From positions 1 to 40,535 of the forward strand of contig VBFY01000026.1 of NCBI GenBank assembly GCA_005889405.1: a stretch of 40,535 nt of DNA, written 5' to 3'. The DNA comes from Chloroflexota bacterium. Its GTDB lineage: Bacteria; Chloroflexota; Limnocylindria; P2-11E. Below, piece by piece: positions 1 through 40,535 of this stretch. Below the pieces are notes generated by a model. That model did no database searches and was not told where the DNA came from. It worked only from the letters and a program-made list of their open reading frames with translations. Positions within the stretch are counted from its first letter, which is position 1; each line of letters opens with the position of its first letter. The translations under genes were made by a program, and so were the position numbers.

Positions 1-1
1 G

Positions 2-2053
2 ACCGGTGCTCAGGGTCCGATCGGTCCAGTTGGTCCGACAGGTCCTACCGGTGCGACGGGTGCCACTGGTGCCACAGGCGCGACTGGTGCTGCTGGGACG
101 AACGGCACCAACGGTGTCGATGGTGCGACCGGATCGACCGGACCCACCGGTGCAACGGGTACGACGGGTCCCGCGGGTGCGACCGGTGCGACGGGCTCAA
201 CTGGTGCGACTGGTGCGACTGGCGCGACTGGTGCGACTGGTGCGACTGGTGCGACTGGTGCGACTGGCACGGTCGGATCCGTTACCGATGGCACGACCAC
301 CGCGACGACTCCGTCTTCGCTCAGCTTCACGAACGGCTTCGTGGTGACCCAGCCGGGCGGTGCGGGCACAGCCGCCACAATCGACGGCTCTGGCTTCCTG
401 CACACGACGGGCAACGAGAGCGCGTCCGGTAACAAGACCTTCAGTGGCCAGGTCGCGGCGAACAATGCGACCACGACCGGCACCTCCGTGGGGGTCGCCA
501 CGGGCAATGGCCTCACGACAGGTACTGCGCTTAACGTCGACACAGGCACGTCGGCTTTCAGCGGCAACGCAGTGAACATCCAGAGCAGCGGCAACTTCAC
601 CGGCAAGCTTGTGAATCTCTCCGCGAACAACACAACGGCGGGCACGGTCCTCGGCATAAGCGCCACCAGCCTCACGACCGGCGCGGTCATCAACGCCGAC
701 CTCGGGTCTGCGGTATATACCCAGGCCCTCGGCGCGATCCGGCTCACCGCGAATGCTGCCTCGAGCGGCACGCTCTTGAACGTCTCGGGCACGACTCTGG
801 GCGCGAACAACGGTACAGCGGCGAGCTTTGCGACCGGGATCCCGACCGGTACCGAGGACACGACGAGCAAGGCTGTCCGCGTCGCGCTCGGCACGGTGGG
901 CAACGGCTACTACGCGAATGCCGCAACAGGCTACGCAGGCAACTTCCTCGAGTTCCAGATCAACGGCTCGACCGTGTACAGCCTCAACGGCAGCACGGGC
1001 GAGACGATCGCGCTGAGCTTCAGTCAGACCGGCGCACACACGTTCTCGACTGGCACCGGCGCCGTGACCCTGAACGGGAACACGACGATCAGCGGCACCA
1101 ATACCTTCAGCACCGGTTCGGGCGCGGTCTCGTTGAATGGTCCGACGACGATCAGCGGCACTAACACCTTCGCGACCGGCACCGGCAATATCTCGCTGAA
1201 CGGCAGCATCGTCACCAACATCGCGCAGACGGGCGCGACGACGTTCAGCACCGGCACCGGCGCGGTCACACTGAACGGCGCGGTCACCATCAGCGGCACG
1301 AACACGTTCGCGACTGGTACTGGCAACCTATCGTTCAACGGCAACATCGTCACGAACATCACCCAGACCGGTGCGACGAACTTGAGCACCGGCACCGGCG
1401 CGGTCAGCCTGAACGGTGCGACGACGGTCACCGGCACGAACGCCTTCACGACGGGTACCGGTGCCGTCACGATCAATGGCAACATCACCACCGCGACGGG
1501 CGTGACCTTCTCGCAGGTCGGCGCGGGTACGTTCAGCACCGGCACCGGCGCGGTCAGCCTGAACGGTGCGACGACGGTGACCGGCACGAACGCCTTCACG
1601 ACGGGTACCGGAGCTGTGACGCTGAACGGTAATATCACGACTGCTTCCGGTGTGACGTTCTCCCAGGTCGGCGCAGGAACCTTCGGTACGGGCACTGGAA
1701 ACGTGAGCCTGAATGGCAACACCACACTGGCCCAGGGCAAGACGCTTACGATCGCGGGCACGAACGGCACCGCCGCGACGCCAATAACCGCCCACTACTC
1801 GAACACGGCCTCGCTGGACTTCCCGCTCACCAACCAGGCAACGTGCTCGAACCTCACCGTTACGGTCACGGGTGCGCGCGCCGGCGACTCGGTCGACGCC
1901 TCGCCGAGCGCCGTCGCCGGCGGTACGGAGACACTGAGCATGTCCTGGTCCGCGTGGGTGTCGGCGAACGACACGGTGACGGTCCGGGTGTGCGCGTTCG
2001 CCAATGGCAACCCGGCCGCGGAGACGTGGCGCGTCGATGTCTGGCGGCACTAG
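2..2053 (+). CDS. Collagen-like repeat surface protein, 5' end missing
   Basis: The reading frame is open from the first base to TAG at 2051-2053, so the N-terminus lies outside the window. The first ~90 residues are Gly-X-Y triplets, mostly GAT, GPT and GST, the hallmark of bacterial collagen-like proteins that form extended triple-helical stalks. The next ~400 residues are low-complexity Thr/Gly/Asn/Ser sequence with recurring units such as [13 protein letters not shown] and ISGTNTF, which suggests a beta-solenoid or stacked-strand passenger. The last ~75 residues are non-repetitive, contain two Cys (near ATCSNL and VRVCAF) and may be a folded cap. There is no LPXTG motif or C-terminal membrane segment. 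It is probably a secreted or surface filament or adhesin. Downstream genes follow at once and encode membrane and envelope proteins, so they are likely co-expressed. Collagen-like nature is clear; the role is inferred. Confidence 0.85.
203..265 (+). repeat. 9-bp tandem repeat encoding Gly-Ala-Thr
   Basis: Seven consecutive copies of ggtgcgact (one with ggc) lie in frame in the collagen-like gene and encode GAT triplets. Similar but less uniform triplets continue upstream to the window edge. Such near-identical short repeats can change copy number by slippage. Confidence 0.9.
1382..1681 (+). repeat. 150-bp tandem repeat, two copies, in the collagen-like gene
   Basis: Copy 1 (1382-1531) and copy 2 (1532-1681) are offset by exactly 150 bp, or 50 codons. 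The first ~85 bp are almost identical. The remainder diverges mainly at third codon positions while the encoded residues stay similar. This indicates an in-frame duplication followed by purifying selection on the protein. Confidence 0.85.
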
Positions 2054-2447
2054 AGCACTGACGCGCCGCTCAGCTCGCGTTGGACTTATCGCCCTCGCGC
2101 TTTCGATCGTCGTCGCGACGTTCCTCCTCGCGCGCTTGTGGGACTTCACGCTCCCTTCATTCGGCGCGCGCTATCAGGCGGTGTTCCTGGCGAACGGCCA
2201 GACCTATTTCGGTCATTACCTTGACCGGCTCGGCCCGTATGTGAAGGTGGAAAACGCCTTCTACATCACTCAGCAGCCGACCGCTGAAGAGGGCCAGACG
2301 CCGGAGTCACGCATCATCCGGCGGGGCAGCGAGCTCCATCAGCCGCTGCCGTTCGTGCTGATTCCCAAGTCCGCGATCCTCTTCGTGGAGGATCTGCGTC
2401 AGGACTCGCAGGTCGCGCAGTTCATGGACCGAGAGCTCAGCAAGTGA
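2037..2447 (+). CDS. Small membrane-anchored protein with YFGH motif, paralogue A
   Basis: About 136 residues. I chose the ATG at 2037, 17 bp inside the end of the collagen-like gene, because the next residues ([11 protein letters not shown]) make a basic N-terminus before one membrane segment ([19 protein letters not shown]); an in-frame ATG at 2004 would overlap more. After the helix comes [15 protein letters not shown], then a beta-rich stretch with ENAFYI and the motif [12 protein letters not shown]. The next gene has the same architecture and motifs, so they are paralogues. I do not recognise the family with certainty and assign no function. The 4-bp overlap with the next gene (GTGA at 2444) implies translational coupling. 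The bulk of the protein should lie outside the membrane. Confidence 0.75.
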
Positions 2448-2836
2448 CGCTGGTACGCGTTCTCGTCGCTGCGGGCGCGATCGCGCTTGGCGCGCTGCTT
2501 GGCGCGGCGGTCGACCCGCAGAGCCTGCCATTCGTCGGTACAGAGCGGATCTCAGCGGTCTTTCTCCTCGACGGACAGGCCTACTTCGGTCATCTGGAGG
2601 ACACGCCGTTCTCCGGAACGATCGTCCTGCGCGACGTCTACTACATCAACGACGCCTCGAAGGTCACGACAGACCTCCCGGTCGGCCTGCTGAAGCGCGG
2701 GAACGAGCTCCATCAACCGGTCGACGTCATGTACATCCGCCGTGACAAGGTGCTCGCGATCGAGCGCGTGACACCGGGCTCGCCCATCGGCCTGGCCATC
2801 GCGGCGCAGCGCTCGCTGGATCGGACGGCGAAGTGA
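2444..2836 (+). CDS. Small membrane-anchored protein with YFGH motif, paralogue B
   Basis: 130 residues, starting at the GTG that overlaps the TGA of the previous gene. One N-terminal hydrophobic segment (LVRVLVAAGAIALGALLGAA) acts as signal or anchor. It is followed by SAVFLLDGQAYFGHLED, VYYIND and KRGNELHQPVDVMYI, matching in order [18 protein letters not shown] and [15 protein letters not shown] of its upstream neighbour. The two proteins are clearly related over ~80 residues and probably arose by tandem duplication. The adjacency to a collagen-like protein, a TPR lipoprotein and a polytopic membrane protein suggests a shared envelope role, possibly as a pair. The function is unknown. The TGA again overlaps the next start (GTGA at 2833). 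Confidence 0.75.
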   Translation: MTLVRVLVAAGAIALGALLGAAVDPQSLPFVGTERISAVFLLDGQAYFGHLEDTPFSGTIVLRDVYYINDASKVTTDLPVGLLKRGNELHQPVDVMYIRRDKVLAIERVTPGSPIGLAIAAQRSLDRTAK

Positions 2837-3465
2837 CCCGGCGAGCGGCACGTGAGGATATGGGCGTCCGCATCCCGATCGGCACCGTGCGGATCGTCCT
2901 CGCGGTCATCGCCGCGGTCATCGTGGTTGTTCTGATCTTCATCGTCGGCGCGGTGGCTCACTCGAACGAGCCGATCGCGACGGCGAACCCCGCACAGATG
3001 AAGGTCCAGCAGACCGCCGTCGAGCGCGACGTCGAGCGCGCCTACGAGCAATCCGCGCAGCAGATCACAAAGGTGCGCGCACTGAACCTCGCCATTTCGG
3101 CGGCGCAGGCCGACCAGATCGCGACAAAGGCAATCACGGATCTGCGCACCCTCCGGCACAGTGCCTTCCAATCGCTGGGTCAGATCACGGGCATGGCGGC
3201 GGCCGAGGCAGAGGCGTACAGCACAACGACCGAGACGCGCTTCGATCAGGCGCCGGTCTCACGGCAGACGGCCTCGCCGTCGCCGGTTCTGCTCGCACCG
3301 CGCTTCTACGCTGTCGTCTCGCGAATGAGCGAGCTCGCGACGCTCATCGCCGACCAAGCGACGACGCAGCTCACCGCGCCGCCGCCTTCCGCAAGCCCAG
3401 TTCCTTCGGTCGCGCCGTCGCCCACCGCGAGGCCGTCGGCCTCGCCGTCACCCACACGGCCGTAG
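2833..3465 (+). CDS. Single-pass membrane protein with Pro/Ser-rich tail
   Basis: 210 residues from the GTG at 2833, overlapping the upstream stop by 4 bp. A short basic cytoplasmic stretch is followed by one strong transmembrane helix at about residues 18-43 (IVLAVIAAVIVVVLIFIVGAVA). Next comes a helical, Gln/Ala-rich region (~50-160) that could form a coiled coil, and then a low-complexity Pro/Ser/Thr/Ala tail (~175-210, for example PSASPSPTRP) typical of extracellular linkers that cross the cell wall. I do not recognise a family. Its place in a run of overlapping genes suggests it works with the two YFGH proteins and the TPR lipoprotein. Confidence 0.7.
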   Translation: MTRRAAREDMGVRIPIGTVRIVLAVIAAVIVVVLIFIVGAVAHSNEPIATANPAQMKVQQTAVERDVERAYEQSAQQITKVRALNLAISAAQADQIATKAITDLRTLRHSAFQSLGQITGMAAAEAEAYSTTTETRFDQAPVSRQTASPSPVLLAPRFYAVVSRMSELATLIADQATTQLTAPPPSASPVPSVAPSPTARPSASPSPTRP

Positions 3466-3542
3466 GTCGACGGTAGGCCGTGATGACCCCCCCGAAAGTC
3501 CGAGTTCAGCACCGACCTGCTCGGCTACCATCCGGCGAGGAA

Positions 3543-4100
3543 ATGGGAAGGCTCGTTCGCGGTCTCGCGCCTCTGCTCCTCGCGCTCGTGCTCATCAGCT
3601 GCGGGCTGGGTAGCAACGCGACCACGCCCCCGCCCGGTGGTTCGGTCGGCAGCGATGCGCTGAGCCAAGGTCTCGCGGCGCATACGGCGGGCAGGCTCGA
3701 CGAAGCCATCTCCTTGTACTTCCAAGCTCTGTCCAAGGACCCGACGAACAAGTTCGCCCTCTTCAACCTTGGCCAGATCGAGCACACCAAGAACCACCTC
3801 GTCGCCGCGGAGGCGTGGTACCGCCTCGCGCTCCAGAGCGACAACACGATGCCCTCCGCGCTGTACAACCTCGCGTTGGTCCGACAGGCGGTCGGTGACT
3901 CCATCGAGTCGGCGAGCCTCCTGCGCAGCCTCATTAAGGTCGATCCGAACAACGCCCTCGCGCATTACAACCTAGGCATCGCGCTCCGCTCGCTCGGCCA
4001 GAACGCCGACGCGACGAGCGAGTTCGCGACGGCGCAGCGCCTCGACTCGCGCCTTGTCGCCCCGACCGGCTCACCGGCCCGGCCTTCGCCCACACGCTGA
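3543..4100 (+). CDS. TPR-repeat lipoprotein
   Basis: 185 residues from ATG 3543, preceded by gagg at 3537-3540. An upstream in-frame GTG at 3480 would put 21 charged residues in front of the signal peptide. The N-terminus (MGRLVRGLAPLLLALVLISC) is a lipoprotein signal with lipobox LISC, so the mature protein should be lipid-anchored on the outer face of the membrane. Residues ~45-170 contain about four tetratricopeptide repeats (for example ALSQGLAAHTAGRLDEAISLY, ALFNLGQIEHTKNHLVAAEAWY, ALAHYNLGIALRSLGQ, each truncated here). TPRs are protein-binding scaffolds. The C-terminus ends in a short Pro/Ser tail. It likely organises an envelope complex with its neighbours. Confidence 0.8.
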   Translation: MGRLVRGLAPLLLALVLISCGLGSNATTPPPGGSVGSDALSQGLAAHTAGRLDEAISLYFQALSKDPTNKFALFNLGQIEHTKNHLVAAEAWYRLALQSDNTMPSALYNLALVRQAVGDSIESASLLRSLIKVDPNNALAHYNLGIALRSLGQNADATSEFATAQRLDSRLVAPTGSPARPSPTR

Positions 4101-6238
4101 CCCCCTCGCGGCTCCGCGGGCTCGACCGTCAGCAGCTCCTCCTCCTCGCCATCGTCATCATCGTCGTGCTCTTCGACGCGATCACGCTGCTCCCTGAGGT
4201 CGTCGTCCCCGTACCGAGCAACAACGACGACGCGTTCCACTTCCTCTTCGTTCAGCGCGCGTCCGATGCGCTCGCGCGCGGAGCCAATCCACTCGACTTC
4301 TGGACACCCCAGCTCGAGCTCGGCTTCGCGAGCTTCGTCCATTACCAGAACCTCGCGCACCTCGCCGTCGTCGTGTTCCATCGCGCGCTCTTCGGTCTGG
4401 TGGACCCCTTCACGCTCTTCAATGTCGTGCGCTACCTCCTGCTCGTGCTCTTCCCGTTCACCGTCCTCTGGTCGATGCGGCGCATGGGCTTCAGCTTCGC
4501 GCAGGCGGCGCTCGCCGCGGCCGCCTCGTCGCTGCTGGCGACGCCATTCCTTTACGGTCTCGACTACGAGTCGTACATCTGGCGCGGCTTCGGAACCTAC
4601 ACGCAGCTCTGGGCGATGCACCTGTCGTTCATTGGCCTTGCCGCCGCGCACACGGTCATCACGCGCGGCCGTGGCCATCTGCTCGCGATCGTCGCCCTCT
4701 CCGCGCTCGTCCTCGTGCACCTGCTGTACGCGTACATGCTCGCGATCAGCATCGGCGTGCTGTTCTTCGTGTCGCTCCGTCGCGCGTCCTGGCGCCGCCA
4801 GGTGCTCGGCATGGGTGGCGTCGGGCTCTTCGTGCTCGTCGTCACGTCGTATATGTGGCTGCCGTACCTGCAGACCGCCGCGTACCTGAACGTCAGCCCG
4901 TACCTGCAGCCGGAGAAGTACGACGGCCTCGGGGAGGAGCGGGTGCTCCGCTACCTCGTCTCGGGGGAGTTGTTCGACGGCGGGCGCCTTCCGATCCTCA
5001 CGTTCTTCGTCGGCGTGGGCACCGTGAGCACGGCGTTCCAGCGGACGCGCCTCGCCTTCGCATCGTTGCTTCTCTTCGCCGTCTGGCTTGTCCTGTATTT
5101 CGGCCGGCCGACGCTGGGCGGCCTCGTTGACGTGCTTCCGCTGCACCAGACACTCTTCATCCACCGGTTCAGCGGCTCGGTTCACCTCGCGGGGATTCTG
5201 CTCATCGGCCTCGGGGCAGGCTGGCTCTGGGATCTCGCGGCGAGATGGTCCGTGCGTTCCTGGGTGCCCTTCGCGCTCGCCGCGGTCGCGCTGCTCGCCC
5301 TCGTGCCGGCGATGCGGGAGCGCTACGCCTTCTACTTGCAGAACCTCGACTGGATGCAGCAGACCCAAGCGGCCATCGACACCGATAGAGACGCGAAGTC
5401 GATCGTCGATCAGCTGCGCACGCTGCCGGCCGGGCGCGTCTTTGCCGGGCTGCGCTCGGACTTTGGACCCACGATGAACTTTGCGATCCCTTTCAACTCC
5501 GTGCGATTCAGCGACGTGCTCACTTTCGACGCGATCGACACGGTCTCGCCGCCGTACAACTCACTGTCGCTCTCGAGCGACATGCTCTGGGACTTCAACT
5601 ACCGGCGAGCCGAGGATTACGACCTCTTCAACGTGCGATACGTCGTCGCACCCGCGACGCTACCCGTCCCGTCCTTCCTCATTCCATTACTGAAGACCGG
5701 GCGCTACACGCTCTATCAGGCGCCGACGAGCGGTTACGGCGAATACGTCACGGTCTCCCGCCGACAGGCCGTCGCGTCGTCAGGCGATCTCGTGCGCGCG
5801 AACCGACCCTGGCTGCTCGACGTCGCTCGCTCGCAGCGTGGCTTCACGGAATGGGATTACCCAGCGCTCGCGCCGCAGGGCGACGTCCCCGCATCGGACT
5901 GCACGATGAACGCCGTGTCCGACGTCCACGTTGCTGCGGAGCGGCTCGATCTGGCCACGTCCTGTGACAGCGTGGGCACCCTGCTCATCAAGGTGACCTA
6001 TGACCCGGGCTGGCGTGTGATGGTGGACGGGTCTTCGGTCGCCACGTTCATGTTGTCGCCGGCCTACCTCGGCGCCCTGATCCCCGCCGGGACGCACAAC
6101 GTGGCCGCGCAGTACGTAGGCGCTCCGACCAAGATGCCTCTGTTCGTCGTCGGACTCGTGGCGCTCGTGGGCGCCGCGGCGCTCACGCGTCGGCGTTGGC
6201 GGGCAGCGTGGGCGGACGGCTCTCCCCCGAGCGGGTGA
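4097..6238 (+). CDS. Polytopic membrane protein, GT-C/PTPS-related-like, probable CTG start
   Basis: With an N-terminal start at CTG 4097 the protein is ~713 residues. The first conventional start, GTG 4166, falls in the middle of the first transmembrane helix (QQLLLLAIVIIVVLFDAITLL) and would truncate it. The CTG overlaps the TGA of the lipoprotein gene (CTGA), the same geometry as the other junctions nearby. After helix 1 comes an extracytoplasmic loop with NNDDAFHF, reminiscent of the acidic motif of GT-C glycosyltransferases and of the PTPS-related/YfhO group of membrane proteins. Roughly ten further hydrophobic segments follow, then a ~250-residue soluble C-terminal domain and a last helix near the end (PLFVVGLVALVGAAALT). 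It may transfer lipid-linked sugars to envelope polymers, but substrate and activity are inference. Confidence 0.7.
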   Translation: MTPSRLRGLDRQQLLLLAIVIIVVLFDAITLLPEVVVPVPSNNDDAFHFLFVQRASDALARGANPLDFWTPQLELGFASFVHYQNLAHLAVVVFHRALFGLVDPFTLFNVVRYLLLVLFPFTVLWSMRRMGFSFAQAALAAAASSLLATPFLYGLDYESYIWRGFGTYTQLWAMHLSFIGLAAAHTVITRGRGHLLAIVALSALVLVHLLYAYMLAISIGVLFFVSLRRASWRRQVLGMGGVGLFVLVVTSYMWLPYLQTAAYLNVSPYLQPEKYDGLGEERVLRYLVSGELFDGGRLPILTFFVGVGTVSTAFQRTRLAFASLLLFAVWLVLYFGRPTLGGLVDVLPLHQTLFIHRFSGSVHLAGILLIGLGAGWLWDLAARWSVRSWVPFALAAVALLALVPAMRERYAFYLQNLDWMQQTQAAIDTDRDAKSIVDQLRTLPAGRVFAGLRSDFGPTMNFAIPFNSVRFSDVLTFDAIDTVSPPYNSLSLSSDMLWDFNYRRAEDYDLFNVRYVVAPATLPVPSFLIPLLKTGRYTLYQAPTSGYGEYVTVSRRQAVASSGDLVRANRPWLLDVARSQRGFTEWDYPALAPQGDVPASDCTMNAVSDVHVAAERLDLATSCDSVGTLLIKVTYDPGWRVMVDGSSVATFMLSPAYLGALIPAGTHNVAAQYVGAPTKMPLFVVGLVALVGAAALTRRRWRAAWADGSPPSG

Positions 6239-6365
6239 GAAGCTCCGTCGACCCTGCACGCGGAGTGGTCCGAACGACGAGGCCAGCGGGACTAGGTTGC
6301 CCCTCGCTCCGTGCCGCAGACGCGCCTAGATTGACTGCACGCCAAGACCGAAAGGTCGAGGCCGA

Positions 6366-6446
6366 CCCGAGCGAAACGGCAAACCCGTCGCGAGGCGGGG
6401 ACGCAAAGCCTCCGGACTCAAAGAGTTAGCGGGGTTACCGAAACGA
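6366..6446 (+). promoter_or_regulatory. Cyclic di-GMP-I (GEMM) riboswitch
   Basis: The RNA contains the GEMM-I hallmarks in order: ggcaaacc (from 6378), a stem capped by a GCGA tetraloop (cccgtc-gcga-ggcggg), ggacgcaaagcc, tccgg, and the 3' block gttagcggggttaccga. The base that aligns with the ligand-selecting G20 appears to be G, consistent with c-di-GMP rather than cGAMP, if my alignment is right. A possible -10 (tagatt, 6327-6332) and a small GAAA-capped hairpin (6346-6357) precede it. The Shine-Dalgarno gagg (6445-6448) of the metallopeptidase gene abuts the 3' end of the aptamer and no T-tract follows, so control is likely at translation initiation. Confidence 0.88.
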
Positions 6447-6455
6447 GGATGCGCG

Positions 6456-7622
6456 ATGAAGATCCTTCTCAAGGTCACGGGCGTAGGCGCGCTGGCACTA
6501 CTCGCCCTGGTGTTCGTCTTCCGCTCCGACGCGAGCGCGAATGACAGCCCGACCTGCGCCCCGACCACCGGCTTCATTCCTCAGTTCTGCGTGAACGTGC
6601 CGGTGGGCACGAGCGTGCGCCGCGAGACCACCGTCCCTCTGTCGACGGTCCTCACCGTGCGCGCTGACGTCCGCGTCGAGTCTGGTATCCCGGCTCCAGA
6701 GGTCGCGCGCCTCGCCGCCAGCGTCGACGCCGCGATCGCCCGCATCGAGCAGGTCTTCGACCGCCCGTTCACCGCGAAGCCCCGCATCCTCGTGTTCGCG
6801 ACGCGCGCGAGCTTCGCGCGCGGCACGCAGGACCTGTTCGGGTACTCGCCGGAGACCGCGGCGAGCGTCGCCGCCTCGTACGGCGGCGTGTTCGACGCGC
6901 AGACGCTGACCATCGCGGTGAGCTGGCAGTCCACACCCGGCGCGAACCTCTCGAGCCTTCTCGCGCACGAGCTCACGCACCTCGCCACGCGCGAGATCGT
7001 CGGTCAGAGCGCGACGCTCCCCGCGTGGTTCGAAGAAGGGCTCGCCGCAAAGATCCAGGCGGGCGCCGGCATCGACGCCGACGCGCAGCTCGCGGCGCGC
7101 TCGCTCCTGGCGAACGCTCCGCACACGCTCGACACGGTTACGACCCTCGCGGAGTGGCACAAGGTCTACGTAAAGCTCGGGGTCGGTCTCTACGCCGTCT
7201 CGGCCGAGGCTGTCAGCGCGATCGAAACGCAGCTCGGCCACCGACCGATGTTCGCGATGTTGGCCGAAGTCGGAAGCGGCGCGCGCTTCGAGGACGCGTA
7301 CCGGGCACACGCCGGCGAAGGCCTCGACGAATTCATCGCGCGCTTCACAGGCGACCTCGCCCTCACGCCGACTGCTCAGGTGGGCACGACGCTCGACGGC
7401 AGCGGCAACCTCAGCTGGACGCTCGGCGCGTTTGCGCCGAACACCGACGTGCGGATCGCGATCGCCGGTAGGAGCTACGACCTCGCCTTCACGGTGCGCA
7501 CCGATGGGACCGGGATGTACCGCGGCACTTTCGGGTCGACAGCAGCGCTCGGCACCTACACGCTGACGGCACAGAGCGCGACGGCCCACGCGACAGCGAC
7601 CATCGACACCGCGTCGCGTTAG
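6456..7622 (+). CDS. Exported gluzincin-type zinc metallopeptidase (HELTH)
   Basis: 388 residues from ATG 6456, 7 nt after gagg. Residues 1-29 form a signal peptide or anchor (hydrophobic GALALLALVFVF). A peptidase-MA-like domain spans ~80-300 with the zinc motif HELTH at 171-175 and a downstream WFEEG at 191-195, the expected third ligand of gluzincins. The C-terminal ~80 residues (after PTAQVGTTLDGSG) look like an Ig-like or beta-sandwich domain. It probably acts outside the membrane on peptides or envelope proteins. The c-di-GMP riboswitch just upstream indicates that production follows cellular c-di-GMP, as known for some secreted proteases that cut adhesins. The target is not visible; the collagen-like protein encoded upstream is a candidate by location only. 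Its TAG shares 4 bp with the convergent regulator gene. Confidence 0.85.
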   Translation: MKILLKVTGVGALALLALVFVFRSDASANDSPTCAPTTGFIPQFCVNVPVGTSVRRETTVPLSTVLTVRADVRVESGIPAPEVARLAASVDAAIARIEQVFDRPFTAKPRILVFATRASFARGTQDLFGYSPETAASVAASYGGVFDAQTLTIAVSWQSTPGANLSSLLAHELTHLATREIVGQSATLPAWFEEGLAAKIQAGAGIDADAQLAARSLLANAPHTLDTVTTLAEWHKVYVKLGVGLYAVSAEAVSAIETQLGHRPMFAMLAEVGSGARFEDAYRAHAGEGLDEFIARFTGDLALTPTAQVGTTLDGSGNLSWTLGAFAPNTDVRIAIAGRSYDLAFTVRTDGTGMYRGTFGSTAALGTYTLTAQSATAHATATIDTASR

Positions 7623-8296
7623 CGGGCGGAGTCCTTCTCGAGCAGCCCGCGGTTGTGGACGAACAGCGCTGCCTGCGTGCGATCGGTGAGCTCGAGCTTG
7701 CTGAAGATGTTCGAGATGTGCGTCTTCACGGTCCGCTCGCTGATGCCGAGCTGAGCGCCGATCTCTTTGTTCGCGCGGCCGCTCGCGACCAGACGCAGCA
7801 CCTCGCGCTCCCGCGGCGTGAGGTCGGAGTAGACGTCCGTATCCGAAGTCGTATTCGCGCGTAGCTGGCCGAACTCGTCGAGCACGCGCCGGGCGACCGA
7901 TGGGTAGATGAGCGAGAAGCCGTCGGCGACGGTGCGGATCGAGTTCGTCAGCTGCGTTGCCGTGACCTCCTTGAGCAGGTAACCTGACGCGCCGGCGCGG
8001 ATCGACGAGAAGACGAGATCGTCCTCGTCATAGTTCGTGAGCACGATGACCCGGGCCGACGGGACGTAGTTGCGCACGCGGCGCGTCGCAGTGACGCCGT
8101 CCCAATCGCCCATGTTGATGTCCATCAGCACGACGTCTGGCAACAGCTCCTGCGCGAGCTCGAGGGCTGCGTGGCCGTCACCAGCCTCGCCGACGATCTC
8201 GATGTCCGGCTCGGTCTCGAGGATGGTGCGGAGTCCGCTGCGCACGACGGCGTGGTCGTCGACGATGAGGATGCGGATGCGGCGCTTCTCGTTCAT
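7619..8296 (-). CDS. NarL/FixJ-family response regulator
   Basis: 225 residues. The N-terminal receiver domain has the acidic pair DD at 13-14, phospho-acceptor D59 (VVLMDINM), a conserved T in VIVLTNYDEDD, and K in SGYLLKEV. The C-terminal LuxR-type helix-turn-helix (LTPREREVLRLVASGRANKE, then ISERTVKTHISNIFSKL) binds DNA. Its ATG overlaps the TGA of the upstream histidine kinase gene by 4 bp (ATGA), so the pair is co-translated and is surely a cognate two-component system. It should activate or repress promoters when phosphorylated. The 3' end meets the metallopeptidase gene tail to tail with overlapping stop codons. Confidence 0.95.
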   Translation of the reverse strand: MNEKRRIRILIVDDHAVVRSGLRTILETEPDIEIVGEAGDGHAALELAQELLPDVVLMDINMGDWDGVTATRRVRNYVPSARVIVLTNYDEDDLVFSSIRAGASGYLLKEVTATQLTNSIRTVADGFSLIYPSVARRVLDEFGQLRANTTSDTDVYSDLTPREREVLRLVASGRANKEIGAQLGISERTVKTHISNIFSKLELTDRTQAALFVHNRGLLEKDSAR

Positions 8297-9969
8297 CGCC
8301 CGAACAGCCGGGCGAAGAAGCCGACCGGCTGCGTCGTGCCGTCGGGGGCCTCGGTGCGGTCCACGACGTCGGTGGAGCGGCGTCCGTAATTCGCGTCGGA
8401 TGCCACGCGCATCGACTCGGAGGTGTACGGGATGCTCGAGCGCACGATGCTGCCCTTGCCCGGCTCGCTGCGGACGACGAGCTGTCCGCCCGCGGCCTCT
8501 GCGCGCTCACGCATGCCGACGACGCCAAAGTGTCCGCGGTCCTCGGCGCCCCGGAACGTCTCGTCGACGTCGAAACCCTTGCCGTCGTCCTCGACGGTCA
8601 CGACGACGCCGTCCTGGTCGTACAGGAGGGCGACCTTCGCGGTGGTCGCACCTGCGTGCTGCGCGACGTTGCGCAGCGCCTCGCCGACGATGCGGATGAT
8701 CGCGCGCTCCACCGCCGCATCGAGGGCGCGCGATTGGCCGCTCTCTTCCATCTGCACGTGCAGGCCGGTCTGCCGTCGCAGGTCGTCGACGAGCCGACCG
8801 AGGGTCACGGGTAGGTTCAGGCCGCCCGTCTCGCTCTGACGCAGAGCGGTCATGTACTGGCGGACGTCCATGAGCGTCGCCCGAGCGTCGCGCGACGCCT
8901 TCGCGAGCTGGGGCCCAAGGAGCGCGGGATCTTTATCGAGCGCGCGCTGGCAACCCTCGAGCGCAAGCACAACACCGGTGAGCTCCTGCGCGAGGCCATC
9001 GTGTAGCTCCTGTGCGATCTTCCGTCGCTCGGCCGAGACGCCCTGGTCGACGACGTCGGTCGATGTCGATCGCGCCAGTAGTCCCACGAGGTATTCGCCG
9101 ACACTGGCGCTGAAGTCCTCGTCCTCTTCCGAGTACGGACCCGACGCGCGCGCGGTCACGAGTACGCCGAGCGCGCCGATGGGCGTCACGAGGAAGTTCG
9201 CGCTCCGTGGCGGCATCCATGCCGGCGTGGTCCGCAGCTCGCTGAGCGAGCCCCGCGCGGCGCGCTTTTCACGCAGGACCGTCGCGAGCACGGTGTCCGC
9301 TTCGTCCACCGGCGCCTCCGACGTTCCCGTGTCGTAGCCCGTCCCCGCGCGCAGGCGCAGCTTGTGCTCCGAGAGCGCCCAGATCCCGACGGCGTCGTGA
9401 CCGAGCGCACCCGCGAGCATCATCGCCGCGCCATCGAGATCGCTCTGCACGTCCGTGCCGAGCGTCGCGAGCCGCGAGAGCTCGAAGAGGACCATCGCCT
9501 GTTTCCGATCGTCTTCGGCCTGATCGAGGCGCGCCTGGATCTCCTGAGTCGTCTTGCTGCTGCGCCAGAGCGCGTTCGCCTCGGCGAGCTCGATGCCCGC
9601 GAGCTCGGCGAGCCGCGTGAGCGTCGGCATGTCGTCGTCGCGGATGTCGCGGCCCGCGACGAACGCCGCAAGCGCGCCCGCGATCTGATCACGCCAGACG
9701 ATCGGCGCCGCAAGCAGGGTCTGCGCTTCGCGCCCGTCGGCAAGTTGCAGAGTGCCGTTCTGGACCCGCTCGGTCGAGCCCGTCTGCACGACGCGGACAA
9801 GGGCCTCGCCCGCGGGACCATCCCAGCTGCTCTGGGGGATGTTGTGCGACACGTAGGTGGAGAGACCCGACTGGCCCGGCAGGACAATGGCGATGCCGTC
9901 GACGTGACCGAGCGCCGCGAGGTGCGCAAGGCGCGCCGACCAGAAGTCGGCGCTGGACCTGCTGCTCAA
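8293..9969 (-). CDS. GAF-domain sensor histidine kinase (NarL-partner, HisKA_3 type)
   Basis: 558 residues from a TTG at 9969, with aagggg five bases upstream; no earlier start fits after the preceding stop at 9990. There is no membrane segment, so it is a cytoplasmic sensor. Two GAF-like domains occupy roughly 10-135 and 155-300. The dimerisation and phosphorylation region has RRKIAQELHDGLAQEL with H323, the HisKA_3 form that pairs with LuxR-type regulators. The ATPase domain shows the N-box (IVGEALRNVAQHAGA), the G1 box (VEDDGKGFD) and the G2 region (GVVGMRERAEAAGG). It phosphorylates the regulator encoded immediately downstream. The ligand of the GAF domains is unknown. It is transcribed 20 bp behind the coiled-coil gene. 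Confidence 0.93.
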   Translation of the reverse strand: MSSRSSADFWSARLAHLAALGHVDGIAIVLPGQSGLSTYVSHNIPQSSWDGPAGEALVRVVQTGSTERVQNGTLQLADGREAQTLLAAPIVWRDQIAGALAAFVAGRDIRDDDMPTLTRLAELAGIELAEANALWRSSKTTQEIQARLDQAEDDRKQAMVLFELSRLATLGTDVQSDLDGAAMMLAGALGHDAVGIWALSEHKLRLRAGTGYDTGTSEAPVDEADTVLATVLREKRAARGSLSELRTTPAWMPPRSANFLVTPIGALGVLVTARASGPYSEEDEDFSASVGEYLVGLLARSTSTDVVDQGVSAERRKIAQELHDGLAQELTGVVLALEGCQRALDKDPALLGPQLAKASRDARATLMDVRQYMTALRQSETGGLNLPVTLGRLVDDLRRQTGLHVQMEESGQSRALDAAVERAIIRIVGEALRNVAQHAGATTAKVALLYDQDGVVVTVEDDGKGFDVDETFRGAEDRGHFGVVGMRERAEAAGGQLVVRSEPGKGSIVRSSIPYTSESMRVASDANYGRRSTDVVDRTEAPDGTTQPVGFFARLFGR

Positions 9970-9989
9970 ACCTTCCCCTTCCGCGTCGC

Positions 9990-12290
9990 CTAGGCGATGG
10001 ACGCTTCGCCCTCGATCCGGAACTCGAGCACGTTGCGTGTACCGGACACGAGACGCAGTTGCGGCTCGTCGATCACGCCCAGCCCACTGGCGAACTCCTC
10101 CGTCGTCATAGGAGAACGCAGCGCCACGGTGAGTGTCGCTATGCCGCCTCGGAAGTCGCGGACGTACAGAGACCGCACGGTTGGTAGCGACTGGATACGC
10201 CGCTCGACCTCGACCAGGCGGGCGAAGGACCGGACCGGCGAAAGCACCAGTTGAAGGTCGGTCAAGGGGGCTCCGGCATCCAGCCTCGCCGGAGGTATTT
10301 CGCGGCCCTCGAGGGCTCGGAGGGGCGGCGGGACCGGCTGCGCGGCGGCCGCAGCGCGCGCCGCGGCGGCGCGTCGCTCGCGCTCGGCCTGGAGCTCGGC
10401 AGCCATCTTTTCGGCCGCTGCCTGCTCCGCCATGGCTCGCTCGGCGGCGGCACGCTCGGCCGCGGCTCGCTGAGTGGCGGCATGCTCGGCAGCGGCGCGT
10501 TCGGCGGCGGCACGCTCGGCCATCGCCTGTTCCGCGGCGCGTTGCGCGGCCGCGCTCTCCGCGAGCGCTCGCTCTGCTTCGGCGCGACGCTGTGCCGCGG
10601 CGCGCTCCGCCTCGGTCCGCTCCAGGCGCGCGCGCTCGGCGGCGGCCTGCTCCGCTGCGGCGCGAAGCTCCTCCTGTGCTCGCCGCTCTTCGGCCGCACG
10701 GCGCTCCTGGATCGCGCGATCCATCGCGGCCCGTTCTTCAGCGGCCCGTCGTTCTTCTGCGGTGCGGCGCTCAGCCGCGGCGCGGCGCTCTTCGTCGGCG
10801 CGTCGTTCGTCTTCCGCTCGTCGCTCCGCGGCCGCGCGCTCTTCGGCGGCGCGACGCTCCACCGCGACGCGCTCTTCTTCCGCGCGACGCGCTGCCGCGG
10901 CTTGCTCGACCGCGGCGCGTTCCGCGGCCGCGCGCTCGGCGGCGGCGCTTTCGTCGCTGGCGCGCTGTTCTTCTTGCGCGCGCCGCTCCATCGCGACCTG
11001 GCGTTCCTGGATCGCGCGCTCGAGCGCCGCGTACTCGGCCGCGGCACGCTGCTCTTCTTCTGCGCGCCGCTCTTGAGCGAGACGCCGCTCCTCCGCGGCG
11101 CGCTCCGCCGCGGCGCGATCCTCGGCGGCGCGTCGTTCGTCGAGCTCTCGCGCTTCGGCGGCCGCGCGGCGCTGCTCGGCGGCACGTTCCGCGGCGGCGC
11201 GCTCCTCGTCCGCGCGCTCTTCCGCCGCGCGACGATCGGCCGCGGCCCGTTCGGCTGCGGCGAGTTCCTCCGCCGCGCGTCGCTCTTCTTCGGCGCGCCG
11301 CTCTTCGGCGAGGCGACGATCTTCCGCCGCGCGTGCTTCCGCTGCGCGCATTTCGGCGGCGACGCGCTCCGCTTCCGCGAGCCGCGCCTCCTCCGCCGCG
11401 CGCCGCTCTTCCGCGACGCGTGCTTCCTCCGCAACGCGTGCTTCCTCCGCAACGCGTGCTTCTTCCCTGAGGCGTGCTTCCTCGTCGGCCGCGCGCCGTT
11501 CTTCCGCAGCGCGCATCTCCGCCGCCTCGCGCTCTGCCTCGATGCGTCGCGCTTCGCCCGCGATCCGTTCTTCTTCCGCCTGCTGCGCCAGCGCGGCATG
11601 GTCGACGACGGGGAAGATCTCTTCGTCTTCGAGGACCGCGAACGCCTCGTGATCTTCGACCTCGTGCGCTTCCTCGACCACCGCCTCGTCGTCCTCGAAC
11701 GGCTCTTGTGGCGTTGGTGCTTCAGCGACCTGGGAGGCGGCCGCGACGGCCTCGTCGACCGTCGGCCAGGGTTCCTCGATGCGAGGTGCAGCGTGTGGAG
11801 CCGCGGCCGGCGCGTTCTGCTCGAACGGCGTGGACGGTGTGCGACGGTATTCGACGATCAGCTCTTCGAAGAGACCACGCAGCGCATCGGACGCCGCGGC
11901 GCGCAGCTCGGGAGCGCTCGAGTCGATCGCGGCGTGGCGTACGAGCGGCGCGATAGTGCCGCGGCGCTGCTGAGCGATGTCGTCCTGCAGCTGATCGTGT
12001 TCCTCGCGCAGACGCTCGATCTCTTTGAGGAGCATCCGACGTTCTTCGCGGGCCTGCTCGAGGATCTGGGATGCCGTCGTCTCCGCGCGCTCCCGGATCT
12101 CGTATGCGGCGCGCAGGGCGTTCGCGAGCGCCTCCTGGGCGGTGGCGTCGTACTCCTCGTAGATACCCACCCGGCGCTGGGCGGCCTCAAGGTCGGACTG
12201 AAGGTGCGCGACGCGCTTGGAGAGCTCGGCCACCCGCAAAGACAGGGCGGCGACGACGTCGTTCGAGCTATTCACGCGGCCTTCGGCCAA
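9990..12290 (-). CDS. Long Ala/Glu/Arg coiled-coil protein with C-terminal alpha/beta domain
   Basis: About 766 residues from TTG 12290 (aaaggcgg 6 nt upstream) or 761 from GTG 12275. The open frame extends further upstream, but that part is antisense to the divergent gene. The N-terminal ~110 residues (from SSNDVVAALSLRVAEL to LREEHDQLQDD) resemble the helical head of DivIVA-like proteins. An acidic linker (~150-250) follows. Then come ~430 residues of AEERRAAEERAAAER-type sequence, a predicted continuous helix or coiled coil. The last ~90 residues, after a PVPPPL hinge, form a globular alpha/beta domain (LVLSPVRSFARLVEVERRI, then RGGIATLTVAL) that resembles the C-terminus of the divergent gene at 12352. 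It may be a scaffold or polar/cytoskeletal protein. It leads the two-component genes and may be in one transcript with them. Confidence 0.75.
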   Translation of the reverse strand: MAEGRVNSSNDVVAALSLRVAELSKRVAHLQSDLEAAQRRVGIYEEYDATAQEALANALRAAYEIRERAETTASQILEQAREERRMLLKEIERLREEHDQLQDDIAQQRRGTIAPLVRHAAIDSSAPELRAAASDALRGLFEELIVEYRRTPSTPFEQNAPAAAPHAAPRIEEPWPTVDEAVAAASQVAEAPTPQEPFEDDEAVVEEAHEVEDHEAFAVLEDEEIFPVVDHAALAQQAEEERIAGEARRIEAEREAAEMRAAEERRAADEEARLREEARVAEEARVAEEARVAEERRAAEEARLAEAERVAAEMRAAEARAAEDRRLAEERRAEEERRAAEELAAAERAAADRRAAEERADEERAAAERAAEQRRAAAEARELDERRAAEDRAAAERAAEERRLAQERRAEEEQRAAAEYAALERAIQERQVAMERRAQEEQRASDESAAAERAAAERAAVEQAAAARRAEEERVAVERRAAEERAAAERRAEDERRADEERRAAAERRTAEERRAAEERAAMDRAIQERRAAEERRAQEELRAAAEQAAAERARLERTEAERAAAQRRAEAERALAESAAAQRAAEQAMAERAAAERAAAEHAATQRAAAERAAAERAMAEQAAAEKMAAELQAERERRAAAARAAAAAQPVPPPLRALEGREIPPARLDAGAPLTDLQLVLSPVRSFARLVEVERRIQSLPTVRSLYVRDFRGGIATLTVALRSPMTTEEFASGLGVIDEPQLRLVSGTRNVLEFRIEGEASIA

Positions 12291-12351
12291 CGTGGACCGC
12301 CTTTCTTCCTCGCCTCTCCCCGCTTGCGGCCCCAGCGTACACAATTCAGAG

Positions 12352-12951
12352 GTGGCGAAGAAGGACAAGAAGTCCAAGGACCAGGAAGCGCCCGTCGACC
12401 TCGCGGCGCGCATCGGCGCACGCCCCGAGCCGCCGCCGACCGTGCCCCCCGCGCCGCCCCAGAAAGCGCCTCCACCGCCGTCCCGTCTCGACGCTCCACT
12501 GCCGCCGCGCCGCAGCGAAGAGCGGCCGCGCGAGGAGCGTTCGCGTGCGGCGACGCCCGCTCCGGCGCCGAAGTCTGCGCAAGATCCGGGCTCGATGGAA
12601 TGGCCGTCGCCGATCCCGCCGATCGACGAGCGCATCGAGCCCGCGATCCCGTCCACGCGAACGCCACCCGGTCCGGGTGAGACTGATCTCGTAGTGACAC
12701 CGCTCCCGACGCCCGATGACTGGCACCGCTTCGAGCTCGCGCTGCGGCGTGTGCGCGGAGTGGGCCAGCTGAAGACGGAGTACTACCGACACTCGGTCTT
12801 GAAGGTACGCGTCAGCTTCACTGGCGCGGATCGCCTCGCGCATCTGCTTCGTGCCGGCCTGCCCGGCTATCGCGTGCGCGTGATAGGCGAGGATCGCAAG
12901 ACGCTGCAGATCCTCGTCGCTTCGGAATCGGACGAACGCAGACCGGGCTGA
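12352..12951 (+). CDS. Basic/proline-rich protein with C-terminal alpha/beta domain
   Basis: 199 residues from GTG 12352. The N-terminus is lysine-rich (MAKKDKKSKDQ), followed by ~100 residues of Pro/Ala/Arg-rich disordered sequence. The C-terminal ~85 residues form a compact domain (ETDLVVTPLPTPDDWHRFE, then LKVRVSF and LQILVAS). Its pattern of strands, helices and a TP/SP turn parallels the C-terminal domain of the divergent coiled-coil protein. A possible -10 (tacaca, 12338-12343) lies 8 bp before the GTG and there is no separate Shine-Dalgarno, so the mRNA may be leaderless. I do not recognise the domain by name; a ferredoxin-like fold is a guess. The shared domain and 61-bp divergent spacing suggest the two proteins act together. 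Confidence 0.7.
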   Translation: MAKKDKKSKDQEAPVDLAARIGARPEPPPTVPPAPPQKAPPPPSRLDAPLPPRRSEERPREERSRAATPAPAPKSAQDPGSMEWPSPIPPIDERIEPAIPSTRTPPGPGETDLVVTPLPTPDDWHRFELALRRVRGVGQLKTEYYRHSVLKVRVSFTGADRLAHLLRAGLPGYRVRVIGEDRKTLQILVASESDERRPG

Positions 12952-12977
12952 GCGTCGTGCATACGGTGCATAGCCTC

Positions 12978-12983
12978 TAGACT
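12978..12983 (+). promoter_or_regulatory. Probable -10 element of a leaderless gene
   Basis: tagact ends 6 bp before the GTG at 12990, so transcription would begin at or next to the start codon. There is no Shine-Dalgarno in the gap. No convincing -35 hexamer is visible. Confidence 0.4.
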
Positions 12984-12989
12984 CGCTCA

Positions 12990-14273
12990 GTGAGCTCAGA
13001 CCTCGAGCGTCGCGCGAAGCGCGTCCTTTCACCGCTCCCGGGCCGATACACCTGGCTGCCGCTCGACCGCGGAGAGGGAAGCTGGCTCATCACCAAGGAT
13101 GGTCGCCGCGTTCTCGATCTCACCTGTGGCATCGCGGTCACGAACGTCGGGCACGCGCATCCGAAGGTCGTCCGAGCGATCAGCGAGCAGGCCGCGAAGC
13201 TCCTGCACATCTCGACCGGCGTCGCGACATACGAGTCGAATGTCGCGCTCGCCGAGGCTCTGGGAACGGTGACGCCGCGCGGCCTCGATACCGTGTTCTT
13301 CGGGAACTCCGGCGCGGAGGCGGTCGAAGCGTCGATCAAGCTCTCGCGTCAGTACACGAAGCGCCAGGCGATCATCGCGTTCCGCGGCAGCTTCCACGGA
13401 CGCACCGCCGGCGCGCTCACCGTCACGACCTCGAAGGCCTCGTATCGCCTCGGCTACGGCGCGATGTTGCCCGAGGTCTACATCGCACCGTATCCGTACG
13501 CGATGACGTGTCCGATCAAGCCCGCCCACGACATGGAGGTTTGCGCGGAACACTGCCTCGCGGAGCTCGAGACGATGTTCGAGCATGAAGTGCCGCCGGA
13601 GCATGTCGCGGCGATCCTCATCGAGCCCGTGCTTGGCGAGGGCGGCTATGTCGCGCCGCCGAGCTCGTTCCTGATGGCGCTGCGTGAGATCGCGACCCGC
13701 ATCGGCGCGCTGCTCGTGATGGACGAGGTGCAGACCGGATTCGGCCGCACCGGCGCGTGGTTCGCGACGCAGAAGCACGGTGTCGATCCCGACATCCTCG
13801 TCCTCGCGAAGGCGCTCGGCGGCGGCTTGCCGCTCGGGGCGATCGTGACCTCGCGCGCGATGCAGGAGAAGTGGATCTCGGGGACGCACGGCTCGACCTT
13901 CGGCGGCAATCCTGTGTCATGCGCGGCGGGTCTCGCCACGTTCGAGATCATCCGAGACGAAGGACTGGTCGCCCGCGCGGAGCGCCTGGGCGAGCTGATG
14001 GTGAAGGAGCTCGCGCCGCTGCGATCGGATCCGCGCGTTCGCGAGATCCGACGGTTCGGTGCGATGGTCGCGGTCGAGTTCGATGCGAAGGCCACTGCGA
14101 AGGCCGCGATCGCCGGAGCGCTCGAGCGCGATGTGTTGCTGATCACCTGCGGCGCGCACGATCAGGCAGTGCGCTTCATCCCGGCCCTCAACATCTCCGA
14201 GGACGACCTGCGGCGTGGCGTCCGCGCCCTTGTCGAGGCGCACCAGAGCGCAGGGGTGGCGACCCCCGCCTGA
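12990..14273 (+). CDS. Class III aminotransferase, probably 4-aminobutyrate type
   Basis: 427 residues, the usual length for GABA and acetylornithine aminotransferases. It is a PLP enzyme that moves an omega-amino group to a 2-oxo acid. Visible features are GNSGAEAVEASIKLSRQYT (cofactor phosphate binding), FRGSFHGRTAGAL, the acidic motif VMDEVQTGFGRTG, and the Schiff-base lysine K274 in LVLAKALGGGLPLGAIV, followed by HGSTFGGNPVSCAAGLATFE. The substrate-binding details resemble GabT-like enzymes more than ArgD, and a separate LysJ/ArgD is present at 31581, so a GABA or related omega-amino acid role is preferred. Start GTG 12990 follows the -10-like tagact and looks leaderless. Confidence 0.9.
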   Translation: MSSDLERRAKRVLSPLPGRYTWLPLDRGEGSWLITKDGRRVLDLTCGIAVTNVGHAHPKVVRAISEQAAKLLHISTGVATYESNVALAEALGTVTPRGLDTVFFGNSGAEAVEASIKLSRQYTKRQAIIAFRGSFHGRTAGALTVTTSKASYRLGYGAMLPEVYIAPYPYAMTCPIKPAHDMEVCAEHCLAELETMFEHEVPPEHVAAILIEPVLGEGGYVAPPSSFLMALREIATRIGALLVMDEVQTGFGRTGAWFATQKHGVDPDILVLAKALGGGLPLGAIVTSRAMQEKWISGTHGSTFGGNPVSCAAGLATFEIIRDEGLVARAERLGELMVKELAPLRSDPRVREIRRFGAMVAVEFDAKATAKAAIAGALERDVLLITCGAHDQAVRFIPALNISEDDLRRGVRALVEAHQSAGVATPA

Positions 14274-14275
14274 CA

Positions 14276-14325
14276 CCGGGCTGATCCCGCCCGGGACGGC
14301 CTTCGCACACCAAATGTCAGCCCGG
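14276..14325 (+). other. Mutually exclusive inverted repeats after the aminotransferase gene
   Basis: The segment ccgggctga (14276-14284) can pair perfectly in part with gcccgg (14289-14294) or fully over 9 bp with tcagcccgg (14317-14325). No T-tract follows either hairpin. It lies between the aminotransferase stop and the response-regulator gene and may be a weak or Rho-assisted termination or processing site. Confidence 0.4.
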
Positions 14326-14391
14326 ATTAAGCCTTCGTTCAGCGTCGTCCGCATCTTCCTCGCGTTGTTACAGCGTCGGGGGAGGTAGGCG

Positions 14392-15114
14392 ATGCAGGTA
14401 CCCGGCACGGCGCTGCTCGTCGAGGACGATCCTCAGGTCGCCGCTGCGCTGCGGAGCCATCTCGCGCGCGCGGGCTTCACCGTCCACGAAGCGCGCAGCG
14501 AACGAGATGCCGTGCGCCGGGTCGAGGAGGTCGCGCCGGATGTCGTCATCCTCGACCTCGCGCTGGAGAACGGCGGAGGCACCGAAGCGTGCCGACGCAT
14601 CCGCGAGTTGCCGTCCGTAGGAGACGTGCCGGTGCTCGTGCTCTCGGCCGAATCGGATGTGACGACCAAGCTCGCGCTCTTCGAGCTTGGCGCCGACGAT
14701 GTCGTCGCGCGCACGTGCGATCCAACTGAGCTCATCGCGCGCGTCCGCGCGATCCTGCGTCGTGGCGCGGATCGCCAGACCGTCCGGCGCATCGGTCCAC
14801 TTCGCATCGCGCTTGCGACCGGTGACGCATGGCTTGCCGAACGCCAGCTCGAGCTGACGAACGGCGAGCGCGCTGTGCTCATCGAGCTCGCCCGCGCGTA
14901 CCCCGGTCTCACATCACGAACGGTGCTCGATCGGAGACCAGATCAAGAGCGCGACGTGAGCTCGAACGTGACGGAAGTCCTCGTGGCCCGCCTGCGTCGC
15001 AAGATCGCGATGGCCGGTGGTGGCGTGGAGATCCACGCGATACGTCGCTCCGGTTACGTACTCCGACCTATGACCGCAGTGGCGGATATTTCCGGGAGCG
15101 TCCACTCTCGGTAG
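14392..15114 (+). CDS. Orphan OmpR-like response regulator with atypical receiver
   Basis: 240 residues from ATG 14392, with ggggagg at 14379-14385 as ribosome binding site. The receiver domain (1-120) keeps the acidic cluster EDD (11-13), phospho-acceptor D55 (VVILDLAL) and the switch Ser in LVLSAESD. The conserved Lys-Pro after ADD is replaced (DDVVARTCDP instead of DDYVTKPFDP), so normal phosphorylation chemistry may be impaired. The C-terminal ~100 residues form an OmpR-type winged helix (LTNGERAVLIELARA, VTEVLVARLRRKI, RRSGYVLRP). No kinase gene is adjacent. It could bind DNA constitutively or respond to another signal. The next gene, nrdJ, has its own promoter 59 bp downstream. Confidence 0.85.
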   Translation: MQVPGTALLVEDDPQVAAALRSHLARAGFTVHEARSERDAVRRVEEVAPDVVILDLALENGGGTEACRRIRELPSVGDVPVLVLSAESDVTTKLALFELGADDVVARTCDPTELIARVRAILRRGADRQTVRRIGPLRIALATGDAWLAERQLELTNGERAVLIELARAYPGLTSRTVLDRRPDQERDVSSNVTEVLVARLRRKIAMAGGGVEIHAIRRSGYVLRPMTAVADISGSVHSR

Positions 15115-15172
15115 CGGCCCAGCGGGCAACGGCTTCGACACGTGCTTGCAATTCGCTGATGACACTTCAGTC

Positions 15173-15201
15173 TTGACACGCCCATTTCACGGGCGTAGGT
15201 T
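15173..15201 (+). promoter_or_regulatory. Sigma-70-type promoter of nrdJ with palindrome in the spacer
   Basis: ttgaca (15173-15178) matches the -35 consensus exactly. A 17-bp spacer is followed by taggtt (15196-15201) as -10. The spacer is filled by cgccc-N7-gggcg (15179-15195), an inverted repeat that extends one pair into the hexamers. A repressor bound there would block RNA polymerase, so it is a candidate operator. It does not resemble the NrdR box as I know it. Transcription would begin near 15208. Confidence 0.7.
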
Positions 15202-15216
15202 CAACCACCCCACAGG

Positions 15217-15243
15217 TTGTGGCGCCAGGGCGGACCGCCACAA
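15217..15243 (+). promoter_or_regulatory. Hairpin at the start of the nrdJ leader RNA
   Basis: ttgtggcg (15217-15224) pairs perfectly with cgccacaa (15236-15243) around an 11-nt loop. It lies ~10 nt from the predicted transcript 5' end, so it may protect the RNA or be part of a regulatory fold. It does not fit the cobalamin riboswitch consensus. Confidence 0.6.
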
Positions 15244-15259
15244 GGTGTAGGGGATTGAG

Positions 15260-15335
15260 AGAAGGAGGGCTGCATGACCGTCCTGATGCGCGCCCTGGGG
15301 ACCCAAAGCGCTCAGGTGGTCGTCCTCCTCCTTCT
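15260..15335 (+). promoter_or_regulatory. Complementary Shine-Dalgarno and pyrimidine tract in the nrdJ leader
   Basis: agaaggagg (15260-15268), the ribosome binding site of the upstream ORF, is perfectly complementary over 9 nt to cctccttct (15327-15335), which lies inside that ORF; G-U pairs can extend it on each side. The same pyrimidine tract can pair, with one G-U, with the nrdJ ribosome binding site aaggggg at 15374-15380. A ribosome translating the ORF would melt either duplex. This is the geometry of translational attenuation, but its function is inferred. Confidence 0.5.
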
Positions 15336-15375
15336 TACCGCGTCACACCGCGTACCGGCCGTCTCGGCCCGTTAA
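15274..15375 (+). CDS. Putative 33-residue nrdJ leader peptide
   Basis: ATG 15274 is preceded by aaggagg (15262-15268), the strongest ribosome binding site in the window, at 5 nt spacing. The frame runs 33 codons to TAA 15373-15375: a start MTVLMRALGTQSAQ, then a hydrophobic run VVVLLLLT and a tail ending PAVSAR. The TAA overlaps the purine tract aagggggg (15374-15381) that serves as Shine-Dalgarno of nrdJ, whose ATG lies 11 nt after the TAA. A terminating ribosome would cover or hand over the nrdJ site, so translation of the two is probably coupled. It may be a regulatory leader rather than a functional protein. I recognise no family. Confidence 0.6.
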   Translation: MTVLMRALGTQSAQVVVLLLLTASHRVPAVSAR

Positions 15376-15386
15376 GGGGGGTTCTC

Positions 15387-18185
15387 ATGGCCATCACCGC
15401 GCTACCGCAGCCGTCCGTCTCCGCGCCGGCGCCACGCAAAGGCCTCCGCCTCGAGCGCTACTTCACCCACGAGGGCGTACACCCGTACGACGAGATCGAA
15501 TGGGAGCTCCGCGATGCGGTGATCCCGGGCGACGGCGGCAACGTCTTCGAGCAACGAGGCGTCGAGGTCCCGAAGTTCTGGTCCGCGACCGCGACGAACG
15601 TTGTCGCCTCGAAGTACTTCCGCGGCAAGCTCACCTCGCCGGAGCGCGAGTGGAGCGTGAAGCAGATGGTCGACCGCGTCGTCGACCGGATCACCACATG
15701 GGGGATCGAGGGCGATTACTTCGCGAGCGACAACGACGCGCAGATCTTCAATCACGAGCTGAAGCACCTCATGGTCAATCAGCACGCGTCGTTCAACTCA
15801 CCCGTGTGGTTCAACATCGGCGTTGACGGAGCCGTCCAACAAGCGGCGGCATGCTACATCCTCGCAGTCGAGGACGACATGCATTCGATCCTCGATTGGT
15901 TCAAGAACGAAGGCGTCATTTTCAAGGGCGGCTCAGGTTCGGGCATCAACGTGTCGCGCATTCGCTCGAGCAAGGAGCAGCTCTCAGGTGGTGGCTGGGC
16001 GTCGGGGCCAGTGTCGTTCATGCGCGGCGCGGATTCAGTGGCCGGATCCATCAAGTCCGGTGGGACCACGCGGCGCGCGGCAAAGATGGTCGTGCTCGAC
16101 AGCGACCACCCCGACATCCATGAGTTCATCTGGTGCAAGGCGAAGGAAGAGAAGAAGGCCTGGGCTCTCGGGGAAATGGGCTACGACATGAGCCTCAATG
16201 GCGAGGCGTGGCACTCGATCCAGTTCCAGAACGCCAACAACTCCGTGCGCGCCACCGACGATTTCATGAAGAGCGTGGTCGCCGGGGAGCCGTGGAATCT
16301 CACCGCGCGCACCGACGGCCAGGTGCTGGAGACCGTGAACGCGCGCGCGCTGCTGCGCGAGATCTCGGAAGCGACGTGGCAGTGCGGTGATCCGGGCATG
16401 CAGTTCGACACCACGATCAACGACTGGCACACGAGCCCAGTGTCGGGTCGCATCAACGGTTCGAATCCGTGCAGTGAATACATGAGCATCGACGACTCCG
16501 CCTGCAACCTCGCCTCGCTCAACCTCATGCGGTTCCTGCACGCCGACGGCGAGTTTGACGTCGCGCGTTTCGCCCGCGCCGTCGACGTCGTGTTCACCGC
16601 GCAGGAGATCCTCGTGGGTTCGTCGGACTATCCGACGCCGGCGATCACAGCGAACGCGAAGAGCCATCGCCAGCTCGGACTCGGTTACGCGAACCTCGGT
16701 GCACTGCTCATGCAGCGCGGTCTCGCGTACGACTCGAACGAGGGTCGCGCCTACGCGGCGTCGATCACGGCGCTCATGACCGGCGAGGCCTACGCGCAGT
16801 CGGCACGGCTGGCCGCCGCAGTAGGGCCGTACGAGGCGTACCCGAAGAACAAGAGCGCGCACGACCGCGTCATGGAGAAGCATCGCGCGGCGGCGTACCG
16901 GATCATCGCCGACCTCGTGCCGCCGACGCTGCTCTCCGCCGCGCGTCAAGCGTGGGACGACGCGGTCTCTCTCGGTAAGACCACCGGATACCGGAACGCG
17001 CAGGCCAGCGTCCTCGCACCCACGGGGACGATTAGTTTCATGATGGATTGCGACACGACCGGCGTTGAGCCGGACATCGCGCTCGTGAAGTACAAGCGGC
17101 TCGTCGGTGGCGGGATGCTGAAGCTCGTCAATGGCACAGTCCCCGCCGCGCTGCGGCGTCTGGGATACACCGAGACCGCCGGGTCAGCGATCACCACGTA
17201 CATCGAGCAGCTGGGCACGATCGAGGGGGCGCCGGGTCTGAAGGACGAGCACCTCGACGTGTTCGACTGCGCGTTCAAGCCGCAGAACGGCCAGCGCTCG
17301 ATCAGCCACATGGGCCACATCAAGATGATGGGCGCGGTCCAGCCCTTCATCTCCGGCGCCATCAGCAAGACCGTGAACCTGCCGGAGACCGCGACCGTCG
17401 AGGACGTCGCCGACGCGTACCTCGAGGCCTGGAAGCACGGCGTGAAGGCGATCGCGATCTACCGAGACGGCAGCAAGAAGGTCCAGCCGCTGTCGGTGAA
17501 CGCCGACGCGAGCAACACCAAGAAGGTCGCGGAGTCGGTCGTCACGGTCGAGCGGATCGTCGAGGTGAACCGGCCGCAGCGGCGTCGGCTTCCGGATACG
17601 CGCGACTCGCTGACGCACAAGTTTTCGATCGAGGGGCATGAGGGCTACATCACCGTCGGAAAGTTCGGCGACGGTACGCCGGGTGAGCTCTTCGTCACGA
17701 TGGCAAAAGAGGGCTCGACCCTGTCCGGGATGATGGACGCGTTCGCGACGAGCGTCTCACTTCTCTTCCAGTACGGAGTTCCGCTTTCGCATCTGGTCGA
17801 GAAGTTCGGGTACATGCGCTTCGAGCCCTCGGGCTGGACCGGCAATCCCGAGATCGGGATGGCGAAGTCGATCGTCGACTACGTCTTCCGCTGGCTCGGT
17901 CACCGCTTCCTCAGCGCCGACGAGAAGACGTACATGGGTCTCACGCGGACGAGCGAGATCATCGCCGACCCGATCGCGCAGCAAGAGCGTCTCGAGCAGA
18001 TCGTCTCGATCACGCCACCGCCGATCACCGAGAACTTCACCATCGCGAGCCCGTCCCCCGCTCGGGGGATGCGGCTCAATTCGACACCCGATGCACCGCC
18101 GTGTCCTCGCTGTGGTTGGCTCACGGTGCGAAGCGGCACCTGCCACAAGTGCGAGAACTGCGGGGAAACCACCGGGTGCTCATAA
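15387..18185 (+). CDS. nrdJ: Adenosylcobalamin-dependent (class II) ribonucleotide reductase
   Basis: 932 residues from ATG 15387. A longer in-frame GTG at 15219 would cross the leader in a different context and is not supported. The enzyme reduces ribonucleotides to deoxyribonucleotides for DNA synthesis using B12, without need of oxygen. Recognisable parts are the N-terminal segment with NQHASFNSPVWFN, the substrate-site cysteine region NPCSEYMSIDDSACNLASLN, the barrel signature LAPTGTISFMMDCDTTGVEP, and a C-terminal domain ending in CPRCGWLTVRSGTCHKCENC, whose Cys pairs act in redox relay or zinc binding. The length fits the long NrdJ form found in many bacteria. Regulation combines the promoter palindrome, the leader hairpins and the upstream ORF; no cobalamin riboswitch is visible. 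Confidence 0.97.
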   Translation: MAITALPQPSVSAPAPRKGLRLERYFTHEGVHPYDEIEWELRDAVIPGDGGNVFEQRGVEVPKFWSATATNVVASKYFRGKLTSPEREWSVKQMVDRVVDRITTWGIEGDYFASDNDAQIFNHELKHLMVNQHASFNSPVWFNIGVDGAVQQAAACYILAVEDDMHSILDWFKNEGVIFKGGSGSGINVSRIRSSKEQLSGGGWASGPVSFMRGADSVAGSIKSGGTTRRAAKMVVLDSDHPDIHEFIWCKAKEEKKAWALGEMGYDMSLNGEAWHSIQFQNANNSVRATDDFMKSVVAGEPWNLTARTDGQVLETVNARALLREISEATWQCGDPGMQFDTTINDWHTSPVSGRINGSNPCSEYMSIDDSACNLASLNLMRFLHADGEFDVARFARAVDVVFTAQEILVGSSDYPTPAITANAKSHRQLGLGYANLGALLMQRGLAYDSNEGRAYAASITALMTGEAYAQSARLAAAVGPYEAYPKNKSAHDRVMEKHRAAAYRIIADLVPPTLLSAARQAWDDAVSLGKTTGYRNAQASVLAPTGTISFMMDCDTTGVEPDIALVKYKRLVGGGMLKLVNGTVPAALRRLGYTETAGSAITTYIEQLGTIEGAPGLKDEHLDVFDCAFKPQNGQRSISHMGHIKMMGAVQPFISGAISKTVNLPETATVEDVADAYLEAWKHGVKAIAIYRDGSKKVQPLSVNADASNTKKVAESVVTVERIVEVNRPQRRRLPDTRDSLTHKFSIEGHEGYITVGKFGDGTPGELFVTMAKEGSTLSGMMDAFATSVSLLFQYGVPLSHLVEKFGYMRFEPSGWTGNPEIGMAKSIVDYVFRWLGHRFLSADEKTYMGLTRTSEIIADPIAQQERLEQIVSITPPPITENFTIASPSPARGMRLNSTPDAPPCPRCGWLTVRSGTCHKCENCGETTGCS

Positions 18186-18236
18186 CTCCCTAAGACAGGC
18201 TCTGGCCGGCCCGCCCGCTGGCCAGTCCGCCTTGAT

Positions 18237-18279
18237 GGCCCGGCACTCCCTGCTCCCCTGGGGTGCCGGGCCTTCTTTT
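18237..18279 (+). terminator. Intrinsic terminator of nrdJ
   Basis: ggcccggcac (18237-18246) pairs perfectly with gtgccgggcc (18263-18272), a 10-bp stem with a 16-nt loop, followed at once by ttcttttt. It lies 52 bp after the nrdJ stop. Confidence 0.95.
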
Positions 18280-18439
18280 TGTGTTTTTGTGACACAACTG
18301 TCATCTGGACCACAAATTGCGTACGAGTTGCTGGTTACAAATCTGACGCGGATTGAAAGGAACGAAGCGACCCTTTCGTTCGTCTCTTCAGAATGAATTC
18401 AGGGTGCTGGTGGGGCACCAGATCGAGAGGCTTCCCGGC

Positions 18440-20245
18440 ATGGCAGTAGCCGCCAGAGACCGTGATCGCGGCGCGCGACGAAGCCTCTCGCTGAGGTTCG
18501 TGCTGCTCCCGCTCTCGATCGTGGCCGCTGCTGCGGCGATCGTGTTCGCGGCTCCTTACCTGTACGCGGAGCGAGCGCTTCCCGGCGTGACCGTCGCGGG
18601 CGTGCACGTCGGCTCGCTGGAAGCCGCATCAATCCGCGATCGACTCGACAGCGAGCTCACGCGACCATGGGCCGAGCGCGCCGTGGTCGCGGTGTACGAC
18701 GGCCAGACCTGGCGCACGACCAACGGAGACCTCGCCGTGTCACCGGACGTCGACACCGCCATCGCGACTGCGGTCGCTTACGGCAAGACGGGTTCGTTCA
18801 TGGAGCGCGCCAACGCCTGGGTCGACGCGCTGCGCGGCGAGGCGCAGATCCCGCTAGCGCTGCGGGCACAGGGCGACGCACTCGACCGGTGGGTCGCCAG
18901 TGTTGCCGCCGCTGTCGATCGCCGCGCGGTCTCCGGTGAGATCACGCTGAGCGCGAAGGGCCTGACGTTCACCGATCCAGTCCTCGGCCGCGAGCTCGAC
19001 CGCGTCGCGGCGACCGACTCGGTGCTTGCGGCGCCGACCCTCGATGACCGTGAGATCGACCTGCATGTTCGCGCGATCTACCCCGCCGTGGACGAGTCAG
19101 GCTATCGCGACGCCGTTGCCCGCGCCACCGCGGTCGTGACGCCGCTCGAGGTGACCGTCGAGGATCGACGGATCGCCGAAGACGCTGCGGCTCTGTCGAC
19201 ACTGCTCTCGATCGAGCGCGTCGCGGCGCGGCCAGGCGATCTACCGGCTCTTCCGGTCGACGCGCTCGCTCCGGCCGCGCGCTACCGGTACGTCGTGTCA
19301 CTGAAACAGGATCGTTTGAAGGACTGGGTGACCGCGGTTGCCGCCAAGCTCGATCGTCCGGCGTTCAGCGCGCGCTACGCGGTGAATCCCGACGGCATCG
19401 CGTCGGTCGTACCCGGAGCCACCGGCATCCGCGTCTCACAGGACAAGCTCATCGCGCAGCTCACGACGGACCTCCTTAGTGCGGCCGTCGGCACGCGCAA
19501 CGTCGCGGTGCCCGCGGCCATCGACACGCCGGCATTCTCGACCGAGCAGGCGAATTCGTGGCTGCCAAAGATCTCGCGCACGTCCGAGTACACGACCTAC
19601 TACCCATCGAATCCCTCGCGGCACGCGAACATCTCGACGGGGTCGTCGCAGTTCGACGGGATCGTGATCCTTCCGGGCCAGACCTTCTCGTTTTGGGAGC
19701 TGCTCGGGCCGGTGACGGTCGAGCGCGGCTACGCGTACGCCGGCGCGATCATCAATAACCGCTCCGACGAGAACGTCATCGGCGGGGGCCTCTGCCAAGT
19801 GTCGACGACGATGTTCAACGCAGTCTCGAGGCTTGGGTACGAGATCGTCGAGCGACACGCGCACGGTTATCTCATCGACCGCTATCCGCTTGGCCTCGAC
19901 GCAGCGGTGTTCGAACCGGGCGTGGACTTCAAGTGGAAGAACGACACCGAGGCGCCCGTCTTCCTGTGGTCGTGGAACGACCTCAACAGCGTGAGCTTCG
20001 ATGTGTGGAGCGTGCCCACCGGCCGCACCGTGAGCTTCAGTGCACCGGTGCAGAGCAACTTCGTGGACGTGCCTGCAGATCAGCCCGCGGATCCCGCGTT
20101 CATTCCCGGCTCAAAGGTCGCGGGACGCGACGTGGTCCGCACGCGCACGGTGTACGACGGCGGAAAGGTCTTGCATCTGGACACGTACTTCAGCCACTAC
20201 GCGCCGGTGTGGGGTGGACCTGTGGCCGCGACGCCGACGCCATGA
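18440..20245 (+). CDS. VanW-family membrane-anchored cell-wall protein
   Basis: About 601 residues from ATG 18440, with gagagg at 18425-18430; the frame is open from ATG 18353, but the added residues are charged and lack a family feature. A membrane anchor lies at ~20-42 (FVLLPLSIVAAAAAIVFAAP). Then comes ~300 residues with two copies of a peptidoglycan-binding-like (PG_binding_4) domain. The VanW domain follows, with TGSSQFDGIVILPGQTFSFW, GAIINN and the hallmark IGGGLCQVSTTMFNA. A short G5-like beta region and Pro-rich end close the protein. VanW proteins are found at the cell surface and are linked to glycopeptide resistance loci, but their biochemical role is not settled. Upstream (18360-18381) is a 7-bp hairpin of unknown role. 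Confidence 0.9.
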   Translation: MAVAARDRDRGARRSLSLRFVLLPLSIVAAAAAIVFAAPYLYAERALPGVTVAGVHVGSLEAASIRDRLDSELTRPWAERAVVAVYDGQTWRTTNGDLAVSPDVDTAIATAVAYGKTGSFMERANAWVDALRGEAQIPLALRAQGDALDRWVASVAAAVDRRAVSGEITLSAKGLTFTDPVLGRELDRVAATDSVLAAPTLDDREIDLHVRAIYPAVDESGYRDAVARATAVVTPLEVTVEDRRIAEDAAALSTLLSIERVAARPGDLPALPVDALAPAARYRYVVSLKQDRLKDWVTAVAAKLDRPAFSARYAVNPDGIASVVPGATGIRVSQDKLIAQLTTDLLSAAVGTRNVAVPAAIDTPAFSTEQANSWLPKISRTSEYTTYYPSNPSRHANISTGSSQFDGIVILPGQTFSFWELLGPVTVERGYAYAGAIINNRSDENVIGGGLCQVSTTMFNAVSRLGYEIVERHAHGYLIDRYPLGLDAAVFEPGVDFKWKNDTEAPVFLWSWNDLNSVSFDVWSVPTGRTVSFSAPVQSNFVDVPADQPADPAFIPGSKVAGRDVVRTRTVYDGGKVLHLDTYFSHYAPVWGGPVAATPTP

Positions 20246-20354
20246 TCGCGCGCGTTTTTTAGCGCCGGCCACACGCGACCGCGCCGCGACGAAAGCTCCC
20301 CCGTGCGGGTGACTACCCGAGATAACGGGCAGACAAGCAAGGCGTTAGACGACC

Positions 20355-21329
20355 GTGGTGGGAGCAAGCCGCCCAGAGAAGCTGGATCGCCTCATCGAGA
20401 ACGTCGCACGTGGGGAGCGGGAACTGGCGTCGATTCACGACGCGAAACTTCGCGAGGCCGTGCGCGTTGCGCTTCGTATACATATGAACGCGCAGAGCGG
20501 ACTCGACGCCCTCGCGCGCGAACGGATGCGGAGCCGCGTGCTCGGTTCTCTGCGACCGCGCCGCCCCACGTTCGCGGATCGCGCCTTGGTCGCCTTCGAG
20601 GTGCTCGCCAAGCCGGCGCCGTATGCGGTGCGCGTGATCGCGATCGGCGCGCTTTGCATCGCGACCATCGCCGGCGCGACGGTTGCGGGCGCGGACACGC
20701 TTCCCGACGATCCCCTCTATTCGCTCAAGCTCGCGGGAGAAGATCTTCGTCTCACCTTCGCGCTCAGCGCGAACGATCGTGCCTCCGTTCAGCTTTCGAT
20801 CGCCGAGCATCGCCTCGCGGAGGCTGAAGCGCTCGCGACGAACGGCCGAGACGAAGACGCGCTCGTCGCGTCGAGCACGTACTCGCAGCAGATCGCCGAG
20901 GCGGCCGCTGAATTGGCCGAGCTCGAGGAGCTGCAACCCGAAGTGGTTGCGCTCGCCGCCCAGCTGGACGATCGCTTCAACGAACAGCGCTCACGCGTGC
21001 AGCTGCTCGCCACCAAGTTGTCGGCGGATCCCGCCACGGTGCGCGCGTCGCGGATCCTCCAGGTCGTAGCCGCGCCGACGCTCGCGCCCGGCCTCTCCGG
21101 CGTGCAGCGCATCGCGGAGACGGCTGCCGGGGTCGCCGAGGACCTCGCCTCGCAGACGACGCTCGCGGCGGCGCCGCGCGCCAGCCCGCAGCCGCGCGCG
21201 GCCCGAGCCGCCGAGGTCGTGCGTCGCAATGCGGAGCAGGCGCGCGCGGCGGCGGAGCGGGCGAAGAAGAACGCGAAGAACAAGAACGGCGATAACAAGG
21301 CGTCGGAAGAGCGCGGCGACCGCGACTGA
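20355..21329 (+). CDS. DUF5667-like membrane protein
   Basis: 324 residues from GTG 20355. The N-terminal ~85 residues are soluble and charged. One transmembrane segment (VIAIGALCIATIAGATVAGA) follows. Right after it comes DTLPDDPLYSLKLAGEDLRL, the typical start of DUF5667, then a long helical, Ala/Glu-rich region and a basic C-terminal tail (ERAKKNAKNKNGDNKASE). Family members often accompany sigma-factor or anti-sigma genes in Actinobacteria and Chloroflexota, but no such gene is adjacent here. The upstream 100 bp contain several short cccg/cggg inverted repeats and no clear Shine-Dalgarno. The function is unknown. The gene converges with the CinA-like gene. Confidence 0.75.
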   Translation: MVGASRPEKLDRLIENVARGERELASIHDAKLREAVRVALRIHMNAQSGLDALARERMRSRVLGSLRPRRPTFADRALVAFEVLAKPAPYAVRVIAIGALCIATIAGATVAGADTLPDDPLYSLKLAGEDLRLTFALSANDRASVQLSIAEHRLAEAEALATNGRDEDALVASSTYSQQIAEAAAELAELEELQPEVVALAAQLDDRFNEQRSRVQLLATKLSADPATVRASRILQVVAAPTLAPGLSGVQRIAETAAGVAEDLASQTTLAAAPRASPQPRAARAAEVVRRNAEQARAAAERAKKNAKNKNGDNKASEERGDRD

Positions 21330-21416
21330 GCCTGGCGCGGCTCTCCTCGGTTGACATGCGGAGCGGGAGACCTCTCTCGCTCGAAAACGGCCTTCGCCTT
21401 CTCCGCTATCTCCTCA

Positions 21417-22538
21417 TCAGTCTTGGATCGCCCGGCGGAGCAGGTCGAGGGCAGCGAGCAGCGCGCGGCGGCGTCCCTCGACGGGCGATCCGAAACGGAT
21501 CGTCGCGCTGCGCGGACGGTCGGGCGTCCAGATCCGCAGCTCCGCACTCTGTTCGCCGTAAGGCACCACGAGACGCACCTCAGGCGCCGGCCGGAGATCA
21601 TCGAGCAGACGGGTGAGCTCGTCGGCCTTCGCCATCGGACGCACGAAGCCCCGGGCGTACCAGGAGGCCGATTCCGGCGACTCGGCGAGCGCGCGCGCCA
21701 CATCGCCGCCTGACAGCGACTCGGCCGTCGCGAGCTGCCAGCCGCGCTGGCTCAGGCCATGTCCGATGACCGCTCCGAGCGTCTCGTCATCGGCCCCCCA
21801 CACGTACCGACCGAGTCGCTCGCGCACCAACGCCTCCATGCCCGCGATGCGTCCGTCCATCGTCGCGGCATCGGCGTCCTTATCGGTGATCCGCACGTGA
21901 ACACCGTCGTTCTTCGCCTTCGTCACGACCGTTGGCGCTGTCGAACGGACGAGCTCACCCAGGGCCTCTTCTGCCAGCGACTCGCCGATGCCGAGCAGCT
22001 TGAGTGTTCGCGACCGCAGCACCGCGCCCGCGGCGAGCGTCGGCTCGACGTGGTGTTCCCACATGTAAGTCATCTCGCGCGGCACACCAGGCATCGCGAC
22101 GATCCGCTTGTCGCCCTTGCGCACATCCCAACCGGGCGCCGTGCCGTTCGGATTCGGCAGCGCGCGCGCTGACGGAATGAGCCAGGCCTGCTTGCGGTTG
22201 CGCTCCGGCATCTGAATACCGCGGCCAGCGAACCATTCGCGCAGCTCGCGTTCGAGGGTCACATCCACGACGGGCTCCTCCTCGAGGACGGCGGCGATGG
22301 TCTCGCGGGTGAGATCGTCCTCGGTCGGTCCAAGACCGCCGGTAGAGATGACGAGGTCCGAGCGACCAAGCGCTCGCTCCAGCGTTTCCCGGCAGCGCGC
22401 GGGGTTATCACCGACAGTCGAGATGTACAGGCAGTCGATGCCGAGATCGGCGAGGCGGCTGGCGAGGTATTGCGCGTTCGTGTCGACGATCTGACCGAGG
22501 AGGAGCTCGGTACCGATAGAAAGGATCTCGGCGCGCAC
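21417..22538 (-). CDS. cinA: CinA-like protein with degenerate C-terminal amidase domain
   Basis: 373 residues from GTG 22538, placed 7 nt after a near-perfect aaggaggtga; an in-frame start further upstream would run through that site. The N-terminal MoCF/COG1058 domain (1-~170) is well kept: AEILSIGTELLLGQIVDTNA, STGGLGPTEDDLTRE, MPGVPREM. It is followed by the central KH-like region. In the C-terminal PncC-type domain the serine motif survives as TAESLSGG. The usual Tyr/Lys segment is altered (ARGFVRPMAKADE), and the AVTGIAGPGG-like stretch and ~50 following residues are replaced by a short unrelated end. Canonical CinA recycles pyridine nucleotides (ADP-ribose pyrophosphatase plus NMN amidase); here the amidase activity is doubtful. 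Confidence 0.88.
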   Translation of the reverse strand: MRAEILSIGTELLLGQIVDTNAQYLASRLADLGIDCLYISTVGDNPARCRETLERALGRSDLVISTGGLGPTEDDLTRETIAAVLEEEPVVDVTLERELREWFAGRGIQMPERNRKQAWLIPSARALPNPNGTAPGWDVRKGDKRIVAMPGVPREMTYMWEHHVEPTLAAGAVLRSRTLKLLGIGESLAEEALGELVRSTAPTVVTKAKNDGVHVRITDKDADAATMDGRIAGMEALVRERLGRYVWGADDETLGAVIGHGLSQRGWQLATAESLSGGDVARALAESPESASWYARGFVRPMAKADELTRLLDDLRPAPEVRLVVPYGEQSAELRIWTPDRPRSATIRFGSPVEGRRRALLAALDLLRRAIQD

Positions 22539-22634
22539 TCGCTCACCTCCTTGCTCGTGGTGCTGGCACGCCACTTGCTCTCGCAACAAGCGACAACTCA
22601 AGAAATCCCAACCCTTCCCTTCCTCACCACGAGA

Positions 22635-22656
22635 CCCCGCCGAAAGGCGGGGTTTT
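22635..22656 (+). terminator. Intrinsic terminator-like hairpin between divergent genes
   Basis: ccccgcc-gaaa-ggcgggg (22635-22652) is a 7-bp GC stem with a GAAA tetraloop followed by tttt. On the plus strand it has no annotated gene in front of it: cinA reads away to the left and the zinc-ribbon gene starts at 22725. It could end a short plus-strand transcript or attenuate transcription of the downstream gene. Confidence 0.7.
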
Positions 22657-22724
22657 GTGGCTCTAGGGGGTCGGGGGGCCTAGGGTACGATGCCTCGGTC
22701 CGAGACCGTCGTGGAGGTGAGGTC

Positions 22725-22868
22725 GTGGCGAACGGCTATTGCGTCAAGTGCAAGGCCTCGCGCGAGATCAAGGACGCGAAACCGATCACGATGAAGAACG
22801 GGCGGCCCGCCACGCAGGGCTCCTGCCCGGTCTGCGGAACCAAGATCTTCAAGATCGGCGCGGCCTAG
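22725..22868 (+). CDS. DUF5679 zinc-ribbon protein
   Basis: 47 residues from GTG 22725, with ggaggtgagg at 22713-22722. Two CxxC pairs (CVKCK and CPVCGT) flank a middle with DAKPITMKNGRPA, which is the DUF5679 pattern. It should bind one zinc ion. Members are common in Chloroflexota and often encoded near informational genes. The role is unknown. A -10-like tacgat (22686-22691) lies upstream. The CBS gene follows after 39 bp and probably shares the transcript. Confidence 0.85.
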   Translation: MANGYCVKCKASREIKDAKPITMKNGRPATQGSCPVCGTKIFKIGAA

Positions 22869-22907
22869 TTCCTGCTGCCGGCCGAGTGGTCGGAGGTGCG
22901 CGCGAAA

Positions 22908-23351
22908 ATGAAGGTCAAGGATCTGATGACCCCGAACCCTGCGGTCGTTCGGCCCGAGGACAGCACGTCGCAGGCGGCGACGCTCATGAAGCAACAGGAC
23001 TGCGGCGCGATCCCGGTCGTCTCGGATGGGGGAATGCTGGTCGGCATCGTCACCGACCGCGACATCGTCGTACGCGTCGTGGCGGCGGGCAAGGACCCCA
23101 AAGTGACGCCCGTGTCCACGGCAATGAGCGCCGATCCGGTCACGCTCTCGCCAGATTCGAGCGCGGATGAAGCCGAGAAGGTCATGGCTGACCGCCAGGT
23201 CCGGCGTCTACCCGTCGTAGAAGACGGACATCTCGTCGGCATCCTTGTGACCGCGCAGCTGGCTCGACGCGGGAACGCGAGTGAGGTCGGCGAGACCATC
23301 AAGGGAATCAGCGAACCGAAGAGCGGACGAGGATCGCACGCGCGCGGCTGA
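22908..23351 (+). CDS. CBS-domain pair protein
   Basis: 147 residues from ATG 22908; a GTG at 22896 is possible but overlaps the ggagg (22892-22896) that best serves as ribosome binding site. The whole protein is a Bateman module of two CBS repeats: KVKDLMTPNPAVVRPEDS ... IPVVSDGGMLVGIVTDRD and MSADPVTLSPDSS ... LPVVEDGHLVGILVTAQL. CBS pairs bind adenine nucleotides and act as energy or ionic sensors, usually through partner proteins. A short basic tail follows. It is likely soluble. Confidence 0.92.
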   Translation: MKVKDLMTPNPAVVRPEDSTSQAATLMKQQDCGAIPVVSDGGMLVGIVTDRDIVVRVVAAGKDPKVTPVSTAMSADPVTLSPDSSADEAEKVMADRQVRRLPVVEDGHLVGILVTAQLARRGNASEVGETIKGISEPKSGRGSHARG

Positions 23352-23363
23352 TCCGTCGCGCAG

Positions 23364-23389
23364 TTCTCCACATATCCACATCGTCCACA
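23364..23389 (+). repeat. Three DnaA-box-like TCCACA repeats
   Basis: TTCTCCACA (23364-23372), ATATCCACA (23372-23380) and TCGTCCACA (23381-23389) lie head to tail. The middle one matches the DnaA box TTATCCACA at 8 of 9 positions, the first also at 8, and the last at 7. No dnaA, dnaN or AT-rich unwinding region is near, so an origin is unlikely; a DnaA-titrating or regulatory site is possible. Confidence 0.4.
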
Positions 23390-23406
23390 ACGACCTGCTG
23401 GTCGTT
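23389..23406 (+). terminator. Hairpin after the CBS gene
   Basis: aacgacc-tgct-ggtcgtt is a perfect 7-bp stem with a 4-nt loop, 37 bp behind the CBS stop. A second GC hairpin (tgcgcg-aag-cgcgca) follows ~10 bp later. Only a short tt tract follows, so termination efficiency is uncertain. Confidence 0.45.
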
Positions 23407-23476
23407 AGTGCGGCCTGCGCGAAGCGCGCACGCCGAGCAGATGAGCGCAGCCAGCGGCTACGCGACTACCATTTGA

Positions 23477-23550
23477 ACGGGCCAGTAGCTCAGCGGTAGA
23501 GCAGGGGACTCTTAATCCCTTGGTCGTGGGTTCGAATCCCTCCTGGCTCA
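23477..23550 (+). tRNA. tRNA-Lys (anticodon CUU)
   Basis: The acceptor arm gggccag pairs with ctggctc (one G-U), the D-arm reads gctcagcggtagagc, and the anticodon loop ctcttaa carries CTT at the centre of a ggga/tccc stem. The T-loop ttcgaat is normal. The T-stem gtggg/ccctc contains one T-T mismatch. The discriminator base is A and CCA is not encoded. An IS element begins three bases after the discriminator base. Confidence 0.95.
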
Positions 23551-23553
23551 CAG

Positions 23554-23596
23554 TGTGGTGTGTCGAGACATCGGCGACGATGTGTCGAGACATCGG
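23554..23596. repeat. Left end of the IS481-family element
   Basis: It starts tgtgg and holds two direct 16-bp copies of tgtgtcgagacatcgg with a 22-bp period. The right end, read in the other direction, shares tgtgg, then gacatcggcgac, and further in tgtgtcaagacatcggagac. Confidence 0.8.
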
Positions 23597-23622
23597 AGAC
23601 CGATTCGCGCGCATCGTAGAGC

Positions 23623-24768
23623 TCACGCCGACTGCCGCTGGTAGTCGCGCGTCGGATCGAGGATCAGCTCCCGCAGCAGCTCCCCGTCGGCATCGACGAT
23701 CCGGACGACGCGGTCCGCGACCAACAGCACGATCGCTTTGCCGCGGTGCCGCGCGCCGAGCCCGATGTGGTGCAGCCGCGAGTCGTAGCGAAGGGTGACC
23801 TTGCCGTTGCGGTCGACGGTGTCGTAGCGCACCCGGTAGTGGACCGCCGGCAGCGCTGATCCCGGTCCGGCCTTGACCTTGGCGTCGAAGACCTCCTGCG
23901 GCGTGCGCCGACCGAGCGCGCGGTGTGGGCGGTGGACGTTGTAATGGAGCCGGAAGCGGTTCAGCTGCGCCGCTAGCTCGTCCAGCGTCGCCGCGGCCGG
24001 CTGCTTCGCGAGCCAGCGCTTCAGCGTCTGATGCAGACGCTCGACCTTGCCGCAGGTCTGCGGGTGATAGGGCGCGGCGTGCTTGCAGACGATCCCCAGG
24101 CGCTCGAGCTCCGACTCCAGCAGCACCTTGCCCTGACGGGAGCCGCCGCTGAACACCGCGGCGTTGTCGCTGAGCAGCGCCGCCGGATAGCCGCAGCGCT
24201 GCGCCGCGCCGTGGAACACCGCCGCCGCATCGGCGGCCTTCACCGTGTCGAAGGGGACCGCGGCGACCACCAGACGCGAGTGGTCGTCGATCATGTTCAG
24301 GATCTCGACGCTCCGCTCACCGGCCAGCGACCAGTGCGTGGCGTCGGTCTGCCACAGCTGATTGGGCAGTGCGGCCGCGAAGCGGTGCAGCGATGAGCGC
24401 GGGCGCTTGTGCGGCTGGGGCACCACCAGGCCGCGCCGGCGCAGCACGCGCACGATCGAGCTCACTGAGGGGGCGCGGCCCAGACGACGCTCCAGATGCC
24501 ACTGGATCGTCAGCGCGCCGGCGTCGAGTCCCTGGGCCAAGAGATCCGCGCGCAGGTGGACGATCTCCTGGGTGACTTCGGGTTGCAGCGCGGTCGGTGA
24601 GCGGTGCGGACGCCGAGATCGTGGCGCAAGGCCCGCCTCACCTTCAGTGCGGTATCGCCCGAGCAGCTTGTACAGCCAGCTGCGGTGCACCCCGTGCACG
24701 CGCGCGAGCTCGGCGACCGAACGACCCTCGCGCAGATGCGCCTCGACCAAATACGGCCCGACGTCCAT
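23623..24768 (-). CDS. IS481-family DDE transposase
   Basis: 381 residues from ATG 24768, with gaggggg 8 nt upstream. The N-terminal helix-turn-helix (VAELARVHGVHRSWLYKLLG) binds the ends. The retroviral-integrase-like core has D142 (LWQTDATHW), D201 (LLSDNAAVFSGG) and E243 (CGKVERLHQTLKRW), the catalytic DDE triad with the usual ~40-residue D-E spacing. The C-terminal domain (LHYNVHRPHRALGRRTP) is typical of the family. No frameshift or premature stop is seen, so it is probably active. Confidence 0.95.
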   Translation of the reverse strand: MDVGPYLVEAHLREGRSVAELARVHGVHRSWLYKLLGRYRTEGEAGLAPRSRRPHRSPTALQPEVTQEIVHLRADLLAQGLDAGALTIQWHLERRLGRAPSVSSIVRVLRRRGLVVPQPHKRPRSSLHRFAAALPNQLWQTDATHWSLAGERSVEILNMIDDHSRLVVAAVPFDTVKAADAAAVFHGAAQRCGYPAALLSDNAAVFSGGSRQGKVLLESELERLGIVCKHAAPYHPQTCGKVERLHQTLKRWLAKQPAAATLDELAAQLNRFRLHYNVHRPHRALGRRTPQEVFDAKVKAGPGSALPAVHYRVRYDTVDRNGKVTLRYDSRLHHIGLGARHRGKAIVLLVADRVVRIVDADGELLRELILDPTRDYQRQSA

Positions 24769-24794
24769 CCGGAGACCCCCTCAGCGTGGTGTCT

Positions 24795-24849
24795 CCGATG
24801 TCTTGACACATCCCTCGCGGGACTGTCGCCGATGTCCTGAACTCCCACA
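24795..24849. repeat. Right end of the IS481-family element
   Basis: This is the inverted counterpart of the left end, with two sub-repeats spaced 34 bp apart instead of 22. It ends in ccaca at 24845-24849. The transposase start lies just inside this end, so promoter and binding sites overlap. Confidence 0.8.
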
Positions 24850-24868
24850 CCGCTAGACAGCGCCGCGC

Positions 24869-25360
24869 TCACCGACACCTTAAGTCGATGTCGAACTGGT
24901 TGGCCGTAAGGGTGCCGTTCGCATTGACCGTGTAGTGCATCAGGACCTTCTGGTAGAGGTCGTCCCCGAGCACAAAGGTGCCGTTCTCCCCGAGACGGTT
25001 CATCACCACGTCGTCTTCGTATGTGCTCGACTGCGGTACGAAATCGAAATCGCGCTGCCATGAGCTGGACGTCTCGGCCGCCTCGATGTACGCCGCCCCG
25101 GTGACGAGCGCGATACCTTTGATGTCCTCGAAGTTGAACTCCGTCGTCGTGTTCAGGCGACCGTCAAGCGACACGCTCTGATGCGTCTTGATGTGGAAAT
25201 AGCCGGTCGCGTAGAACTCTTCGCCGGTGCACGCGTTGGTCTCGAAGCCTGCGAACGCCACGCGCTGTTCGAACGTGACCCCGGTGTCGGCCGAGGCCGT
25301 GGACGGTACGACGGCGACGAGAAGGAGTGCGGCGACGATGACGCGGACAGCAGCCTTCAC
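24869..25360 (-). CDS. Secreted protein of unknown function
   Basis: 163 residues from GTG 25360, with aggaagagg ~6 nt upstream. A clear signal peptide (MKAAVRVIVAALLLVAVVPS, cleaved after TASA) is followed by a ~140-residue, beta-rich domain with two Cys (in TNACTGEE and at the penultimate LRCR) that could form a disulphide. Motifs such as YATGYFHIKTHQSV and QKVLMHYTVNANGTL recall small secreted proteins annotated as hypothetical in Actinobacteria and Chloroflexota. I assign no function. The gene ends 20 bp from the IS element, which may have separated it from a former neighbour. Confidence 0.75.
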   Translation of the reverse strand: MKAAVRVIVAALLLVAVVPSTASADTGVTFEQRVAFAGFETNACTGEEFYATGYFHIKTHQSVSLDGRLNTTTEFNFEDIKGIALVTGAAYIEAAETSSSWQRDFDFVPQSSTYEDDVVMNRLGENGTFVLGDDLYQKVLMHYTVNANGTLTANQFDIDLRCR

Positions 25361-25862
25361 AGCAAGCCTCTTCCTGTTTTTCGGACTTTGACGACCGGCA
25401 GTCCGCCGTGTGGCCGCGCACCGAGCATCCGTGGTGCCGGTTCGGTGCGATTGCCGTAAACATCACAGGGCGGTTGCGCGACGATTTCGCGTCGCCGATC
25501 GCTTCAGGCTCACAGACGGTGGCTGGAATCGTCAATTGAGCCCTTAATCGAACCTCAATGCGCGGGGTCTACACCCCTGGTGACGCGGAGCGTCGCACTC
25601 ATGATCAGGCGCGACACGGCGTGTGGCTCAGTCGGGTGGGACGGGGTACCCGGTGCTCGCAGCCCCTGAGCCGACGCTCCGCCGTTCTCGGCAACGGAAC
25701 GCTCGTCCAGACTGGCGGCGATCTAACACGAAGGCCCGCCCCTGGGAGAGGGCGAGCCTTCGTCGCGGAGAGGGAACGCCACAGGTCTAACGGTCACGCA
25801 AGCTAGGCGGTCGTCACTCTTTCGGGGGACGGGCCGCGCGCCAGCCGAACCCAGAGGGACGC
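25361..25862. other. Gene-free region of about 500 bp with one strong hairpin
   Basis: No convincing gene is visible; a frame at 25558-25806 lacks a ribosome binding site and family features. The 5' part holds the promoter region of the leftward secreted protein. A strong imperfect hairpin lies at 25729-25762: cgaaggc + cgccc pairs with gggcg + gccttcg around an 8-nt loop with a C-A mismatch. It has no T-tract on the plus strand, and on the minus strand it is followed only by tgttag. Its role, as bidirectional terminator or otherwise, is open. Confidence 0.5.
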
Positions 25863-26558
25863 ATGCTTCTCCGGACAGACGATGCGTTAAGGGGAGAGCT
25901 GGTAATCGGGCGAGCTCTGGGCCCACTGCTGGTCGCCGCGGTGCTGGCCTCGTGCGCGGCTTCCGCACCGCAGCCAACGGCTTCGGCCGGGCCGATTCGC
26001 TTTGCCGGACCGGTGAAGAATCTGGTCCTGCCAGTCACCGAGCTACCGGCCGGGACGCGGATCACGACGGAAGGCGCGCTCACGGCCCAAGATCTGGACG
26101 ACGCGCTCGCCACCGCGGACCCCGGCGCGCTCGTCGCGCTCCTCGATCAGCACCTCTTCATCGCTGCGTATTTCCGGACGTTCACGGTGCAGAAGGCTGG
26201 CGGGAAGACCACGGACATCGAGTGCATCGTCCTGTTGTTCCCCGATAAGGCGGGCCCGCAGGCGGTCGTCTCTGGCCGAGGAGACGCGATGCTCGCCTTT
26301 GGGTATCGGCCGATCTCCGTGCGCCAGACCTTCGGCGACAGCTCGCGTGCGATGTCGATCGATGGCGTCATCAGGGATCCGAGCGGCGCGCAGATCAGCG
26401 TGACCAACGTACGCGTGCTGTACGCGCTGGCGAACGTCGTGGTCCAGATCTCGATCCAGGACGATCCCAAGAACGTCGATCCGCTCGATGGGGTGGAGCT
26501 CGCGAGCCGAGAGCTCCAGTACTTACGTTTGAGCGCGCCGCTGGCCCCGCCGAAGTAA
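25863..26558 (+). CDS. Lipoprotein of unknown function
   Basis: 231 residues from ATG 25863, with gaggga 5 nt upstream. The hydrophobic segment ALGPLLVAAVLASC ends in a lipobox (VLASC, Cys near residue 31), so the protein should be lipidated and face outward. The mature part starts with an Ala/Ser/Thr linker, then a ~190-residue domain with no Cys pattern that I recognise (for example AAYFRTFTVQKAGGKTTDIE and SRELQYLRLSAPL). A helical start followed by beta-rich sequence is suggested. No operon partner is obvious; the next gene has its own promoter-like element. Confidence 0.75.
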   Translation: MLLRTDDALRGELVIGRALGPLLVAAVLASCAASAPQPTASAGPIRFAGPVKNLVLPVTELPAGTRITTEGALTAQDLDDALATADPGALVALLDQHLFIAAYFRTFTVQKAGGKTTDIECIVLLFPDKAGPQAVVSGRGDAMLAFGYRPISVRQTFGDSSRAMSIDGVIRDPSGAQISVTNVRVLYALANVVVQISIQDDPKNVDPLDGVELASRELQYLRLSAPLAPPK

Positions 26559-26709
26559 GAGCGATCGCTCCGCCTCCATCCGATCTCGCCCGAAGGGGTG
26601 AACTCGGTCGTAGACCTGTCGGATTTGGTCCCACAGAGGTAGTACGTGAGGCTCGGATAGCGGCAGACAGGGTGGGACAAGCGGGCCTTTCGCACGCAAC
26701 ACCGCTGGC

Positions 26710-26715
26710 TAACCT
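26710..26715 (+). promoter_or_regulatory. Probable -10 element of the GAF-GGDEF gene
   Basis: taacct ends 7 bp before GTG 26723, with no Shine-Dalgarno between. Transcription would start at the GTG, giving a leaderless mRNA. Confidence 0.4.
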
Positions 26716-26722
26716 TCTCTTC

Positions 26723-28729
26723 GTGAGCGATCTCACTCCCCTCAGCCGTGCCCTCGCGCTCCGCTCGTGGCGAGCCGCGCTCGTCGGCCTCGGGGCCATC
26801 CTCGCCGTGTACGGACTCGAGCCGCTTGCGCCCGCGGGCTGGCCGCGTGGCGCGCTCGTCTCGGTCGCGTGGCTGGCGCTCGGCCTGGGCGCAATGCTCG
26901 CGGCGTTACGGGCGGCGCAGACGACGCCCGGACGCGAGCGCCTCCCATGGGTCTTCGTCACACTCGCCAGCGGCGCGTGGACGATCGGCATGCTGGTGCG
27001 CAGCGCATTTGTCATCGCGGACGTCCCGATCCCGACGCCGGGCCTCGACGACATCGCGCACCTGAGCGCGGCTGCCCTCCTGATCTTCGGCTTCATTGCG
27101 ATGCTGCGTGGTCAGCGTCTCGCGATCTACGCCTTGCTACTCGACTCCGGGGCGGTGGTTCTGCTGCTTCTCGCCGCGATCGCGCTGCTCCTCTCCAGCG
27201 CGCTCGCGAGCGAGATGAAGCAGGAGCCGTTCGTCACGACGGTCGTCCTTCTCTATGCGGTGCTGTGGTCTGGCGCGACGGGCGCTGCGCTGTCGGCCCT
27301 CTGGGGCTCGCCGATGGAGCAGCCGCGTCGCGCGTTCGCGATCCTCGTCATCGGCGTCGCGCTGAATGCGCTCGCGTTCACGCTCAGCCTGCCAGTCTTC
27401 CTGTGGGGTCAATTCCAAGCGGGCACTCCGCTCGACCTCCTCTGGATGCTCGGCATGCTTGCGATCGGCGTGTCGGCCGGGACCTGGATCGAAGACCGTC
27501 GGTCCGCACCGAGACGACTGTTCTCACGCGACGTGGTCGAGCTTTCGCGGCTGGCGCTTCCCGCGATGACCGCGGCATTCGCCGCCGGGCTGGTCGTCGT
27601 CGCGAACCTGAGCAACTCGGGCGTCGAGCTGTTCGTCGACTCTGCGGTCGCCGCGACGATGGTCATCCTCGCCCTTCGTGCCGGTCTGGCGTTGTACACG
27701 AACTGGCGCCTCAGCGAGACCGAGCGCCGTCGCGCGGTGCAGTTCGAGGCCTTGTATGAGGTCGGTCTCGCCGCTGCGGGCGAGCGCTCTCTCGACGACC
27801 TCGTGAACCTCGTCGTCGAGCAAGCGACGCAGCTGTCTCGCACACACGGGGCGATGCTCGCCCTCGCGGCGCCCGGCGACGGCTTTGTCATCCGCGCGCT
27901 GCGCCCAAACCCGGATCTCGGCCTGCGCGACTCGGTCGGCGAGCCGCTCGCCGGCATTTCGCTCGCGGCGGTCGAGACGCGCGACATGGTGGTCGCTCCG
28001 CACTACGCCGACCACCCTAAGAGTACGAAGCCGCTCCACGCGACGATCGCGTCGGCCATCGCCGTTCCGCTCATCGCGCACGGCGAGCTCGTCGGGACCC
28101 TCGCGATGTACTCGGCGACGCCGCGTCGCTTCTCGAGCGACACGCAGCGACTGGTCCGCCTGTACGCGGCCCAGGCGGCGATCGCGATCGCGAACGCGCG
28201 CCTGCTCGCGGAGACACACCGGCTCGCGCGCGACGACGACCTCACCGGCGTGCTGAATCGTCGCAGCCTCATGGAGCGCCTCGACAGTGAGCTGGCCGGT
28301 GCCGCTCGTCACGGCGACATCTTCGCCGTCGTGCTGTTCGATGTGGATGGCCTTAAGAACGTGAACGACACCGCCGGCCACCTCGCCGGCAACGAGGTCC
28401 TGACGAAGGTCGCACACCTCATGCGCGAGTCGGCCCGCGCCGAGGATGTCGTCGCGCGCTTCGGCGGCGACGAGTTCGTCCTTCTCCTTCCCCGCACCGG
28501 CCTGCTGCCCGCGCAGGCCCTCGTGAGTCGCGTCGAGTCGCGTCTGCGTGAGGAGACCTATCACTGGGCGGGTCGCGACCACCCGCTGCCGAGCGTCTCT
28601 TTCGGGATCGCATGGTTCCCGGAGGACGGCCGCACCGACGACGCGCTGCTCGCCGTCGCCGACGAGCGCATGTACGAAGACAAGGCGCGCTCGCGCGCAA
28701 GACGCGAGGGTGCGTCGGGGGCCGACTAG
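26723..28729 (+). CDS. Membrane-anchored GAF-GGDEF diguanylate cyclase
   Basis: 668 residues from GTG 26723 (an in-frame ATG at 26672 would add 17 residues and has no ribosome binding site). The first ~340 residues carry about nine hydrophobic segments, a membrane sensor module. A GAF domain covers ~355-500. The GGDEF domain covers ~505-665, with FGGDEF near residue 580 and an inhibitory I-site RAED five residues upstream, so the enzyme is likely active and product-inhibited. It makes c-di-GMP from two GTP. The window also encodes a c-di-GMP riboswitch and an HD-GYP phosphodiesterase, which it may supply. Signal for the membrane and GAF modules is unknown. Confidence 0.92.
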   Translation: MSDLTPLSRALALRSWRAALVGLGAILAVYGLEPLAPAGWPRGALVSVAWLALGLGAMLAALRAAQTTPGRERLPWVFVTLASGAWTIGMLVRSAFVIADVPIPTPGLDDIAHLSAAALLIFGFIAMLRGQRLAIYALLLDSGAVVLLLLAAIALLLSSALASEMKQEPFVTTVVLLYAVLWSGATGAALSALWGSPMEQPRRAFAILVIGVALNALAFTLSLPVFLWGQFQAGTPLDLLWMLGMLAIGVSAGTWIEDRRSAPRRLFSRDVVELSRLALPAMTAAFAAGLVVVANLSNSGVELFVDSAVAATMVILALRAGLALYTNWRLSETERRRAVQFEALYEVGLAAAGERSLDDLVNLVVEQATQLSRTHGAMLALAAPGDGFVIRALRPNPDLGLRDSVGEPLAGISLAAVETRDMVVAPHYADHPKSTKPLHATIASAIAVPLIAHGELVGTLAMYSATPRRFSSDTQRLVRLYAAQAAIAIANARLLAETHRLARDDDLTGVLNRRSLMERLDSELAGAARHGDIFAVVLFDVDGLKNVNDTAGHLAGNEVLTKVAHLMRESARAEDVVARFGGDEFVLLLPRTGLLPAQALVSRVESRLREETYHWAGRDHPLPSVSFGIAWFPEDGRTDDALLAVADERMYEDKARSRARREGASGAD

Positions 28730-28768
28730 CGTTTAGGCTGCTCCTGCCGATCAGGCGGGAGGGATTCC

Positions 28769-28933
28769 GTGGCCAAGTGTCCCGAGTGCGACGCCGAGGT
28801 GACCGTCGGGAACGCTGCCGTGAAGGGTGAGATCGTCTCGTGCCCCGACTGCGGCGCGGAGCTCGAGGTGACCGAGACGAAGCCGCTCGCGCTCGCGCTC
28901 GCGCCGGAGGCCGAAGAAGACTGGGGTGAATAG
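28769..28933 (+). CDS. lysW: LysW amino-group carrier protein
   Basis: 54 residues from GTG 28769, with gggaggga at 28757-28764. The protein has the zinc-ribbon pairs CPEC and CPDCGAEL and the conserved acidic end EEDWGE. The terminal Glu is joined through its side chain to the amino group of alpha-aminoadipate (lysine route) or glutamate (arginine route), which protects the substrate and carries it between enzymes. A -10-like taggct is at 28734-28739. The gene is the head of a six-gene operon, and its TAG lies inside lysX (8-bp overlap). Confidence 0.96.
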
Positions 28934-29777
28934 CCCGACCGTCGGCGTACTCCTCTCGCGCGTTCGCGTGGAGGAAAAGATGCTTCTGGAGGAGCTCGAG
29001 TCGCGGCACGTTCCGACCAAGGTGCTCGATGACCGCGAGATCGTCTTCGAGCTCGAGCGGAAGCCGGACATCGGCGTCGACGTCGTGCTCGAGCGCTGCA
29101 TCCAGCACAGCCGCGCGCTGTACTCGCTCTGGGTGTTCGGCATCTGGGGCATCCCCACCGTGAACACCTTCGAGGTCGCGGACATCTGTGGCAACAAGCT
29201 ACTCACGACGATGCGCCTCATCCGCGATGGGGTGCCGTCGCCGCGGACCCGCGTCGCGTTCACCCCGGAGTCCGCTCTCGTCGCTGCGGAGGAGCTGGGT
29301 TACCCCGTGGTGATGAAACCGCTCGTCGGAAGCTGGGGCCGTCTCATCTCGAAGGTGAACGACCGCGAGGCGGCGGAGGCGATCCTCGAGCACAAGGATG
29401 TGCTCGGGACGTATATGCACTCCATCTATTACGTCCAGGAGTACGTGCCGAAACCGGGACGCGACATCCGCGCGTTCGTCGTCGGCGATGAGACGATCGC
29501 CGCGATCTACCGTTATTCCGACCACTGGATCACCAACACCGCCCGCGGCGGCAAGGCGACGAAGTGCGTCGTCACGCCGGAGCTCAACGAGGTGTGCGTG
29601 CGGGCGGCCCGAGCGGTCGGCGGCGGCGTCGTCGCGATCGACGTGCTCGAGGGAGCCGAGGGTCTGCTCGTGAACGAGGTCAACTACACCATGGAATTCC
29701 GAAATTCCATCGAAACGACCGGCGTGAACATCGCGGCGAAGGTCATCGACTACGTGCTGTCCGTGGCTCCGAGGTGA
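28926..29777 (+). CDS. lysX: LysW ligase LysX (alpha-aminoadipate or glutamate)
   Basis: 283 residues from GTG 28926. It is an ATP-grasp ligase (RimK-like), which joins the substrate amino acid to the C-terminal Glu of LysW. Visible are [20 protein letters not shown], the ATP-binding [16 protein letters not shown], the NTARGGKA segment, and the metal site [18 protein letters not shown]. From sequence alone I cannot decide between LysX and ArgX specificity. It overlaps lysY by 4 bp (GTGA). Confidence 0.94.
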
Positions 29778-30808
29778 GGGCGGGCATCGTCGGCGCCGGT
29801 GGCTATGCCGGCGGCGAGCTGCTGCGTCTGCTGCTTGGCCATCCCGAGGTCGACGCGATCGTCGCCGGCAGCGAGTCGCTCGCGGGCAAGCCGGTGACGA
29901 CGGCACATCCGAACCTCCGCAAGCGAACGGATCTGCAGTTCGTCAGATACGAGGATGTGACCCGGTGCGACGTGCTCTTTCTCAGCTTGCCGAACGGCAC
30001 GCACCGCGCCGATGAATTCGACGGCCGAGCCGAGCTGATCATCGATCTGTCGAGCGACCATCGACTCACGGACCCGGCCGACTACCAGCGGTGGTACGGC
30101 GAGCCGCATCCGCATCCTCACGCGCTCGGCCGCTGGGTCTACGGCATTCCGGAGCTACACCGCGCCCGCATCGCCGGCGCGAAGCGGGTGACCGGCGCCG
30201 GTTGCAACGCCACCGCTGCGATCCTCGCGCTGCTGCCGCTCTTCGCAGCGGACGTCGTCGACCGCACGCGTCCGGTCGTCGTCGAATGCAAGGTGGGCTC
30301 CAGCGAGGGTGGGCGCGAGCCGTCTGAGGACTCTCACCATCCGGAGCGCGTTGGCGTGGTGCGCTCCTTCCGGCCGGTCGGGCACCGCCACACCGCGGAG
30401 ATCGAGCAGGAGCTCGCGCTCGGCGGCGCGCGGCCGCGCGTCGATCTCTCGGTCACCGCGGTCGAGCTCGTGCGCGGCGTCCTCGCGACCGCCCACGCCT
30501 ACGTGAAGAGTCCCCTCGAGGACAAGGACCTTTGGAAGATCTACCGGGAGCGGTACGCGAGCGAGCCGTTCGTGCGCATCGTGAAGGAGCGGGCCGGGAT
30601 CTTCCGTTACCCCGAGCCGAAGCTGCTCGCAGGCACGAACTTCGCGGACGTCGGATTCGCGGTCGATCCGCGCGGCGAGCGAGTCGTCGCGCTCTGCGCG
30701 ATCGACAACCTGGTGAAGGGCGCAGCGGGCAACGGCGTGCAGGCGATGAACGTCGCGCGCGGCGTGGCGGAGGACGCCGGGCTCGGCTTCGTGGGACTGC
30801 ATCCATGA
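29774..30808 (+). CDS. lysY: LysW-aminoadipyl/glutamyl phosphate reductase LysY (ArgC-like)
   Basis: 344 residues from GTG 29774, which overlaps the lysX stop; the open frame starts earlier but that part lies inside lysX. NADPH-binding motif [18 protein letters not shown] begins the protein. The catalytic cysteine is C144 in [11 protein letters not shown]. It reduces the phosphorylated carrier-bound substrate to the semialdehyde. The [13 protein letters not shown] segment is typical of the LysY/ArgC group. It overlaps lysZ by 4 bp (ATGA). Confidence 0.95.
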
Positions 30809-31584
30809 CCCTGCGCGCCGTCGTGAAGGCCGGTGGCTCGAAGGGCGTGGACCGTGACGCGGTCGCGACCCTCGTGGCCGAGGTCGCGCGTCTCGACGAG
30901 ATCGTCCTGGTGCACGGGGCGTCGGCGGAGACCGACCGCCTCGCGGCCGCACTCGATGTGCCGCAGGAGACGATCACCTCGCCATCGGGCCACACCAGTC
31001 GCCGCACCGATCGGCGCACGCTCGAGGTGTTCGCGATGGCCGCCCTCGGCGTGGAGAACTTCCTCTACGTCGAGAAGCTCCAGCAGCGCGGCATCGATGC
31101 GGTCGGCCTCTCGGGTATCTCGGGCCGCCTGCTCATCGCGAAGCGCAAAGACGTGCGCTCGGTGAAGGACGGCAAGACCCTGCTGCTGCGCGACGACTAC
31201 ACCGGCACCGTGGAGGCGGTGAACCTGCCGCTGCTCACGCAGTTCATCGGACCCGGTCGCGTGCCCGTCGTCGCTCCTCTCGCGCTGTCGACGGAGAACG
31301 AAGCCGTCAACGTCGACGGCGATCGTGTCGCGGCGCGGATCGCGGTCGCGATCGACGCCGACGCGCTGCTCATACTCACGAACGTGCCCGGTCTGCTAAG
31401 TGATCCGAACGATCCGTCGTCGCTCGTCGCCGAGACGACGCTCGATGAGGCTGAGAAGCTGGCGCAGGGTCGCATGAAGAAAAAGATCCTCGCGGCGCGC
31501 GAGGCCATCGAGGGCGGCGTGGGCGAGGTCGTCATCCGCAGCGCGTCGGGCGATCCTCAGATCCGCACGGTGATCCAGGGATGA
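30805..31584 (+). CDS. lysZ: LysW-aminoadipate/glutamate kinase LysZ (ArgB-like)
   Basis: 259 residues from ATG 30805. It is an amino-acid kinase that phosphorylates the side-chain carboxylate of carrier-bound substrate, using ATP. Seen are VVKAGGSKGVDRD (phosphate loop, with Ala-Gly-Gly where others have Gly-Gly-Ser), VLVHGASAETDRLA, the central NVDGDRVAARIAVAIDADAL, and the C-terminal GRMKKKILAAREAIEGGVGE. It acts before LysY although it is encoded after it. Its stop overlaps lysJ by 4 bp (ATGA). Confidence 0.94.
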   Translation: MTLRAVVKAGGSKGVDRDAVATLVAEVARLDEIVLVHGASAETDRLAAALDVPQETITSPSGHTSRRTDRRTLEVFAMAALGVENFLYVEKLQQRGIDAVGLSGISGRLLIAKRKDVRSVKDGKTLLLRDDYTGTVEAVNLPLLTQFIGPGRVPVVAPLALSTENEAVNVDGDRVAARIAVAIDADALLILTNVPGLLSDPNDPSSLVAETTLDEAEKLAQGRMKKKILAAREAIEGGVGEVVIRSASGDPQIRTVIQG

Positions 31585-32750
31585 CGGTGGAGCGGCGCTC
31601 GTCCGTCGGACGCGAGGACGCGCACACCTCGGGCCTCTATACCAAACGTCAGCTCTCGATCGTGCGCGGCGACGGAGCGCTCCTCTACGACGAAGATGGC
31701 CGCGAGTACATCGACTGCGTCGGCGGCCAGGGCTCGGCGAATCTCGGGCACGGTAACGTGGCGGTGGCGGATGCGATCGCTTCGCAGGCGCGGACGCTCG
31801 CCTCGTGCACGGAGCTCTTCTACAACGACCGCCGCGCGGAGCTGTACGACGTCCTCGCCTCGCTGCTGCCGGCGTCGCTCGATCGGATGTTCCTCTGCAA
31901 CAGCGGCACCGAGGCCGTGGAGGGCGCGCTCAAGTTCGCGCGCGCCGCGACGAAGCGAAGCGGCGTGGTCGCGACGATGCGCGGTTTTCACGGCAAGACG
32001 ATGGGCGCGCTGTCCGCGACCTGGGGTCCCGAATACCGCGACGTCTTCGGGCCGCTCGTGCCGGGCTTCTCGCACGTTCCGTTCAACAGGCCCGAGGCGC
32101 TCGGCGCGGCGATCACCACCGATACCGCCGCCTTCATCGTCGAGCTCGTGCAGGGCGAGGGAGGCGTGCGACCTGCGACGCGCGAGTTCATCGCGGAGGC
32201 TGCGCGCGTCTGCCGCGAGCGTGGCGCGCTGCTCGTCTTCGACGAGGTGCAGACCGGCTTCTGCCGGACGGGGACGATGTTCGCCCTCGAGCAGTACGAC
32301 GTCGTCCCGGACATCCTCTGCCTCGCCAAATCGATCGCCGGCGGACTGCCGATGGGCGCGATCGCGTTCTCGCGCGCGTTGGGAGATCTCCCGAAGCGCT
32401 CGCATTCGTCGACGTTCGGCGGGAATCCGCTCGCGTGTGCCGCGGCCATCGCCGCGATCGGTGAGATGCGCCGCCTCGACCTCGCCACACGCGCGCGCGA
32501 GCGCGGCGCGCAGCTGCTGGATGGGCTGCGTGGCATTCACAGCGACCGGGTGCGCGAGGTCCGCGGGCTCGGCCTGCTCGCCGGTGTCGAGCTGAAGGAG
32601 AACGCCGGCCCGACGCTCCGGGCGCTGCAGGATCAGGGAATCCTCGCGCTTGGCGCGGGCCCGACGGTGGTGCGCTACCTGCCGCCGCTCGTCATCAGCG
32701 CTTCGCAGATCGACCGCGTGCTCGTCGCGACCGCCAAGGTGCTCGCATAG
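31581..32750 (+). CDS. lysJ: LysW-lysine/ornithine semialdehyde aminotransferase LysJ (ArgD-like)
   Basis: 389 residues from ATG 31581. It is a class III PLP aminotransferase that converts the carrier-bound semialdehyde to the amine, using glutamate. [16 protein letters not shown] forms part of the phosphate site, [13 protein letters not shown] holds the PLP-contacting Asp, and K250 in [16 protein letters not shown] forms the Schiff base. The N-terminal [15 protein letters not shown] matches LysJ rather than GabT. It is distinct from the other class III aminotransferase at 12990. Confidence 0.95.
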
Positions 32751-33811
32751 AGCCCGACATCGAGCTGGTCCGCGGGCTCGTCGCGATCCCGAGCACCAGC
32801 CGTCGCGAGGGCGAAGCGGTCGAGTGGCTCGTCGCGCGGATGGCCGAGCGCGGCTTTCGCGCATCCGTCGACGACGCAGGCAATGCGGTCGGCGAGATCG
32901 GCGAGGGGTCCATGCACGTCGTGCTCCTCGGCCACATCGATACGGTCCCCGGCGAGATCGCAGTGCGCGTCGAGGAGGGCGAGCTCGTCGGACGCGGTGC
33001 GGTCGACGCGAAGGGACCACTCGCCGCCTTCGTCGCCGCCGCGACGAACCGCGTCGCTGACGTGCGCGTCACGGTCGTCGGTGCGGTCGAGGAGGAATCG
33101 CCGACCAGCGCGGGCGCGCGTTACCGCGCGACGCTCGCTGCGCCGGACTGGTGCGTCATCGGCGAGCCATCCGGTTGGGACGCGGTCACGGTCGCGTACA
33201 AGGGGCGTCTCGCGCTGCGCGTCGCGCTGTCGCGTCCGGCACGTCACGGCGCCGCGCCCGGCCTCACGTGCACTGAAGAGGCGCTCGCGCTGTGGTCGCG
33301 CCTGCGTGCGTCCGCCGAGAAACGCACGAAGGAGGCTGAGGGGTTCGCGAAGCTCGACTGTCGTCTCGAGGGCATGAGCGGCGGAACGAGTGACGGACTC
33401 GTCGAACGAGCTGAGCTCCGTGTCGGCTACCGCATCCCGCCTGGCATCACGACCGCCGAGCTCGACGCAGATCTTCGTGCCATCGCGGCGGCGCACGATG
33501 GCGCTGCGACGATCGAGATCGAGCGCACCGGGGCCGAAGAGCCCGCGCGCACCTCGCGCACCACACCACTTGCGCGCGCGTTCGTCGGCGCGATCGCGGA
33601 TGCGGGAGGCAAAGCGACGTTCAAGGTGAAAAGCGGCACGAGCGACATGAACATCCTCGCGCCCGCATGGGGCTGTCCGATGGTCGCGTATGGTCCCGGC
33701 GACTCCCGGTACGATCACACGCCGATGGAACGTCTCGCACTCGCCGATTACGCGCGAGCGATACGTGTGCTGCAAACCGTGCTCGCACGTGCCCGCAACC
33801 CCATAATCTGA
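32747..33811 (+). CDS. lysK: LysW-lysine/ornithine hydrolase LysK, probable ATA start
   Basis: Family M20 metallopeptidase that releases lysine (or ornithine) from LysW. The frame has no ATG, GTG or TTG in a suitable place: the first ATG, 32840, would remove the N-terminal segment [20 protein letters not shown] that LysK proteins share. The frame upstream of that segment reaches an ATA at 32747 whose last bases form the lysJ stop (ATAG), in the same overlap geometry as the other junctions. From ATA the protein has 354 residues, the normal family length. Metal ligands are H in [11 protein letters not shown] in [14 protein letters not shown] in GAVEEESPT and the C-terminal H in [10 protein letters not shown]. 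The start codon is inference; the gene identity is solid. Confidence 0.9.
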
Positions 33812-33838
33812 GCCGACCCGCCGCGGCGGGCAGAAGAG

Positions 33839-35830
33839 GTGGCGGGAAGTTTGTTTTCGAAGCGCCAACGGCGTCAGCGCGCGGTCGTCGCCGCCCTTGC
33901 GGTGCTCGCGGTGCTGTTCGGCGCACTCGCACTGGTGACCCAGCTCTTCGACACCACACTGCAGACCGCGATCTACGACAAGGCCATCGATATCTCGCCC
34001 GCTCAAGTGAAGAACCAGATCACGATCGTCGCCGTCGACGACCTCACCATCACCAAGTACGACGTATATCCGTTGCCACGTCGCGCGTACGCGGATCTCA
34101 TCCGCGCGCTCCGGGCGCAGAACCCGACCGTCATCGCGCTGGATGTGAGCTTCTACGACCGCTCGCCGAGCCCCGAGGACGACGCGCTGCTCGCGTCGGC
34201 GATCAAGGACGCGGGCAACGTCATCCTCGCGATGCAGGGAGCGGGCGACGGCATGCTGACGGACCACTCGACGAAGTTCGGAGTCGTGCAGCTTCCGATC
34301 GCGCAGCTGAGCTCGGTCGCGGCGGGCCTCGGCTCGGTGAACGTCACCGCCGATCCCGATGGACACGTGCGTGACGCGCAGATGCGCATCGAAGGCCCGG
34401 ACGGGACGACGTACTACGCGCTGCCGCTCCTCGCCGCGGCACGACAGGTCCGTGCGGATGTCACGAAGGCGACCTTCACCGGCGACCGCCTCGTCATTCC
34501 CGCGCCGCTCGGGGAACGCGTGCTGCCGCTCAACGAGCGCGGCGGCATGGCCGTGTACTACGCGTCGCGGCCGGCCACGTCGACGACCGAGCAACAGAAG
34601 CTCGGCTTCTGCACCAACCCGCTCGAGTTCTGCGTCGTCTCGATGAAGGACGTCATCGCCGGCGCGGTGCCGCGTGAGCTCATCCTCGGCCGGACGGTGT
34701 TCGTCGGCTTCCATTCCGTCTCCGCGGTGCCTGACGACTATCCGGTGCCGAACAGCGTCGGGCGGAAGATGTTCGGCGTGGAGATCTGGGCGAACACCGC
34801 GCAGTCGATATTCACCAACCGCTACCCCGTGCTGAAGCAGGACTTCGTCACGACGCTGCTGCAGCTGCTGCTCGTGACGCTCGGCGGCATGCTCCTCGTC
34901 GTGCGCTGGCGGCTCTGGGGCTTTCTCGGTGCGCTCGGCGTTCTCGCCGCGTACATCGCCGGCGCTTACGTCCTGTTCTCGCTGCAGACACAGGGCGAGG
35001 TCGGGAACGGACCGGTGGAGGTGCCGTCGATCGGCTACGTCCTACCGTCCGCGTTCTGGTGGGTGATCGGGCTCGGCTACCTCCTGTTCGAGGAGCAGCT
35101 CGCGGTGTCACGGACGCAGAACACGTTCGGCCGCTTCGTCACGCCGGCGGTCGCGCGCACGATCATGGACCGAGAGGAGACTGGCCAGCTTGCCCTGGGC
35201 GGCGAGGACCGGCGCGTGACGGTGCTCTTCGGCGACATCCGCGGGTTCACGACGATCTCGGAGGGCATGACGCCGGCGATCCTGCTTGGGCACCTCAATC
35301 GCTATTTCGACGGTATGGTGACCATCGTGAACCGCTATGAAGGCAGCGTGAACAAGTACAACGGTGACAACATCATGGTCATCTGGGGTGCGCCGATCGA
35401 AGTCGCCGACGAGGCGCGCAAGGCCGTGGAATGCGCGTTGGAGATGCAGAAGTGGATCCAGGCCGAGCGCGCAAAGGGCGGGCCTGATGTGTCATTCGGC
35501 TTCGGCATCAACACCGGTCACGTCGTCGCCGGCTTCCTCGGCGCGCTGGGGCGGATGGAGTACACCGTGATCGGTGACACCGCCAACGTCGCCTCGCGTC
35601 TCACGTCGGCCGACATCGCGCGTCGCGACCAGGTCGCATGCAGCGCCGAGACGCTCAGCGAGCTGGGGAGCGACGTCGATTACGTCGATCTCGGCGCCAT
35701 CCAGGTGAAGGGCCGCGCGGAGCCGGTCGCGTGCTACCAGATCAACCGCATCGGCGCGCTCGCGAACCCGAACGCAGCGCCGGCGCCGCAGATCAGGGTC
35801 GCGAGCGCCGCCGTGGCCGGGTCCCATTGA
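33839..35830 (+). CDS. CHASE2-domain class III adenylate/guanylate cyclase
   Basis: 663 residues from GTG 33839. One N-terminal helix (VVAALAVLAVLFGALALVTQ) precedes an extracytoplasmic CHASE2 sensor (~35-330; TIVAVDDLTITKYDVYPLPR, VIALDVSFYDR). Three transmembrane helices (~340-425) lead to a class III cyclase domain (~455-625). Catalytic residues are present: metal Asp D466 (FGDIRGFT) and D510 (NGDNIMVIWG), the purine-contacting K506 (NKYNGD), the Thr in EYTVIGDTAN, and the Arg in NVASRL. The Lys/Thr pair favours ATP, thus cAMP as product. It begins a run of four genes with 4-bp overlaps, 27 bp behind lysK (a ccgcgg-centred inverted repeat lies between). Confidence 0.94.
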   Translation: MAGSLFSKRQRRQRAVVAALAVLAVLFGALALVTQLFDTTLQTAIYDKAIDISPAQVKNQITIVAVDDLTITKYDVYPLPRRAYADLIRALRAQNPTVIALDVSFYDRSPSPEDDALLASAIKDAGNVILAMQGAGDGMLTDHSTKFGVVQLPIAQLSSVAAGLGSVNVTADPDGHVRDAQMRIEGPDGTTYYALPLLAAARQVRADVTKATFTGDRLVIPAPLGERVLPLNERGGMAVYYASRPATSTTEQQKLGFCTNPLEFCVVSMKDVIAGAVPRELILGRTVFVGFHSVSAVPDDYPVPNSVGRKMFGVEIWANTAQSIFTNRYPVLKQDFVTTLLQLLLVTLGGMLLVVRWRLWGFLGALGVLAAYIAGAYVLFSLQTQGEVGNGPVEVPSIGYVLPSAFWWVIGLGYLLFEEQLAVSRTQNTFGRFVTPAVARTIMDREETGQLALGGEDRRVTVLFGDIRGFTTISEGMTPAILLGHLNRYFDGMVTIVNRYEGSVNKYNGDNIMVIWGAPIEVADEARKAVECALEMQKWIQAERAKGGPDVSFGFGINTGHVVAGFLGALGRMEYTVIGDTANVASRLTSADIARRDQVACSAETLSELGSDVDYVDLGAIQVKGRAEPVACYQINRIGALANPNAAPAPQIRVASAAVAGSH

Positions 35831-36327
35831 TCGACATGCTCGACGACAAGGTCGCGCTCATCCTGGTGAAGCTCGGTCACCTGTCGGTGCAGCGTGACCG
35901 CGAGGCGTATCTCCGCGGCCTCGTGGAGCTGTGCTCGCAGGCGGTCGACGCCGAACGCTGCACCTTCTACGTCGTTGACCAAGAGAAGAATGAGCTCTGG
36001 GCCCGAGTGGCTCAACGCACCACGACCGAGATCCGCCTGCCGATCGGCCAGGGCCTCGCGGGTCAGTCCGCCCTTACCGGCGAGACGATCAACGTTCCGG
36101 ATGCGTACGCGGACTCGCGCTTCGACCGCAAGTTCGACATGCGCACGGGGTTCCGCACGCTCAACGTGCTGGTCGTCCCGGTGTGGGGGAGCCAGGGAAA
36201 GCCGGTCGCCGTGATCCAAGTCCTCAACAAGCGCAACGGCACGTTCGAACGCCGCGATCAGATGCTTCTCGAGCAGATCGCGGAGACCATCGCGCCGGTC
36301 GCGGAGCACATCACGTCGGCGGAGTGA
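35827..36327 (+). CDS. Single GAF-domain protein
   Basis: 166 residues from TTG 35827, which overlaps the cyclase stop (TTGA), or 163 from ATG 35836. A short helix (MLDDKVALILVKLGHLSVQ) precedes one GAF domain: DAERCTFYVVDQEKNELWAR, RLPIGQGLAGQSALTGETIN, NVLVVPVW. Near the end is NKRNGTFERRDQ, which matches NKXnFX3DE of cyclic-nucleotide-binding GAF domains except that the last Glu is Gln. It has no output domain, so it may act as a sensor subunit for its neighbours. Its stop overlaps the HD-GYP gene (GTGA). Confidence 0.85.
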   Translation: MIDMLDDKVALILVKLGHLSVQRDREAYLRGLVELCSQAVDAERCTFYVVDQEKNELWARVAQRTTTEIRLPIGQGLAGQSALTGETINVPDAYADSRFDRKFDMRTGFRTLNVLVVPVWGSQGKPVAVIQVLNKRNGTFERRDQMLLEQIAETIAPVAEHITSAE

Positions 36328-37619
36328 GCGGCAGGCCGGCCGACCGCCGGAGCACGGAGCGACGCACCGCGGCCGGAGCGCCACCGGACGCCGCCGATCG
36401 GCGCGCCGCCGAGCGACGCAGCCGCGAGCGGAGGACGGCCGGCCATCGGCTCGAGGTGATCCTCGACGTGACGCGTCGGCTCATGTCGGTGACCGATCTG
36501 GATTCGCTGTTGCACCTGATGGCCGAAGCGACGCAGGAGCTGCTTGCGGCCGACCGGGCGACGATCTTCATCGTCGACGCCGACCGCGGCGAGCTGTGGT
36601 CGCGCGTCGCGCTGGGCACCGGCGAGATCCGCATTCCGCTCGGGACCGGGATCGCGGGCAGCGTCGCGCAGACCGGAGACGTCATCAACATCCCGGACGC
36701 CTACGCCGACGCGCGCTTCAATCCGGAGCCTGACCAGCTAAGTGGCTACCAGACGAAGAGTCTCCTCACTTATCCGATGACCGGACAGGAGGGCCGCGTC
36801 ATCGGCGTGTTCCAGGCCGTCAACAAGCACGGCAGTGGTCCGTTCACCACCGCCGACGAGGAGACGCTCGCGTCGCTCGCAGCCTCGGCCGCCGTCGCCG
36901 TCGAGAACGCGCAGCTCGTGGCCGAGCAGAAGCAGTTGTGGCAGACGCTGATCGAGACGCTCGCGATGACGGTCGACGCACGCGACCAGCAGACCGCGGG
37001 GCACAGCCAGCGCGTCACGCGCTACGCCGACGTGATCGGACGCGCGATGGGCCTGCGCGGCAAGGATCTCGAGAAGCTTCGCGCCGCCGCGCTGCTGCAC
37101 GACTACGGCAAGATCGCCGTGCGCGACAAGTTCCTGCAGAAGCCGGGGAAGCTCGACGACGCCGAGTTCGAGTACATGAAGGCGCACGCCGAGAAGACCG
37201 GCGAGTTCCTTGCGCATCTGGTGTTCCCGCGTGACATGCGCGACGTGCCGGTGATCGCCTCGCAGCACCATGAGCGCATGGATGGCAAGGGCTATCCGAA
37301 AGGACTTGCGGCGGACGCGATCGTGCTCGGCGCGCGCATCGTGGCGGCGGCGGATGTGTTCGACGCGCTGACGGCGCCGCGCTACTACAAGCCGGCGTAT
37401 CCGCTTGACAAGACGCTGGAGTTGATGGACGAGATGACCGGTGACCACCTCGACCCGAAGGTCATGGCCGCCGTGCACGCCGCGAAGCCGCATCTCGAGG
37501 CCGCGCTCGCGGCGCTGAAACACACCTGGCCGAAGCCGGGTGACGAGGGCATGGGGACCATCCAGGAGGCGGCCGGTCTCTCGGAGCGCGATCGAGCGGC
37601 AGCGAAGGGGTCGTCGTGA
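36324..37619 (+). CDS. GAF-HD-GYP c-di-GMP phosphodiesterase with NKFDE motif
   Basis: 431 residues from GTG 36324. After a basic, disordered start (~40 residues), the GAF domain (~45-195) contains NK at 167-168, F at 174 and DE at 178-179, a complete NKXnFX3DE signature. The HD-GYP domain (~210-400) has HD in LLHDYGKIAV (H259-D260), HHERMDGKGYP from H315, and the helix VAAADVFDALTAPRYYKPAY. These are the features of active HD-GYP enzymes that degrade c-di-GMP to pGpG or GMP. It is encoded between a GAF protein and a metallo-hydrolase, co-translated with a class III cyclase. I infer control by cyclic mononucleotide. A disordered tail ends the protein. Confidence 0.93.
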   Translation: MSGRPADRRSTERRTAAGAPPDAADRRAAERRSRERRTAGHRLEVILDVTRRLMSVTDLDSLLHLMAEATQELLAADRATIFIVDADRGELWSRVALGTGEIRIPLGTGIAGSVAQTGDVINIPDAYADARFNPEPDQLSGYQTKSLLTYPMTGQEGRVIGVFQAVNKHGSGPFTTADEETLASLAASAAVAVENAQLVAEQKQLWQTLIETLAMTVDARDQQTAGHSQRVTRYADVIGRAMGLRGKDLEKLRAAALLHDYGKIAVRDKFLQKPGKLDDAEFEYMKAHAEKTGEFLAHLVFPRDMRDVPVIASQHHERMDGKGYPKGLAADAIVLGARIVAAADVFDALTAPRYYKPAYPLDKTLELMDEMTGDHLDPKVMAAVHAAKPHLEAALAALKHTWPKPGDEGMGTIQEAAGLSERDRAAAKGSS

Positions 37620-38446
37620 AGGTCCGTTTCTGGGGTACGCGCGGTTCGATCCCGACGCCCGGCCCGAGAACGGTGCGCTACGGTGGCAACACCGCGTGCG
37701 TCGAGGTGCGCGACTCGACCGGCGCTCTGCTGGTCCTCGACGCCGGGACCGGTCTGCGCGAGCTCGGCATCGCGATGATGAACGGCGGCGGCAGGCGTCC
37801 GTTCGACGTCGACCTGCTGATCTCGCACCTCCACTGGGACCACATCCAGGGCATCCCGTTCTTTCGTCCCGCGTACGACCCGAAGAGCCGCCTGCGGATC
37901 ATCGGACCGAAACAGTCGCGCACGATGAAGGAACTGCTCGGCATGGGCATGGACGACCCCTTCTTCCCCGTCGATATCGACGACCTGCCCGTCCAGCTGA
38001 GCATCGAGGAGATGACCGACGGATCCGACGAGCGCGTCGGGCCGTTCCGCGTCCACTCGTCGACCCTCTTCCATCCCTCGCCGGCGCTCGCGTATCGCGT
38101 CGAGGCCGACGGGCGCTCGCTCGTGTACGCAACGGACACCGAGGATGCGTTCTCGGGCAAGCCGAATCCCGTGATCCCGCTATCGGCCGACGCGAACACG
38201 CTGATCCACGACGCGCAATTCCTGCCCAGCGACTTCAAGGCGACGTGGGGTCACTCGACCGTCGATGCGGCGATCGACGTCGCGGTGAAGGCGCGTGTCG
38301 GCCGGCTCGTGCTCTACCACCACGACCCCGACCGCAGCGACGACGCGCTCGATCGTATCGGGAGGGACGCGCAGCGAACGGCGAGCGAGCGTCGGCCGGG
38401 TCTCGAGGTCGTCGTCGCGCGTGAGGGACTCGAGCTCGAGATCTAG
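37616..38446 (+). CDS. Metallo-beta-lactamase-fold hydrolase
   Basis: 276 residues from GTG 37616, overlapping the HD-GYP stop. The metal-binding motif HxHxDH is present as SHLHWDHIQG; further ligands are the His in STLFHPSPALAYRV, the Asp in VYATDTEDAF and the His in LYHHDPDRSDD. The start VRFWGTRGSIPTPGPRTVRY and the GGNTACVEVR that follows are typical of a subgroup annotated as phosphoribosyl-1,2-cyclic phosphodiesterase or PdeA-like. The place behind a nucleotide cyclase suggests a role in cleaving a cyclic nucleotide, but the substrate is not shown by sequence. It ends the operon. Confidence 0.88.
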   Translation: MKVRFWGTRGSIPTPGPRTVRYGGNTACVEVRDSTGALLVLDAGTGLRELGIAMMNGGGRRPFDVDLLISHLHWDHIQGIPFFRPAYDPKSRLRIIGPKQSRTMKELLGMGMDDPFFPVDIDDLPVQLSIEEMTDGSDERVGPFRVHSSTLFHPSPALAYRVEADGRSLVYATDTEDAFSGKPNPVIPLSADANTLIHDAQFLPSDFKATWGHSTVDAAIDVAVKARVGRLVLYHHDPDRSDDALDRIGRDAQRTASERRPGLEVVVAREGLELEI

Positions 38447-38486
38447 GGGTATCGTCGGACCGAGAAACACGTAGGGGAGTCTGGCG

Positions 38487-38816
38487 ATGAATGCGCTCGA
38501 AACGATCAATCAGGCGCGCGACGCGCTCACCGTGAAACGGGTGTATGGCGAGCCCTACCAGCAGGACGGCGTCACGGTAATCCCGGCCGCGGTGGTGATG
38601 GGTGGCGGCGGTGCCGGCGGTGACATTGAGGGCAACGGCGGGGGCGGCTTCGGCCTCTCGGCCCGGCCCGCCGGCGCGTGGGTCATCAAGGATGGCGACG
38701 CGACGTGGCGCCCCGCGATCGATGTGAACCGCGCCATCCTGATGGGCCAGCTCGTCGCGATCGTGATGTTCCTGTCGGTGCGGTCGATATTCAAGGCGTG
38801 GGCGAGGCGACGCTAG
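38487..38816 (+). CDS. GerW/YtfJ-like protein with C-terminal membrane segment
   Basis: 109 residues from ATG 38487, with aggggag at 38473-38479. The N-terminal helix (MNALETINQARDALTVKRVY) leads to VTVIPAAVVMGGGGAGGDIE and a further Gly-rich stretch and AGAWVIKDGDATW, the pattern of the YtfJ (GerW) family. It ends in one transmembrane segment (AILMGQLVAIVMFLSV). YtfJ in Bacillus is a spore protein; family members are also widespread in non-sporulating bacteria, where the role is unknown. A -10-like tatcgt is at 38450-38455. Its last 26 bp overlap the convergent REC-GGDEF gene. Confidence 0.8.
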   Translation: MNALETINQARDALTVKRVYGEPYQQDGVTVIPAAVVMGGGGAGGDIEGNGGGGFGLSARPAGAWVIKDGDATWRPAIDVNRAILMGQLVAIVMFLSVRSIFKAWARRR

Positions 38817-39747
38817 TCGCGCTCTCGCGGCGGCGGTCGAGCGCGTAGCCCGAGCCGGATCGGCGCTTCGCGACCTCCTTCATCTCTGCCGCGGCGCGCG
38901 CGACCTCGGTCGCGCTGGTGAAACGATCCGGACGGAGTGGCACGACGCCGATCGACACGGTGACGAATGGGATGCGTCGTGTGCGCCCCCGACGATCCGG
39001 CGCCTCGACCCAACCGCGCGCGCGGTCCTCCGCGTCGTAGAGCGCGGGGATCGTCGCGTCGAAGCGCGCGATGATCTCGCGCGCCAGTCGCTCGGCGCGA
39101 TCGCCAGGCACGAGGACGACGAAGTCGTCGCCGCCGACGTGACCGATGAACGTGTCTTCGCTCGTCTCGCCGACGACTTCACTCAGCAGCTCGGCGACGT
39201 GCCCGATGAGGCGGTCGCCGCGAGTGAACCCGTGCCGGTCGTTGAAGTCCTTGAAGTGATCGACGTCGACGTACAGGCATGCGGCCTCACTGCTGTCGGC
39301 GAGCCGCGCGTCGATCTCGTGCGCGATGCTGAGATTCCCCGGAAGGCCCGAGAGCGGATTCAGCGAGCGGAGCTCGGCCGCGCGCCGCAGCGCGGATGCG
39401 ATGCGAGCCACGAGCTCGTCGACGTCGAACGGCTTCGAGACGAAGTCGTCGGCGCCGTTGCGGAAGCGCGCGGTCGTCTCGGCGGTCGTGCGTTTCGCCG
39501 TGATGAAGACCACCGGGATGTAGCGCGTGCGCCGATCGCGGCGTAGCTCACGGTGCACGTCATCGCCGGACAGGAACGGCATACCGACATCGAGGACGAC
39601 CAGGTCGGGACGTGTGGCGCGCGCCTGCTCGAGCGCCGCTTTGCCGTCGGCCGCCAGGACGCAGTCGTAACCCGCCTCCTGGAGTGCCAGATCGATCAGG
39701 GCTCGGGTCGGAGCGTCGTCGTCCGCGACCAAGACGCGGCTCGGCAT
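38791..39747 (-). CDS. REC-GGDEF response regulator with GGDDF variant
   Basis: 318 residues from ATG 39747; a GTG at 39783 is in frame but precedes the receiver by an unneeded stretch. The receiver domain (1-120) has VADDDAPTR, phospho-acceptor Asp in DLVVLDVGMP, Thr in VVFITAKRT and KPFDVDEL. It is followed by a GGDEF-type domain with LNPLSGLPGNLSI, YVDVDHFKDFNDRHG and GHVGGDDFVVLVPG. The active-site loop reads GGDDF instead of GG(D/E)EF, and the I-site position has TSED, lacking the Arg. It may be a weak cyclase without product inhibition, or a c-di-GMP or GTP-binding regulator. No kinase gene is adjacent. Confidence 0.9.
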   Translation of the reverse strand: MPSRVLVADDDAPTRALIDLALQEAGYDCVLAADGKAALEQARATRPDLVVLDVGMPFLSGDDVHRELRRDRRTRYIPVVFITAKRTTAETTARFRNGADDFVSKPFDVDELVARIASALRRAAELRSLNPLSGLPGNLSIAHEIDARLADSSEAACLYVDVDHFKDFNDRHGFTRGDRLIGHVAELLSEVVGETSEDTFIGHVGGDDFVVLVPGDRAERLAREIIARFDATIPALYDAEDRARGWVEAPDRRGRTRRIPFVTVSIGVVPLRPDRFTSATEVARAAAEMKEVAKRRSGSGYALDRRRESATSVASPTP

Positions 39748-39754
39748 TTGTTCA

Positions 39755-39760
39755 GGATTA
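39755..39760 (-). promoter_or_regulatory. Probable -10 element of the REC-GGDEF gene
   Basis: On the minus strand taatcc ends 7 nt before ATG 39747, with no Shine-Dalgarno between (tgaacaa). This fits a leaderless transcript. Confidence 0.4.
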
Positions 39761-39908
39761 GCGACCCTGGATGGCTTTAACACTGAGAAAACGGTACCGC
39801 CAGGCCACCGCTGGTCCTGTTGCGAGGCGAGGGAACGAGCGAGGGGCGGCGTCCTGTTTACCGGCTGTTGACCCTCGAGTGGCTGCTGGTCGTAGCTAAC
39901 TCGGTCGG

Positions 39909-39992
39909 TGGGCGAGGAGGGACTCGAACCCTCACGCTCTTACGAGCACGAGCTCCTAAAACTCGCATGACTGCCAATTCCATCACTCGCCC
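39909..39992 (-). tRNA. tRNA-Leu (anticodon UAG)
   Basis: On the minus strand the acceptor arm gggcgag pairs with ctcgccc, discriminator A. The anticodon arm cgagt-tttagga-gctcg carries TAG. A long variable arm (tgctcgtaagagcg) marks it as class II, and the T-arm gaggg-ttcgagt-ccctc is perfect. CCA is not encoded (accg follows). Confidence 0.95.
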
Positions 39993-40026
39993 GGTGTCAA
40001 AGCGTATCCGCCGCGCGACCGCGCGA

Positions 40027-40535
40027 CTAGGCCCCAACGGCGCTAGCCCTCGCGAGCAGTGCCGCGTCGAGCGCGTCGAGCACCGCGCGCGGCGAGCGCC
40101 GTTCGTGCGCGCCGCGCGCGGCACCGATGGACCTGACGACGGCGCGCGGGTCATTGAGCGTGATCCCGAGCGACAGGGCCGTCTTCTCGCACTGCACGGT
40201 GTGCTCGACGATGTGCGACGCGAAGCGGTGAAGCCGAAAGCGGACGTCGACCTGATGCGAGACGTCGTACGGCCCCCACTCCGACATCGAGACCCGCGAG
40301 CGCGTCATCGGTGTCGGCCCGTCGCGCCGCGAACGCCGCGAGGATGTCGAGCACGCCGCCGCTGGTGTCCGCCGGGTCCGGCTGCGGCCGCCGATCCGGC
40401 GGCAGCTTCAGGGGCTCGTCCTCGCGACGTGCGAGAGCGTGCTGCGTGTTCGCGCGGTATGAGCGCTCGACGCCGATCGCGTGGGCGAGTGTTTCGCGCA
40501 GCGTCCACTCGCCCTGCGCAGGAGCGCGGTCGAGC
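40027..40535 (-). pseudogene. DinB-like protein gene, frameshifted, 5' end outside the window
   Basis: Reading leftward from the window edge, one frame gives GEWTLRETLAHAIGVERSYR and on to VLDILAAFAARRADTDDALA. From about 40285 the homologous-looking sequence continues in another frame: MSEWGPYDVSHQVDVRFRLH, then RFASHIVEHTVQCEKTALSL, to TAG 40027-40029. The two halves together resemble a DinB-superfamily protein, a four-helix fold with metal-binding His residues (LAHAI, FASHIVEH). A one-base indel near 40275-40300 would explain it. It may be a true pseudogene or a sequence error. The activity of this family is varied (thiol-dependent transferases and hydrolases). Confidence 0.6.

Follow-up and report, generated by a model that had tools for sequence, protein, structure and literature searches.

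Four tightly packed genes, spanning about 4.6 kb in a Chloroflexota bacterium from soil (positions 33839-38446, forward strand), probably constitute a compact relay from cAMP to c-di-GMP with its own off-switch, a reading to which we assign a probability of roughly 0.55. The window, that is the whole stretch of DNA analysed, is 40,535 nucleotides long, and the genes encode, in this order, a CHASE2 adenylate cyclase, a lone GAF protein, a GAF-HD-GYP phosphodiesterase and a hydrolase of the metallo-beta-lactamase (MBL) fold (Table 1). The membrane adenylate cyclase, with its outward CHASE2 sensor, would produce cAMP, which would bind the GAF domain of a dimeric GAF-HD-GYP enzyme and change (by precedent, raise) the hydrolysis of c-di-GMP; the lone GAF protein would bind the same ligand, acting as a partner or a buffer, and the MBL protein would hydrolyse the cyclic nucleotide, resetting the system. 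What the sequence offers in favour of such a relay is a set of apparently intact active sites, GAF pockets of the cyclic-nucleotide type and a conserved gene set, from which we infer the identity of the ligand, the sign of the regulation, the MBL substrate, the role of the lone GAF protein, the CHASE2 signal and the dimeric form.

Table 1. Features of the four-gene unit (positions are those of the window)
Feature	Position	Strand	Evidence
CHASE2 class III adenylate cyclase, 663 aa	33839..35830	+	Pfam CHASE2 2e-37, Guanylate_cyc 8e-26
CHASE2 domain of cyclase	33917-34882	+	Pfam
Cyclase domain of CHASE2 adenylate cyclase	35213-35746	+	Pfam
Lone GAF protein, 166 aa counted from TTG 35827	35827..36327	+	Pfam GAF 8e-17
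NKXnFX3DQ motif, lone GAF (N134 K135 F140 D144 Q145)	36226..36261	+	Direct reading, alignment
GAF-HD-GYP phosphodiesterase, 431 aa	36324..37619	+	Pfam GAF 6e-22, HD_5 1e-38
GAF domain of GAF-HD-GYP protein	36495-36902	+	
HD-GYP domain of GAF-HD-GYP protein	36957-37463	+	
NKXnFX3DE motif, GAF-HD-GYP protein (NK 167-168, F174, DE 178-179)	36822..36860	+	Direct reading, alignment
MBL-fold hydrolase, 276 aa, candidate atypical class-II cyclic-nucleotide phosphodiesterase	37616..38446	+	Pfam Lactamase_B_2
SHLHWDH metal-binding motif of MBL protein	37823..37843	+	Fits [T/S]HXHXDH (PMC9293780); invariant

The first-pass annotation had named these four genes, and the open reading frames and Pfam domains bear out the identities that it gave. 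It had also described 4-bp overlaps at all three junctions; the sequences TTGA, GTGA and GTGA are indeed present, but the first overlap hinges on a TTG start. Lone GAF orthologues mostly start at the residue aligned with ATG 35836 (M-L-D-[DE]-K), 9 bp past the TTG, which is thus the likely start, and the first junction may therefore be a gap of about 5 bp rather than an overlap. Among relatives most junctions measure -4, -1 or +2 to +7 bp, and a few have longer gaps.

The catalytic residues at both ends of the proposed relay are strongly conserved. In an alignment of 19 sequences D466, K506, D510, D580, N583 and R587 of the cyclase are invariant, and we take D466 and D510 to be the metal-binding Asp residues, K506 and D580 to specify ATP and N583 and R587 to be the Asn/Arg pair of class III cyclases. 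The protein thus unites CHASE2 with a cyclase domain having the metal, ATP-specifying and Asn/Arg residues of a class III adenylate cyclase, and its active-site residues are intact. In the HD-GYP domain H227, H259, D260, H288, H315, H316, D344, K263, D221, the GYP motif, R353 and K356 are invariant across the orthologue alignment, which leaves out one locus whose range crosses a stop codon. Their roles were assigned by comparison with PmGH (Persephonella marina, GAF-HD-GYP, PDB 4mcw). The H259-D260 pair and the HHExxDGxGYP motif that characterise HD-GYP phosphodiesterases are present, the latter as H315-H-E-R-M-D-G-K-G-Y-P325, as are D221 and K263, equivalent to the catalytic D183/K225 of PmGH, and R353 and K356, equivalent to its substrate residues R314/K317. 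E185, a ligand of the trinuclear centre in PmGH that defines just one HD-GYP subgroup, is replaced by an invariant Q223; the metal centre would on this account differ from that of PmGH and the domain more likely belongs to the binuclear subgroup, its active-site residues being otherwise intact.

Both GAF domains group with the cAMP/cGMP-binding GAFs of CyaB2, PDE2/5/10 and Lcd1. The GAF-HD-GYP protein has the full NKXnFX3DE motif, with N, K, F and D invariant and E nearly invariant among orthologues, and the lone GAF has four of the five residues, Q145 replacing E in all 22 orthologous sequences; the motif residues given by the first-pass annotation were found exactly as it had stated. The motif might be a trivial trait of every GAF, a notion that was rejected because NKXnFX3D[E/Q] occurs in just 2 of the 43 GAF domains of the same genome, both within this operon, and the full NKXnFX3DE only in the GAF-HD-GYP protein. 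The NKFDE residues make no direct contact with the ligand (PMC11977230). The cAMP contacts of CyaB2 GAFb are R291, T293, I308, D356 and N359 (PMC4411481), which align with R, T, V, D and S in the GAF-HD-GYP protein and with R, T, V, D and T in the lone GAF, every listed position being identical or conservative in both. The best PDB match of the lone GAF is the tandem GAF of CyaB2 (4.5e-39), and the GAF-HD-GYP protein matches PmGH (1e-72) and CyaB2 (5e-46); PDE2/5/10 follow at about 1e-16 to 1e-28, and generic GAFs reach merely about 1e-4 to 1e-7. Structure prediction, proposed earlier as a check on the GAF domains and run for the GAF-HD-GYP protein, gave an AlphaFold model, of low confidence in places within the HD-GYP domain, for which Foldseek returned PmGH, PDE5, CyaB2, PDE10 and Lcd1 with cAMP.

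The gene order was found to be kept in the 22 loci with a GAF-HD-GYP orthologue, all in one bacterial order, so that the absence of synteny in relatives, which would have counted against the proposal, was not observed. One of these loci lacks the cyclase and in another the contig ends before it; of the 21 that show the position, 20 have an adjoining cyclase, and the exception, G006 (an assembly about 82% complete), has the GAF, GAF-HD-GYP and MBL genes at the same site. That the genes were simply inherited within a long conserved stretch was rejected in part as an explanation, since G028, the sole genome from the order's second family, keeps the four genes with a wholly different upstream flank (ABC-transporter genes in place of lysine/arginine genes). 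Conservation across the order, the changed flank in G028 and the restriction of the motif to two of the genome's GAFs together indicate a gene set beyond chance.

In the MBL protein the residues S70-H-L-H-W-D-H76, H153, D174, H213 and H235/H236 are invariant among orthologues. Its best sequence match is RNase Z, and its scores fall far short of the curated cut-offs for the RNase Z model (70.6 bits vs 292.95) and for the cyclic-nucleotide phosphodiesterase model NCBIfam NF041851 (60.3 bits vs 400). Alignment revealed no counterpart in it of 1y44 residues 155-201, which we take to be the tRNA-binding exosite arm of RNase Z. The protein was judged unlikely to be the cell's RNase Z, given this missing arm and two other loci with slightly higher scores for the RNase Z model, although none reaches the cut-off. 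Foldseek retrieved RNase Z, YhfI, PhnP, yeast PDE1 and Apyc1, and the top target-normalised TM-score among the matches listed was that of YhfI (0.80), a protein grouped with the cAMP-degrading Rv1339 and CpdA (PMC9293780). Atypical class-II phosphodiesterases are PF12706 proteins with a [T/S]HXHXDH motif (PMC9293780), which is present here as S70HLHWDH76 and is not exclusive to them, because RNase Z satisfies it too. The distant relatives that the MBL protein has in Myxococcota and other phyla are often encoded beside a GAF protein whose receptor signature is the same but whose output is sigma-54. Outside Chloroflexota the signature was found in 29 of 32 GAFs adjoining an MBL relative, against 3 of the best-scoring 30 GAFs of Sorangium for its pocket part and 2 of 30 for the whole. 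In a Limnochordia MAG a CHASE2 cyclase adjoins MBL and GAF-HD-GYP genes, and in the GAF-HD-GYP proteins beside MBL in Limnochordia and Deltaproteobacteria the GAF motif has diverged. The class-II motif, the missing arm and the GAF pairing in other phyla strengthen the case for the MBL protein as a putative remover of the signal. It is conceivable, and we put it forward tentatively, that a dedicated MBL phosphodiesterase and a cyclic-nucleotide GAF receptor form a cross-phylum pair with a swappable output, to which Chloroflexota would have added the CHASE2 cyclase and a split-tandem GAF. The outputs in such a pair would be HD-GYP (Chloroflexota, Limnochordia, Deltaproteobacteria) or a sigma-54 activator (Myxococcota), and the detached Chloroflexota GAF would work as half of the split tandem.

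Several other explanations have to be set against the relay. The MBL protein may be a hydrolase resembling RNase Z or PhnP that acts on another substrate and shares the transcript for unrelated reasons, in which case the link between cAMP and c-di-GMP would stand without it. RNase Z heading the sequence matches and the unmatched phosphodiesterase cut-off favour this, as do homologues lacking GAF neighbours, among them one from another Chloroflexi MAG, 65% identical, beside which the flanking sequence examined shows neither a GAF nor an HD-GYP gene, but the missing arm, the resemblance to YhfI and the repeated pairing with cyclic-nucleotide-type GAFs tell against it, and we consider it a minority possibility. 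A somewhat less probable alternative concerns the source of the cAMP. The signalling scheme first proposed has gained support as regards a conserved unit in which cAMP would be made, the GAFs are of the cAMP type and the HD-GYP domain is intact, whereas the notion of a private circuit has been weakened: with 14 matches to class III cyclase domains and 15 to CNB domains in the genome, the operon is not necessarily private and cAMP may be a pool shared across the cell. The GAFs would then read that global pool, the adjoining cyclase would be one source of many and the operon would be a cAMP-responsive c-di-GMP phosphodiesterase unit, as the three genes left at the G006 site also suggest; the near-constant adjacency of the cyclase and its recurrence in the Limnochordia MAG argue otherwise.

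It is rather improbable that the ligand of the GAFs is cGMP or an unrelated small molecule, or that they have no ligand, and that they serve as dimerisation modules beside an incidental cyclase. Some NKFDE-type GAFs do not bind, the motif lies away from the ligand and Q replaces E in the lone GAF, but the CyaB2 contact positions are preserved throughout and the genome's sole GAFs of this kind adjoin a cyclase with ATP-specifying residues. Least probable of all is hydrolysis of 3'3'-cGAMP or another cyclic dinucleotide in place of c-di-GMP; the GAF-HD-GYP protein does match a 3'3'-cGAMP-specific HD-GYP strongly (5z7c, 2e-43) and lacks E185, yet over its full length it is closest to PmGH, a c-di-GMP phosphodiesterase, and GGDEF domains were matched 14 times in the genome, once in the adjacent convergent gene.

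Every step of the proposed relay has counterparts among known proteins, and the principle of coupling cAMP to c-di-GMP is already known from Tlr0485 and Lcd1. Tlr0485 of Thermosynechococcus (cited in PMC8846402) is a cAMP-activated GAF-HD-GYP c-di-GMP phosphodiesterase whose layout and coupling match those proposed here, and the citing text describes for it no four-gene operon with a cyclase and MBL protein. PmGH is the best sequence and fold match across the GAF domain, linker helix and HD-GYP domain, with no GAF ligand described in the part of the literature seen. The cAMP-activated Lcd1 (Leptospira, GAF-GGDEF, PDB 5w10) likewise links cAMP to c-di-GMP through a cyclic-nucleotide-type GAF, but its output is synthesis rather than breakdown, and Bd1971 (Bdellovibrio, CNB-EAL, PMC6717892) is a c-di-GMP phosphodiesterase stimulated by cAMP in which the receptor is a CNB domain and the enzyme an EAL domain, unlike the GAF and HD-GYP of the operon. 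Among solved structures Anabaena CyaB2 (tandem GAF, PDB 1YKD) comes nearest to the lone GAF and is surpassed for the GAF-HD-GYP protein by PmGH alone; it shares its cAMP pocket residues with both, but its GAFs sit inside the cyclase itself and not in separate proteins beside it. The atypical class-II phosphodiesterases (Rv1339, YhfI and CpdA) share PF12706, the metal motif, the armless form and the YhfI fold with the MBL protein, which is no close orthologue of them by its NF041851 score. Literature searches, with most subscription papers outside their scope, found no system with the exact four-gene layout, in keeping with the first-pass annotation, and a full-text search found no description of such a cAMP/c-di-GMP link in Chloroflexota; the closed circuit and the pairing of MBL and receptor appear to be new.

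If the relay is real, cAMP synthesis, sensing, response and removal would be gathered in one short operon that ends in control of a second messenger, which would make it a compact model in which cross-talk between messengers can be tested in Chloroflexota. MBL proteins annotated merely as hydrolases would then become candidate partners of cyclic-nucleotide GAF receptors, and such candidates would extend to the partners of sigma-54 activators in Myxococcota.

The four-gene operon is real and well conserved. All four open reading frames (Table) and the TTGA, GTGA and GTGA junctions reported in the first-pass annotation are present in the sequence as written, but of the three 4-bp overlaps claimed the first (TTGA) is doubtful, because the lone GAF gene probably begins at ATG 35836, as it does in most orthologues. 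Orthologues of the GAF-HD-GYP protein, 66-94% identical, occur within the organism's own family, its genus included, and in a single genome from a second family of the same order. The conservation of gene order, proposed as a check by that annotation, extends across this one order: among 22 orthologue loci (own included) the lone GAF and the metallo-beta-lactamase-fold hydrolase (MBL) are present in all 22, some cut by a contig end, and the cyclase in 20. One contig ends before the cyclase position, and in genome G006 (locus L156) the cyclase gene is missing at the operon site, the other three directly following the lysine gene. Junctions in relatives mostly range from -4 to +7 bp with a few longer gaps, and at locus L035 about 1 kb separates cyclase from GAF. 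Among 177 genomes of the class examined, the lone GAF orthologue is restricted to this order, and none was found in about six family members, most of them incomplete assemblies. The gene upstream is [LysW]-lysine-hydrolase-like, within a lysine/arginine biosynthesis cluster, and its stop lies 27 bp before the cyclase start; the operon transcript may therefore begin further upstream, in the lysine/arginine genes. This neighbourhood is kept in the family and absent in genome G028, where ABC-transporter genes lie upstream instead and the four genes are still together. Downstream, the glycine-rich protein is conserved in most close relatives and has no match in Pfam or NCBIfam. The convergent REC-GGDEF gene adjoins the operon in many relatives too and is a possible c-di-GMP synthase opposing the HD-GYP protein.

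Table. Coordinates of the operon, its neighbours and related loci
Feature	Location	Strand	Remarks
LysW-type lysine/arginine genes	window 29564-33811		N-acetyl-gamma-glutamyl-phosphate reductase-like, LysZ-, LysJ-, LysK-like; directly upstream of cyclase
Cyclase	window 33839-35830	+	Pfam CHASE2, Guanylate_cyc
Lone GAF	window 35827-36327	+	Pfam GAF
GAF-HD-GYP	window 36324-37619	+	Pfam GAF, HD_5
MBL	window 37616-38446	+	Pfam Lactamase_B_2
Small glycine-rich protein, 109 aa	window 38487-38816		downstream of MBL
REC-GGDEF protein	window 38791-39783	-	convergent with operon; GGDDF replaces GG[DE]EF
GAF histidine kinase	L155 1643-2872 (own genome, C68)		similar pocket (ERAT, DARSGFRT); NDN where NK expected
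MBL-receiver fusion	L159 1860-3302 (own genome, C78)		another MBL from this family, joined to a response-regulator receiver domain
MBL and GAF-sigma-54 activator	L071 8001-10378 (Myxococcota)		activator directly after MBL

In the cyclase, the residues that serve catalysis and ATP specificity in class III enzymes were invariant in 19 sequences. The nearest solved relatives of the GAF domains are the Persephonella marina GAF-HD-GYP protein (PmGH), Anabaena CyaB2 and mammalian phosphodiesterases, generic GAFs scoring far lower, and the cAMP contacts listed for CyaB2 (PMC4411481) are retained in both, identically or conservatively. NKXnFX3D[E/Q] was found in two of 43 GAF domains of the genome, both in the operon, and D-x-x-[TS]-G-[YF]-x-T only in these two and one GAF histidine kinase (L155), a third candidate GAF of cyclic-nucleotide type. 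The NKFDE residues stabilise the domain without contacting ligand, and alanine replacement of each abolished cGMP binding by PDE2 GAFb (PMC11977230); the lone GAF, with an invariant Q for the E, is thus a candidate binder only. The structural comparison suggested earlier covered the GAF-HD-GYP protein, whose AlphaFold model (mean pLDDT 74; 86-94 over most of the GAF region) matches PmGH, PDE5, CyaB2, PDE10 and cAMP-bound Leptospira Lcd1. In its HD-GYP domain the residues that PmGH uses for metal binding, catalysis and substrate binding all occur and are invariant, except that E185 is replaced by Q223; since the PmGH E185A mutant retains some activity, the simplest reading is an active binuclear enzyme, with c-di-GMP or perhaps cGAMP as its preferred substrate.

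Every metal motif of the MBL is invariant. Its profile and fold (AlphaFold mean pLDDT 85) match RNase Z, BA1088 and YhfI, then PhnP, yeast PDE1 and phage Apyc1. The SHLHWDH sequence agrees with [T/S]HXHXDH, the motif of the atypical class-II phosphodiesterases Rv1339, YhfI and CpdA (PMC9293780), but so does RNase Z, whose residues 155-201 have no counterpart in the MBL; a score of 60 bits against the dedicated NCBIfam model (cut-off 400) makes it a candidate family member only. Close to the MBL-receiver fusion at L159 are a receiver-ATPase protein and a GAF histidine kinase. Searching the genome collection with the MBL alignment yielded 80 loci and, outside Chloroflexota, a GAF gene lies immediately downstream in about half, the sampled proteins being GAF-sigma-54 activators in Myxococcota, one Deltaproteobacteria MAG and one Planctomycetota MAG. 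The receptor signature (R, T/S, D, T, G, Y/F, T/S, N, K/R, F, D) occurs in 29 of 32 such GAFs, compared with 2 of Sorangium's 30 best-scoring GAFs (pocket part, 3 of 30); these figures are descriptive, not a corrected statistic, because they derive from best hits, many lineages are kin within Myxococcota, one of two Sorangium MBLs lacks a GAF neighbour and none was seen beside Acidimicrobiia members. The three GAFs without the signature belong to GAF-HD-GYP proteins, from two Deltaproteobacteria MAGs and one Limnochordia MAG; in the last, the adjacent gene encodes a CHASE2 cyclase. This pairing in distant relatives makes one ligand common to MBL and GAF plausible. At L071 and similar Myxococcota loci, the signature-bearing activator suggests cyclic-nucleotide-controlled transcription.

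No published account of this four-gene arrangement emerged from the literature search, in line with the first-pass annotation; the mechanism it proposed stands as a sound analogy to known systems but not as a new principle, Bd1971 being an EAL enzyme stimulated by cAMP (PMC6717892). The genome also holds 8 HD_5 and 14 GGDEF matches. The operon is most likely a predicted cAMP-controlled c-di-GMP phosphodiesterase unit, in which cAMP would control the GAF-HD-GYP enzyme and the MBL would be the probable remover of cAMP. We put the whole mechanism at roughly 0.55, with greater confidence in the cyclase and in the ligand class assigned to the GAFs, and less in what the MBL hydrolyses and what the lone GAF does. 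With 14 cyclase-domain and 15 CNB-domain matches in the genome, cAMP signalling therefore reaches beyond this operon.
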